This document shows positions 1-47,097 of a DNA stretch of 47,097 nt, one piece after another. The position numbers were made by a program, and so were the translations under genes. The notes below the pieces were generated by a model. It saw nothing but the letters and a program-made list of their open reading frames with translations. It had not been told where the DNA came from and did not search any database. Position 1 is the first letter of the stretch. Every line of letters begins with the position of its first letter. Source of the DNA: an uncultured Clostridia bacterium (GTDB lineage Bacteria; Bacillota; Clostridia; Oscillospirales; Oscillospiraceae); assembly GCA_947170435.1 (NCBI GenBank), contig CAMVTO010000018.1, forward strand, positions 1-47,097. Reading direction: 5' to 3'.

Positions 1-49
1 GAAAGAATCTGCTATACTGTCGACAGCACACAGGAAAGGAAATGAAACC

Positions 50-1387
50 ATGAAAAGAAGCGCAGCACTGCTGCTGACCATTGTCATGCTGCTGAGCCTG
101 CTCACCGCCTGCGGCGGGAGTGACAAGGGCGGGGTAAGCGCATCGCCGGAGGAGACTGCACAGACGCCTGCCGGCATGCCCGATGCCGAAGCACCGGATG
201 CCGAAGCGGCGACGACGCCGGAGGAAACCGCGGAACCGGAGGCGCCGCAGTACGACGACCCCTACGACGCGGTGAAGAACTACTGGACGCCGGAGCAGCT
301 CACGCAGGCGTGGGGCCCGGATCAGGTGGTGGAGCATTTGTTTTTCCACCCCATCATCGCCTACCCAAAGTACGCGTTCTATGAGAGCGGCGCGTCGGAG
401 TCCCAGCGCTACGGCCTGGACGACTGGATGGTAACGGTGGATGAATACAACAAGATTTTGCAGTCCGTCTACGACAAGGGCTACATCCTTGTACGCATGG
501 AGGACGTGTGGAGCGAGTACACCAACGAAGCCGGCGAGCAGCGCATGCAGCGCAACACGCTGATGCTGCCCGAGGGCAAGAAACCGCTGGTGATCTCCTT
601 TGACGATGTGAATTACTACCCCTATATGCTGGAGGAGGGCTTTACCTCGAAGCTGGTCGTCGGTGATGACGGCGAGATCTGGGCGGAGTGCACCGACCCA
701 TACACCGGCGAGGAGTTCCTGACCAAGGAGCTGGATGCGACGCCGATCCTCGATACCTTTGTCTATGAGCACCCGGATTTCTCCCTCAACGGCGCGAAGG
801 CAATCTTCTCGCTGACGGGATATTACGGCATCCTCGGCTACCGCACGCAGGACGACCGCGATATCGCCAAGGACAGCCCCAAGCGCCCGGAATTTGAAGC
901 GTACCGCGCCGCGGAGATTGAGGCGGTGAAGCCGGTCATCGAGCGGCTCAAGGAGACGGGCTGGACGTTCGGCAGCCACACCTGGGGTCACATCCGTCTT
1001 GCCAGCAAGCCGCTCCAGACCGTCATCAACGACACGGAGCGCTGGGCGGACGAGGTCGGCTCACTGGTCGGCCCGACGCAGATCCTGTTCTATCCCCACG
1101 GCGGCCGCCCCGACGGAGACGACTGGAAAAAGACCGGCCCGATCTTCCAGTACCTGCAGGGTCAGGGCTTCCGCGTGTTTGCCAGCGTCGGCACGAGCTC
1201 GTTCAGCTATATCAAGCCCGACATCTGCGCGGTCATCTGCGACCGTCTGCACCCGGACGGCACAACGCTGCGCGGCGGCAGTGACGGACGCACGCTGGGC
1301 TGGTACATGCAGTTTTACGACGCGCGCGACATCATTGATCTGGACGTTCGTCCGCCGCTCGGAGTAACATGGCAGGCCAAATCATAA
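50..1387 (+). CDS. Polysaccharide deacetylase-like (NodB fold) lipoprotein
   Basis: The 445-residue product begins with a lipoprotein signal (hydrophobic residues 5-20, lipobox LLTAC, Cys21), followed by an acidic Ala/Pro/Glu-rich linker to about residue 70. This predicts an exported protein tethered to the outer face of the membrane. A NodB-like core is suggested by VISFDD (Asp185-Asp186) and SHTWGH (His310 and His314 in an HxxxH arrangement), the usual metal-site motifs of carbohydrate esterase family 4, with FYPHGG downstream. In that family the enzymes remove acetyl groups from peptidoglycan or other glycans. The spacing between motifs is wide, so the domain carries an insertion and the true substrate is unknown. 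The start is supported by AGGAAAGGA about 8 bases upstream. Cytidine deaminase follows 22 bp later, probably in the same transcript. Confidence 0.75.
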   Translation: MKRSAALLLTIVMLLSLLTACGGSDKGGVSASPEETAQTPAGMPDAEAPDAEAATTPEETAEPEAPQYDDPYDAVKNYWTPEQLTQAWGPDQVVEHLFFHPIIAYPKYAFYESGASESQRYGLDDWMVTVDEYNKILQSVYDKGYILVRMEDVWSEYTNEAGEQRMQRNTLMLPEGKKPLVISFDDVNYYPYMLEEGFTSKLVVGDDGEIWAECTDPYTGEEFLTKELDATPILDTFVYEHPDFSLNGAKAIFSLTGYYGILGYRTQDDRDIAKDSPKRPEFEAYRAAEIEAVKPVIERLKETGWTFGSHTWGHIRLASKPLQTVINDTERWADEVGSLVGPTQILFYPHGGRPDGDDWKKTGPIFQYLQGQGFRVFASVGTSSFSYIKPDICAVICDRLHPDGTTLRGGSDGRTLGWYMQFYDARDIIDLDVRPPLGVTWQAKS

Positions 1388-1409
1388 GACGATACAAGGA
1401 GGTATTCCC

Positions 1410-1811
1410 ATGGCAAGCGAGAAAGAGTTGATCGAACTGGCAACCGCAATGCTGGACAAGGCGTATATCCCCTACTCCCACTTCCCTGTGGGCGCGGCGC
1501 TGGAGTGTGAGGACGGTGCGGTCTACGGCGGCTGCAACATCGAAAACGCCAGCTACGGCCTCACCAACTGCGCTGAACGCACCGCGGCGTTCAAGGCGGT
1601 GAGCGAAGGGCACACCCGGTTCAAGCGCATTGTCATCGCCGGCCGCTGCGAGGACTACTGCTGGCCATGCGGCGCGTGCCGGCAGGTGCTCAACGAATTC
1701 GGCGGGCCGAAGTTGGAGATCATCTGCCTCAACGGCAAAGGCGAAGCGGTACATACCACGCTGGGCAAGCTGCTGCCCCATGCGGTGGATGCCGTTTGGC
1801 TCGGAACATGA
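1410..1811 (+). CDS. cdd: Cytidine deaminase
   Basis: This 133-residue protein has the normal length of the homotetrameric cytidine deaminases, which convert cytidine and deoxycytidine to uridine and deoxyuridine in pyrimidine salvage. The zinc-site motifs are intact: NCAERTA supplies Cys54 and the catalytic Glu56, and PCGACRQ supplies Cys87 and Cys90. The substrate-binding stretch GCNIENASYG (residues 41-50) is also present. A strong ribosome site (AAGGAGG) lies 8 bases before the ATG. The gene ends just before a clear bidirectional terminator. It is a cytosolic housekeeping enzyme. Confidence 0.95.
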   Translation: MASEKELIELATAMLDKAYIPYSHFPVGAALECEDGAVYGGCNIENASYGLTNCAERTAAFKAVSEGHTRFKRIVIAGRCEDYCWPCGACRQVLNEFGGPKLEIICLNGKGEAVHTTLGKLLPHAVDAVWLGT

Positions 1812-1814
1812 TAG

Positions 1815-1845
1815 AAAAAACAGCCCCTCACGGGGCTGTTTTTTT
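1815..1845. terminator. Bidirectional intrinsic terminator
   Basis: A CAGCCCC/GGGGCTG stem with a 4-base loop is flanked by an A-run on the left and a T-run on the right. It can therefore end transcription of cdd from the left and of the convergent SLH deacetylase from the right. Confidence 0.9.
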
Positions 1846-3571
1846 AGTTTGGAAGCAGCTTACAGAACGCGCTGAGCATTTCAGCCCAGTCGGCGCGTGA
1901 GATCGGTGCCTGCAATGTCGTCCGGCCGCGGCAGGGAATACCGTTGGCGGTGCACCAGCGCAGCGCGTCCACCGCGTAGTCTTTCGCGTCGGCGAAAGAG
2001 TCGTCCGCGTCGACGGAAATCTCTGTATCCAGCCCGGCAAAGACAGCGAATCGGTACAGCGCAACCGCGGCCTGCTGGCGGCTCAGTGCGACGTCAGGTC
2101 GGAAATAATGGAGACTGATGCCGTGCAGTATGCCGGACGCGTTGGCCCAGCCCACCGCTTTGGCATACCACACGTTCTCCGGCACGTCGTAAAAGTTGTC
2201 GGAGGCATTCGCTGCGGGACTGCCTGCCAGACGGTAGAGGACGGCTGCCATTTCGCTGCGGCTGACCGTGCGCTGCGGTGCGAAGGACCAACCGCCGGTA
2301 CCGGACATCAAAGCGCGCTCCACCATGTCGTCCACCGCGTCAAGATAGGATGCGTTGGGCGTCACGTCGCGGAAGAGCGAACCGTGGGCGGTCCTGACCA
2401 CCGTAAGCTCCAGACTGGGCTGCATCTCACCCCTGCGGGCGACGATCCGCGTAAGCTCACCGGTTTGAATGGGCTCGGCGCAGGCGGTACCGGAAATCAT
2501 GGGGTCGCTGCCATCGGTGGTGCAGTAGTAAGTGGCGCCGAATGTCTCGCAGTAAAGGCTGATGGCGCCGTCGACCTCTTCAATGATCTGGGGCCGCGCC
2601 ACATGTGCGATGATGGATCTGCTGATCTCTTTGGTGCGGGTGGCAAAGCGATCGAAGCCCACCACGCGCAGTTCGGCATTGTCCCGCAGTTCCAGCGGCC
2701 CGGTATATGTGGGGCTGGCAAGCGTCGGCTCGGAGCCGTCGACGGTGTAGTGGAAGGTGATGCCCTCGTCCTCAGATTCGACGGTGACAAAGGTAACGCC
2801 CTCGAGATCATCATAGGTCACGGACAGCTCCGGTGCGCTGTACGCGGCCAGCGTGACACCCTTGTTGGGGGCGCTTCTGTAAACATGCCCTGCCTCCAGC
2901 TCAATGCCGCGGCGGCGGAACAGCTCAGACACCGTGACGAACTCATACCCGTCCTCGCGCAGGAGATCAATGGCGCGAATCGCGCCGTCAACGCTGGATT
3001 CGTAGATGTCATGCATCAATATGATTGCTCCGTCAAAGGCGCTGTTCAGGATGGCCTCGCAGACCGCGTCTGCGTTCCGGGTCTCCCAGTCCAGCGTATC
3101 CACGCTCCAGAGGATCATCGGGCGATCGACGGTTGCGCGAATGGTCGCGCTGTTCTGCCCGTAGGGTACGCGCACCAGATCGGTGTAGGGTGCGCCGGCA
3201 GCCTCGTAGATGTAGTCCTGCACAGCCTCGATCTCGCCGCGCATGGCCGCGGTGCTGAGTCGGAGGAACTGGCGGTGCCGGTCGCTGTGGTTGGCAGCCT
3301 GACAGCCGATGGCAAGCATTCGCTCCAGCACGGCGCTGTACCGGCGCAACCCGTTGCCGCCGTTGCTGCCGTTCATGAAAAAGGTTGCGACCACGCCGCG
3401 CTCCTCCAGAGCGTCCAACAGCCGCGACGTAAATTCACCCGGCCCGTCATCAAAGGTGAAGGCAATCAGCTTGGAGGGGGCATCCGCCGCCTTCGCCGCC
3501 GATGGCAGCGGCGTACACAGCAGCACCAGCGCCAACACGGCGCAAAGATATCGAATCAGGTTCCGTCTCAT
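1844..3571 (-). CDS. SLH-anchored polysaccharide deacetylase
   Basis: The start at 3571 gives a 575-residue protein with a proper signal peptide (MRRNLIRY onward, cleavage near AKA, residue 28) and a GGAG ribosome site 7 bases upstream; a longer frame to 3646 would hide the signal. Residues 33-220 form a NodB deacetylase domain with FTFDDGP (Asp41-Asp42), NHSDRH (His95 and His99), VPYG and LMHD, the standard catalytic and metal motifs of carbohydrate esterase 4. Residues about 260-385 look like chitobiase C-terminal/Fn3-like modules (HYTVDGSEPT, YYCTTDGSDP). The C-terminal ~180 residues contain SLH repeats (FRDVTPNASYLDAVDDMVER, FYDVPENVWYAKAV, FADAKDYAVDALRWC), which bind secondary wall polymers. 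The protein is probably a surface enzyme that modifies peptidoglycan or another glycan. Confidence 0.9.
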   Translation of the reverse strand: MRRNLIRYLCAVLALVLLCTPLPSAAKAADAPSKLIAFTFDDGPGEFTSRLLDALEERGVVATFFMNGSNGGNGLRRYSAVLERMLAIGCQAANHSDRHRQFLRLSTAAMRGEIEAVQDYIYEAAGAPYTDLVRVPYGQNSATIRATVDRPMILWSVDTLDWETRNADAVCEAILNSAFDGAIILMHDIYESSVDGAIRAIDLLREDGYEFVTVSELFRRRGIELEAGHVYRSAPNKGVTLAAYSAPELSVTYDDLEGVTFVTVESEDEGITFHYTVDGSEPTLASPTYTGPLELRDNAELRVVGFDRFATRTKEISRSIIAHVARPQIIEEVDGAISLYCETFGATYYCTTDGSDPMISGTACAEPIQTGELTRIVARRGEMQPSLELTVVRTAHGSLFRDVTPNASYLDAVDDMVERALMSGTGGWSFAPQRTVSRSEMAAVLYRLAGSPAANASDNFYDVPENVWYAKAVGWANASGILHGISLHYFRPDVALSRQQAAVALYRFAVFAGLDTEISVDADDSFADAKDYAVDALRWCTANGIPCRGRTTLQAPISRADWAEMLSAFCKLLPN

Positions 3572-3679
3572 CTTGTTCTCCGTTTTCCGCGAGGGCATCT
3601 TGCGACTCGCGACGGGTATTCTACGCCATTTTTTGCAAAAGTGCAAGTCAATGTCGTCAAATCGTCCTTGTCACAGCGA

Positions 3680-4684
3680 TTAAGTCGTTTGCCCGGGGAG
3701 AATATCCGTGGGGACAACGATTTTGCGCTGGGCGATGGATTCGCCGCGCAGCAGCTTGAGCAGCAGCTCACAGGCAGAGAGTGCAATGCGGTCGATGTTC
3801 TGCTGCACAGAGGTGATATTCAGCGCACTGCGGCTGGCGACGGACACCCCATCGTATCCGATCAGCTTCACATCCTCCGGTACCCGAAGGCCCAGCTCCG
3901 TCAGCGTCAGATATGCCCCCAGCGCCCGCCAGTCGCTGATAGCAAACACGCAGTCGAACTCCGTCTTCTGGTACACCATGTATTGCAGGGCACGCCGCGT
4001 CTCTGCCAGCACATCCTGGGCGGCGCTGGAAAGGCGGACAATCTGGCTCTCCTCCACGGTGATCCCCGCTTCCGCAAAGACATCCCGGAAGCCCTGCTCC
4101 CGCTCCACGGCGCGGTGAGTGACGGAAGCGCCGGTGAGGACGATGGGACGGCGGCAGCCTTTTTTGAGAAATTCGCGGGCGGCAAGGGTGCCGGAGTAGT
4201 ATTGATCGCTTTGCACCTGACAGATATCCCTCGTTTCCTCGCCGGGGTCGTTGCAGTCGATCCAGACGTGAGGGATGTCCCCGCGCAGCTTGTCCCGAAT
4301 CGACAGGCAAGGGCAGGAGATCAGCATCACACCGGACACGCCGCAGTCGTACAGCGTGTCCAGACAGGCAGGCAGGGAGGACGCATCGTCCCCCAGGCTG
4401 ATGAGGATGGTTTGCAGCGCCGCCTGCTTCATGTAAATACGCACCTTGGTCACCAGTGCCATATAGTAGTCGGAAAGCTCGGAGCTGATGACAATGCCGA
4501 TGCGGGGATTGTGACGCGAGGCGGCGGGAGAGACATAGTGGAATGTGCTCAGCGCCTCCTGTACCTTGGCCCGCGTCCGGTCCGACACCCGGCGGTCGTT
4601 GTTCAGCACCCGCGACACCGTGGCGGTGGAAACGCCACACTGTTCCGCAATAAACTGTATAGAAATGTCCTTTCGCTGCGCCAT
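3680..4684 (-). CDS. LacI-family transcriptional regulator of the beta-glucoside operon
   Basis: From ATG 4684 (preceded by GGGAGGT) the protein has 334 residues, typical for LacI/GalR regulators. The N-terminal helix-turn-helix is clear (DISIQFIAEQCGVSTATVSR, then VLNN). A periplasmic-binding-protein-like sugar sensor domain follows (RIGIVISSEL, DCVFAISDWRALGAYL, KLIGYDGVSVA). It is divergent from a beta-glucoside PTS operon, and the 240-bp region between them contains three near-palindromic sites. It is therefore inferred to repress, or otherwise control, that operon in response to a beta-glucoside or its phosphate. The frame remains open upstream to 4735 but without a ribosome site. Confidence 0.9.
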   Translation of the reverse strand: MAQRKDISIQFIAEQCGVSTATVSRVLNNDRRVSDRTRAKVQEALSTFHYVSPAASRHNPRIGIVISSELSDYYMALVTKVRIYMKQAALQTILISLGDDASSLPACLDTLYDCGVSGVMLISCPCLSIRDKLRGDIPHVWIDCNDPGEETRDICQVQSDQYYSGTLAAREFLKKGCRRPIVLTGASVTHRAVEREQGFRDVFAEAGITVEESQIVRLSSAAQDVLAETRRALQYMVYQKTEFDCVFAISDWRALGAYLTLTELGLRVPEDVKLIGYDGVSVASRSALNITSVQQNIDRIALSACELLLKLLRGESIAQRKIVVPTDILPGQTT

Positions 4685-4753
4685 TCCGGCACCTCCCAGT
4701 GTATGGAATGGGCATATTGTAACACACAAATGCAAAAAGCGAAACCAGAAAAC

Positions 4754-4913
4754 GTAAATTTACATTTTATTTATTGAAAACATACAAACCGTGCCCTCCG
4801 TTTTCGTCAAAGCGTCAAATTTTGAAAAAGACGCAAAAAGTAATTGCTTTTTAATAATTGTAATGTTACAATCAACTCGCTGAAATAGCAGCAAACTATA
4901 ATGTAATTTTACA
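4754..4913. promoter_or_regulatory. Three operator-like palindromes and putative bgl promoter
   Basis: Three related dyads occur: GTAAATTTAC (4754-4763), ATTGTAATGTTACAAT (4857-4872) and TGTAATTTTACA (4902-4913). All fit TGTAA-N2-TTACA with at most one mismatch per arm. The third overlaps a TATAAT hexamer at 4897-4902, which would place the transcription start only about 17 bases before the ATG at 4927. No good -35 is spaced correctly for it, so the promoter call is tentative. The repeated dyads in a divergent LacI/PTS intergenic region are most simply operators for the LacI protein. Confidence 0.6.
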
Positions 4914-4926
4914 AGGAGGGCATCAC

Positions 4927-6894
4927 ATGGCACTGGATTACGCAGCAACATCGAAAAAGATCGTCGACGCGGTTGGCGGCGCAGGCAACATTGCAAGCGC
5001 TTCTCACTGCATGACGCGTCTGCGCCTCGTTCTCAATGACGAGGGTAAGGCGAACGACGACGCGGTCAAGGCGATCAAGGGCGTCAAGAGCGTCATCAAG
5101 CAGGGCGGCCAATATCAGGTCGTCATCGGCAACGAGGTTTCCAATCTCTTCAAAGAATTCAAGAAGCTCGGCAACTTTGCCGAAGAGGGCGGCGGCGCCG
5201 CACCGCAAAAGGCCGAGGGCAACGTCATCCAGCGCCTGTTTGGCTTCATCTCCGGCTGCCTGACCCCGATGCTGCCGGCGATGCTCGGCACCGGTATGGT
5301 CAAGGTTCTGCTGGTGCTGCTCACCACGCTGAACGTGCTGAGCGCGAGCAGCCCGACCTACCAGATCATCTTTGGCATGGCCGACTCGTTCTTCTTCTTC
5401 CTGCCGATTCTGCTGGGCTGGAGCATCGCGAAGAAGACCGGCCACAGCGTTCCCCTTTACATGGTCATCGGCGCGGCGCTGGTGTACCCCGACCTCATCT
5501 CGCTGCTCGGCGGCGGCGTGGAGAGCGTTGCCTATGGCACCTTCCTCGGCCAGCAGTGCACCTACCTGTTCGGCTTCCTGCCGGTGGTCTGCGCGTCCTA
5601 TTCCAGCTCGGTGCTGCCGATGCTGCTGATGACGCCGGTCATGGGCTGGGCAGAGGACTTTGCGGACAAAGTCTCCCCCAACGTCGTCAAGGCGTTCCTG
5701 AAGCCGATGATCTTCCTGCTGATCTGCACGCCCGTCGTGTTCGTCGTGCTTGGACCCCTCGGCTCCATCCTCGGCTCCCTGCTCGCCGCCGGCATGGCCG
5801 CGCTTTACAACGCGGTGCCGTGGCTCACGGTGGGCATTCTCTCCGCCGCCATGCCGTTCATCGTCATGACCGGTATGCACTACGCGCTCATCCCCATGTG
5901 CCTCAACAACTTTGCTATCCTCGGCTATGACGTGGTGGTCATCGTCACCATGTTCTGCTCCAACATCTGCCAGGGTGCGGCGTCGCTCGGCGCGGGCATG
6001 AAGTCCAAGGACCCCGACACCCGCTCCGAAGGCCTCGCCTGCGCGATCTCCGCGATCGTTGCCGGCGTGACCGAGCCCGCCATGTACGGTATCAACATGC
6101 GCTACATGAAGCCGATGATCGGCGCGGTCTGCGGTGCCGGCGTCAGCGGCCTGCTGGCCGGTATCACCGGTGTCAAGGGCTATACCATGGGCGGTTCCCC
6201 GTCCATCATGACCCTCATCAACTTCATCAGCACCGATCCCAACGCCGCGAATCCCTATGCCGGCGTGATCTGGGGCGCGATCTGCGGCGTGCTCGGCATG
6301 GCAATCGCGTTCGTGATCTCCTTTATCCTGTTCAAGGATGAAACCGAGGCCACGCCCGCCGTCGAAGGCGGCGCTGCGAAGATCGAGGCCGCCAACGCGG
6401 CGTTCGCCGGCGCGGAGGCTCCGGTTGCTGAGAAGAAGGCGGAGCCGGTGGAGATCGACGCGCCGATGAACGGCAAGATCATCCCGCTGAGCGAGGTTCC
6501 CGATGAAGTGTTCGCCACGGGCGTCCTCGGCGAGGGCGTGGCCATTCTGCCCAGTGACGGCAACGTCTATGCTCCCTGCGACGCGGCGGTGGCGCAGATG
6601 ATGGATTCCCGCCACGCCATCGGCCTCGTTGCCGACAACGGCGCAGAAATTCTGATCCACGTCGGTCTTGACACGGTGCAACTGGAGGGCAAACCCTTTA
6701 CCTATCACGTCAAGGCGGATCAGGAGGTCAAGAAGGGCGATCTGCTGCTCACCGCTGACCTCGACGCTATCCAGGCGGCCGGCAAGAAGCTCTACACGCC
6801 GGTCATCATCACCAACTCCGACGACTATGTGAGCATTGAGCCGGTCGCGAGCGGCGACGTCAAGGCGGGCGATAAGCTCATCACCGTTTCTTAA
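4927..6894 (+). CDS. bglF: PTS beta-glucoside transporter, EIIBCA
   Basis: This 655-residue membrane protein imports a beta-glucoside and phosphorylates it with phosphate passed from PEP through HPr. The domain order is EIIB, EIIC, EIIA. The EIIB domain (residues 1-90) has the phosphorylated cysteine in SHCMTRLRL (Cys28). The EIIC domain (about 105-465) has around ten hydrophobic segments and the signature GMHYALIP and GVTEPAMYG. After an Ala/Glu linker, the EIIA domain (about 490-655) has the phosphorylated histidine in ILIHVGLDTV (His578). The length matches the BglF/BglP family. AAGGAGGG lies 7 bases before the ATG. The 6-phospho-beta-glucosidase follows after 12 bp, so uptake and hydrolysis are co-expressed. 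The exact sugar (cellobiose, salicin, arbutin or other) cannot be told. Confidence 0.93.
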   Translation: MALDYAATSKKIVDAVGGAGNIASASHCMTRLRLVLNDEGKANDDAVKAIKGVKSVIKQGGQYQVVIGNEVSNLFKEFKKLGNFAEEGGGAAPQKAEGNVIQRLFGFISGCLTPMLPAMLGTGMVKVLLVLLTTLNVLSASSPTYQIIFGMADSFFFFLPILLGWSIAKKTGHSVPLYMVIGAALVYPDLISLLGGGVESVAYGTFLGQQCTYLFGFLPVVCASYSSSVLPMLLMTPVMGWAEDFADKVSPNVVKAFLKPMIFLLICTPVVFVVLGPLGSILGSLLAAGMAALYNAVPWLTVGILSAAMPFIVMTGMHYALIPMCLNNFAILGYDVVVIVTMFCSNICQGAASLGAGMKSKDPDTRSEGLACAISAIVAGVTEPAMYGINMRYMKPMIGAVCGAGVSGLLAGITGVKGYTMGGSPSIMTLINFISTDPNAANPYAGVIWGAICGVLGMAIAFVISFILFKDETEATPAVEGGAAKIEAANAAFAGAEAPVAEKKAEPVEIDAPMNGKIIPLSEVPDEVFATGVLGEGVAILPSDGNVYAPCDAAVAQMMDSRHAIGLVADNGAEILIHVGLDTVQLEGKPFTYHVKADQEVKKGDLLLTADLDAIQAAGKKLYTPVIITNSDDYVSIEPVASGDVKAGDKLITVS

Positions 6895-8346
<1,452 letters not shown>

Positions 8347-8357
8347 ATCAACTATCG

Positions 8358-8385
8358 AAGCCCGCGCCGTTTTGGCGCGGGCTTT
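8358..8385 (+). terminator. GC-rich hairpin after bglA
   Basis: An 11-bp stem (AAGCCCGCGCC with GGCGCGGGCTT) ends in a short T-run. It sits between bglA and the small ABM gene and is immediately followed by that gene's ribosome site, so it probably terminates part of the transcription while allowing read-through. Confidence 0.65.
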
Positions 8386-8402
8386 CCCAAAAGGAGCGTA
8401 TT

Positions 8403-8729
8403 ATGAGTCTGGTTATGAACCTTTACTACACCGGCACGGGCGGCAGCGCCCGCGCCTTTGCCGATGAAATGGAATCCAGCGGCATCGCCGCCGCCATCCG
8501 TGCGGAGGCAGGCAACGAGCGCTATGAGTATTTCTACCCCAAGAACGATCCCGAGACCGTGCTGCTCATTGACGCGTGGCACGATCAGGCGGCGCTGGAC
8601 GCGCACCACGCCTCACCCATGATGGGACAGATCATGGCGCTGCGGGAGAAGTATGACCTGCACATGAAGGCGGAGCGCTACGTCTCCGCGGAAGAGAACG
8701 CGGCGGACGCCAGGTTCCTCAAAAAATAA
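8403..8729 (+). CDS. Putative ABM-family (quinol monooxygenase-like) protein
   Basis: A 108-residue protein with the size and layout of dimeric alpha+beta-barrel antibiotic-biosynthesis-monooxygenase (ABM/YgiN-like) proteins. The recognisable features are an Arg/Glu-rich first helix region (FADEMESSGIAAAIRAEAGN), the central YEYFYPKNDPETVLLIDAWHD strand pair, and the DAHHASPMM segment. Family members oxidise small aromatic substrates or act as chaperone-like subunits; the substrate here is unknown. An AAAGGAG ribosome site lies within the preceding hairpin region. The gene is codirectional with the bgl operon and ends at the shared terminator facing flagellin. Confidence 0.7.
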   Translation: MSLVMNLYYTGTGGSARAFADEMESSGIAAAIRAEAGNERYEYFYPKNDPETVLLIDAWHDQAALDAHHASPMMGQIMALREKYDLHMKAERYVSAEENAADARFLKK

Positions 8730-8743
8730 TCGTAAACCGGCGC

Positions 8744-8775
8744 AAAAAAGAACGGGCGAAAGCCCGTTCTTTTTT
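8744..8775. terminator. Bidirectional terminator between ABM gene and flagellin
   Basis: A long perfect stem with a GAAA loop on the + strand is flanked by A6 and T6. It ends the ABM transcript and the convergent flagellin transcript. A near-identical hairpin follows the flagellin fragment at 17098-17130. Confidence 0.92.
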
Positions 8776-8801
8776 GCGTATATTCGTTTTCGATGACTCG
8801 A

Positions 8802-10700
8802 TTAGCCAAGGAGCTGCAGCACGCCCTGGGGCAGCTGGTTCGCCTGGGCCAGCATCGCCTGCGCGGACTGGTTCAGGATGTTGTTCTTGGTGTACTCCAT
8901 CATCTCTTCGGCAACGTCGGTGTCGCGGATGGTGGACTCGGCGTTCTGGATGTTCTCGCGCATGACGCCGAGGTTGTTGATGGTGTGATCCAGACGGTTC
9001 TGGAGAGCACCGAGGTTACCACGGGTATCCGAGACGTTGTTGATCGCCTGCTTGATCTTATCCAGAGCCTCCGCGGCGCCCTTCTGGGAGGAGATATCCA
9101 CGTCGCCCACGCCGATCATCTTGGAGTGCATGTCGCCCACGGAGACGGTCAGCTTGTTCCACGCATCGCTGGTGTCGCCGATCTGCAGGGTCAGGCCGCC
9201 CTCGGTCGCGCCCTCGGAATCCTTGAAGCGGACATAGGTACGGTCAGTTGCCGCCTTGAATGCAGCCTCACTAGCGTACAGTGCGGGAGTGGCAGCGCCG
9301 CTGTACTCCGCAGTGACAGCGCTATCGGTGGAATCCCAACCATCTTTTTTAACCTTGACGGTCTTTCCATCCACGGTGTTCACAAAATTAGTGTCGTTTG
9401 TGGCAATCAAACCGGTTTCAACCTCAAGGCCAGTCGCCTGTGAAATCTTGCTCGCCATTTCGGCAACATTCCCGTTGTTGATTGCAGCCGGAGCAGTCGA
9501 GGAATCGTCATTCTGCACCACCCAGTTGCGGATGCCGGCGTCAGTCAACGTCTTGATGTCATCGTCCGTCAGTTTATTGCTGACAAACACAAACTTCTCG
9601 CCGTTGACCTCGAACGTTGCCTCGGCAAGATCGCGCGTCGCGATCGTTGCGTTAGCCGGATCGCCGAGCGTGTTCTTCCACACCTTCGCCTTAGCAAGAT
9701 CATAGACTTGGAAGCTGTCCTCTGCAAGCGGATTCTCTGTGATGCTGGAGGTGTAACTAGTAGTTGTAGCGCTACTCGTGCGATTGGAAGCCTTTGTTAC
9801 GGAGAAACCGTCGAGCCTCGCACCGGTTTTGCCGGGCATCTTTGCCTCAAACGAAAGCGAACCGTCATCATTCGCCGTCACAGTGAAATTGGACTTGACG
9901 GTTTCGTTCTTGTCCAGAATTTCCTTGAACGCTGCCGCTGCATCTGCAGCCGTCATCTTACTGGCGGTAGTAAGCGTGGTGTTCATCGCCTCGCCGTTAT
10001 CATCACCGTTCTCGCGCGCCACCTTTTTATTTGCGGCATCAGAAACAAAGAACGACTCGGTGATGTTCTGTTCATTTCCGTCAGCATCAGTAAAGTTCAG
10101 CGTAATGGAAAACTTCTCGTCGTCAGCCGCATCAACCTGAGAGTCGCCAGCAGCCTGGTTGAGCAGGTTAGACGTTTTATAGCTGGCCTTCTGCGCGCTG
10201 ACGGTCTTGGCGCTGGAAATGACGTCGATACCGATCTTGCTGAGGTCGGCGGAGACGCCGTTCTTGCCGGTGCTGGAGAGGGAGCCGTCGAGGAGCTTCA
10301 GGCCGTTGAAGTTCGTGGAATCGGCGATACGGTCGATTTCGGACTTCAGGGCGTCGACTTCCTTCTGCAGCTGCTCACGGTCCAGCTCGTTCTGATAGGT
10401 GCCGTTCGCGGACTGCTCGGCCAGGGTGGTCATACGGTTGAGCATGTCGTGCACTTCGGTCAGCGCACCTTCAGCCGTCTGAATGAGGGAGATACCGTCC
10501 TTGGCGTTCTTGTTCGCGCCCTCGAGGCCGGTGATCTGCGCACGCATCTTCTCGGAAATCGCGAGGCCCGCAGCGTCGTCGCCGGCGCGGTTGATCTTGT
10601 AGCCGGTGCTCAGCTTTTCAAGGTTCTTGCTGATGTTGGAGTTGTTGGTGCTGAAGTTGCGATAGCTGTTCATCGCAGCAATGTTGTGCTGAATACGCAT
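8802..10700 (-). CDS. fliC: Flagellin (flagellar filament protein)
   Basis: This 632-residue flagellin has canonical termini. The D0/D1 N-terminus (MRIQHNIAAMNSYR, NLEKLSTGYKINRAGDDAAG, ISEKMRAQI) spans residues 1 to about 175. The conserved C-terminus (ENIQNAESTIRDTDVAEEM and NNILNQSAQAMLAQANQ, ending QGVLQLLG) spans about 540-632. The middle 180-530 is a surface-exposed variable region rich in Thr, Asp and Ala. There is no cleavable signal, as expected for type III flagellar export. AAGGAGG precedes the ATG by about 8 bases, and a sigma-28-like promoter lies about 145 bp upstream. An inverted duplicate of the gene's 3' end occurs near 17 kb. Confidence 0.97.
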   Translation of the reverse strand: MRIQHNIAAMNSYRNFSTNNSNISKNLEKLSTGYKINRAGDDAAGLAISEKMRAQITGLEGANKNAKDGISLIQTAEGALTEVHDMLNRMTTLAEQSANGTYQNELDREQLQKEVDALKSEIDRIADSTNFNGLKLLDGSLSSTGKNGVSADLSKIGIDVISSAKTVSAQKASYKTSNLLNQAAGDSQVDAADDEKFSITLNFTDADGNEQNITESFFVSDAANKKVARENGDDNGEAMNTTLTTASKMTAADAAAAFKEILDKNETVKSNFTVTANDDGSLSFEAKMPGKTGARLDGFSVTKASNRTSSATTTSYTSSITENPLAEDSFQVYDLAKAKVWKNTLGDPANATIATRDLAEATFEVNGEKFVFVSNKLTDDDIKTLTDAGIRNWVVQNDDSSTAPAAINNGNVAEMASKISQATGLEVETGLIATNDTNFVNTVDGKTVKVKKDGWDSTDSAVTAEYSGAATPALYASEAAFKAATDRTYVRFKDSEGATEGGLTLQIGDTSDAWNKLTVSVGDMHSKMIGVGDVDISSQKGAAEALDKIKQAINNVSDTRGNLGALQNRLDHTINNLGVMRENIQNAESTIRDTDVAEEMMEYTKNNILNQSAQAMLAQANQLPQGVLQLLG

Positions 10701-10727
10701 GGTAAAAATCCTCCTTAAATTTCATAC

Positions 10728-10745
10728 CGGACGTTCCTTCGTCCG
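10728..10745 (-). promoter_or_regulatory. Leader hairpin just upstream of the flagellin ribosome site
   Basis: A 6-bp perfect stem (CGGACG/CGTCCG) with a 6-base loop sits about 15 bases before the AAGGAGG of flagellin in the mRNA. The longer GC-rich leader (10746-10840) also contains CCCTCC/GGGAGG complementarity. Such 5' hairpins commonly stabilise abundant flagellin mRNAs; that role is inferred here. Confidence 0.5.
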
Positions 10746-10844
10746 TGCTGGTTGGTGTTCGTTTCTCCCCTCCGTCGGTGGGCCCTACGTCGGGAGGGTC
10801 GAAATCGGTCCGGCCGTGGCGTTTGCCGTTGGCTTTCACTAGTT

Positions 10845-10871
10845 ATATCGGACGCTCCCGGTGGAAATTAA
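10845..10871 (-). promoter_or_regulatory. Sigma-28 (SigD)-type flagellar promoter
   Basis: On the minus strand TTAA, 15 bases, then TCCGATAT fits the flagellar sigma consensus TAAA-N15-GCCGATAA at 9 of 12 positions, including the CCGAT core. It reads toward flagellin with a leader of about 140 bases. This indicates late-class flagellar regulation. Confidence 0.7.
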
Positions 10872-10898
10872 GTGTTGCTCCAAAAAATTTTTTACAAC

Positions 10899-10927
10899 AA
10901 AAACAACGGGCCGAAGCCCGTTGTTTT
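10899..10927. terminator. Terminator of the ubiquitin/SLH operon
   Basis: CAACGGGC and GCCCGTTG form an 8-bp stem around a short loop. It is flanked by A- and T-runs so it works on the minus strand after the SLH gene ending at 10949. It separates that operon from the flagellin promoter. Confidence 0.88.
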
Positions 10928-10948
10928 CGCAGCGTCTTATGCGCGGCG

Positions 10949-13900
10949 TTACTTCGCCGTGTTGTAGCGCATGAACATGGTTGCCACCTGCGCACGGGTC
11001 GCGTTGCTCGCGGGTGCGAGGTTGCCGTCGATGCCGTTGACGATGCCGGCGCCGACCGCCCACCGCATCGCGGAGGCCGCCCACACGCTGACGGCGTGTG
11101 CGTCGCTGAAGCTGCCGAGGCTGGTATTCTCGCCAACGCTCACGTCAGCTTTCTTGTACTGCGCGTAGCGATAGAGAATGGCCGCAAGCTGCTCGCGGTC
11201 GACGGGGTAGTGCGGGGCAAACCGGTCGTCGTAGCCCTCAACGATCTTGTTCTCGGCAGCCCACGCCACAGCGTCGGCGTACCATGTGCCGGCCATCACG
11301 TCGGAGAAGGGGGTCGCGCCGGAAGCAGTCGGCTCGCCCTCCAAGCGCCACAGCATCGTGACGACCATCGCACGGGAGGTATCGCCGTTCGGGTTGAGGA
11401 CCCGGTCGCTGATGCCGTTCATCACGCCATTCTCCAACGCCCAGTGTATGCCGTCATGATACCATGCCGCCGGTTTCGCGTCATGAAACTCGCTGATCGG
11501 GCAGGTCGCGTCCTGCGGGCAGGCTGCCGCGCGTCCGTCGTCATAGGCGATGACGTAGTTGGAGAAGTGCTCAACGGTAAAGCCGACTTCCTGATTCTGA
11601 TAAGTAGTCGGAACCTCGGTCTTTTCGCCGTTCTCGGCAATATACCAAACGACGATGCCGCGGCCGATCTGGCCGTTCTTGAGCGCGTAGGGAACCGAAA
11701 CAACAGCCTTACCGCCCTTGAAGTCGCTGATTCGCTTGCCGTTTGACGTCATATGGGCATCCAGAACCTGCTGAACATTCATATCCTTGACGGTTTTCTT
11801 CTGCTCAGCCGTGAGCTTGCTCTCGCTGATGTCGTCGAGGTTGACCTTCAGCTCCTTGCCGTCGGCCGCAGCCGCGATCGTCGCAACAGCCGCGGCGTCA
11901 AAGGTCACTGTGCCGCCCGGGAGCTTGATCGCAAGTCCGTCCGCGGTGTTATCCCTGTCCGCAACCGCATCGGCGATCTTATCGAGCATCGCGCCGGGGA
12001 TGGCAACCTCGCTGACGTTGGAATTCAGCTTGCTCACGTCGATCGCAACCGTTCCGACCTCCTCGGCGTTCAGGACCTTTTCAACATCCGCGCTTGTAAT
12101 GGTAGCGGTGTCGCCGCGGACAGAGACGGTCACGCTGGCCGTCCGATCCTCGCCGGAAACGGGGATGGCCGCTGTGGTGCTGCTCGATTTGCTGGAAACG
12201 CGCGTCGACGTCCACTTGGCGAAGAGAACGGTATATTCCTCTTTCAGTGTGTCCTTGTCAAAGTCCCACGGGACCTCCTTGAACTCGCCCTCGGCCGTGT
12301 CGTCTTCCACATAGCAATACCAACCGTCAAACCGATAGCCGCTTCGGACGGGGTCTTCCGGCCTGGTAATCTTGTCGCCGTAACGGAACACGTCCGACAG
12401 CTCGAGGCCTTCGCTTCCGTCATCCGGTTCAAAGAAAACGGTGCCGTACGCGGAAACCTCGAAACTCCTGTCCTCGAGCGTCAGTTCGGTGTCGCCCTTG
12501 AAGACCTTTACGCTGATATACTTCCCAACGTCATTCTCGGTCAGCTTGTAGGTTTTGCCGGTCGCGCCGGCGATTTCCTCGTAGTCTGTGGTGTATTGAC
12601 CTTCCTCAATTTCCGTTTCCGTCCGGTGATACCACTGATAGCTGAGGCCGGTTACGGTCTCCGGCTCATACACGAATTCCAGCGTGGCGCCAGCAAGCAG
12701 CGGCCCGCTTATGTCGGATTCCTCCAGACTCGTGATAAAGTCGTAGGTTGTCGGCTCTCCCGCGTCATGGCCGTCCATCGCCTTCACGCGGGTGTACAGC
12801 GTGTACTTCGCGGCGGCGTCCAGTCCCTCCTTGCGGAGCGTATAGTAGGTGCCGCTTTCGTCGGTTTCTTCTTGAAGCTCGATGGTTTGTTGCATCCAGT
12901 CGGGTTCCTCGCCATAGGGCGCGACGGTATACTCCTGATCACCCTCGGCGCTGCCGAAAATGCTCTCGTGGTCGGTCATAAAGCCAACGAAGTACGGCAG
13001 CACCGCGGTCATGCCCTTTTCGATCTCATAAGAGACCATCGCCGCGATCTGATCGGACTCTTCACCGATCGTAATATATGCCAAATGCTTTCCGATCCCT
13101 ACCGGCGTAACCATGGGGATGAACAAATCCTTGATGTCGTTCTCAGAGAGATCCAGTCCCGTGGCTGCGTTGAACTCGGCAAGACCGTTCAGGTGCGCCT
13201 TTGCCGGGTGCTCGCTGTCGTAAACGAGGTTTTCCGGCGGGACGATCGTCACGGTAGCCGGATTGGTCTTGTACGGGCAGTCGTCCACGCTGCATGTCGC
13301 GAAAACGCTGTCGTGCGTCTCGCTCACACTGTAGGTGAACTGGTGGTCGTGCGGCGCGCTGATCACCAGCGTAATCGTCATGGCGTAGGTGTCCGCCAGC
13401 GTGCTGATGGTCGCGGCTTCGCTGGCGGCGGAGGCAACCGCGCTGTCCGTCGCCTTGACACGCTGGTAGAACGTGTACGCCGTTCCCGGCAGGAGGTTGC
13501 TGAACTCACTGCTGTCCTGCCAGCTCTCGCCGTCCATGCTGTACTCGCAGCCGTCCACCGCAGTCAGCGTGATGCTGTTCTTGGTGATATTCGCATTCGT
13601 CGCAGCGGGCGCGGCAGGCGTTTCCGGGATTTCCAGCGTGATTGTCAGCAACTTAACGTTTCGCAGCTCCAGAAAGAGTGTATTCTCTTTCTGGATGTTG
13701 TAATCCGCCAACGTTCTGTTGTCCTCGAGCTGTTGTTCGGAAAAGATAATACGCTGCTGGTCAGGGGGAATCCCCTCCTTGTCCTGAATCTTCCCCTTGA
13801 CGTTCTCGATGGTGTCGCTGGGCTCGACGTCCAGCGTAATCGTCTTGCCGGTCAGCGTTTTGACAAAAATCTGCATCGCCGCCGCGGGCGTAGTCGAGAT

Positions 13901-13969
13901 ATTCAGCACACTCAGCATCATCACAAAGCTGAGCAGGGCGCTGATCACCCGGTTTGTTGTTCGTTTCAT
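10949..13969 (-). CDS. Secreted ubiquitin-domain SLH surface protein
   Basis: A 1006-residue exported protein. Residues 1-31 are a signal peptide ending TPAAA. Residues 32-103 are a ubiquitin fold beginning [15 protein letters not shown], identical to eukaryotic ubiquitin at 61 of 72 aligned positions by eye. Lys6, 11, 27, 29, 33 and 63 and Ile44 (ubiquitin numbering) are kept; Lys48 is Gln, His68 is Phe, Val70 is Glu, and the RLRGG tail is absent because the chain continues after LR. Downstream are Fn3-like segments ([18 protein letters not shown]), a Listeria-Bacteroides-type repeat ([20 protein letters not shown], then DGWYC) and three C-terminal SLH repeats from about residue 815. The start is supported by AAAGGATG. 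The protein is likely displayed on the wall with ubiquitin outward; it cannot be conjugated as normal ubiquitin. It is the last gene of a three-gene operon. Confidence 0.93.
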
Positions 13970-13999
13970 AGTTCACATCCTTTATCTATCGAAAGAGGT

Positions 14000-14422
14000 T
14001 TATCGCGCCTCGATCGTCAGTTGGATTTCCGCTCCGTTGAGCGGGGTGTTGTCGTTCAGGGAAAAGCAATCGTAATGGAGCGTTGCGGGGTACTCGCCCG
14101 CGTCCAGCGCCCTTGATAGCGTGATGCGGGTGAACGCCTCACCGGGGGAAAGCGCCTCGCCCGTCCAGAGGGTTTCACCGTCCTCCAACGTCAGAGTGAG
14201 GACAAAGGTACAGGCGTTCTCCGGCGGGTTTTTGAGGTTCACGGCCTGCGCGGTCTTGCCCGCCGCGAAGTCCAGCTTCTCATAGCCCGGTATGGCGATG
14301 TTCTCGCCGCTGCCGGGGTTGGCCTCCGCGAACCGCTCCACGGTGTCGCCGCCCGCGCCGCAGGCTGTCAGCGCCAGCGCAAGGACGAGAAAAGCCGCAA
14401 GGCGGCACAGTTTTCGACGCAC
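14000..14422 (-). CDS. Small lipoprotein of the ubiquitin/SLH operon
   Basis: A 140-residue lipoprotein with signal residues 1-20 and lipobox LTAC (Cys21). The mature part looks like one beta-sandwich domain (AVNLKNPPENACTFVLTLTL, then GETLWTGEALSPGEAFTRITL and EYPATLHYDCFS), with an alternating hydrophobic pattern. No named family is recognised with certainty. It lies 30 bp upstream of the ubiquitin-domain gene and 33 bp downstream of the glycine-rich protein gene, all on the minus strand, so the three are probably co-transcribed and may form one surface structure. Confidence 0.8.
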   Translation of the reverse strand: MRRKLCRLAAFLVLALALTACGAGGDTVERFAEANPGSGENIAIPGYEKLDFAAGKTAQAVNLKNPPENACTFVLTLTLEDGETLWTGEALSPGEAFTRITLSRALDAGEYPATLHYDCFSLNDNTPLNGAEIQLTIEAR

Positions 14423-14455
14423 GGAATCACGACCTTCCTCGTTTCATTCTGCTTT

Positions 14456-16291
14456 TCATCCAACTTGCGGCTCTACATAGGTAAGGGCACTCAAAACTTC
14501 GCCGCCGTTCACCTTAACGCTGCTCACAGAATTATTGCTATACTCGCCGGTGCTGATGGTAAAAGAGATGGGCATCGTGAAACTGCTGTTATCCGTCTTG
14601 CCGAGCAGCCATACAATAAGCCTGTCATTCGCGACTTTTGCAAGCGCACCATAACCGTTGCCGTCTTCCTCAAATTTTGCATCATAGTCCTGATCAATCA
14701 CCTGCTTAGGCGTCACTACCGTATCGTCTACTTTGATTCCCGTACAGGTAAAGCTTCCGTTCGCTTTTGAAAACGTTACGCTGTACTTCGTCCCGCTTTT
14801 CGTCAACTCCAAGCCAAAAGCCGCGGTTTCATTCAGCAGGGGCTTGAGCGCAGTCTCCGCGGTCACTGCCTCCACCTTCGCCGTAAAGGTTACGGTGTCG
14901 GTGTAGGTGCCTGCGGGCTTGGCGCTGTAATTTTCAACGACAATGCCCATGGTCTGGGTCGCGGCGGTTTTGCTCAGGGTCGCGAACTCCCATGTGGTTT
15001 TCTCCGTCGCGTTGTCGTAGGTCGTGTCCGTGTCGCCGCTTGCCGCCAGCTTGTAATTGACCTTGTTTTCGCCGGATACAAGCGCAAACTCGTCGTCAGA
15101 GCTTGCGGTCACGGTCAGTTTCTTGCCGTCTGCCAGCGTTCCTGTGGCGCTGATGCCGTCCGTGGCGTTCCAGCCGCTGCCCGATACCGTCAGCGTGGAC
15201 GGGATGGTGAGGGTGTAGGTGCTTGTGTCGTCGGTTGCACCGGAGCCTTCTTCAAAAACAGCGGTCAATCCCGAAATTGTACCATTATTATAATAACTTT
15301 TATTCACTGAAAGCTGATTATTCGAATCTTTTTGCTGTCCTCCAGGCGTTGTATATGTCCACTCCTTAAAGGCATAACCGGTCGCCGGTGTCGCGGTTAA
15401 TTGCCAAGAATTGGAGAGATTCGGATGGTTCGCAGCGGTTACAGTTCCCGCGCCTGCGGGAGAAATGGTCACCGTTGGTGTGACGGCGGATGCCGCCGCT
15501 TCAACCTTGACATACCGCTTATCGGAAGTATTGCCGGAAACAGCTGTCCAAGCGGTGCCGTCGTCGCTTTCCTCACCCAAACCGGTGATTGTTCCCGATA
15601 CAGCTTTGTCTTTTACTCCATTTTCGCCATCCTCACCAATGCCCGCTTCTCCGCCGATTCCGCCTGTCAATGTAGCCGATCCACCGGTGACGGTTACGGT
15701 ACCGGTTACACCAACACCGCCACTGCCGCCAGATCCGCCTGCATCGATACCGTCACCGCCTTTTCCGCCAGTTCCACCAGTCACTTCAATTGACCCGCTT
15801 TTGACTGTGACATTACCTTCAACTCCATTTCCGCCAGAGCCACCCGCGCAGCCGCCAGTACCATCAAAGCCGCCTTTGCCACCGGTTCCGCCTGTCACAG
15901 TGACTGTAGCACCATCAACGATAATGTTTCCTGTAAAACCATAACCGCCTGCTGTGCCATCTAAATCGAAATTACCCTCTGTTTTCCCATCGCTGCCCTT
16001 CGCGCCATTAATAATCAGTGTGCCCGGGCCCTCGACGGTCAGGGTATGGCCGGTCGCGTCGACGCCGGAGTAGACGGTTACTGTCTTGTCCTCGGCAATC
16101 GTCACGGTAACGTTGGCGGTGACGGTGAGCTTACCGATATGAGCATCTGCGGTAATGTTTTGATTTTCACTCCATGTTGCGTCCTCTGCCGCTTTCGCCT
16201 TCGCCGTGCTGCTTAGCCCCGGCATCAGCGACAGCACCATTGCGAGGCTGAGCAGCCAGCTCAGGGCTCTTGTGCGTGTTTTGTGTTCCAT
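14456..16291 (-). CDS. Glycine-rich secreted surface protein
   Basis: Start 16291 (AAAGGAG upstream, signal MEHKTRTRALSWLLSLAMVL) gives 611 residues; the open frame to 16345 lacks a ribosome site. After the signal peptide come a parallel beta-helix-like stretch (VTVTIAEDKTVTVYSGVDAT) and a Gly-rich segment at about 125-235 with repeated VTGGTGGKGG-type units. Next is a bacterial InlB-type repeat (VTISPAGAGTVTAANHP, ATPATGYAFKEWTY), followed by two more Thr-rich beta domains. No SLH, LPXTG or catalytic motif is visible, so anchoring may depend on partners. It is the first gene of the operon ending in the ubiquitin/SLH gene, and the leader upstream is unusual: an invertible promoter, a short ORF and palindromes. 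Confidence 0.85.
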   Translation of the reverse strand: MEHKTRTRALSWLLSLAMVLSLMPGLSSTAKAKAAEDATWSENQNITADAHIGKLTVTANVTVTIAEDKTVTVYSGVDATGHTLTVEGPGTLIINGAKGSDGKTEGNFDLDGTAGGYGFTGNIIVDGATVTVTGGTGGKGGFDGTGGCAGGSGGNGVEGNVTVKSGSIEVTGGTGGKGGDGIDAGGSGGSGGVGVTGTVTVTGGSATLTGGIGGEAGIGEDGENGVKDKAVSGTITGLGEESDDGTAWTAVSGNTSDKRYVKVEAAASAVTPTVTISPAGAGTVTAANHPNLSNSWQLTATPATGYAFKEWTYTTPGGQQKDSNNQLSVNKSYYNNGTISGLTAVFEEGSGATDDTSTYTLTIPSTLTVSGSGWNATDGISATGTLADGKKLTVTASSDDEFALVSGENKVNYKLAASGDTDTTYDNATEKTTWEFATLSKTAATQTMGIVVENYSAKPAGTYTDTVTFTAKVEAVTAETALKPLLNETAAFGLELTKSGTKYSVTFSKANGSFTCTGIKVDDTVVTPKQVIDQDYDAKFEEDGNGYGALAKVANDRLIVWLLGKTDNSSFTMPISFTISTGEYSNNSVSSVKVNGGEVLSALTYVEPQVG

Positions 16292-16358
16292 AGTTTTACT
16301 CCTTTCGTGCCGCCTGTCCGGGCGGCGATTGTTTACGGTTTGCATTGCGGAAGATCAT

Positions 16359-16402
16359 CGGTTTACGGGTACCCGTAAACCGCATTCGCATATGCGAATG
16401 CG
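16359..16402. repeat. Two abutting perfect palindromes in the operon leader
   Basis: A perfect 24-bp palindrome (half-site CGGTTTACGGGT) at 16359-16382 shares its last CG with a perfect 22-bp palindrome (half-site CGCATTCGCAT) at 16381-16402. In the minus-strand mRNA they would make two stacked hairpins about 70-110 bases before the start of the glycine-rich gene. An imperfect echo (GTTTACGGTTTGCATTGCG) lies at 16331-16349. Confidence 0.9.
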
Positions 16403-16473
16403 ATGGTTTCTCTGTGTGGCGGCGGCTGCGCCGCGTGGCCCGCCTTGGGGCGTTTGGGCTGTTTATTCTTCAT
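16363..16473 (-). CDS. Putative 36-residue leader peptide ORF
   Basis: An ATG at 16473 is preceded by AGGAGG at ideal spacing (7 bases) and opens a 36-codon frame, MKNKQPKRPKAGHAAQ and so on, ending AVYGYP. The N-terminal half is very basic (Lys/Arg/Pro). The last 13 codons and the stop are made entirely by the two perfect palindromes, so ribosomes finishing this ORF would sit on the hairpins. It lies in the leader between the invertible promoter and the surface-protein gene. It may be a regulatory leader peptide or a small functional peptide. Nothing homologous is recognised; the evidence is the ribosome site and position only. Confidence 0.5.
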   Translation of the reverse strand: MKNKQPKRPKAGHAAQPPPHRETIAFAYANAVYGYP

Positions 16474-16501
16474 GGCGTTTCCTCCTGCGCCGTTGGCGCA
16501 A

Positions 16502-16771
16502 TACAACAGACTGTGCATTATGTGGTGATTACATAGTTTAAGATACTATATTATAGCAGAAGCGCGTCGAAAAAACAACGCCGATTTTGTAAAATATCGG
16601 TGACTTCGGTGTATTTCGGACAGCTTCATTTTGCCGGATTGCCATTTCTGTGCCATCCGGCTTTTGCCATATCCGATTGTTTCTCCGGCACGGGGCGATT
16701 TCTCCGGCTTTTCGTGGTCGTTCAGGCGTGATGCTGCGCTGCGTTTACCACATATTGCACAGTCTGTTGTA
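16502..16771. other. Invertible promoter segment (inverton) with 25-bp inverted repeats
   Basis: Inverted repeats at 16502-16526 (TACAACAGACTGTGCATTAT then GTGGT) and 16747-16771 match at 24 of 25 positions and enclose 220 bp. The segment contains a good promoter pointing out across the left repeat toward the surface operon. A tyrosine recombinase C-terminal fragment starts 1 bp beyond the right repeat. Known phase-variable invertible promoters in gut bacteria have this layout: short inverted repeats, a promoter between them, a surface-protein operon on one side and a recombinase nearby. Inversion would point the promoter away from the operon (OFF). Confidence 0.75.
16550..16578 (-). promoter_or_regulatory. 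Promoter inside the invertible segment, ON orientation
   Basis: On the minus strand TTGTTT (16573-16578), a 17-bp spacer, then TATAAT (16550-16555) with an extended TG one base before the -10. Transcription would start near 16543 and run through the left inverted repeat into the leader, the 36-codon ORF and the surface operon. Confidence 0.75.
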
Positions 16772-16772
16772 C

Positions 16773-16889
16773 TTACAAAACAAGGCGGAGCTGTCCGAGC
16801 TGCCGCCTTTCTTCTTTGCCGCTGCGGGCGGTATAAATCCGCGTCGTTTCAATGCTGCTGTGACCGAGAATGTCGCTAACCAGAAGATC
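16773..16889 (-). pseudogene. Tyrosine recombinase, C-terminal remnant
   Basis: The minus-strand frame ending at 16773 encodes about 38 residues with the C-terminal signature of XerC/D-like integrases: DILGHSSIETTRIYT, including the LGH box and the nucleophilic Tyr (codon 16833-16835), then a short basic tail. Everything upstream (catalytic Arg/Lys and the core-binding domain) is missing. The sequence beyond 16889 is the C-terminal part of a flagellin in the opposite orientation. A deletion joining the two genes explains this. The stop codon abuts the right arm of the invertible promoter, suggesting this was the inversion enzyme. Confidence 0.8.
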
Positions 16890-17071
16890 GATTCCGATCT
16901 GCGCATCCGCTTCACCGACGCCAGCCAGATCAGCGAGACCCAGATCCGCGACACCGACGTCGCCGAGGAAATGATGGAGTACACCAAGAACAACATCCTG
17001 AACCAGTCCGCGCAGGCGATGCTGGCCCAGCGAACCAGCTGCCCCAGGGCGTGCTGCAGCTCCTTGGCTAA
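16887..17071 (+). pseudogene. Flagellin C-terminal fragment with frameshift
   Basis: Only about 60 codons remain. The first 19 (KIDSDLRIRFTDASQISET) differ from the intact flagellin at 8802-10700. The rest, QIRDTDVAEEMMEYTKNNI onward, is nearly identical to it, including the final codons, stop and terminator. One base is missing after 17030 (CCCAGCGAACC instead of CCCAGGCGAACC), shifting the frame 13 codons before the natural end. There is no start or promoter. It is the relic of a second, slightly divergent flagellin gene. Confidence 0.9.
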
Positions 17072-17130
17072 TCGAGTCATTGAAAACGAATATACGCAAA
17101 AAAGAACGGGCGAAAGCCCGTTCTTTTTTT
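16943..17130 (+). repeat. Inverted copy of the flagellin 3' end (partner at 8744-8932)
   Basis: About 185 bp here match the reverse complement of 8744-8932, with a handful of substitutions in the coding part, one deleted G and one change in the 3' untranslated part. The two copies are inverted and about 8 kb apart, with the flagellin body and the ubiquitin/SLH operon between them. Confidence 0.9.
17098..17130. terminator. Terminator copied with the flagellin fragment
   Basis: The same AAGAACGGGC stem as at 8744-8775 with A- and T-runs on both sides. Here it also serves the convergent WYL regulator ending at 17195. Confidence 0.88.
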
Positions 17131-17194
17131 GCAATGGGTAATGGCATGGTCCGCCCGCGGGTACACGAATCTCCGAAAGGGTATCGACGCTGTA

Positions 17195-18184
17195 TCAGGG
17201 ATACAATCCCGCTATCTTGCCGATATGTTCCCGCATGCGCATGACTGCGCTCTCCGGCGTGACGATTTGCGCGTCTGCGCCGAAGCCGCACACCCATGCA
17301 AAGAACTGCGGGCTGACCACCACGTCGGCGCTGACGGTGAAGTGTTCGTCGCCGTCAGGGATAATGCTCACGTCCTGCCCGAGCCGGTCCAGCACCGCGC
17401 CGACCAGATGGTTCGCAAACCGCAGCTTGACACGCTGCTCCTCGCCAGAGAACATACCGAACACCTTGCGGGAGTACATCGCCATGTCCAACTCACGGTA
17501 AGCCGCCGCGCCGTCGCGCGGCTCGTCCACCGTGGCAATGTTCGTCATCTTGTCCACGCGGTAGTGACGGATTCCTGCGTTCTCGGAGTCATAGGCGACC
17601 ATGTAATAGTTCTCATCGTCCCAGGTCAACGCGTAGGGACTGACGACGTAGTACGCGCCGTCCCTGCGGTAACGGCGCTCCTTTGTCACCGTGTATTCAA
17701 AGTACTTGAAGCGTATCTTCCGATTCTCCGAGATACCGGCGTGGATGGCGTCGACATTATAGTAAATCGACTCGTTCATCGTTTTGACGCGGTTTGTGAC
17801 ATAAACCTGTCGGTGGAGCCGCTGCGCGTCATAGCTGCTTGCCAGCGTCTCGATTTTCTTGATGAGCGCGTTGGTCTTTCGCTGTGTAATGAACTTGGAG
17901 GACTGTACGCTGTCCACCAACAGCTTCAATTCCGGCAGCTCGAACCGGCGCGAGGCGACATAGTAGCCGTAGAACTGCCCCTCCGCGACCTGTTCGATGT
18001 CGAGCCCGTAGGCGCGCAGCGCCTCGATGTCGTCATAGATGCTCTTGCGCTCGGCGGAGATGTCGTGCGCGGCAAGGTGTGCGATGAGCTGCTTCACCGT
18101 GACGGGATGCTCCGCGTCGGAGGATTGGAGCAGATAGTCCATCAGATAGAGCAGTTTGAGCTTTTGCCCGGATGACCTTGGCAT
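17195..18184 (-). CDS. WYL-domain transcriptional regulator
   Basis: A full-length 329-residue regulator of the DeoR/YafY type. The N-terminal winged helix (KLLYLMDYLL, ISAERKSIYDDIEALRAYGL) binds DNA. The WYL ligand-sensing domain lies around residues 145-235 (IRFKYFEYTVTKERRYRR, YVVSPYALTWDDENYYMVAY, then HYRVDKM). A C-terminal extension (WCX-type, VKLRFANHLVGAVLDRLGQD) completes it. Such proteins sense small molecules or nucleic acid ligands. The nearest genes are the flagellin relic and the glycosyltransferases, so the target is unknown. It has a good GGAGGTGAC ribosome site. Confidence 0.92.
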   Translation of the reverse strand: MPRSSGQKLKLLYLMDYLLQSSDAEHPVTVKQLIAHLAAHDISAERKSIYDDIEALRAYGLDIEQVAEGQFYGYYVASRRFELPELKLLVDSVQSSKFITQRKTNALIKKIETLASSYDAQRLHRQVYVTNRVKTMNESIYYNVDAIHAGISENRKIRFKYFEYTVTKERRYRRDGAYYVVSPYALTWDDENYYMVAYDSENAGIRHYRVDKMTNIATVDEPRDGAAAYRELDMAMYSRKVFGMFSGEEQRVKLRFANHLVGAVLDRLGQDVSIIPDGDEHFTVSADVVVSPQFFAWVCGFGADAQIVTPESAVMRMREHIGKIAGLYP

Positions 18185-18964
18185 GATGTCACCTCCTACA
18201 GCTCCAAGCTGTTTTCATTCAGCAGGAAGTCCTGCGCATTCACAATCAGCACGCCCTGTTATTACGAGAAAGATTGTATCTTCTGCGCTCTTGCAATAAA
18301 TAGTATGCCAATTTGCGGAAAAGTCAAGCGCGGAGTGGCGGATTCTGTCCGACCTGATCAAGGTCTATCCTTATATCACAGAGGCGCAGACGGCAAAATT
18401 TCTCAGCGCGATTAACCGCCTCGACCCAGGGAGCAGACACAACCTCAGCAGCCGCTATGCGTTCAAGCACGAGAGCAGTCTGAGCAGGCTCAGGTTAAGA
18501 CTGCGGTGGAACGCGCGGTGCAGCCGTTCTCGCGGCAAATTTCCACAGGATCATAATTGCCGCCGAAGAGTTGGGTATCAAGACACTCAAGCCCGAACAG
18601 CGCGAGGTCATTTCCCGCCTCTAACCGGGAAAATGTTGCAATGCATAAAAGGATGTGCTATTATCTCAGCGATAAAAGTCTTATTAACTACAAAAATGTT
18701 CTGATTCTGCCATGGACAGTATCAAAGCAGCGCTAAAGTATGTGATCGCTGGCAGAATAATGATTCCTGTGTCCGGGTGATTCCCCAGAAAAAAGCGGGC
18801 GCTGCCATGTGCGGCTTTGTGGATTATCCGTACGGCGTGCCTGTTGAGAAAGGGATGTTTTCGGTCCAGCCCTGTGCTTTGGACAGACGAGAGGACGCAT
18901 TGGATCTATGAACGCAGGCTGTTAGGGCTTCGCAGCGAACTGTCTATATAGAAAGGCTGTAATA
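18185..18964. other. 780 bp without an intact gene; decayed coding fragments
   Basis: No ORF with a plausible start was found. Short stretches read like relics of coding sequence on the + strand, for example LIKVYPYITEAQTAKFLSAI near 18355-18415, IIAAEELGIKTLKPEQREVI near 18555-18620, and CGFVDYPYGVPVEKGMFSVQ near 18810-18870. None is assigned to a family with confidence. Confidence 0.5.
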
Positions 18965-20035
18965 ATGTACAACAACTATACAGATACTCCGATACTCAAG
19001 CAGGAACCTCTGGTATCCATTATTGTTCCCGTCTGGAATGTGGAGCCCTATATTCGGCAGTGTCTGGACAGTATCCTTGCGCAGACGCACCGCAATCTGG
19101 AAATCATTCTGGTTGATGACGGCTCACCGGACGGGTGCCCTGCGATATGTGATGAATACGCCGCTATGGATGAGCGAATCAAGGTGATCCACAAGGAAAA
19201 CGGTGGTGTTGCGCAAGCCCGAAACAGAGGCTTGCGCGCTGCATCTGGAGAGTGGATCGCCTGGGTAGATCCCGACGACTGGGTATCTGCTCACTTTATC
19301 CAATACATGCTGGATAATGCACTGCAATATAATGCAGACATTGTTATCTGCGGGAGGTGCGAAGAATACACAGGCAACAGAAATGTCTTCAACCCGGAGT
19401 TTCGGAAAATGAATTCGGAGCAGGCCATAAAAGAACTGCTGCGGGATGATGTAATCCGCAATTATTTGTGTGATAAGTTCTGGCGTGCAAGCCTCTTTCA
19501 GGGCATTGCCTTTCCCGAAAATTACAGAGTATGTGAAGATGTGGCGCTTGTATATCGTCTGTTTCTTCGGGCCGGGCAGATTGTCTGCTGTCCTGAAGCA
19601 CATTATCACTATAGAATTCGCGCCGAAGGGCTTACGCATAACATCGCGCTGTCCGATGATCTTCAAGTGTACCGGACAAGAAGAGAACGGCAGGACGTCG
19701 TTTTGGATGTTTATCCAGGATTAAAGGAAGCCTTTCAGTATGATTGTCTGTGCGCTGTCATATCAGCATGGAGAAGCTATTATAGATTTGACCGACAGCA
19801 ACGCAGGAAAAACCGTGCAGCATACTCTGAAATATCTGCGTATGTGCGGCAGAATCCACCGGGGCAAAAGTTTCTGAAGAGCTGCGGTAAAGCTGAACGC
19901 CTGGTTCTTTGGCTAAGCAGATATGATGCATGGTGGTCTCTTGTGCTGGCAGATTTTATCAACCGCCTTTATCGCTTAAAACATGGATGCGATATATGGA
20001 AATGGTCCTTCAAAGATCGTGAAGCTTCTGAATAA
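18965..20035 (+). CDS. Glycosyltransferase family 2
   Basis: A 356-residue GT2 enzyme with a GT-A fold in the first ~220 residues: VSIIVPVWNVEPYIRQCLDS, the nucleotide-binding LVDDGSPDG, ENGGVAQARNRGL and the metal-binding WVDPDDW. The rest is a family-typical helical C-terminal region. It transfers a sugar from a nucleotide donor onto a cell-surface polymer or protein. No transmembrane segment is obvious, so it works at the inner face of the membrane. The GC content is lower than in the flanking metabolic genes, suggesting acquisition. A second, broken GT2 follows 40 bp later. Confidence 0.9.
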   Translation: MYNNYTDTPILKQEPLVSIIVPVWNVEPYIRQCLDSILAQTHRNLEIILVDDGSPDGCPAICDEYAAMDERIKVIHKENGGVAQARNRGLRAASGEWIAWVDPDDWVSAHFIQYMLDNALQYNADIVICGRCEEYTGNRNVFNPEFRKMNSEQAIKELLRDDVIRNYLCDKFWRASLFQGIAFPENYRVCEDVALVYRLFLRAGQIVCCPEAHYHYRIRAEGLTHNIALSDDLQVYRTRRERQDVVLDVYPGLKEAFQYDCLCAVISAWRSYYRFDRQQRRKNRAAYSEISAYVRQNPPGQKFLKSCGKAERLVLWLSRYDAWWSLVLADFINRLYRLKHGCDIWKWSFKDREASE

Positions 20036-20075
20036 ACGGCTTCTTACATATTCTTTTCTAACGGAGCGCTGAAGA

Positions 20076-20740
20076 ATGACAACTTCTGAACCGAAAGTCT
20101 CTGTTATTATTCCGGTTTATAATGTCGAAAGATACCTTCGAGAGTGTCTGGACAGCGTTATAAACCAGACGCTGCGGGATATTGAAATCATCTGTGTGGA
20201 TGACGGCTCGACGGATCATTCTGCTGCAATACTAGAGGAATACGCAAAAGCGGATTCAAGAATTACCATAAACTACACATGTAACTCATAAAAATGTGAT
20301 AGGATATTTTCGAGGCGCAATGGCATTATTGGAGCATAGCTTAGCGGAAGATGACCGATGCCGAATCTGAGGTTGAACTTCGATATGCTTATGCAAGATT
20401 GGTGAGCGATACAATAGACAGGTATGCCTTAATCTCTCCCGAGGAGCAGGCAAAGGTCGTTTTTCCGAAAGAGGTCGAAAACGAACTTTTTGCACAAATC
20501 ATAGCAAATCCCTGGGAGAACTGCAGAAATATAGCTGGAGGGCTTCGCGATCAACTCAATTGTGTCCATAATTCCGTTTCTTTCCGCATCGGGCGCGCGA
20601 TTACCTTCCTGCCTCGCAAAGTTCGTGACGGCGTCCGGCACCTCCGCAGCCTTGGCGCGAGTTACACCGTCCACCGGGCGCCGTACCATATAGGTCTGTG
20701 GAAAGATAAGGAAGCGCCCAAGGGTGGAGACGACTCTTGA
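20076..20740 (+). pseudogene. Glycosyltransferase family 2, internally deleted
   Basis: Codons 1-68 (20076-20280) encode a perfect GT2 N-terminus (VSVIIPVYNVERYLRECLDS, CVDDGSTDHS) and then run into TINYTCNS and a stop at 20291. From about 20351 to 20740 another frame encodes ELFAQIIANPWENCRNIAGG and SVSFRIGRAITFLPRKVRDG, a C-terminal segment common in large surface-polymer glycosyltransferases. The catalytic middle, including the DxD metal site, is gone. The two pieces are therefore read as one gene with an internal deletion rather than two genes. Confidence 0.75.
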
Positions 20741-20777
20741 TCGTAAGCGTCATCGGGGTACAGCGCCATACAAGCTC

Positions 20778-20815
20778 AAAAAGAGCTCATCTCCGTTATC
20801 GAGATGAGCTCTTTT
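20778..20815. terminator. Bidirectional terminator
   Basis: A 16-bp stem (AGAGCTCATCTC with GAGATGAGCTCT, extended by A/T pairs) around a 7-base loop separates the convergent glycosyltransferase relic and the GLUG-repeat gene. Confidence 0.9.
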
Positions 20816-20848
20816 AGCACAAATACAGTGAACGCAGGCGCTATGATT

Positions 20849-23800
20849 CTATTTTTTGTCTCTACGATTCGCCTTTTGCGGTATCCATTGGCCGTCAAGG
20901 AAAAACGTCCTATACGTTGCGTCTCTTGCGGAAAGCGCGGATAAATCAAAAACCTTGCCGTCGGCTCTCCCGACTGACAGCATCTGGCCGTTTTCTCCAT
21001 AGGCTGCGACCATTGTATTTTCATACAATGCAAACTCGTTCTCCGAAAGCCATAGAACCTTCGTCGAATTGACCTTTTCAAGCCCTCTTGTTTCGCGCAG
21101 CCGCGCTTTGCCATCGATTATTTCCCAGACACGTTCAAAATCAAATCCGGGCAGATCGGCGTCTGTCAGGTTGCGGTTCTCAGAGATCTGGTAGCAATTC
21201 GTAACGTCAATCTGCGAAAACGTCGAAGTTGCCCAAATATCGCCGGTCTGAACTCCACTGATGGTATCAACAGAATAGCAGCACGACATGGGTCCATTTC
21301 CCATTCCCGCAATACCAGCTGCATACTGCGCGTTTTGTACGCACCCCAGATTGCAGCAGTTGCTGATCTCGCCAAATGATGTTGCCCCGCCGGCAATTCC
21401 GCCCGCGTATTTTGCGGAAGAGACACCGCCCAGATTCTCGCACTGTTCTATGTACGCAACATCGTCTCCATTGTAATTGTATCCGACAATTCCTCCGCAA
21501 TATGCGCCGCCCATGCCGAGCGCGGAAACGCTGCCACGATTGACGGATGCTGTCACCTTTCCTCTATTGGAGCCCGTGATACCGCCGGCACATGTTTCTT
21601 CCTCGGTTGCTGACACGCTTCCGATATTGATGCAATCTCTTAGTGTGCCATATGAGCTGCCGATAATGCCCCCCGCCGAATAATAGCCGGCAGTACCGCC
21701 TTGTATCAAGGAAACATCACCCGTATTTACGCATTTTTCGACTGTATCGTTCGGATGATCCGCAGTTCCAACAATTCCGCCCGCGTCCCAACGTCCCGAA
21801 ACCGCGCCGTTATTGCCGCATTCCGCAATCGTTCCGCCGTTTTGCAGCCGCCCCGATATGCCGCCGATGCGGTAGCCGCCGGAAACGCTGCCTTTGTTGA
21901 TACTGTCTTGAATCGATCCGCTGCCGGTCCACCCGGCTATTCCACCCACGTTGCCGCCTTCATAACGGCTCCCGGTAATTGTTCCATTGTTTTCACAGCC
22001 TATAATTAGGCCGATGATATTTTGCCCGGCAATTCCTCCTGAGCAAAAGCCGGCCGATTGAATCGCTACGCTGCTTTCACAATTTCTGATCTCTCCATAG
22101 CTTATTGCAGCGACTCCGCCTAAATTCCAGTCTCCCTTGATCGTCCCTGTTACCTTTAAATCAGACACTTCGCCCATCATCAGGCCAAACAGGCCCAGCA
22201 CACTGTTGTCCGGCTGGTCGATTTTCAAGTTCGATATGCTGTGGCCGTTTCCGTTGAACGTCCCTCTGAGACTTGTATCGCCGGATACGATCACATCCCG
22301 CCCTGCCTGCCTTTTGGAAAGAAACAACGGATACCACTGGTATTCGCCAATGTCAAGGTCGCACTCCAGCGAAATGTACTTCCCGTCAAAGGTTCGGTTC
22401 ATGCGTTCCCCGGTAAAATACGCCAGCGCCGCCAGTTCCCCGGCCGTATGGATTTTCAGCGCGGTCGCGGGCGTATTGTAGGAATCCGGATACTCCGCCG
22501 CCAACTTGTTGTAAAAGTCAGCGTCATAGTGGGTGCTCCAGGAATCTTCTTTTTCCCAGCCTGGATTCATGGCGGTCGTCTGGTGGAGAATCGTGATCCG
22601 CCCGTCGCTGACATAAGGGTCATATCCCATCCCCGCCTTGACCGTCGGGACACCGTTCTCCGGCGGGAATGTCGCCAGATACCCGGCAAGCGCATCATAG
22701 CAGGTCTTTTCGCTCTCCGCCAGAATGCCGCTGCCGAACATCGCGTAGCCGTCCCCGCACAGTTTCAGGATAAAATCCGTTCCGGCAACGAGATAGGACT
22801 TGCTTAAGTCAAGCGGAAGATATTCATCAGCGGAACGGTTGTGCACAGTAACGTTCCCGACGCGGTACGCGCCTGTCGGAGCACCTGCCCAGTCGCCGTT
22901 TTCATCCGTCTGCACCGTGGACGGCACTGCGGCGTCAATGGTGAAGCGAATGCCGGACACACTGAAAAAGCCGGGGTTTTCCGCCGTGTTCCCAGTATTC
23001 ACTTTTCTGGCGCTCCACTCCAGCGCGTCCAAAAGTTGCTGCCCGGTCACCTCGATCAGACAAAGCGCATTGTCAAAGGGCGAAGCGCCGCGAAGTGTCT
23101 GCTCATAAATATACCCGTCAATATCCATCCGAATCGCTCCGCCGTTCAGGACAGCTGCATCAACCGCGTATTCGCCCCGATCAAAAAAATCGTATATGGC
23201 ATCAGCGCAGAAATTACCGAGATTGGTTTCCCTGCTTCGGACGGCGCGCACCTCGTCCTCATCGTGCAGCGTCAGTAAAACCTCGGTGCGACCCAGAATA
23301 GGATCAAAATCAGGGTATAGTGTGGCGATGTCATCGCCGGATGGCACACATTCGCCGGGTATGTACCGGACCGTCTCCGGCTCAGTCCGCCAGCTGTAAA
23401 CCTTTTGGTCGACGAATTCCTCGTTATCCTCCACTTTTACAAATGCGGGCAGAGGAGCGTCAGCGGAGAGAACCAGATACCGGCTCAGCTCGTTATTCTC
23501 TTGGACAAACCACCCCGGGGATGCGTACACCAGCGCCGTCGTACCCTCAGGCGTCTCCGCCCACTTGGCGCGAAACCGTGTGACGCCTTCCGTTGCGGGA
23601 TAGGCGTCGGGATCGTAGCTCATTCGGCACGACCAGTCGTCCCTGCCGTCAGGACGATCCCATTCCCAGCCGACCTGTATCGCACCGGATTTGGTAAAAC
23701 GATAATCGTCCAAGGAAAGCGTTCCTTCTGCCGGAATCGGTAGTTCCACAGCTGTCTTTCCTTCGTAAGTGCCTCCGTTCCCGTCGAGCACGATCACATC

Positions 23801-23893
23801 GGCTTGGGCCGTGTCGTTTTCTGCCAGCGCGACGTCGCTCAGCATTCCGAAGCACAGAAGAACGCTCAAGAAAACAGCAAGATACTTTTTCAT
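20849..23893 (-). CDS. Secreted GLUG-repeat protein with orphan 5'-nucleotidase C domain
   Basis: A 1014-residue exported protein (signal residues 1-24, ending DVALA). After a Listeria-Bacteroides-like segment (VIVLDGNGGTYEGKTAVELP), residues about 195-385 match the C-terminal substrate-binding domain of bacterial 5'-nucleotidases/UshA: RSRETNLGNFCADAIYDF, LNGGAIRMD (250-257), LRGASPFDNALCLIEVTGQQ. The metallophosphatase domain that normally precedes it is absent, so no phosphatase activity is expected. From about residue 540 to 930 there are many GLUG-type repeats (NVGGIAGWTGSGSIQDSINK, RIGGISGRLQNGG), a beta-helical fold seen in surface adhesins. There is no SLH or sortase motif. The likely role is nucleotide or ligand capture, or adhesion, at the surface. 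Confidence 0.85.
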   Translation of the reverse strand: MKKYLAVFLSVLLCFGMLSDVALAENDTAQADVIVLDGNGGTYEGKTAVELPIPAEGTLSLDDYRFTKSGAIQVGWEWDRPDGRDDWSCRMSYDPDAYPATEGVTRFRAKWAETPEGTTALVYASPGWFVQENNELSRYLVLSADAPLPAFVKVEDNEEFVDQKVYSWRTEPETVRYIPGECVPSGDDIATLYPDFDPILGRTEVLLTLHDEDEVRAVRSRETNLGNFCADAIYDFFDRGEYAVDAAVLNGGAIRMDIDGYIYEQTLRGASPFDNALCLIEVTGQQLLDALEWSARKVNTGNTAENPGFFSVSGIRFTIDAAVPSTVQTDENGDWAGAPTGAYRVGNVTVHNRSADEYLPLDLSKSYLVAGTDFILKLCGDGYAMFGSGILAESEKTCYDALAGYLATFPPENGVPTVKAGMGYDPYVSDGRITILHQTTAMNPGWEKEDSWSTHYDADFYNKLAAEYPDSYNTPATALKIHTAGELAALAYFTGERMNRTFDGKYISLECDLDIGEYQWYPLFLSKRQAGRDVIVSGDTSLRGTFNGNGHSISNLKIDQPDNSVLGLFGLMMGEVSDLKVTGTIKGDWNLGGVAAISYGEIRNCESSVAIQSAGFCSGGIAGQNIIGLIIGCENNGTITGSRYEGGNVGGIAGWTGSGSIQDSINKGSVSGGYRIGGISGRLQNGGTIAECGNNGAVSGRWDAGGIVGTADHPNDTVEKCVNTGDVSLIQGGTAGYYSAGGIIGSSYGTLRDCINIGSVSATEEETCAGGITGSNRGKVTASVNRGSVSALGMGGAYCGGIVGYNYNGDDVAYIEQCENLGGVSSAKYAGGIAGGATSFGEISNCCNLGCVQNAQYAAGIAGMGNGPMSCCYSVDTISGVQTGDIWATSTFSQIDVTNCYQISENRNLTDADLPGFDFERVWEIIDGKARLRETRGLEKVNSTKVLWLSENEFALYENTMVAAYGENGQMLSVGRADGKVFDLSALSARDATYRTFFLDGQWIPQKANRRDKK

Positions 23894-24064
23894 GTGAATA
23901 CCTCCAGCGCTTTAACATCTACAAACCACAGCTCATTATAGGGCAAACAGATAATTTCATAGCCTTACTATTGATTTTAGCAATTATTCTTTCAAATGGC
24001 AAGGATCCTTCCGGCGCACGAATCTACAAACCGCTCGGCGGGTTTCGGCAAAACGCGCCAAGCC

Positions 24065-24160
24065 GAACTGACCCCGCCCTCGAATAAATACTATACCCAT
24101 AGAGCAGCCCGAGGCTTTTGCGCCCCGGGCTGCTACTTTCATATTCGGAGGTACAGCCAT
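24065..24160 (+). repeat. Repeated leader element, copy A (partner at 47003-47097)
   Basis: GAACTGACCCC, a variable A/T-rich stretch, then a GC-rich hairpin (GCAGCCCGAGGC with GCCCCGGGCTGC), TACTTTCATATTCGGAGGTA and an ATG. The same arrangement recurs at the end of the window with the last ~55 bp nearly identical. It combines a hairpin with a ribosome site, so it is a mobile or duplicated 5' leader. Confidence 0.8.
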
Positions 24161-24203
24161 GAACAAACCCACCTTTATCTGCGCCCGCTGTCACATTGGG
24201 TGA
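24159..24203 (+). pseudogene. Truncated small Cys-rich ORF after leader copy A
   Basis: An ATG with a CGGAGG ribosome site opens a 14-codon frame, MNKPTFICARCHIG, stopping at once. The CxxC suggests the start of a small zinc-ribbon protein that has been cut off. Confidence 0.4.
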
Positions 24204-24263
24204 GAAGTTGAAAGTCGGCAAGAAGGACACGCGCGGCAATCCCACGCACCTCCATTTGTTTGC

Positions 24264-24320
24264 TCAGGGCTTGCATGTGCTTAGGATTTTCTTGATTCTT
24301 TCGGCGTCAGGCTTGTTCAT
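24264..24320 (-). pseudogene. HEPN-type toxin, N-terminal stub
   Basis: The ATG overlaps the stop of the nucleotidyltransferase gene (ATGA), as is usual in MNT/HEPN toxin-antitoxin pairs. The frame MNKPDAERIKKILSTCK resembles the first helix of HEPN/DUF86 proteins, but it stops after 18 codons. No HEPN active-site Rx4-6H motif follows, so the toxin is broken. The family call rests on the overlap and a short stretch only. Confidence 0.45.
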
Positions 24321-24607
24321 GCAATCCGCATCCCTTCGTTCATAATGGTTTGATAAATGGGCGTTCCCTCGTTGATCTCAGAAAGCTCAAATGCGTCTAC
24401 CGCTTTTCCCGTCATTTCTCTCAAATCCTCTGCAAAGGCAAATATATTCATTTTTCTAAACGACGGCCCGCCCACAACCACAACATCAACATCCGAATCC
24501 GCTGTGGCTTCTCCCCTGGCATAGGAGCCGAACAATAAAGCGTACTCAGCATGATAGCGATTCAGCAACACCCGGATATTCTGTTCGATCTCAGCAACTG
24601 TAAGCAT
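24317..24607 (-). CDS. Minimal nucleotidyltransferase (MNT) domain protein
   Basis: Start 24607 (GGAG 7 bases upstream) gives 96 residues, the usual size of MNT antitoxins. The nucleotidyltransferase signature is complete: LLFGSYARGEATADSDVDV, i.e. Gly27-Ser28 and the metal-binding Asp39-x-Asp41. MNT antitoxins of MntA/HepT type AMPylate and neutralise the HEPN ribonuclease encoded just downstream. Here the partner is only a stub, so this is probably an orphan antitoxin. The frame remains open upstream to 24631, but that start has no ribosome site. Confidence 0.85.
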   Translation of the reverse strand: MLTVAEIEQNIRVLLNRYHAEYALLFGSYARGEATADSDVDVVVVGGPSFRKMNIFAFAEDLREMTGKAVDAFELSEINEGTPIYQTIMNEGMRIA

Positions 24608-24947
24608 TTTTTCATCTCCATATCGCAACAAGCGTAGCTATCTTATCGAAAGCCCGAACTGCTGGGTCTCAAGCAACATGCCGTTCCCTCACGACTATAC
24701 TTGCGTTGTTTATAGTATACCATTTTCAGCGCAGCGCAGTCAAGCGGGGCATAGTCACTTCTGCCTCCTTTTCCAGCCCGCCCGAAAAACCGACCTCGAT
24801 ATTTGCGTTCTATGCGGCGAATTGCACAGGAGGAATATGATTTGGCACCTCAAAAAGTCGGGGCGCTACAGCTTAATATGGGCCTCACATTGACACTTGG
24901 CGGTTTCCTTGCTGAAAAGTTTCGATTTTACAGATTTTCAAGCATTA
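24608..24947. other. Intergenic, nothing recognisable
   Basis: No ORF with a ribosome site, hairpin terminator or repeat was seen in this stretch between the kinase remnant and the MNT gene. It lies in an area of repeated truncation and is probably debris. Confidence 0.5.
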
Positions 24948-25382
24948 TCACCACTCAGTATAATAGTTTATGACAAGTAGCCCGACGAGAGCGGTTGCCG
25001 GTCGAATGCTCGACGGCGCAGGGCGCATAATAGTAAGGGTAATTGTCGTAGTTTGGGGTACACGCCGCTGTGACGCCGGGAATTTGACCGGAAAGCGTCG
25101 AGGAGGGATGCGAGGCCGGGGCCATGGCGCAGCCGAGTCATTTAGCTTTGATAGGCAAAATGTCAAGCACCCAACATAGCCATTCGTTTCGCCGTCTTCA
25201 ATGCGAACGTCATAGAGCTTCGGCAAATACGGATGCGGCGGCAGCTCCAGAAGCCGCTTGTAGACCGGCAGCTCGCCACGCAGGCGCTTTTGAACCATAA
25301 CGCGCCGGTTTTCTGTATCAAAGACGAGATCGACCCTGCTTTTGGCGCTGTCTTTCAGCCGTTCCAGCAGTTCATACTCCAT
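24948..25382 (-). pseudogene. Ser/Thr protein kinase, N-terminal fragment
   Basis: The first ~67 codons (MEYELLERLKDSAKSRVDLV, KRLRGELPVYKRLLELPPHP, YLPKLYDVRIEDGETN) match the small lobe of bacterial serine/threonine kinases, including the hydrophobic HPYLPKLYDV segment that normally leads to the hinge. The reading frame then runs about 77 codons through low-complexity, unrelated sequence to a stop at 24948. No catalytic HRD or DFG motif is present. It begins 40 bp after hsdR with an AGGAAGAG ribosome site, so an intact kinase was once the last gene of the restriction operon. Confidence 0.65.
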
Positions 25383-25422
25383 GTTCTCTTCCTATTCTGT
25401 ACAGCATAGCTGTGCGTATGTT

Positions 25423-28400
25423 TTACGCCGCGGCATTGGCATTGACCTGCTCGATGGCCTTGCGGATTTCCATCCATACGCTCAGATCCGTGAACACCTC
25501 CACGATGCTGCCCTGATCGGTGAACGGGGCCTCCTGCAATACGGACAGATCCTTCATCACGCCGTTGTGGACGATGTACTCCACGATCTGGTTGACGAAG
25601 TAAATCTGCCGACTGTCGAGATTGGAACCGTCCAGAAACTCCGCAAACGCTGCCTTCGCCGCGTTCATGTCGAGACCCACGATCTCCCGCACCAGTTCGC
25701 CCAGCGGCTTCTGACGGTACTCCGCCTCATACTCCGCCTTGCTGCCGACCTCGCTCCAGAGGATTTCCTCCAGCGCCTTCACGTCGTCCGCCGTCAGCGG
25801 GATATTGCTGCGGAGCTTCGCGATGACGCCCTCGTCCTGATGGGTGCGGATGTAGTACTCGGCCTTGGCCTTGTAGTTGCGGAAATCGTCGGTTTCCAGC
25901 TCCGCCTCGTTCCACTCGGTGGAGAGGATATCGTCGGTAAAATTCGTGTCATAGCGAATCTCGGGATGCGGCAGGTACTTCATCAGGCCGCGCAGGCTCT
26001 CGCGGATGTGTTCAAACTCGTTGATGCCCGCGGTGTCCAGATAATCCGTGTGCAGAATCTTCTGGATCAGCTCGCTCTGCACCATGATCTCCGGGATGTT
26101 GGCGACGCCTGCGATGCCGGCCACCTTCTTCATCAGGTCGTGTCTGGCCCGCTTGTAGGTTTTGCCGGCAAGGTAGGTCAGCTCGATGCCGTACAGCAGC
26201 GCGTCAAAGCGGACGGCGCTGGCGTCGTCGTCGTCGGGAAGGATCAGCGGGGCCAGCTCATCGTCCATTTGCAGCGTGTTTTCATAGGTGAGCGCGGCAT
26301 AGCTGTCGGGATTCGCGTACAGATCAACGTACTTCAGATGCTGTTTGACGGCGAAGCTGTCCCGGTTCAGCTCCCGCACCTTCTGCACCAGATCCGCCAC
26401 CAGCTCCGCGCGGAAGGGAATCAGCTCCTTTGTCTGATAAGCTATGTCCTGCAGCTTCCAGACAATCTGCGTTTTGAGTTTGAAGATTGCGCCGGAGAGG
26501 GCAATCATGCTCTGACTCCTGCCCTTGCCGCCCATGCGGAAGAACTCAAAGTTGCCGCAGAGATCGAAGATGTAGAACTTATCCTTGTCCGCGCCGTCCA
26601 GCAGGCCGGGGCAGAGTCGCGTGCCGCGGCCGATCATCTGCCAGAACTTCGCCTTGCTCATGACCTTCTTGAAGAACACGAGGTTCAGCACCTCCGGCAC
26701 ATCGATGCCGGTGTCCAGCATGTCCACGGAGATGGCGATGCGCGGCTGCTTCTCGCCCTCGGAAAACTCGTCGATGGCGCTCTGGGCATAGGTCATGTAG
26801 TTGTCGATCACCTTCGCATAGTCCGGCAGGTGCGGGTACTCCTTGTGGAACACCTCCAGAATCTTCTCGGCGTGGGCATGGCTCCTGGCGAAGATGATCG
26901 TCTTGCCCAGCAGCTCCCCATAGTGTACCTTGCGCCCGTTGGTCATGAGAATGTTCAGCGCCAGCCGGATCGTGTCCTCGTTGAACAGCCATTCGTTGAG
27001 CGCGGAGGAGGCGATGGACTCCGGCATTTCACCGTTTGCGTCGGTGAAGGTCGCCTCGTAAGTCTCCCGGTCCGCCTCAGAGAGCTCGTCGTACTTGATG
27101 CCTTCCTCGATGAATTTGAGCTTGCTCTCCACCGAGAGATAGTCCACCAGAAAGCCGTCCCGCACCGCCTGCGACAGCTCGTAGGCGTAGGTGGGGACGC
27201 CCTGTCCGTCCTCGTACTCCAGCTCGAACTCCTCGTAGGTGTTCTTGTCGATGTCGTCCTTGGGCGTGGCGGTCAGGCCCACCAGCGGCGCGTCAAACCA
27301 GGTGAAGATATCGCGGTATTTGTTGTAGATCGAGCGGTGGGCCTCGTCGCAGATCACCAGATCAAAATGCCCGCAGGTGAAGAGCTTGCCCTCGCCGTCA
27401 GCGGCGCTGTCGATGGCGTTGTACATCGTCTGATAGGTGGAGAACACGCAGCGGGCGTTAAAGTGCTCCTTGTCCTCCACCAGATTCACCACGTCCAGAT
27501 CGGGCAGGAGATTCACAAAAGCGCGCTTGGCCTGCGTGACGAGGGAGTTGCGGTCGGCGAGAAACAGGATGTTCTTCACCCAGCCGCGCTCCAGCAGCAC
27601 CTTGCACAGCGCGATCACCGTGCGCGTTTTGCCGGAGCCGGTGGCCATGACCAGCAGCGCCTTGCGGCGGTTCTTCGCGTCCAGCGCGTCACACACCGCT
27701 TTGATCGCAGCCACCTGATAGTAGCGCCCCGCGATCTTCTGATCCACCAGAACGTTTTTGAGGCTTGTCCGCACAGACCGGAGGTTGAACCACTTTTCGA
27801 GGTCCCGCTTTGACCAGATGGCGGCGCACTTGCGCTCGGGATACTGTCCGTCGATGATGTGCGTCTCAAAGCCATTGGTGAGGAAGATCACCGGACGGCG
27901 TCCGTGCCGCTGTTCCAGCAGGTCAGCGTACAGCTTCGCCTGTTGCCGGCCCTTGGAAACGTCCACGCAGGTGCGCTTGGCCTCCACGACCGCCAGCGCC
28001 CGGTTGGCGTCGTCGTAGAGCACATAGTCCGCAAAGCCGACCTCGCTCTTGTTCGGCATGCCGGGCAGCTCCACCTCGTTCAGCCAGTCCCTGCCCTGTG
28101 TCCAGCCCGCGTCCAGCAGCATCGTGTCGATGTAGATTTTGCGTGTTTTGTACTCGGAGAGGTCCAGCGGCTTGGGGACGTAGGTCTGCTGCTGCTCTTC
28201 GCGCCTTGCGGTCAACTCGGCGCGCAGCGCGGCGTTTTCCTCAATCAGCTTTTGGAGGTCGGGGGACTCCCTTAGCAGGGGAGTAGGTTCCGCTTTTTCT
28301 GTATCCCCGGAAAGGAGCGCGAGGTCAAACTGCCGCTCCTCATAGCTGCCGCCGTAGCAGTAGGCCACAAAATCGAGGAACACAAAGAGGTTTTCAAGGC

Positions 28401-28728
28401 ACAGCGCCGCCTGCTCCTGCGTGATCTTCCGCTCGGAGTGGGCGGCGTGGTTGCCCAGCTTGCGGATGATGTCCATGCGGCGGTAGAGGTCGGGGCCGAC
28501 GATGTCGCGGAAATCCTCGGCGCTCATGAGGCTGACCAGCGTGGGCTGATACGGCGCGGCAAGCTCTGCGTCCACGCTGTACATCCACTTGACGGCGCTC
28601 TCCATCGCCCGGCGGCAGTTCAGCACACAGGCCGCCGGGTCGATTTTGTAGATGCGCTCCGCCGCCACCGCCGCGGGAGCGAAGGAGGCGAAATCCTTGT
28701 CGTTTGTGAAGATGTCAAAGTTGGTCAT
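25423..28728 (-). CDS. hsdR: Type I restriction enzyme, R subunit
   Basis: The endonuclease/translocase subunit of a type I restriction-modification complex (R2M2S). Start 28728 gives 1101 residues; the alternative TTG at 28743 has no ribosome site. Residues 1-140 contain a DUF4145-like domain (CRRAMESAVKWMYS, RRMDIIRKLGNHAAHS). The nuclease site is FADYVLYDD followed by AVVEAKRT (Glu249-x-Lys251). The superfamily 2 helicase motor has Walker A ATGSGKT (362-368), DEAH (461-464), LTATP, and motif VI-like MIGRGTRLCPG. The C-terminal ~300 residues form the helical part that contacts HsdM. All catalytic motifs are intact, so it should be active. It is the last intact gene of the operon. Confidence 0.95.
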   Translation of the reverse strand: MTNFDIFTNDKDFASFAPAAVAAERIYKIDPAACVLNCRRAMESAVKWMYSVDAELAAPYQPTLVSLMSAEDFRDIVGPDLYRRMDIIRKLGNHAAHSERKITQEQAALCLENLFVFLDFVAYCYGGSYEERQFDLALLSGDTEKAEPTPLLRESPDLQKLIEENAALRAELTARREEQQQTYVPKPLDLSEYKTRKIYIDTMLLDAGWTQGRDWLNEVELPGMPNKSEVGFADYVLYDDANRALAVVEAKRTCVDVSKGRQQAKLYADLLEQRHGRRPVIFLTNGFETHIIDGQYPERKCAAIWSKRDLEKWFNLRSVRTSLKNVLVDQKIAGRYYQVAAIKAVCDALDAKNRRKALLVMATGSGKTRTVIALCKVLLERGWVKNILFLADRNSLVTQAKRAFVNLLPDLDVVNLVEDKEHFNARCVFSTYQTMYNAIDSAADGEGKLFTCGHFDLVICDEAHRSIYNKYRDIFTWFDAPLVGLTATPKDDIDKNTYEEFELEYEDGQGVPTYAYELSQAVRDGFLVDYLSVESKLKFIEEGIKYDELSEADRETYEATFTDANGEMPESIASSALNEWLFNEDTIRLALNILMTNGRKVHYGELLGKTIIFARSHAHAEKILEVFHKEYPHLPDYAKVIDNYMTYAQSAIDEFSEGEKQPRIAISVDMLDTGIDVPEVLNLVFFKKVMSKAKFWQMIGRGTRLCPGLLDGADKDKFYIFDLCGNFEFFRMGGKGRSQSMIALSGAIFKLKTQIVWKLQDIAYQTKELIPFRAELVADLVQKVRELNRDSFAVKQHLKYVDLYANPDSYAALTYENTLQMDDELAPLILPDDDDASAVRFDALLYGIELTYLAGKTYKRARHDLMKKVAGIAGVANIPEIMVQSELIQKILHTDYLDTAGINEFEHIRESLRGLMKYLPHPEIRYDTNFTDDILSTEWNEAELETDDFRNYKAKAEYYIRTHQDEGVIAKLRSNIPLTADDVKALEEILWSEVGSKAEYEAEYRQKPLGELVREIVGLDMNAAKAAFAEFLDGSNLDSRQIYFVNQIVEYIVHNGVMKDLSVLQEAPFTDQGSIVEVFTDLSVWMEIRKAIEQVNANAAA

Positions 28729-28750
28729 GGGAGGAACCCTCAATTACTAA

Positions 28751-29548
28751 TCAGTCATTAATCCAAATTTTGGGGTCGAATCTAAATGGTGTCTTCGCTT
28801 CTAAGTTAACAATTGCAAGGATTGTTCCTATATTTGATGTCGAATAATCCCCATCTAGTTGCTTAATGTTTTCTGGACAGATTGTCTCAACATCTGCTTC
28901 AGAAAAACCGTATCTATTTGCAAATCGTTTAGTAATATCAACAATATTGATTATCAAACAATTTAATGAATTTAGGTAGATATTATGCTTGGTGTTTACA
29001 TTTGGAAAAGCCTGATTTAGTATTTGAAAATGTGCCCTGAGGTTGTCTAAGGTCTGAATGTCACTAAACACTACTCTTGTACATACAAACAGTAAAGAAA
29101 GGTAATCTAGCTGTTGAGGTGTAATTAAAGCGGCAATTTCAATTGCTCTATCAATAGATGCTTTTAGGCAAAAATCACTACTATTGTGTTCTACTCTGCC
29201 AACTATTAGTTTGGCTAATGTGTTTAGCATATCTTCTGTTCCAAAGCGTGCATAATTTTTCTGAGCTTCAAATAAAGCGTACTGAACATCAACGTCTGCG
29301 AATGAATTATAATCTTGCACGTTTTCTTTCTGAAGCTGCGCGAAAACTTCATTTTTCAATTCTTGGAATCGTGCGTCTGCTGCCTCTTTAGCGATTAGCT
29401 GCATTCTTGGGAAATTGTCCAAAAAAAGGTTAGTAAAAAGGCGTGTTGCATCTTCAACGTTTAAACCACTATAATTGTTTTGCACACCAACTAGATTTGC
29501 GCCCGACCCTATTGCGGCGTGCTGCTCAACTCTTATTTCGTCACTCAT
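28751..29548 (-). CDS. Uncharacterised protein with N-terminal GVQNNY motif
   Basis: A 265-residue soluble, mostly helical protein without transmembrane segments. The N-terminus MSDEIRVEQHAAIGSGANLV runs into GVQNNYSG at residues 21-28, matching the MIGIQNNY found near the end of the adjacent 65-residue membrane protein. The rest (RLFTNLFLDNFPRMQLIAKE, LITPQQLDYLSLLFVCTRVV) may belong to the family annotated as LPO_1073/Vpar_1526, from memory and with low certainty. AT content is much higher than in hsdR and hsdM, pointing to a separate origin. It overlaps the 65-residue gene by 4 bp (ATGA), so the two are translationally coupled and probably form one unit inside the restriction operon. Confidence 0.75.
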   Translation of the reverse strand: MSDEIRVEQHAAIGSGANLVGVQNNYSGLNVEDATRLFTNLFLDNFPRMQLIAKEAADARFQELKNEVFAQLQKENVQDYNSFADVDVQYALFEAQKNYARFGTEDMLNTLAKLIVGRVEHNSSDFCLKASIDRAIEIAALITPQQLDYLSLLFVCTRVVFSDIQTLDNLRAHFQILNQAFPNVNTKHNIYLNSLNCLIINIVDITKRFANRYGFSEADVETICPENIKQLDGDYSTSNIGTILAIVNLEAKTPFRFDPKIWIND

Positions 29549-29742
29549 AGATCTTTGTCCTTTTTATAATTATTCTGAATACCAATCATTGTTGTGTTAT
29601 CCCCATTTGCTTCCTGAATGATTTCTGCCTTGGAAGCATCACTGCCTTTTTTCTTTCCAACATTAGTTCCGATTGCTTTGATTAATGCAGCAACAATTAA
29701 TCCTGCTGCGCCTATTATCGCAATAATAATGCCTTCACTCAT
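29545..29742 (-). CDS. Small membrane protein with C-terminal GIQNNY motif
   Basis: A 65-residue protein. Residues 3-24 form a single transmembrane helix (GIIIAIIGAAGLIVAALIKA), followed by a basic stretch (GTNVGKKKGSDASK) and a C-terminal segment, NGDNTTMIGIQNNYKKDKDL. The last segment shares G-[VI]-Q-N-N-Y with the neighbouring soluble protein. Small membrane protein plus motif at the C-terminus, paired with the same motif at the N-terminus of a coupled soluble protein, resembles bacterial amyloid-type signalling pairs; that reading is inference. It is 12 bp after hsdS, with a GGGGAAAAAG ribosome site. Confidence 0.75.
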   Translation of the reverse strand: MSEGIIIAIIGAAGLIVAALIKAIGTNVGKKKGSDASKAEIIQEANGDNTTMIGIQNNYKKDKDL

Positions 29743-29754
29743 TTCTTTTTCCCC

Positions 29755-30912
29755 TTATCCAAAATATTTCTGCATCAGCGCAGATTTCAGCGTTTCCAGC
29801 TTGTCCAGCCCTTGCTGGACGGTTGATTTTGATTGCTCGATTTTCTCTATAAAAGCTGCAAATTGCCATTGCGCTTCAACCGAAGGAACCATCACATCCA
29901 GTTTCTTTAACATCGAAATTGACAAATATGCAACAGTTGAGCCAGCTTGCAGCTCATCAATTTGCTTGTGAAATCCTCGCATTTCAAAGAGTTTTGATAA
30001 ATAAATTGGCGTTATCTTGTCACAAAAATCATAGAGCCAGCTAATCATACCGTCTTGAAAATAGAAGCGGTCGCCTTTCCTGACAATATAACATTTGCCA
30101 AGCGTTCCGCGCGATGTTATTAAAATGTCATTGGGAGATGGAACCAATCCCAAGCTAAATAGCTCTTGATACTTTGCCTCGGGAATGTAGAGGTCACACG
30201 TCTTAACGCCGCTTTGTATTCGATTCATAAGGTCGGATACTCGCAAGAAAGGAACGCCCGATGAACTTTGCTCATTTTGATAGATTCGCTTGCTTGATCC
30301 CACAATACAGAGGTCAGACAGCTTTTGCATCGGCAATTTTTTGGTATTGAATTCTGGATCACCAAACATCTCCACAAACCGCGCCTTGACCAGCTCGTCC
30401 AGCTTGGCAAGCTGCTGCTTGCGCAGGGCAATCAAATCGCTGACCTTGTCGAGCACGGCGGCGATGTGGCGCTGTGTCTCAAGCGGAGGGAGTGGAACTT
30501 CTATATTCTCAACAATGCTTTTTGATATTTCCTTGAACGTTGCGCCACGACCAAGGGAATTGAGATAGTCCGTCTTTCCACGCAAAAACCAAAACAGATA
30601 TTTGTTATATATCGCATCCGAACATATCAGGTTCTTGAACCCCTGATTGCAATACATCTCCACACCGGCAATCGCTGTTTTGCCTATTGGCGCTCTTGAT
30701 GATAATATTACCGTTCCAGCAGGGAAAGCAGACAGGCCTGCCGAACGTGCTCCTGCTTCTGTAATTTTGCGCTGACTCTCATTGATTACAATATTATCTT
30801 CGGTTAACTCTGCGGGCGTAATCCAATTAAGACTTCCATCCCAATATTCAGGTATGTTGGATTTTGGCGTTGAACCAGAAACGACGGTACAAACATCCCC
30901 CAACCTCGCCAT
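29755..30912 (-). CDS. hsdS: Type I restriction enzyme, specificity subunit
   Basis: The 385-residue DNA-recognition subunit has the usual two target-recognition domains, each followed by a conserved helix: TRD1 (MARLGDVCTVVSGSTPKSNI to IPLPPLETQ-type region VPLPPLETQRHIAAVLDKVS) and TRD2 (KLSDLCIVGSSKRIYQ to VPSVEAQWQFAAFIEKIEQS). The ATG at 30912 overlaps the hsdM stop (ATGA), which fixes the start; a longer frame to 31227 is only the shadow of hsdM. TRD DNA is noticeably more AT-rich than hsdM and hsdR, as expected for exchanged specificity domains. The target sequence cannot be predicted. Confidence 0.95.
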   Translation of the reverse strand: MARLGDVCTVVSGSTPKSNIPEYWDGSLNWITPAELTEDNIVINESQRKITEAGARSAGLSAFPAGTVILSSRAPIGKTAIAGVEMYCNQGFKNLICSDAIYNKYLFWFLRGKTDYLNSLGRGATFKEISKSIVENIEVPLPPLETQRHIAAVLDKVSDLIALRKQQLAKLDELVKARFVEMFGDPEFNTKKLPMQKLSDLCIVGSSKRIYQNEQSSSGVPFLRVSDLMNRIQSGVKTCDLYIPEAKYQELFSLGLVPSPNDILITSRGTLGKCYIVRKGDRFYFQDGMISWLYDFCDKITPIYLSKLFEMRGFHKQIDELQAGSTVAYLSISMLKKLDVMVPSVEAQWQFAAFIEKIEQSKSTVQQGLDKLETLKSALMQKYFG

Positions 30913-32408
30913 CACAGCATCTCCTCCAATTCCGCCAGCCCCTTGGTGATCTCCAGCTCGATCTCGTTCAGCTCCGCCAGAATTTCCCGCGTCGGCGGGT
31001 ACTCCACGGGCTCGTACTCCACCTTCTTGTACTTGTTGATGGAGAGGTCGTAGTCGTTCGCGGCAATCTCGTCCTTCGGCACAAGGAAGCTCTGCTCCGT
31101 GCGCTCCCGTGCGGCCTCTTCCTCCAAATTGTGAAACCGCGCCACGATATCCGGGATATCGTTCTCCTTCGTCTCGCTGCGCTTGTCGTCCAGCGAGAAG
31201 CCGTCCGCCTTCATGTCGTAGAACCACACCCTGTCCGTGCCGCCGTGGTTCGTCTTGGTGAACACCAGCACGGCGGTGGACACGCCCGCGTAGGGCTTGA
31301 AAACGCCGGATGGCATGGAGATCACCGCCTCCAGACGATGGTTTTCAATCAGCTCCTTGCGAATATCCTTGTGCGCCTTGGACGAGCCGAACAGCACGCC
31401 GTCGGGGACGATGCAGGCGCAGCGCCCGCCGACGCGGAGCATCCGCAGGAACAGCGCCAGGAACAGCAGCTCCGTTTTCTTCGTCTTGCAGATCTTGAGC
31501 AAATCCGCGGAGACGATGTCCGCGTCCAGACTGCCCTTAAAGGGCGGATTGGCGAGAATCAGACTGTATTTGTCCCGGTCGGGGTTCTGGTCGGACAGGC
31601 TGTCCCGATACTCGATGAAGGGATTGTCCACGCCGTGGGTCATCATGTTCATGGCCCCGATGCGCAGCATGGTGCGGTCCATGTCAAAGCCGTGGAACAT
31701 GCCGTTCATGTAATGGGCTTTGTTCTCCCGGTTGAAGAACACCTCCTGCTTGCGGTTCTCCTTGAGGTAGTCGCTGACCGCTACAAGGAAACCCGAAGTG
31801 CCGCAGGCCGGGTCACAGACGGTCTCGTCCGCGCGCGGCTCCATCAGGTCCACCATCATGCGGATGATGTGCCGCGGCGTGCGGAACTGGCCGTTGACGC
31901 CCGCGGTGGCGATTTTGGAGAGCAGGTATTCGTACACGTCGCCGCGGGTATCCGCCGTCTGAAGCTGCGCCATCTGCTCATAAATGCCGTCCATCGCCGT
32001 GACGACCTTGTTCAGCATCAGGGGCGTCGGGACCTTGAAGATCGCATCGCCCATATACTTGGAATAGGCGCTGTCCTTGTCGCCGTGGAGGTTTTTGATA
32101 AAGGGGAACACCCACTCCTGCACGATGGTGTACATCTTCCCCGCAGGGAAGTCGTGGAATACGCTCCACTTGAGCTGGCTGCCGTCAATGGTACGCTCAC
32201 CGATCTGCACCTCTCCGGCAAAGATGCTCTTGTAGGGGAGGCCCAGCATGGCGGACTCCTTCGCGCGCAGGTTGTCAGAGTCGTCCAGATCGTGGATAAA
32301 CATCAGATAGGTCATCTGCTCGATCACGTCCAGCGGGTTCGTCAGGCCGCCGGTCCAGAAGGTTTCCCAAAGGCTGTCGATCTTGTTTTTCAGTTCGCCT
32401 GTAATCAT
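30912..32408 (-). CDS. hsdM: Type I restriction enzyme, methyltransferase subunit
   Basis: Start 32408 (ATG overlapping the fic stop, ribosome site GGGAGAGA) gives 498 residues. It carries an N-terminal helical HsdM domain (KNKIDSLWETFWTGGLTNPL) and an N6-adenine methyltransferase domain with the SAM-binding motif DPACGTSGFL (starting at Asp199) and the catalytic NPPF (287-290). Together with HsdS it methylates adenine in both strands of the recognition site, protecting host DNA. The length and motifs are normal. It is translationally coupled on both sides, to fic and to hsdS. Confidence 0.96.
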   Translation of the reverse strand: MITGELKNKIDSLWETFWTGGLTNPLDVIEQMTYLMFIHDLDDSDNLRAKESAMLGLPYKSIFAGEVQIGERTIDGSQLKWSVFHDFPAGKMYTIVQEWVFPFIKNLHGDKDSAYSKYMGDAIFKVPTPLMLNKVVTAMDGIYEQMAQLQTADTRGDVYEYLLSKIATAGVNGQFRTPRHIIRMMVDLMEPRADETVCDPACGTSGFLVAVSDYLKENRKQEVFFNRENKAHYMNGMFHGFDMDRTMLRIGAMNMMTHGVDNPFIEYRDSLSDQNPDRDKYSLILANPPFKGSLDADIVSADLLKICKTKKTELLFLALFLRMLRVGGRCACIVPDGVLFGSSKAHKDIRKELIENHRLEAVISMPSGVFKPYAGVSTAVLVFTKTNHGGTDRVWFYDMKADGFSLDDKRSETKENDIPDIVARFHNLEEEAARERTEQSFLVPKDEIAANDYDLSINKYKKVEYEPVEYPPTREILAELNEIELEITKGLAELEEML

Positions 32409-33466
32409 GTCTCTCTCTCCCAATTCCAAGTGTATGAGGTGTAGCGCCCGCCGCCGAGCTTGATGATCTCATCGCTGTCCATCAGCTCTTTCAGCGCCCG
32501 CTCCACGGTTTTCTGGCTGATGTCGAGGCACTGGCTCATGATCTGCGCCTTGGTGATCCGCCCGGTGGTGCCGCGGATGATCTCCCGCACTCTGCCGGGC
32601 TTTGACAGTCTTCTGGTAACCAGAAGCTCCGCCCTTGCATCAAACTCCCGGTACGCCGCGACGATGATCCCCAACAGATAGCGCACAAAGGGCAGAGAAT
32701 CGTTTTCACCCTCATGCCATCCGTCCGAGCTCTCCTGAAGGGCCTCATAATACGTCTCCTTGCTGTCCGCGATCAGCTTTTCGAGGCTGACGTATCTTCC
32801 GACAAAATACCCGGCGCGGTACAGGAGCAGCAGCGTCAACAGGCGGCTCATGCGTCCGTTTCCGTCGTGGAAGGGATGAATGCAGAGAAAGTCCAGAATA
32901 AACAGAGGAATCAGGAGCAGCGGGTCAAGCCCGCCGTCGTCCAGCGCCTCCTGTAACCCGCTGCAAATGGCGTCCACCGCTTCCGGGGTTTCCCAGGCCG
33001 GAACCGGCTGAAAACGAATCCGCTTTGTTCCGTCCGGCAGCGTCTCCGTGATGACGTTATCAGCGCTTTTGAAGCTGCCGCCGACGGATGAACTGCTGAA
33101 CGCATAGAGGTCCCGGTGCAGCTGCAACAGCATTCCCGGCCTGACAGGGATATAGTGATAGTTTTCGTGGATGGTATTCAGCACATCGCGGTAACCGGCA
33201 ATCTCACGCTCGCTTCGTCCCCGGGGCGTCGTCTTGTTGAGGACGATCTTCTTCAGCCGATCGTCCGTGGTAACGATCCCCTCGATCCGGTTGGACGCCT
33301 CCGTGCTCTGAATCTTCGCGATTTCCAGCAATTCGGAAAGCGCGTCCTTCCGGCTTTCGGCAAGCAGGCTCTGCTTTCCCTTCTGCTCATGAATCTGCGC
33401 GAGATATGAAACGATCTCCGGCGTCAGCAGCTTCCGGTATTCAGATTTGTAGTCCGGTATTCTCAT
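32405..33466 (-). CDS. Fic-family AMP-transferase with winged helix
   Basis: A 353-residue class II Fic protein. The catalytic motif is perfect: HPFHDGNGR (197-205), where the His activates a target hydroxyl and the loop binds ATP-Mg. The autoinhibitory motif is at the N-terminus, SNRIEG with Ser58 and Glu62-Gly63, so activity is self-restrained. An N-terminal Fic_N region (LLEIAKIQSTEASNRIEGIV) and a C-terminal winged helix (RITKAQIMSQCLDISQKTVE) complete it. Fic enzymes usually AMPylate proteins. It is the first gene of the hsd operon, overlapping hsdM by 4 bp; the winged helix may act on the repeated operator-like sites upstream. Confidence 0.93.
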   Translation of the reverse strand: MRIPDYKSEYRKLLTPEIVSYLAQIHEQKGKQSLLAESRKDALSELLEIAKIQSTEASNRIEGIVTTDDRLKKIVLNKTTPRGRSEREIAGYRDVLNTIHENYHYIPVRPGMLLQLHRDLYAFSSSSVGGSFKSADNVITETLPDGTKRIRFQPVPAWETPEAVDAICSGLQEALDDGGLDPLLLIPLFILDFLCIHPFHDGNGRMSRLLTLLLLYRAGYFVGRYVSLEKLIADSKETYYEALQESSDGWHEGENDSLPFVRYLLGIIVAAYREFDARAELLVTRRLSKPGRVREIIRGTTGRITKAQIMSQCLDISQKTVERALKELMDSDEIIKLGGGRYTSYTWNWERET

Positions 33467-33484
33467 GCAATTTCCTCTTTCCGG

Positions 33485-33598
33485 GGTCCAATACAGTCAT
33501 TTGTGGCAATTTTGACTTAATTGTATTCTAACAAGATAAACGCTAGTTGTCAAGGACTCAATGCAGTCAATGTTAAACCGAATGACTGTATTGAGTCC
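33485..33598. promoter_or_regulatory. Three copies of a 15-16 bp operator-like site at the fic-hsd promoter
   Basis: GGTCCAATACAGTCA (33485-33499), GGACTCAATGCAGTCA (33554-33569) and an inverted copy whose reverse complement is GGACTCAATACAGTCA (33583-33598). The second and third form an inverted pair, and the second abuts the -35. The first lies between the -10 and the fic ATG, so a bound regulator could cover the promoter from both sides. Confidence 0.7.
33525..33553 (-). promoter_or_regulatory. Strong sigma-A promoter of the fic-hsd operon
   Basis: On the minus strand TTGACA (33548-33553), a 17-bp spacer, and TAGAAT (33525-33530): 11 of 12 consensus bases at ideal spacing, reading toward fic. 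The predicted start is near 33518. Confidence 0.85.
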
Positions 33599-33858
33599 TT
33601 CGTGAACGCCTTGCCTTTTATGCAATTTCAGCGAAAAAAAGAACTGACTTATCTCTTGAAGCAAACAATCGAGTCCCGTTAGGGTCGGCTGTACTACAGC
33701 TCATCGATCAGGTGGGCTATTCCTCAAAACTAATCTCCCGGAGCGGACAGTCAGAGATGGAACGCAAGCATTTCTTGCGATTTCACCATGAACTGTATCA
33801 CTTATACAAATCCAGTCCCAAAGTAAAGCGTTTGCTGAATCAATATACTTTGCTGTAA
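33595..33858 (+). pseudogene. Unrecognised C-terminal coding remnant
   Basis: An open frame without a usable start codon encodes about 87 residues, including VPLGSAVLQLIDQVGYSSKL and MERKHFLRFHHELYHLYKSS, with a natural stop at 33858. The composition looks like real protein. It lies directly upstream of the excisionase-like gene, so it may be the tail of a mobile-element protein that lost its 5' end. Confidence 0.4.
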
Positions 33859-33877
33859 AACGAGGGGAGCATCAAAC

Positions 33878-34054
33878 ATGAACTACATCCGAGTCCGAGA
33901 GGCCGCAGAACTTCTGGCTGTATCCGAACAAACCGTTCGCAAGCTCGCCAAATGCGGTGATTTGGAATCCGTCCGCATCGGAAAACGCGCCGTTCGAATC
34001 TCCGCCGAGTCCGTAGAGGCGTATCTGCACGCCCAGAGGAAAGCGGCGACATGA
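33878..34054 (+). CDS. Excisionase-like MerR-type DNA-binding protein
   Basis: A 58-residue protein made of one helix-turn-helix of the excisionase/helix_turn_helix_17 type: MNYIRVREAAELLAVSEQTV, RKLAKCGDLESVRIGKRAVR, then ISAESVEAYL. Proteins of this kind direct excision of integrative elements or regulate their genes. A GGGGAG ribosome site lies 8 bases upstream. It is followed by a terminator at 34114-34149. No intact integrase is adjacent, so it is likely a leftover of a mobile element bordering the defence genes. Confidence 0.85.
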   Translation: MNYIRVREAAELLAVSEQTVRKLAKCGDLESVRIGKRAVRISAESVEAYLHAQRKAAT

Positions 34055-34113
34055 CTTCGTGAGTCTTTGCTGCGGCTCGCTGTTCGAAGATCCCCAGGAT
34101 ACTCATATCGGGC

Positions 34114-34149
34114 AAAAAACAAGCGGGACAATGCACACCCGCTTGTTTT
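34114..34149. terminator. Bidirectional terminator
   Basis: AACAAGCGGG and CCCGCTTGTT form a 10-bp stem around a 10-base loop with A- and T-runs. It serves the excisionase-like gene and the opposing operon ending at 34219. Confidence 0.88.
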
Positions 34150-34218
34150 CATCCGATATTCACCTAGAGTGCTGCAATTTGCCAGTAACATGAGCACCGC
34201 ACCAGAAACACGTCCCTA

Positions 34219-34536
34219 TCAGCTTTTTGCGGCGCGTTGTTTTCTCGCCTCGCGCCACTCATGCTCAAAGGCGTCTTCCGCATAGTTGTCTACATCTACA
34301 ACTACCGCGCTTGCCCCGGTGCCATGACGCACATCGTCCACCACGCGGGTGATCGCCCCGCTTATCTCAGATGCGCTTCCCGACAAGCTTGCCGCAGCGT
34401 TTTTGACCGCCACAGCCACAGCCGAAAGGTCAGCAAGCAGGACGACAGCATCCTCTTTAAGATTTTCGCGGGATTTGATAATCGCGAGTACGGTTTGAAT
34501 AACACTTTCCGCTTTTTGCTTTTTTCCATTGTCCAT
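34219..34536 (-). CDS. Hypothetical 105-residue protein
   Basis: Start 34536 (MDNGKKQK, AGGAAC upstream) gives 105 residues, mostly helical and charged: IQTVLAIIKSRENLKEDAVV, ADLSAVAVAVKNAAASLSGS and a C-terminal DAFEHEWREARKQRAAKS. There is no signal, membrane helix or known motif. It is the third gene of a minus-strand set with the ImmA/IrrE peptidase and the 457-residue protein, from which it is separated by 43 bp, so co-expression is likely. Confidence 0.6.
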   Translation of the reverse strand: MDNGKKQKAESVIQTVLAIIKSRENLKEDAVVLLADLSAVAVAVKNAAASLSGSASEISGAITRVVDDVRHGTGASAVVVDVDNYAEDAFEHEWREARKQRAAKS

Positions 34537-34579
34537 GTTCCTCCCGGCGGTCAACGCCGCCATCCTCCTTTTCCATTAT

Positions 34580-35953
34580 TCAGAGCAGCCCGGCCTGAAG
34601 CGGATCGTCGCCGATCAAAGCCTTGCCCGCGCGAATCAGATAGTCCTCCGCCCAATCATCCTGCGCGTCCATCAACGCTTGATTGATTGCCGCCAGCAGG
34701 AGTGCCCGTTCGCTTTCATTTGCGGGCCGTTGTGCCAGCGGGAGATCGGCGGATGAGAGAATTTCTTCGCAAAGTGCCGGGATCTCGGTTGCCTTCGTGT
34801 CCATAAAGCGTGTAGTCAACTCGACGATGTTGCGGGTCATATACGCCGAAACACGGTCCAACGCACAGACGCGGCGGCGATTCCGGGATGAGAGATACTT
34901 GCTCATATCGCTTTCCGTCAATCCGCTGCGCTCCAGCATCACGTTGTCCCCGTATCCGCGCTCAAAGCAGGTAAACGGATGTTTCAGGAAGATATCCTCC
35001 ACCTGCGGGCCGAAGTCCAAGGACGTCTCCTCGTGCTCAAGCATCCGATAGAACTCCCCAAGGTTGGAGAGGTGGTCAAATCCGTACAGAGAAAGCGCGG
35101 CATCCACGCCGGGCCGGTCCGCCGTAAGCGCATAAAGCGCCTCAAAGAGCGACAGATAGCGGAGGCAGGTCTTGTAGTTTTTCCCGTTGTCCTCGTCCAG
35201 CTGATACCGCTGATAGCGCCATAGCGCATCCATCTCGAATTGCGGCGCGTCATCCCGCAGGAAGCGTTGTGTATGCCGCGTCAGCACCCGATAGAGGAAA
35301 AGCGGCTCAATCAAGCGCAGCGCCGGATGGTTTTGCGACAGTTGCAAAAGTCCGGCAATATTATCCGTCAAGCGTGCGCAATCCCCCTTCGGCCCTATGA
35401 TACGAAGCACGGTATCCCCAATTTCTTTGGCAAGCGATTCACCCGCAGCATCCAGCGCGTCATGCTTCTGCCTTGCCGTTGCCGCAAGACGCAGCGTTTC
35501 GCGGAATCGCTCAGACTGTTGCTTCCGCATGGAAAGATAATCGTACAAGGCGCTGCTTTGCCGCTCTTGACATATCCGGCACAGCGCGTCCTGCTCTTCT
35601 GTTCGCACGGAGCGGTCGAGGTCCAGCAGATATCCGTCGTCACACGCCAAGTCGCAGTACATGCGCAGCAAATCATCCGAGGGAGACTTCATCGCCTTTC
35701 CGTACAGAGCTTCACACAGGCGGAAACGGTCATTCAACGGAAAGCCGAATCGCTCTGCCCGTTTCAGGAAATCCATACGGGCTTCCTGCGCCCCAAGCAT
35801 ATCGCTCGCCGTCGGAATGATATCCGGCTCTTCTTCCAACGAGTATTCCGCCTCAAGCCATTCATCAAAAGGAATGACTTCCCCCTTTAATGTATGGGCA
35901 ATCAGAGGATCGAGCACTCGGTCTCCGTGATCGGACTCTAATATGGTGTTCAT
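34580..35953 (-). CDS. Hypothetical 457-residue helical protein
   Basis: No family is recognised. The protein is soluble, acidic and almost entirely helical, with an N-terminal EVIPFDEWLEAEYSLEEEPD, a possible Cys cluster (CDLACDDGYLLDLDRSVRTE, DALCRICQE) and a C-terminal half (RYLSLFEALYALTADRPGVD, MLERSGLTESDMSKYLSSRN) that contains a helix-turn-helix-like segment. An AAGGAGGTGAG ribosome site supports the start. It lies between the ImmA/IrrE metallopeptidase gene and a 105-residue hypothetical gene in one transcription unit. It could be the effector or substrate of that peptidase; this is inference from position. Confidence 0.7.
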   Translation of the reverse strand: MNTILESDHGDRVLDPLIAHTLKGEVIPFDEWLEAEYSLEEEPDIIPTASDMLGAQEARMDFLKRAERFGFPLNDRFRLCEALYGKAMKSPSDDLLRMYCDLACDDGYLLDLDRSVRTEEQDALCRICQERQSSALYDYLSMRKQQSERFRETLRLAATARQKHDALDAAGESLAKEIGDTVLRIIGPKGDCARLTDNIAGLLQLSQNHPALRLIEPLFLYRVLTRHTQRFLRDDAPQFEMDALWRYQRYQLDEDNGKNYKTCLRYLSLFEALYALTADRPGVDAALSLYGFDHLSNLGEFYRMLEHEETSLDFGPQVEDIFLKHPFTCFERGYGDNVMLERSGLTESDMSKYLSSRNRRRVCALDRVSAYMTRNIVELTTRFMDTKATEIPALCEEILSSADLPLAQRPANESERALLLAAINQALMDAQDDWAEDYLIRAGKALIGDDPLQAGLL

Positions 35954-36015
35954 GGGATCTCACCTCCTTGCAGTTCTATTTTACAATGGTTTTTCTCAAC
36001 CGGCAACCAGTGATT

Positions 36016-36624
36016 TCAGGTCGCCGGTTTTATCCTTGCTTGCATCAGATGCCAAATCCGTCGATTCATTTCTTCCGTGTCGAACTCCACCCATTTGTTC
36101 TTCGCCATCAACCTGCGCAGCTCCTTCATCGCCGCAATGGTGTTTCGCTTGCCGTTGAGCTGCGCCGCGAAAGCATCTGCGCAGTATTCTTTTTCGATAT
36201 TTCGGTTTCGGAGCACAGAGCCCTCAAAGTCCGCGCTTTCCGATTGGAGAACTGCCGCCTCAGCTTCCGGCCCAAGGTGTCCGTAGTGCAGATGCCCGGC
36301 TTCGTGCGCAAGGATGAAACGCCTGCCGCGGTCACTGAGCTGCTCAAAAAAGCGGTCTACAATAATGGTCGGCTCTACCGAGACCCCTTCAATCGTATAG
36401 GTCAGAATTGCCACGACACCGCCCGCCTTGCAGACGATCAGAGACGACTTGACCAGCAGGCATCGGATACCACACGGGAGATCGACCCACCCCATCTCCT
36501 GCACGCTGTCGCTGATAGCGGTACCGTCGACGGATAAGCCTTTTGCCTCCAACCGCTCCATTTCATCTACCATGTCATCAACGTAAGCGTCACCAAGGTT
36601 TCTGCGCGCTTTTTTGCCCTTCAT
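36016..36624 (-). CDS. ImmA/IrrE-family metallo-endopeptidase
   Basis: Start 36624 (GGAGGGC ribosome site) gives 202 residues. The zinc site HEAGH (107-111) with a downstream acidic helix (NIEKEYCADAFAAQL, supplying the third ligand Glu) is typical of ImmA/IrrE (Peptidase_M78). Members cleave repressors of the XRE type to switch on mobile-element or stress genes. Here an XRE regulator is encoded 350 bp upstream on the same strand but behind a terminator. The two genes downstream are uncharacterised. A much longer frame to 36870 has no supporting start. Confidence 0.88.
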   Translation of the reverse strand: MKGKKARRNLGDAYVDDMVDEMERLEAKGLSVDGTAISDSVQEMGWVDLPCGIRCLLVKSSLIVCKAGGVVAILTYTIEGVSVEPTIIVDRFFEQLSDRGRRFILAHEAGHLHYGHLGPEAEAAVLQSESADFEGSVLRNRNIEKEYCADAFAAQLNGKRNTIAAMKELRRLMAKNKWVEFDTEEMNRRIWHLMQARIKPAT

Positions 36625-36808
36625 TCGCCCTCCTTCGTTTTTTGCCCAGATGGTTGTCCAGTGCTTCATGCCATGCAGTATATCGTCCCAAACCGCTTTC
36701 GGGCAGAGCATTTGATTCCGAAAAAAACGTTTATTTGCGGAATCCATTCGGCTTGTACGAAAGGCAATGGCGCATTTACAATGGAAATGCCATGCCGGAG
36801 TAGAAAAT

Positions 36809-36845
36809 AAGCGTCCCGCACGCTTTCTTTTCGCGCGGGACGCTT
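36809..36845 (-). terminator. Terminator downstream of the XRE gene
   Basis: An 11-bp stem (GCGTCCCGC/GCGGGACGC with flanking A-T pairs) is followed on the minus strand by TTATTTT. It separates the XRE gene from the ImmA/IrrE operon. Confidence 0.75.
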
Positions 36846-36976
36846 GTGCAATTACCACAGTCATTGCCACCTATGCGGAGGACAGCAACGAGGACACCCT
36901 ATTATTATAATACTTGCGACGAAGAATATAGAGCTACATATGACGGAAAAGCTTAGCAGCCTAAGAAACAAGGCCG

Positions 36977-37216
36977 CTACGGATCCTCCTCAAACGCCAA
37001 AAAGCGCTGCGGCGGCACGTTCAGTGCGTCCGCAATGTCAAACAACGTGTCAAGCGATATCCCCTTATCCACATTCGGCGCTTCCAGATGCCCAATGAAC
37101 GCTGGGGTACGATTTACCTTCTCGGCAAGCTGCTCCTGCGTCAACCCACGCAGCTTGCGGTAATAGGCAATCTTTAGTCCGATTTTTCGATAGCGGTCAG
37201 CATGAGCCTCTTTCAC
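36977..37216 (-). CDS. XRE-family transcriptional regulator
   Basis: The GTG at 37216, with GGGAGGG 7 bases upstream, gives a 79-residue protein that is a single lambda-repressor-like helix-turn-helix domain: KIGLKIAYYRKLRGLTQEQL, AEKVNRTPAFIGHLEAPNVD, then GISLDTLFDIADALNVPPQR. Such small repressors control mobile or defence genes and are the usual partners or substrates of ImmA/IrrE peptidases. It is divergent from the WYL-type HTH gene at 37345; the 128-bp region between them holds the latter's promoter and probably the operators. Confidence 0.9.
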   Translation of the reverse strand: MKEAHADRYRKIGLKIAYYRKLRGLTQEQLAEKVNRTPAFIGHLEAPNVDKGISLDTLFDIADALNVPPQRFLAFEEDP

Positions 37217-37266
37217 AATCGATCCCTCCCTTTTCTGTATGTAATGATACAAAAAGAGGTCAGGAG

Positions 37267-37295
37267 TTGACATGACCGAATAGAGCGTATATTAT
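37267..37295 (+). promoter_or_regulatory. Promoter of the small-gene cluster
   Basis: TTGACA (37267-37272), a 17-bp spacer, and TATTAT (37290-37295), reading toward 37345. It lies within the divergent region next to the XRE gene, a natural target for XRE control. Confidence 0.75.
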
Positions 37296-37344
37296 AATTA
37301 TCAGTTAGTATTTTATTACTGCAACTGCATAAAGGAGCGGTGAT

Positions 37345-37755
37345 ATGGAGCATTTGCCCGAAGCAAAGTCTACGCGGCTTCTCACAATTTATTCGCGCCT
37401 CGTAAGCGGCGAGACGTTGAGCAGGCCGCAGCTCGCACGGGATTATCACGTTTCTGTCCGCACGATCCAACGCGACATGGAAGCTCTCCGCTGCTTCATC
37501 TCTGAACAGAATACGCAGCAAGAAATCACCTATGGCAAAATCCAGGGTGGTTACAAATTGATGTTTACACAGTATCAAAGATTGACCGACGAGGAAATGC
37601 TTGCCGTCTGCAAAATACTTTTGACAAGCGATGCCGTAGCCAAGGAGGAACGGATGAGGTTATTGGACAAGCTGATCGACTGCGCCGTGTCGGAGGCAAA
37701 CCGTGCGTGGATGCGGGAACAGCTCAGTGAAGCTGCGGGCAAACGGTGCGATTGA
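37345..37755 (+). CDS. HTH regulator, WYL-type N-terminal half only
   Basis: A 136-residue protein with the winged-helix of DeoR/YafY-like regulators (RLLTIYSRLVSGETLSRPQL, HVSVRTIQRDMEALRCFISE, then ITYGKIQGGYKL). A helical region follows (LTDEEMLAVCKILLTSDAVA) that normally leads into the WYL domain, but the protein ends there. It is either a truncated regulator or a naturally short version. An AAAGGAG ribosome site and strong promoter support expression. It is the first gene of a run of small + strand genes and may regulate them. Confidence 0.8.
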   Translation: MEHLPEAKSTRLLTIYSRLVSGETLSRPQLARDYHVSVRTIQRDMEALRCFISEQNTQQEITYGKIQGGYKLMFTQYQRLTDEEMLAVCKILLTSDAVAKEERMRLLDKLIDCAVSEANRAWMREQLSEAAGKRCD

Positions 37756-37803
37756 TGCGTGTGACATCCCTATACCATTGCGAGGAGGGAGGACGATCCA
37801 TGC

Positions 37804-37890
37804 ATGGGCGTGACACGGGATGAGATGCAGGCGGCAAAGTGGCGGGAAAAGGCTGCGGCGCAATGCCAGAAGGGAGCAGAAACATTGTGA
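37804..37890 (+). CDS. Putative 28-residue peptide
   Basis: ATG 37804 opens MGVTRDEMQAAKWREKAAAQ and eight more residues. GGAGGGAGGAC lies upstream with slightly long spacing. The stop overlaps the GTG start of the next gene (TTGTGA), which suggests translational coupling. It is a short amphipathic, charged helix with no known family. An alternative ATG at 37800 gives only seven codons. Confidence 0.4.
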   Translation: MGVTRDEMQAAKWREKAAAQCQKGAETL

Positions 37891-38087
37891 TTGCCCGACT
37901 CCATCGAAGAAAATGCAGGCGCTGCGGCAAAATATACGTTGAATTCATGCGCTCACAGCAGTTGAGTGATCCGCTGTACTGGCGAAGCACAGGCGTTTGC
38001 CCGCTCTGCCGATGGAAAGCAGGCGGGAAGGCAATAAAAGGCGCGGCAAAAGCAATCATACGCGGTTTGGACAAGCGTGGGAGGTGA
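37887..38087 (+). CDS. Small zinc-ribbon protein
   Basis: The GTG at 37887 gives 66 residues with two knuckles, KCRRCGKIY and GVCPLCRWK, forming a four-Cys zinc ribbon, then a basic helical tail (GGKAIKGAAKAIIRGLDKRG). AGGGAG lies upstream. The family is not recognised; small zinc ribbons like this often bind nucleic acid. It is part of the small-gene run. Confidence 0.6.
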   Translation: MIARLHRRKCRRCGKIYVEFMRSQQLSDPLYWRSTGVCPLCRWKAGGKAIKGAAKAIIRGLDKRGR

Positions 38088-38091
38088 AAAC

Positions 38092-38184
38092 ATGAAAACC
38101 GTTCTGAAAATCATCGGCTGCATCGCAGCGGTCGCGGTGCTGGCGTTCGGCGTGTGGAAGCTGGTGGAGGTTATCAAGAGCTGA
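38092..38184 (+). CDS. 30-residue single-TM peptide
   Basis: MKTVLKIIGCIAAVAVLAFG then VWKLVEVIKS: one transmembrane helix with Lys on both ends. The ribosome site (GGGAGGTGA) is the strongest of the cluster and is spaced correctly. It starts 4 bp after the zinc-ribbon gene. Peptides of this shape include type I toxins and small membrane regulators; no antisense RNA is evident. Confidence 0.6.
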   Translation: MKTVLKIIGCIAAVAVLAFGVWKLVEVIKS

Positions 38185-38289
38185 CATATAAGGGCATAGA
38201 CGCTGGAGCAAAAGCTGCGGCGTCTATGCTGCTGTCTGCTTTCGAGAGAAAAAGGATTGTTGCTGAGCCAGGAAGGGGCTCAAAATGTT

Positions 38290-38841
38290 ATGCAAAAAAG
38301 AGATAGCACCGAAGCATTGCTGGCTGCGGCAGGAGTAACGCTAGCTGGGAGCGCCGCCTACGGGATAAAGACTCTACTTCACAGAAACAAGATCACCATC
38401 TGTCAGCATTGCAAAAATGAGTTCAAATGGAAGGAAATGGCAGAATTGGGGTATGTCAAGAAAGCAATCAATAATTCAGCGCACCCAAAAGAAGTCCTTG
38501 CACATTGGTATCATGAGAGAATACAAGAAAATGCTATCTGCCGCAGTTGCTTCGAGAAAGAGTTTGCAGCAATTGAAAAGCGCCTTTCAAAAGCATCGTC
38601 GGTTCATGTTTATCCTTCGACATACAAAGGCCGGTTATCAATTAAGTCCAATTCCTCTATTATGATTTTCACCGAGGAATATAAAGATCGGGAATATGCG
38701 AAACAGGTTTTGCAAGCATGGGCTGCATACTATGGGAAAAATGTAATTACCGAAGCCCGATATGATTATTCAACGCATCGTAATGATAATTACTATTACA
38801 AGATGTGGAGTTATCGCGGAACCGCGTCTTTACTTCAATGA
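38290..38841 (+). CDS. Hypothetical protein with Cys pairs
   Basis: The frame is open from TTG 38257; ATG 38290 is chosen because a GGAAGGGG sequence lies upstream, though the spacing is long. The product of 183 residues has an N-terminal hydrophobic helix (ALLAAAGVTLAGSAAYGIKT) and a zinc-type knuckle pair (ICQHCKNEF and ICRSCFEKE). The C-terminal region (SNSSIMIFTEEYKDREYAKQ) reads like a membrane-protein-associated domain of the bPH/SHOCT type, but no family assignment is made. AT content is higher than in the flanking metabolic genes. Confidence 0.65.
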   Translation: MQKRDSTEALLAAAGVTLAGSAAYGIKTLLHRNKITICQHCKNEFKWKEMAELGYVKKAINNSAHPKEVLAHWYHERIQENAICRSCFEKEFAAIEKRLSKASSVHVYPSTYKGRLSIKSNSSIMIFTEEYKDREYAKQVLQAWAAYYGKNVITEARYDYSTHRNDNYYYKMWSYRGTASLLQ

Positions 38842-38885
38842 GTCTACATTCACAGTATAAACCATGTGGTAAAGGTGGTGATTCT

Positions 38886-39026
38886 TTGAAAGAAGATGTC
38901 TACAAAAAATACGCCAAAAAAATGCGCAAAGCTCAAAAGCGCAAACCCTTTTCTCGGTTAAATGTATTCTTAGCCGGTATATCAATTGGAATTACGATTG
39001 GCGAAAGAGTGCTCAAAAAAAATTAG
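38886..39026 (+). CDS. 46-residue membrane peptide
   Basis: A TTG at 38886, preceded by AAAGGTGG, opens MKEDVYKKYAKKMRKAQKRK, a very basic helix, followed by NVFLAGISIGITIGERVLKK with one short hydrophobic segment. A basic amphipathic arm plus a TM helix suggests membrane association. No family is known. Confidence 0.5.
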   Translation: MKEDVYKKYAKKMRKAQKRKPFSRLNVFLAGISIGITIGERVLKKN

Positions 39027-39049
39027 AATAACTTTAGGAGGGTTATATC

Positions 39050-39544
39050 ATGTCAGAAAAAAGCAAGGAACTTGCTGGGATTGCGGGAAATCTCGCGAAA
39101 GGCGCGGCAAAGGGTGCTTTAGGAGGGCTGGGCAAAATGACCGAGGGAATTGGCCATGCAGCAGAGGGCGCTGGCTCCCTTATGAAAAAAGCTTCCGAGG
39201 ACATTGATCTCGGAAAGGTAGCAGATAGCGCAAGAAGCATAGTTACTGTAGAGAATGGTATTAAGGTTGGTTCTACTGCTTCAGGTGCATTTGCCGGCGC
39301 AGTTGTTGGTTCTATAGGCTTAACTGGGCTGGGCTTTGCATTGGGTGGCCCGGCAGGTGCGGCTGCTGGATACGCCTTAGGGAAAGTCATTGGCGGTGGC
39401 GCTGGGGCTCTTGCTGGATTCAAAGGCGGATCTGCCCTTACAAGCGCAATGGGGGTTGAAAAAAGCGGGGAAAAGGAGTCGTGGCGTCGGGATCATGCCA
39501 TCGATGTGGATTATCGGGAAGATAACAACGAGCAGAAGGAGTAA
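39050..39544 (+). CDS. Glycine-zipper protein
   Basis: A 164-residue protein in which residues about 74-126 are dominated by GxxxG and AxxxG patterns (GAFAGAVVGSIGLTGLGFAL, GGPAGAAAGYALGKVIGGGA). This is typical of glycine-zipper membrane segments that pack tightly or form pores. The N-terminal region is an amphipathic, Gly/Ala/Lys-rich helix (NLAKGAAKGALGGLGKMTEG), and the C-terminus is charged. AGGAGGG precedes the ATG. Such proteins include colicin-type lysis or immunity partners and stress membrane proteins; the role here is not known. It is the largest well-supported product of the small-gene cluster. Confidence 0.7.
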   Translation: MSEKSKELAGIAGNLAKGAAKGALGGLGKMTEGIGHAAEGAGSLMKKASEDIDLGKVADSARSIVTVENGIKVGSTASGAFAGAVVGSIGLTGLGFALGGPAGAAAGYALGKVIGGGAGALAGFKGGSALTSAMGVEKSGEKESWRRDHAIDVDYREDNNEQKE

Positions 39545-39549
39545 AACCT

Positions 39550-39729
39550 ATGGCTACATTTAGAGAAAAGTTCAAGCAGGGAGCAAATATTGCAGCAGGC
39601 GAAATTACAAGGCGCAACAAAAACACACTAGGGGATACTAAAAAGGGGACTAGGGCTGTATATGAAAAGGCAGTAAAAACTGAACGGTGGAACAAAATAT
39701 CAGGTTTCTTTAAATATAAAAGGAAATAG
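39550..39729 (+). CDS. Basic 59-residue hypothetical protein
   Basis: An ATG five bases after the previous stop, with AGAAGGAG overlapping the end of the previous gene, encodes MATFREKFKQGANIAAGEIT, RRNKNTLGDTKKGTRAVYEK and a tail WNKISGFFKYKRK. It is strongly basic, with no membrane helix. Tight coupling to the glycine-zipper gene suggests a partner. Confidence 0.6.
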   Translation: MATFREKFKQGANIAAGEITRRNKNTLGDTKKGTRAVYEKAVKTERWNKISGFFKYKRK

Positions 39730-39766
39730 ACACCGAATGTATTTTTTAATGAACGAGGATTTGTAC

Positions 39767-40229
39767 ATACACCAAAATCGCGAAAATAAAACTCCGTTTA
39801 AGCAAAAAATACACTAAAAAAGCGAAAATAACAGTCCGATTTTCTCATGGTATGTATAAATTATCGAATCCAAGTGTATATATTCATTTTTTCGGAGTCA
39901 CGCAGCACAATTTTCGCTGAAATACACTAATTCCGCGAAAATAAAATCCGATTATACACTGATTTCGCGAAAATAGTTTTCCCGAAAAATACACTAAAAC
40001 AACGAAAATAAACACAACATCTATTATGTTCTGAACGGTTGCGAATGATGACAATTTCCATCATGTTATTATAGATGCTTAATATTGTTGCAAAAAAATC
40101 TAATTTTGCTATTATAACTGCTTAATTACAGTTCTCTAAGTACAGATGTTCTTTCATTGCAGAGGACAATTGTAATAATACACCATTTTGACGAAAATAG
40201 TCTTCTAATACACTAAAACTGCGAAAATA
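39767..40229 (+). repeat. Seven iteron-like 22-bp repeats, cluster 1
   Basis: Units of the form ATACACYA-N6-CGAAAATA start at 39767, 39809, 39922, 39954, 39989, 40178 and 40208, all in the same orientation, in an AT-rich region without genes. The variable middle is often TTTCG or AAAACNG. Regularly oriented repeats of this size resemble plasmid or integrative-element iterons that bind an initiator. A second cluster lies at 46627-46808. Confidence 0.85.
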
Positions 40230-40270
40230 GCATCTTGTAACACAAGTTCCTTTCTATATCTACAGCAAAA

Positions 40271-40299
40271 AATCCAAGGCTGGTTGTCAACCTTGGATT
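40271..40299 (-). terminator. Terminator of the orphan gene at 40309
   Basis: AATCCAAGG and CCTTGGATT form a 9-bp stem with a T-run on the minus-strand side. Confidence 0.8.
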
Positions 40300-40308
40300 A
40301 AATAGGTT

Positions 40309-40764
40309 TCATGCAACTTTTTTACTGATCTGATGTTCTGCTACGTCGCATACCCACAATTCGGTTTCATCGCCCTTCCAAATTGCGATATATGCATTGA
40401 CAGGGATCTCACGTTTATTTTCGATCCAGTCACGAATCTGAAACTTTTCCGCAATCAACGCGTTTCCAATTGTGTTACTGGAGTTGTTCAGCAAATCCTT
40501 TATGATTGGTGCCTTAACAAACGCAAGCTCATAACATGATATGCTTTTCTTTCCGAAAACAAATATACCATCGTTTGAAAGCACATTCAATCCGCTATCT
40601 ACAAAAGGCATATCGTCAACGGGATTACAGCCATCTATTCTTTTTCGATATTTGTATGTTGTAAAATACCTTGACATCATTGCAAGAAGTACACATCGCC
40701 CATATAAATTGCAATTATTCTGAGATACAACACTGCTGCTACTGTTGAGTATGTCATTGAACAC
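40309..40764 (-). CDS. Hypothetical protein, probably 5'-truncated by IS66 debris
   Basis: About 151 codons ending at 40309. No family is recognised: NCNLYGRCVLLAMMSRYFTT, FVDSGLNVLSNDGIFVFGKK, IRDWIENKREIPVNAYIAIW. The GTG at 40764 has AGGA immediately against it, too close to serve as a normal ribosome site, and the frame stays open upstream into DNA that belongs to the IS66 remnant on the other strand. The simplest reading is that the insertion sequence removed the true start. It lies beside the iteron cluster, where a replication or partition gene would be expected, but nothing in the sequence proves such a role. Confidence 0.5.
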   Translation of the reverse strand: MFNDILNSSSSVVSQNNCNLYGRCVLLAMMSRYFTTYKYRKRIDGCNPVDDMPFVDSGLNVLSNDGIFVFGKKSISCYELAFVKAPIIKDLLNNSSNTIGNALIAEKFQIRDWIENKREIPVNAYIAIWKGDETELWVCDVAEHQISKKVA

Positions 40765-40790
40765 TCCTTGTAGCTTATCTGCTCCGCCGA

Positions 40791-41172
40791 CATCTGAAGA
40801 ACCAGTGGCCGTATCTGAACAACTATCTGCTCGACGGCAGAATTGAGCTGAGCAACAACCGCGCCGAGCGCAGTATCAAGCCATTTGTGATTTCACGGAA
40901 GAACTTTCTGTTTGCGAACACGGCAAGGGGCGCGCAGAGCAGCGCCGTGCTCTTCAGCTTGATTGAGACGGCGAAGGAGAACGGGCTCGATCCGTACCGC
41001 TACCTGACATGGTTGTTTACCGAAGCGCCTCGGCTGTCTCAAAGTGAGCCGGAGTGGGCATCCAAGCTGCTGCCGTGGAACGCGCCCACGAACTGCCGAC
41101 CGGCTAAATAATTCTGATCCCTCTGGGCCTGCGAGCAGCAGGCTCATTTTTCATGCCCGTTTGACGCTTACG
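40791..41172 (+). mobile_element. IS66-family transposase C-terminal remnant
   Basis: The + strand frame ending with TAA at 41109-41111 encodes about 106 residues of an IS66 TnpC transposase: KNQWPYLNNYLLDGRIELSN, NRAERSIKPFVISRKNFLFA, NTARGAQSSAVLFSLIETAK. These contain the terminal catalytic Glu motif region NNxAERxIKP. The N-terminal two thirds and the accessory genes are missing. Beyond the stop a hairpin (GCCTGC/GCAGGC) and a GTTTGACGCTTAC sequence near 41159-41172 may be the right end of the element. Confidence 0.85.
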
Positions 41173-41208
41173 AAATGACGCGGTTTTTGCATTCTATGCT
41201 GAATCAAA

Positions 41209-41243
41209 AGAGAGGGCACCTGCCGTTCGCAGATGCCCTCTCT
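41209..41243. terminator. Hairpin, probable terminator
   Basis: AGAGAGGGCA and TGCCCTCTCT form a 10-bp stem around a 15-base loop, followed by ATTT. Confidence 0.6.
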
Positions 41244-41247
41244 ATTT

Positions 41248-41575
41248 GAAAGCGCATTGACCATAGCTCCATCTTGACACGGTGGATCCAAAGGGCATGG
41301 TTATCAGAGAGAACGGCATATGCCGACCTCCATCTTAATCCGGTAAGCGGTCCGTGCCAGAAGATGCTCTGTCACTTTCAGATTATGCAGCCTTTGGGGC
41401 ATCCACTTTAGTATTGAAAATATTTGCAAATGCTGGTACAATTGCTTAGTGATTTGGCACTCTGCGTGGCGCCTGCGGCAGGGGTAGAAAGAAATCTGCT
41501 TCATGCCGCTTTTCAAAACGGACTCTCATAAAACGAAAGCGTGAATCGGGATTTCATGAAAAGAAGGTATAGATT
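41248..41575. other. Noncoding region upstream of the sensory operon
   Basis: No credible gene was found; a minus-strand open frame of 70 codons at 41304-41516 lacks a ribosome site. A GAAGG ribosome site for the next gene lies at its right end. The promoter of the sensory operon should be here but no strong match was seen. Confidence 0.5.
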
Positions 41576-43567
41576 ATGAGATTGAATCGAGTGATTGGAT
41601 TGCTGCTGACGGGAACTCTTTTGCTGGGTGTGGCCGGCTGCGGATCATCCCCGGACGGGTCCCCTGACGCGAAGGAGACGGCTGCGCCCATATCCGGAGC
41701 GGACGCGCCGGGTGCCGACGGAAGGACCGTGGTCACCCTGAGCACCTACACGACCATTCCCTGTTTTGAGGAAGCCTTTGAGACTGCGTATCCGCAATAT
41801 GACCTTGACGTGGAATGGCTTGCCAGCGGCGTGATCAACGGCGAGGTGAACCGCCGGCTGCGCAACCACCACGCCCGGGATTTGATCGTCACCAGCCTGC
41901 CGGGAGGCGAGGTGGCACAATACACCTATGACATCAGTGCGGAAGACTTTATCGAGAATTACCAGTCCAACATCAGCGAGCAGCTCCTTGTGGACGGGAC
42001 GGCCCGCTATATCCCTCTACCCGGCAGCTACTACGGATATATCTTGAATAAGACCCTCCTGGACGAACTGGGCCTTGAAATGCCGGAGACAACCGGGGAT
42101 CTGCTGACGGTTTTTGAACGCGCAAGAGAGGGCGGAGTAGGTGTGACGGAGGAAGGGTATTGCTACGGCCTGAGCTTTATCGGCGCGACCTTTCTGGGAG
42201 CATACCTGACAGCGGACTTCTCCACGGACTATCTCTCCACCGCAGACGGCGCCAGATGGATGGCAAACCTGAAAAACGGTGCGGCCACCTTCACCGGCAC
42301 TTGGGAGCACAGCGTGGATTTTTTGACGACCTGTGTGGACGAGGGCTATATCGACGCGCGGAAAATGCTCTCCAACTATACCGTGGGCCCAACGAACATC
42401 GGAAACGCCTTCAAGCCTGAGGTGGAAATGCCTCAGCGCCGCGCGATTCTGGCCTACGGAGACGTGGCGACGCTGGAAAAGGTGCAGGGCCTGTCGGATG
42501 ATGAATTCGTTATGCTGCCCTGTCTGCCCAAGACGGCAAATGGAAACCAAATGCTCAGCGCTATTTCCAACGACTACATGGCGGTCAACGGCGATCTGGC
42601 GAGCCAGCCGGAGAAGCTGGAAGGGGCGTTGGCGGTGATGCGTTTCCTATCCACCCCGGAGGGACAGGAGGCATGGATGCGGGACACCGATTGCCCGTCC
42701 TCCTATCTCAACGGCTATGAGCTGGATCCGGACAGCCTGCCGGAGAGCATCCGGGCATATGTGTCGAATGGCATGGTCTTTCCAAACCCCTTCCCGACGA
42801 ATCTCCTGAGCTTCATCGGCGCGAAGCTGATTCCCGTTGCCACCGGAAAGGCCGACATAGCTGACGCCCTGGCTGCGATTGACGACTACTATGTCAACGG
42901 CTCCGAGGCCGTCGAGTATGATATGTCCGTCGTGGGCACCGTGGCGGTCGATATGATCTATGAGAATTCCAACACCAGGTATGAGGAGACGCAGCTTGGA
43001 AATCTGGTTTCCGACGCGATCCGCGAGCTGACGGGGGCTCGCGTGGCCCTGGTCAACGGCGGCGGTATTCGCTCCAGCTTTTATCAGGGCGACGTGACCG
43101 GTGCCGACCTCAACGCGGTTTGCCCCTACGGAAATCTGATCATTGTAGCGGAGATGGACGGGAGAACCCTCCGGGAGGCGATCACCAATGGCATCCAACT
43201 GACTTGGAAGCCCGCAGGCCAGTTCCTTCAGGTCTCCGGCGTCCGCTACGCCTACCGTCCGGCTTCGGGCGAGGGCCAAACCGCCGAGCTGCTGAGCCTG
43301 ACCTACGATGACGGCACACCCGTACAGGACAGGGACAGCATCACGGTGGCCTATAACAACTATATGGCAGGTTCGAGCGGCTATATTGACGCGGGCGACG
43401 GCTTTATGATGCTCAACGTCTATGATGAGAGCCATCCCGTGAACGTTCGCTTGGTGTCGGAAACGAGCAAAACCTTTGCAGACGCCCTGCGGGAATACTT
43501 TGCCAACCATATTGACGAGGAGATCACGGCGTCTCTGGAGGGTCGGATCGAGATCGTAAATGACTAA
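41576..43567 (+). CDS. Lipoprotein: solute-binding domain fused to 5'-nucleotidase C domain
   Basis: A 663-residue lipoprotein (lipobox GVAGC, Cys22). Residues about 48-440 form an ABC-type extracellular solute-binding domain, family 1 (TTIPCFEEAFETAYPQYDLD, YYGYILNKTLLDELGLEMPE, ALAVMRFLSTPEGQEAWMRD). Residues about 465-650 are a 5'-nucleotidase C-terminal domain (TQLGNLVSDAIRELTGARVA, NGGGIR at 494-499, AEMDGRTLREAITNGIQLTW, GDGFMML). The metallophosphatase domain that normally precedes that domain is replaced by the binding protein, and no transporter genes are nearby. The gene is followed 39 bp later by a membrane hybrid kinase, so it is inferred to be a ligand-capturing co-sensor, perhaps for nucleotides. 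Confidence 0.88.
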   Translation: MRLNRVIGLLLTGTLLLGVAGCGSSPDGSPDAKETAAPISGADAPGADGRTVVTLSTYTTIPCFEEAFETAYPQYDLDVEWLASGVINGEVNRRLRNHHARDLIVTSLPGGEVAQYTYDISAEDFIENYQSNISEQLLVDGTARYIPLPGSYYGYILNKTLLDELGLEMPETTGDLLTVFERAREGGVGVTEEGYCYGLSFIGATFLGAYLTADFSTDYLSTADGARWMANLKNGAATFTGTWEHSVDFLTTCVDEGYIDARKMLSNYTVGPTNIGNAFKPEVEMPQRRAILAYGDVATLEKVQGLSDDEFVMLPCLPKTANGNQMLSAISNDYMAVNGDLASQPEKLEGALAVMRFLSTPEGQEAWMRDTDCPSSYLNGYELDPDSLPESIRAYVSNGMVFPNPFPTNLLSFIGAKLIPVATGKADIADALAAIDDYYVNGSEAVEYDMSVVGTVAVDMIYENSNTRYEETQLGNLVSDAIRELTGARVALVNGGGIRSSFYQGDVTGADLNAVCPYGNLIIVAEMDGRTLREAITNGIQLTWKPAGQFLQVSGVRYAYRPASGEGQTAELLSLTYDDGTPVQDRDSITVAYNNYMAGSSGYIDAGDGFMMLNVYDESHPVNVRLVSETSKTFADALREYFANHIDEEITASLEGRIEIVND

Positions 43568-43606
43568 TGATTCGGTCAGTCCGAAGCGCCGAGGAGGAAC
43601 CCTGAT

Positions 43607-46258
43607 ATGAAAGAGATCAAAGCTCCGGAAGGGAAATCCGAAAACAACGAGAATACAGTCCGTGCCGGGACTGCTCCGCGGATGAACTATTCCCGGTTCG
43701 CAGCACTGCTTCTGCTTCTGCTGCTTGTCGGCGCGGGATATTTCCTCCTGACCATGACGAGCGGTCTGAGCGACAATGTGACGGAAGAAATCAGCGTTAA
43801 ATACACGAAAGAGCTGAACGCGCAGATGACTGCCCATGTCAGCAGCACCTTTTCTCATTATCATGAGGAACTGGATATCATCCGGGAAGCTCTGGCTCTG
43901 GTGGACGGTCTGGATGAAGCAAAGCTGGTACGCTATCTCGCGGGCATGCAGGAATCGGAACAGCTTGAGTATCTGGCGGTGGTGGACGAGGAAGGCTATG
44001 TCTACGACGCCGAGTCCGTCTGGCTCGGGACGATGAAGATCAGAAGCCTTGGGGATCTGCTCAACGGGGAGACCGATATTGTCTCACCCAACGAAACCAT
44101 CGGCAGCAACAACTACATTCTGGTCGGCACCGCCTTCCCGGAGCCCATCCGAATGGGTGGGACGAAACTGTGCGCCACGATCTGCGGTGTTACGAAGGAA
44201 CAGCTCAGCGAGCGAATGGTGCTGACAAGCCCATTTTCCGGCGGCTATGCCAGCCTGATGAAGCGGGACGGTAGCTTCATCCTGAAAAATCCCAGCCTGT
44301 CCTATCCGGGGAGCAACATATTCGCGATCCTGGAGAAGAATGACGTCGTGACACCGGAGCAGCTGCAGGAGCTGCGCGCGGCGGTGGCGGCGGGGGAGAG
44401 CTTTCTGGTCAGCGCCGACAGCAGGACGAATGAAAACGCAGCATTCCAGTTCTTTGCGCCGGTCGACGGCCTGGACTGGTATATGATCAACGTCCTTCCC
44501 GCCAGCGTGGTTCGCGACAGTGTCTCCCACCTGCAACGTTCGCTGACGGGCATTTCCCTGATCATCATTCTTTGCATCCTGGCCGCCAGTGTCGCCGTTA
44601 TCGTCACGATGAGCCAGACGGCGCGGCGGCTTCGGGAGGGCAGGGCACAGCTGCAGGAGGCGCTCCACGCGGCAGAGGCTGCCAGCCGCGCCAAGAGCGA
44701 ATTTCTCTCCAATATGTCCCATGACATCCGTACCCCCATGAACGCCATCATCGGCTTCACCAATTTGGCGATCCAGAACTCTGGGGACAAGTCGAAAGTC
44801 TCGGAATATCTGAGCAAAATTCTGGCCTCATCCAACCATCTGCTCTCACTGATTAACGATGTCCTGGAAATGAGCCGCATCGAGAGCGGTAGGATCGAGC
44901 TGGACGAGACTGTCTGCTCCCTGCCCGAGATCCTGCATGATCTGAACACTATTATCGTCGGACAGGCGGAAGCCAAGCAGCAGGAACTGAGCATGAATGC
45001 GGTGCATGTTGTCAACGAAAACGTATGGTGCGATCGGCTGCGGCTGAATCAGGTCCTCCTGAATCTCCTGTCAAACGCGATCAAATATACCCCTGCCGGA
45101 GGCAAGATATCCGTCACCGTGATCCAGAATAGCGTGGAGAAGCCAGGCTGCGCTGGCTACGAGATCCGGGTCAAGGACACCGGCATCGGCATGAGTCCGG
45201 AGTTTGCCGCTACAGTCTTTGAGGCATTTACGCGGGAAAAATCCACCACTGTCAGCGGAATTCAGGGTACTGGCCTGGGTATGGCCATCACCAAAAGTAT
45301 TGTGGACATCATGGGCGGCACCATCCGGGTGGAGACGGAAAAGAACAAGGGCTCGGAGTTCATTGTGAATCTGGTTTTGCGGGTGGAGGGAGAAGCCGTG
45401 GACCGCAGGATCCCTACCCTGACAGGCATCCGCGCTCTGGTAGTGGACGACGATTTCGACACCTGCGACAGCGTCACTGGGATGCTGAATCAAATGGGTA
45501 TGCGGGCGGAGTGGACTCTGTCTGGCAAAGAGGCATTGCTTCGGACGAAGCAGGCCAGGGAACGGGGCGACAGCTTCGGGGTAATCCTTCTGGACTGGAA
45601 GCTCCCGGACCTGAATGGCGTCGAGGCCGCGCGGCAGATTTGCGCCGCAACGGGGACGGATACGCCGATCCTCCTGTTCACGGCCTACGATTGGCCCTCC
45701 ATCCGCGAGGAAGCACTGGCGGCTGGCGTCAAGGGCTTTTGCAACAAGCCGCTGTTCCCCTCTGAGCTCAGCGCCGCGCTGACCAAGGTGCTGGGGAGTG
45801 CGACGGAGACGCGGTCGGAGGAGAAAGAGGACACCGGCCCTGAAAAGCAACTCAGCTTCGCGGGCATCCGCCTTTTGCTGGTTGACGACATTGAGATGAA
45901 CCGGGAAATCGCCAGCACAGTTCTGCAAATGAGCGATTTTGAAGTGGAAGAGGCATGCGACGGTGCTGAGGCCGTGGAAAAAGTCCTGGAAGCGGAGCCG
46001 GGTTACTATGACACAGTGCTTATGGATATCCAGATGCCCAAGATGAACGGTTATGAGGCAACGCGGGCAATTCGCGCGGCGGACAACCCCAACGCCGGGG
46101 TTCCCATTATCGCGATGACTGCGAACGCCTTCGATGAGGATAAGAAGGCCGCTCTGGACGCGGGGATGAACGGACATGTGGCCAAGCCCATTGATGTACC
46201 CACGTTATTGCGGGTCCTGTCTGACGTGCTGAAGGACAGCGGTGAGGGACCTTCCTGA
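43607..46258 (+). CDS. Hybrid sensor histidine kinase with two receiver domains
   Basis: An 883-residue protein. TM1 (31-50) and TM2 (about 310-331) enclose a ~260-residue extracellular dCACHE-like sensor ([40 protein letters not shown]). Next come HisKA with the phosphorylated His372 in [17 protein letters not shown], a HATPase domain ([30 protein letters not shown]), receiver 1 (VVDDDF, Asp663 in [11 protein letters not shown]) and receiver 2 ([10 protein letters not shown], Asp807 in [11 protein letters not shown]). No HPt domain is present, and no separate output regulator lies next to it, so phosphate must pass to a remote partner or the kinase acts by another route. The ribosome site is GAGGAGGAA. 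It is paired with the preceding binding lipoprotein. Confidence 0.95.
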
Positions 46259-46626
46259 CGCTGCAAATGTTCCTATTTGCTTTTGCGGAAATGTTCCCGT
46301 CGGACATTCCCTTGCATATGCTCTGAACAAAATGGAACGACTTAACCGGCAGGGTAAATTGCCCTCCGAAGTCAGATGCTCAGTTTGGACAGGCACACAG
46401 ATCCCGTTGGTGAAATGCTTGCTAAGCTGTTTTGAATTGCATACCACAAAAAAATAGAGCACCGAGGCGATTCCGTTGATCATGGAACACCCCGGCATAA
46501 CATCACACTTTCGTGTTTAAGTATCTATTTTGTTGAATAGGAGCCCTTGCAATTCAACTCTACATTACATATAATATGATTACAAAAGCGTTCTGCTTTT
46601 TTCTATTCATATTTATGCAAGAAGAC
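46259..46626. other. Intergenic, nothing recognisable
   Basis: No ribosome-site-supported ORF and no clear terminator hairpin was seen after the kinase gene. AT content rises toward the iteron-like repeats at its right end. Confidence 0.5.
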
Positions 46627-46808
46627 TTTTTTCGTGAAATCAGTGTATTCAGAGACTATTTTCGTGAAAACGGTGTAATAGAACGTTATTTTCACGAAAT
46701 CAGTGTATTTTGCACACCGATTTCGTGAAAATAAAATTGTAGTTTAATTAAGATGCCACATCGCAAGCGGATTTGTTGAAAAAAGATTATTCGCGATTTT
46801 AGTGTGTT
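46627..46808 (-). repeat. Iteron-like repeats, cluster 2, mostly inverted
   Basis: Units matching the reverse complement of the cluster 1 repeat occur at 46627-46648, 46657-46678 and 46687-46708. One in direct orientation lies at 46712-46733, so the last two form an inverted pair, and a degenerate one (TATTCGCGATTTTAGTGTG) lies near 46788-46807. The last unit ends just before the small zinc-protein gene. Confidence 0.8.
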
Positions 46809-46821
46809 GACAGGATTATTT

Positions 46822-46992
46822 ATGCCACAACAACACTATCAAGCCCAATGTCAATGGTGCGGCAAAACTGACGGCAGCAAGTACGTCGGTCCCGCAAACG
46901 GCGCGCCGCCAAACCGCGCGCCGAATATGCCCGGCAAATGCCAAAGCAGCTTGACCGGCAAGCACGCCCCCAAGTGGATTCCGGCGTTTTGA
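46822..46992 (+). CDS. Small Cys-rich putative zinc-binding protein
   Basis: The ATG at 46822 with AGGA 9 bases upstream gives 56 residues: MPQQHYQAQCQWCGKTDGSK, then YVGPANGAPPNRAPNMPGKC. Two CxxC cysteines (10 and 13) and Cys40 could hold zinc, the fourth ligand possibly His48. A GTG at 46804 in the same frame is an alternative start. The C-terminus LTGKHAPKWIPAF is basic. No family is recognised, but the layout (short, pre-terminal Cys, beside a repeat array) suits a mobile-element accessory protein. Confidence 0.6.
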   Translation: MPQQHYQAQCQWCGKTDGSKYVGPANGAPPNRAPNMPGKCQSSLTGKHAPKWIPAF

Positions 46993-47002
46993 TTATCTTT
47001 CT

Positions 47003-47097
47003 GAACTGACCCCATTTCCGAATATGTAATATAGTTGTAGAGCAGCCCGAGGCATGACGCCCCGGGCTGCTACTTTCATATTCGGAGGTACCACCAT
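47003..47097 (+). repeat. Repeated leader element, copy B (partner at 24065-24160)
   Basis: The same GAACTGACCCC start, GC-rich hairpin and TACTTTCATATTCGGAGGTA ending as copy A, with a different loop and a diverged A/T stretch. The ribosome site at its right edge and a final AT suggest that a gene begins at or just beyond the window's end. Confidence 0.8.

Follow-up and report, generated by a model that had tools for sequence, protein, structure and literature searches.

Organization of the locus

The window (the whole stretch of DNA that was analysed, 47,097 nucleotides) contains three genes on the same strand, separated by gaps of about 30 bp, that encode a surface protein headed by ubiquitin (P0001), a lipoprotein (P0002) and a secreted protein with a TIP domain (P0003). 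A short segment bounded by inverted repeats lies upstream of them. The features are as follows.

10949..13969, minus strand: gene for the ubiquitin-headed SLH surface protein P0001, 1006 aa (ORF; Pfam ubiquitin, Flg_new and three SLH stretches)
10952..11311, minus strand: C-terminal SLH region of P0001, three stretches, predicted cell-wall anchor (Pfam, 3.3e-29)
12218..12442, minus strand: Listeria-Bacteroides repeat (Flg_new, List_Bact) in the stalk, residues 510-584 (Pfam, 2.4e-09)
13628..13648, minus strand: LTITLEI segment, of the MTITL type, just C-terminal of ubiquitin (sequence comparison)
13661..13876, minus strand: ubiquitin domain, residues 32-103 (61/72 identical to human; PF00240; AF2; PDB match)
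13877..13969, minus strand: signal peptide, residues 1-31, ending TTPAAA (sequence; rule-based check; same register in 72/91 loci)
14000..14422, minus strand: gene for lipoprotein P0002, predicted Ig-like fold (lipobox-like LTAC; upstream homologs; AF2)
14456..16345, minus strand: gene for the secreted TIP-domain protein P0003 (ORF; domain comparison)
14861..15235, minus strand: TIP domain of P0003, residues 371-495 (comparison with ubiquitin-bearing proteins)
16502..16526, plus strand: inverted repeat, proximal arm (repeat search)
16550..16578, minus strand: promoter-like TTGTTT-17-TATAAT inside the segment, facing the operon (by eye; -35 with only 3/6 matches)
16747..16771, minus strand: inverted repeat, distal arm (repeat search)
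16776..16880, minus strand: tyrosine recombinase remnant, last 35 codons (tblastn, 91% over 35 aa)

P0001 is built like other SLH-domain surface proteins, with a signal peptide (by rule), a long stalk that carries the List_Bact repeat, and three C-terminal SLH stretches, the best of them at residues 887-929 (the outer limits of the region, taken from Pfam, are approximate). It differs in its first mature part, where its ubiquitin-less paralogs have a short linker and P0001 has ubiquitin. We tentatively take P0001 to be a cell-wall protein whose predicted outermost part is a real ubiquitin fold, a view held jointly with the whole of the explanation developed below. For P0003, the ATG at 16291 is the more likely start.

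The ubiquitin domain and its surface

Ubiquitin is the textbook intracellular modifier of eukaryotes. Residues 32-103 of P0001 are identical to human ubiquitin, as represented in PDB chains, at 61 of 72 positions, the 11 changes being E16D, A28G, L43I, A46S, G47E, K48Q, G53N, S57A, S65N, H68F and V70E. A search of the whole protein with Pfam model PF00240 scores 89 bits against a cut-off of 25.4 (1.8e-25), far beyond chance. A first, sequence-only reading of the window had given the gene and the ubiquitin segment at these positions, counted the same 61 identities by eye, singled out G47E, K48Q, H68F and V70E, listed K6, K11, K27, K29, K33 and K63 as retained, and noted the loss of the Gly-Gly tail; the ORF check and the alignment agree with it on every count. 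NVKLLTIT stands in place of the LRGG tail of ubiquitin. Without the Gly-Gly needed for conjugation, the domain is therefore not a functional modifier and cannot be conjugated through its own C-terminus.

Structure prediction, which that reading had proposed as a check, returned the ubiquitin beta-grasp fold. In the AF2 model of the mature protein, built from an input alignment of 34 rows, the first 70 residues reach block means of pLDDT 89-96, whereas most of the 122 residues that follow ubiquitin are modelled with low confidence. Foldseek matches the ubiquitin part, across 72 residues, to many solved PDB ubiquitins with an rmsd of 0.4-0.8 A.

The residues ahead of ubiquitin Met1 end in TTPAAA, and signal peptidase, cutting after AAA as had been expected from the sequence, would expose Met1 as the first residue of the mature protein. 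The predicted site passes a simple sequence rule (position -1 small, position -3 small or aliphatic, directly before ubiquitin Met1), and its register recurs: by this rule the signal peptide ends exactly before ubiquitin Met1 in 72 of 91 loci, a set that omits L002 and L003 (same contigs as L043 and L015) and still counts L089 and L090 (copies of L088). Nineteen loci fail the rule. L036 sits at a contig end, in L048 the signal peptide is one residue too long, and L058, L069 and L080 have theirs 9 residues upstream. The remaining 14 clearly fail, and among them are likely eukaryotic contigs or intracellular ubiquitins; L040, with four tandem ubiquitin units (polyubiquitin), is probably a eukaryotic contig in a metagenome-assembled genome (MAG).

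Comparison of 69 secreted copies shows how far the surface of the domain is kept. K27, K29, D58, K63 and L8 are invariant (69/69), and in the I44 patch L8 is found in 69/69, I44 in 66/69, H68 in 66/69 and V70 in 56/69, figures biased upward by the selection of this set for similarity. The P0001 copy stands apart: none of the other 68 copies has A46S, G47E or H68F, and K48Q and V70E are each found in just one. It has changed the surface used by most ubiquitin receptors, which argues against a faithful mimic in the source organism. In the G628 genus, where sampling relied on the Pfam model and was hence less biased than the similarity-picked set, the five strong heads are 42-52/72 identical to human ubiquitin, and three of the five carry L8P. 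L124, from that genus and so not from the genus of the source, has lost the I44 patch (L8P, I44K, H68I, V70T). To judge from these sequences, canonical receptor-surface mimicry is doubtful in parts of the Bacillota. No match to UQ_con or UCH (E2/DUB machinery) was found in the source genome, which is 88% complete; 14 control genomes likewise gave none.

A head added to existing surface proteins

Long surface proteins without ubiquitin are encoded at C48 and C13 of the source genome and at C10 of genome G002. All three begin with a signal peptide, which is followed by some 15-17 linker residues (by eye) and then the segment MT(I/V)TL(V/T)I. In four ubiquitin-bearing relatives, ubiquitin replaces the linker and a like segment follows it: LTITLEI in P0001 itself, MTLTLTI in L015, LSITLTI in L005 and MTITLKI in L004. 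(A segment of this type was found after ubiquitin neither in L043, of the same genus as the source, nor in the other loci compared.)

Alignments place the boundary of the head with varying precision. L015, whose ubiquitin ends at residue 101, aligns from residue 108 with the ubiquitin-less protein G002_C10 (38% over 415), and the alignment starts on MTVTLVI, at residue 57 of the latter. At L008, two neighbouring TIP subunits, one with ubiquitin and one without, share 75% identity over 157 aa, starting from the last ubiquitin residues. The best ubiquitin-less alignment of P0001 (C48, 68% over 95) begins at its residue 109, but what it meets in C48 is an interior repeat; the L004 and L005 alignments are weak, rich in repeats and reach about 16-25 residues into ubiquitin. 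These three are imprecise, so the boundary is clean only in L015 and L008. On such sequence comparisons, ubiquitin in the Bacillota is a head joined to a pre-existing surface-protein family.

Genes linked to the ubiquitin head

The lipoprotein gene P0002 lies directly upstream of P0001 with a 30-bp gap. Homologs are found immediately upstream of the ubiquitin gene at L005, L004/L101, L015 and L033, and 2.1-2.9 kb upstream of it at L008 and L057; none was found in the remaining loci, including same-genus L043 and Ruminococcus albus 8 (L006) with 10 kb of upstream sequence. The source genome has four copies of this lipoprotein. Its AF2 model is Ig-like, with weak PDB matches (pilus chaperones among others), none at E<=0.001, for which reason no claim of a pilus role is made.

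The TIP domain occurs in two arrangements. At the source locus (P0003), L005, L101 and L015 it belongs to a separate upstream gene, and in 12 proteins (L006, L010, L008, L033, L057, L068, L082, L115, L121, L122, L123, L124) it is fused behind ubiquitin. R. albus KH2T6 (L057) and RUG12221 (L008) each have five TIP-domain genes in a row, one of them with ubiquitin. This linkage makes ubiquitin part of a multi-gene surface structure of these Bacillota, which may be a fibre. Compared with PDB sequences, the TIP domain gives three weak matches (best E 0.077), and two TIP-domain members had no Pfam match above curated cut-offs.

Overall, seven clusters of shared neighbours occur beside ubiquitin genes in at least four loci. 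Besides the lipoprotein gene, a SET-like gene and a gene for a Dyella secreted protein directly adjoin the ubiquitin gene.

A putative promoter switch upstream

Phase-variable surface loci of gut bacteria are known in which short inverted repeats surround a promoter, with an adjacent tyrosine recombinase and a surface protein encoded downstream. The segment at 16502-16771 resembles these, with short arms round a promoter-like site and a surface protein downstream; it differs from them in that the product that would be switched has a ubiquitin head and in that the neighbouring recombinase is a remnant. The two arms, of 25 nt and 96% identical, bound 220 bp. The same arms are present at the paralogous locus C13 of the source genome, where the enclosed segment has the opposite orientation (89%) and both flanks are colinear; each orientation comes from a separate locus, and neither locus shows both. 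Similar arm pairs are present at C48 and C28, and a search for the arm pattern with up to 2 mismatches finds 9 matches in the source genome vs 0 for a reversed control.

A tyrosine recombinase (Phage_integrase, 1.8e-24) is encoded next to the C13 switch, and C48 and C28 each have a homolog of it alongside. No whole recombinase adjoins the switch of the P0001 operon, where only the last 35 codons are left; the recombinases at C13, C48 and C28 could act on it in trans. The promoter-like TTGTTT-17-TATAAT was listed neither by a promoter scan nor by a pattern search of the segment and is weak by consensus; the only site that was listed is on the other strand and points away, with about 0.8 such sites expected by chance. 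The C48 segment has TTTACA-17-TATAAT in the corresponding position (by eye). Taken together, 16502-16771 is likely an invertible promoter, and we infer that the P0001 locus is in the ON state and C13 in the OFF state.

The arm motif, allowing up to 4 substitutions, was found in no examined relative outside the source genome (G000), L005, L015, L101 and L043 included, and phase variation is therefore not general. A generic inverted-repeat search in the upstream regions of seven relatives gave only weaker pairs (72-82%) or short hairpins.

Distribution and residence in bacterial genomes

Ubiquitin is rare and patchy in samples from genus to phylum. The source genome has one. Counting the source, it occurs in 2/18 genomes of the genus, 4/300 of the family and 5/394 of the order; elsewhere, 2 of the 32 genomes of the G053 genus and 5 of the 39 of the G628 genus have it. 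A phylum sample of 398 genomes yielded two strong matches (93.9 and 104.7 bits). Three more were not counted as ubiquitins: one below the Pfam cut-off and two barely above it, at 28.0 bits and, with an internal stop, at 25.8 bits.

A scan of the contigs of 84,980 species, using a four-sequence alignment (A1) and the patterns DYNIQKE and GKTITLDV, matched 582 stretches, 430 of which encode a relative; the best 80 of the 430, meaning those most similar to the source ubiquitin, were analysed. Nine further loci came from viral contigs. Among the records that pass the signal rule, 13 have titles without "MAG" or "uncultured": Clostridiales bacterium NK3B98, Ruminococcus albus 8 and KH2T6, Dyella (three), Cohnella, Rhodobacter amnigenus, Loktanella, Pseudohaliea rubra, Paracidovorax valerianellae, Rhodoferax lacus and Methylolobus aquaticus. 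(The "cyanobacterium" L019 has nearly the same protein as the Methylophilaceae locus L053, 347/370 behind ubiquitin, so the phylum labels of single bin contigs are not individually trustworthy.)

In a phylogeny of the 72-residue domain (87 rows), 13 of 83 branches are starred. Human ubiquitin falls in the unresolved backbone, and neither the donor nor the number of transfers can therefore be read from the tree. The source ubiquitin lies within a starred set (95/92) of 16 rows, comprising 12 Bacillota, 1 Synergistota and 3 without an assigned group, the source sequence being one of these 3.

Across 75 ubiquitin domains (2775 pairs), median pS is 0.87 vs a median pN of 0.098. For most of the 40 closest pairs listed, omega is about 0.03-0.2; it is 0.56 in L014/L029, near-identical in ubiquitin. 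GC3 of the ubiquitin part correlates with that of the remaining gene (Pearson 0.86, n=65) and with GC of the flanking DNA (0.86, n=68). The ubiquitin copies are therefore settled residents under purifying selection.

These results bear on whether eukaryotic contamination or mis-assembly put a ubiquitin exon into a bacterial gene. Ubiquitin is eukaryotic, and some scan matches (L040, for example) probably are eukaryotic contigs in MAGs. At the source locus, however, the frame is open throughout the bacterial gene for all 1006 aa, and the arrangement is common to relatives in several genomes. The codon composition of ubiquitin follows each host, and the head is carried by records that are not labelled as bins, from organisms such as R. 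albus 8 and KH2T6, Dyella, Cohnella and Pseudohaliea rubra. Contamination is thus rejected for the class on the records not labelled as bins, the shared arrangement and the codon composition, and as an account of P0001 it is highly improbable. The sequence-only reading had taken the segment to be genuine, and with the same Met1 position in 72 of 91 relatives, 13 of them not labelled as bins, it does not appear to be an assembly artefact.

Possible roles of the head

The proteins behind the head are diverse. The survey took in 75 members: the loci that pass the signal rule without L089 and L090 (70 of 72), together with L036, L048, L058, L069 and L080. By Pfam, all 75 contain ubiquitin, 20 Autotransporter, 5 SLH, 4 Dockerin and 4 IPTL-CTERM; NCBIfam finds choice-of-anchor U in 4, midcut-by-XrtH in 4, IPTL-CTERM in 5 and a T9SS tail in 1. 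Many of the 75 have no recognised anchor, and contig ends truncate some, among them L011, L054 and L078. In a few, ubiquitin is the whole protein; of these, L024 and L085 end in LRGG and L064 and L076 stop earlier. The shared factor among members is the head and its position, not the anchor.

For P0001 we propose a phase-variable, displayed ubiquitin head that engages a partner outside the cell, a reading that falls a little short of an even chance. A tyrosine recombinase would flip the promoter, acting in trans because the neighbouring copy is a remnant, and as a result only part of the population would show the head. Signal peptidase would free Met1 of ubiquitin, the SLH repeats would hold the other end of the protein on the wall, and the head would bind its partner outside the cell. 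That partner is most likely, overall, a ubiquitin-binding protein from a eukaryote, either a protist or an animal host, favoured because ubiquitin's own sequence has been kept and not just its fold. Given the altered patches of P0001 and L124, the head in these Bacillota may be aimed at something other than canonical ubiquitin receptors. The idea of a host-facing mimic or decoy, put forward in the sequence-only reading, accordingly survives in part: a secreted SLH protein does carry ubiquitin where its mature N-terminus is predicted, but the receptor patch is altered (G47E, H68F).

The head might instead need no specific partner. A stable, protease-resistant N-terminal module could serve as a structural cap that protects or solubilises long surface proteins, which would suit its identical position on unrelated backbones and the fact that L124 keeps the domain though its binding patch is lost. 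Such a cap would have no need to keep the ubiquitin surface at near-saturated synonymous divergence, yet K27, K29, D58 and K63 are kept in 69/69 copies (of the similarity-picked set), and ubiquitin-less paralogs in the same genus and operon manage without it. We consider this explanation improbable.

A different role is suggested by BfUbb of Bacteroides fragilis, which the published descriptions (PMC5705921, PMC3352274) present as a free, secreted 76-aa protein, 63% identical to human ubiquitin. Passages of PMC5705921 report that its signal peptide is cleaved, that the mature protein starts at ubiquitin Met1, that GG is absent, and that the synthetic 76-aa mature form inhibits 13/40 B. fragilis strains; bovine ubiquitin had no activity, so that specific substitutions matter, as far as that account goes. 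The comparison, already drawn in the sequence-only reading, is apt: both are ubiquitins of eukaryotic type in a gut bacterium, with the Met1 start after a signal peptide and no GG tail. They differ in that BfUbb, on the same published description, is free and the P0001 head (85% identical to human, 61/72, against the published 63%, the two being compared by description rather than by sequence alignment) is fused to a stalk and SLH region, with linked genes and an upstream invertible segment. By architecture P0001, the head of a 1006-aa SLH protein, is not BfUbb.

By analogy, the head could be an interbacterial weapon that binds and harms a competitor protein, with the stalk presenting it for contact or the head being shed. 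BfUbb is the only experimentally tested secreted bacterial ubiquitin we found, its specific substitutions matter, and it too starts at ubiquitin Met1 and has no GG; the divergent patches of P0001 and L124 would fit retargeting. Many copies, however, are anchored and not free (20 autotransporters and 5 SLH proteins of 75), and most of the 69 secreted copies keep a near-human surface, and ordinary ubiquitin was inactive in the B. fragilis assay. No evident immunity gene was seen by Pfam among 10 neighbours, a point softened by BfUbb seeming to need none. A weapon of this kind is, on present evidence, rather unlikely. Against a eukaryotic partner stands the fact that BfUbb, the sole tested bacterial secreted ubiquitin we found, acts on bacteria. 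A 2023 paper reportedly names the target of BfUbb, to go by its title. The ranking is a eukaryotic partner first, a BfUbb-like interbacterial role second and a structural cap third.

Going from P0001 to the class, the chances seem evenly balanced that many phyla repeatedly took up eukaryotic ubiquitin and mounted it, nearly always at the mature N-terminus, on whatever surface or export parts were available (autotransporters, SLH proteins, dockerins, exosortase-type and T9SS tails, multi-subunit TIP structures). It would then be a general extracellular recognition head directed towards protists, animal hosts or competitors, phase-varied in the source organism; in some Proteobacteria the product of the adjoining, conserved SET-like gene might even modify the head before export. 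A widespread class of ubiquitin-headed secreted proteins, a head added before existing surface proteins and an invertible segment upstream all point beyond the account given in the sequence-only reading. Ubiquitin here is a recurrent head of secreted bacterial proteins, including those of named strains such as R. albus, in which its function is directly testable. The answer would bear on protist grazing, on rumen and gut ecology, on ubiquitin cross-reactive antibodies and on the bacterial reuse of eukaryotic folds.

Bacterial ubiquitin was called unique in a 2011 title (PMC3352274), and a 2017 paper, in the passages concerned, counts B. fragilis as one of few bacteria with ubiquitin (PMC5705921). 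Among the matches listed from the open PMC literature (a scope that leaves subscription papers and preprints outside), there was no account of ubiquitin heads on anchored bacterial proteins and no bacterial secreted ubiquitin besides BfUbb. A eukaryotic likeness is found in plant-parasitic nematodes: the secreted ubiquitin of Globodera, as outlined in PMC5705921, likewise stands behind a signal peptide and carries a non-ubiquitin C-terminal extension, but it is a eukaryotic effector whose extension has only 12 aa and which, in that outline, is not anchored to a surface as P0001 would be.

Surroundings of the window locus and its paralogs

The stretch that carries the ubiquitin gene seems to be set among flagellin sequences, with a C-terminal flagellin remnant adjoining the tyrosine recombinase remnant at one end and a whole flagellin gene at the other, an arrangement that suggests a past rearrangement at this locus.

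16926-17068 (+), remnant of a flagellin C-terminus (73% over 44 aa)
8802-10700 (-), whole flagellin gene, after the ubiquitin gene
16363-16473 (-), 36-codon frame between the invertible-type switch and the TIP-domain protein gene
25423-28743 (-), type I restriction R subunit-like gene

The 36-codon frame, whose start is preceded by AGGAGG and which contains the perfect palindromes CGCATTCGCATATGCGAATGCG and GGTTTACGGGTACCCGTAAACC, is possibly a regulatory leader; a similar layout is found on C13, another contig of the same genome. Whole tyrosine recombinases are present at the paralogous switch loci on C13, C48 and C28 (L098, L099, L130). Since the C13 and C48 switches precede genes for giant surface proteins that lack ubiquitin, this genome probably phase-varies several surface proteins.

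Genes and sequence features at other ubiquitin loci

A conserved gene whose product has about 330 residues directly adjoins the ubiquitin gene in eight loci with proteobacterial-type ubiquitin proteins, its placement varying between divergent, upstream and downstream.

SET-like gene, by locus
L019:197-1186
L038:423-1433
L053:3606-4595
L056:11207-12205
L065:8750-9745
L066:9922-10920
L075:8762-9754
L079:8785-9780

Searches of Pfam (one member), NCBIfam (two members) and PDB sequences (one member) returned no match. The protein contains GxG and NH motifs resembling those of SET lysine methyltransferases; were it a methyltransferase, its being encoded beside a ubiquitin head so rich in lysine would be remarkable.

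In three records from Dyella and a contig labelled as viral, the stand-alone secreted ubiquitin has directly upstream of it a gene for a secreted-looking repeat protein, whose match to the GloVer choice-of-anchor model falls below the cut-off.

Repeat protein gene, by locus
L024:8758-9870
L064:8702-9883
L076:3563-4939
L085:3593-4753

The secreted ubiquitin of Dyella sp. OK004 is identical to human ubiquitin at 71 of 72 positions. It ends in LRGG (L024), as does that of the viral-labelled contig (L085).

In a Fibrobacter (L048) and a sheep-omasum Clostridia (L078), the ubiquitin copy retains LRLRGG and is followed by further protein, an arrangement in principle open to cleavage by eukaryotic deubiquitinases.

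Ubiquitin heads preceding TIP domains in genus g218, of another family, are strongly diverged (L115, L121-L124; 42-52/72 identical to human) and offer a natural series for tracing loss of the binding patch.
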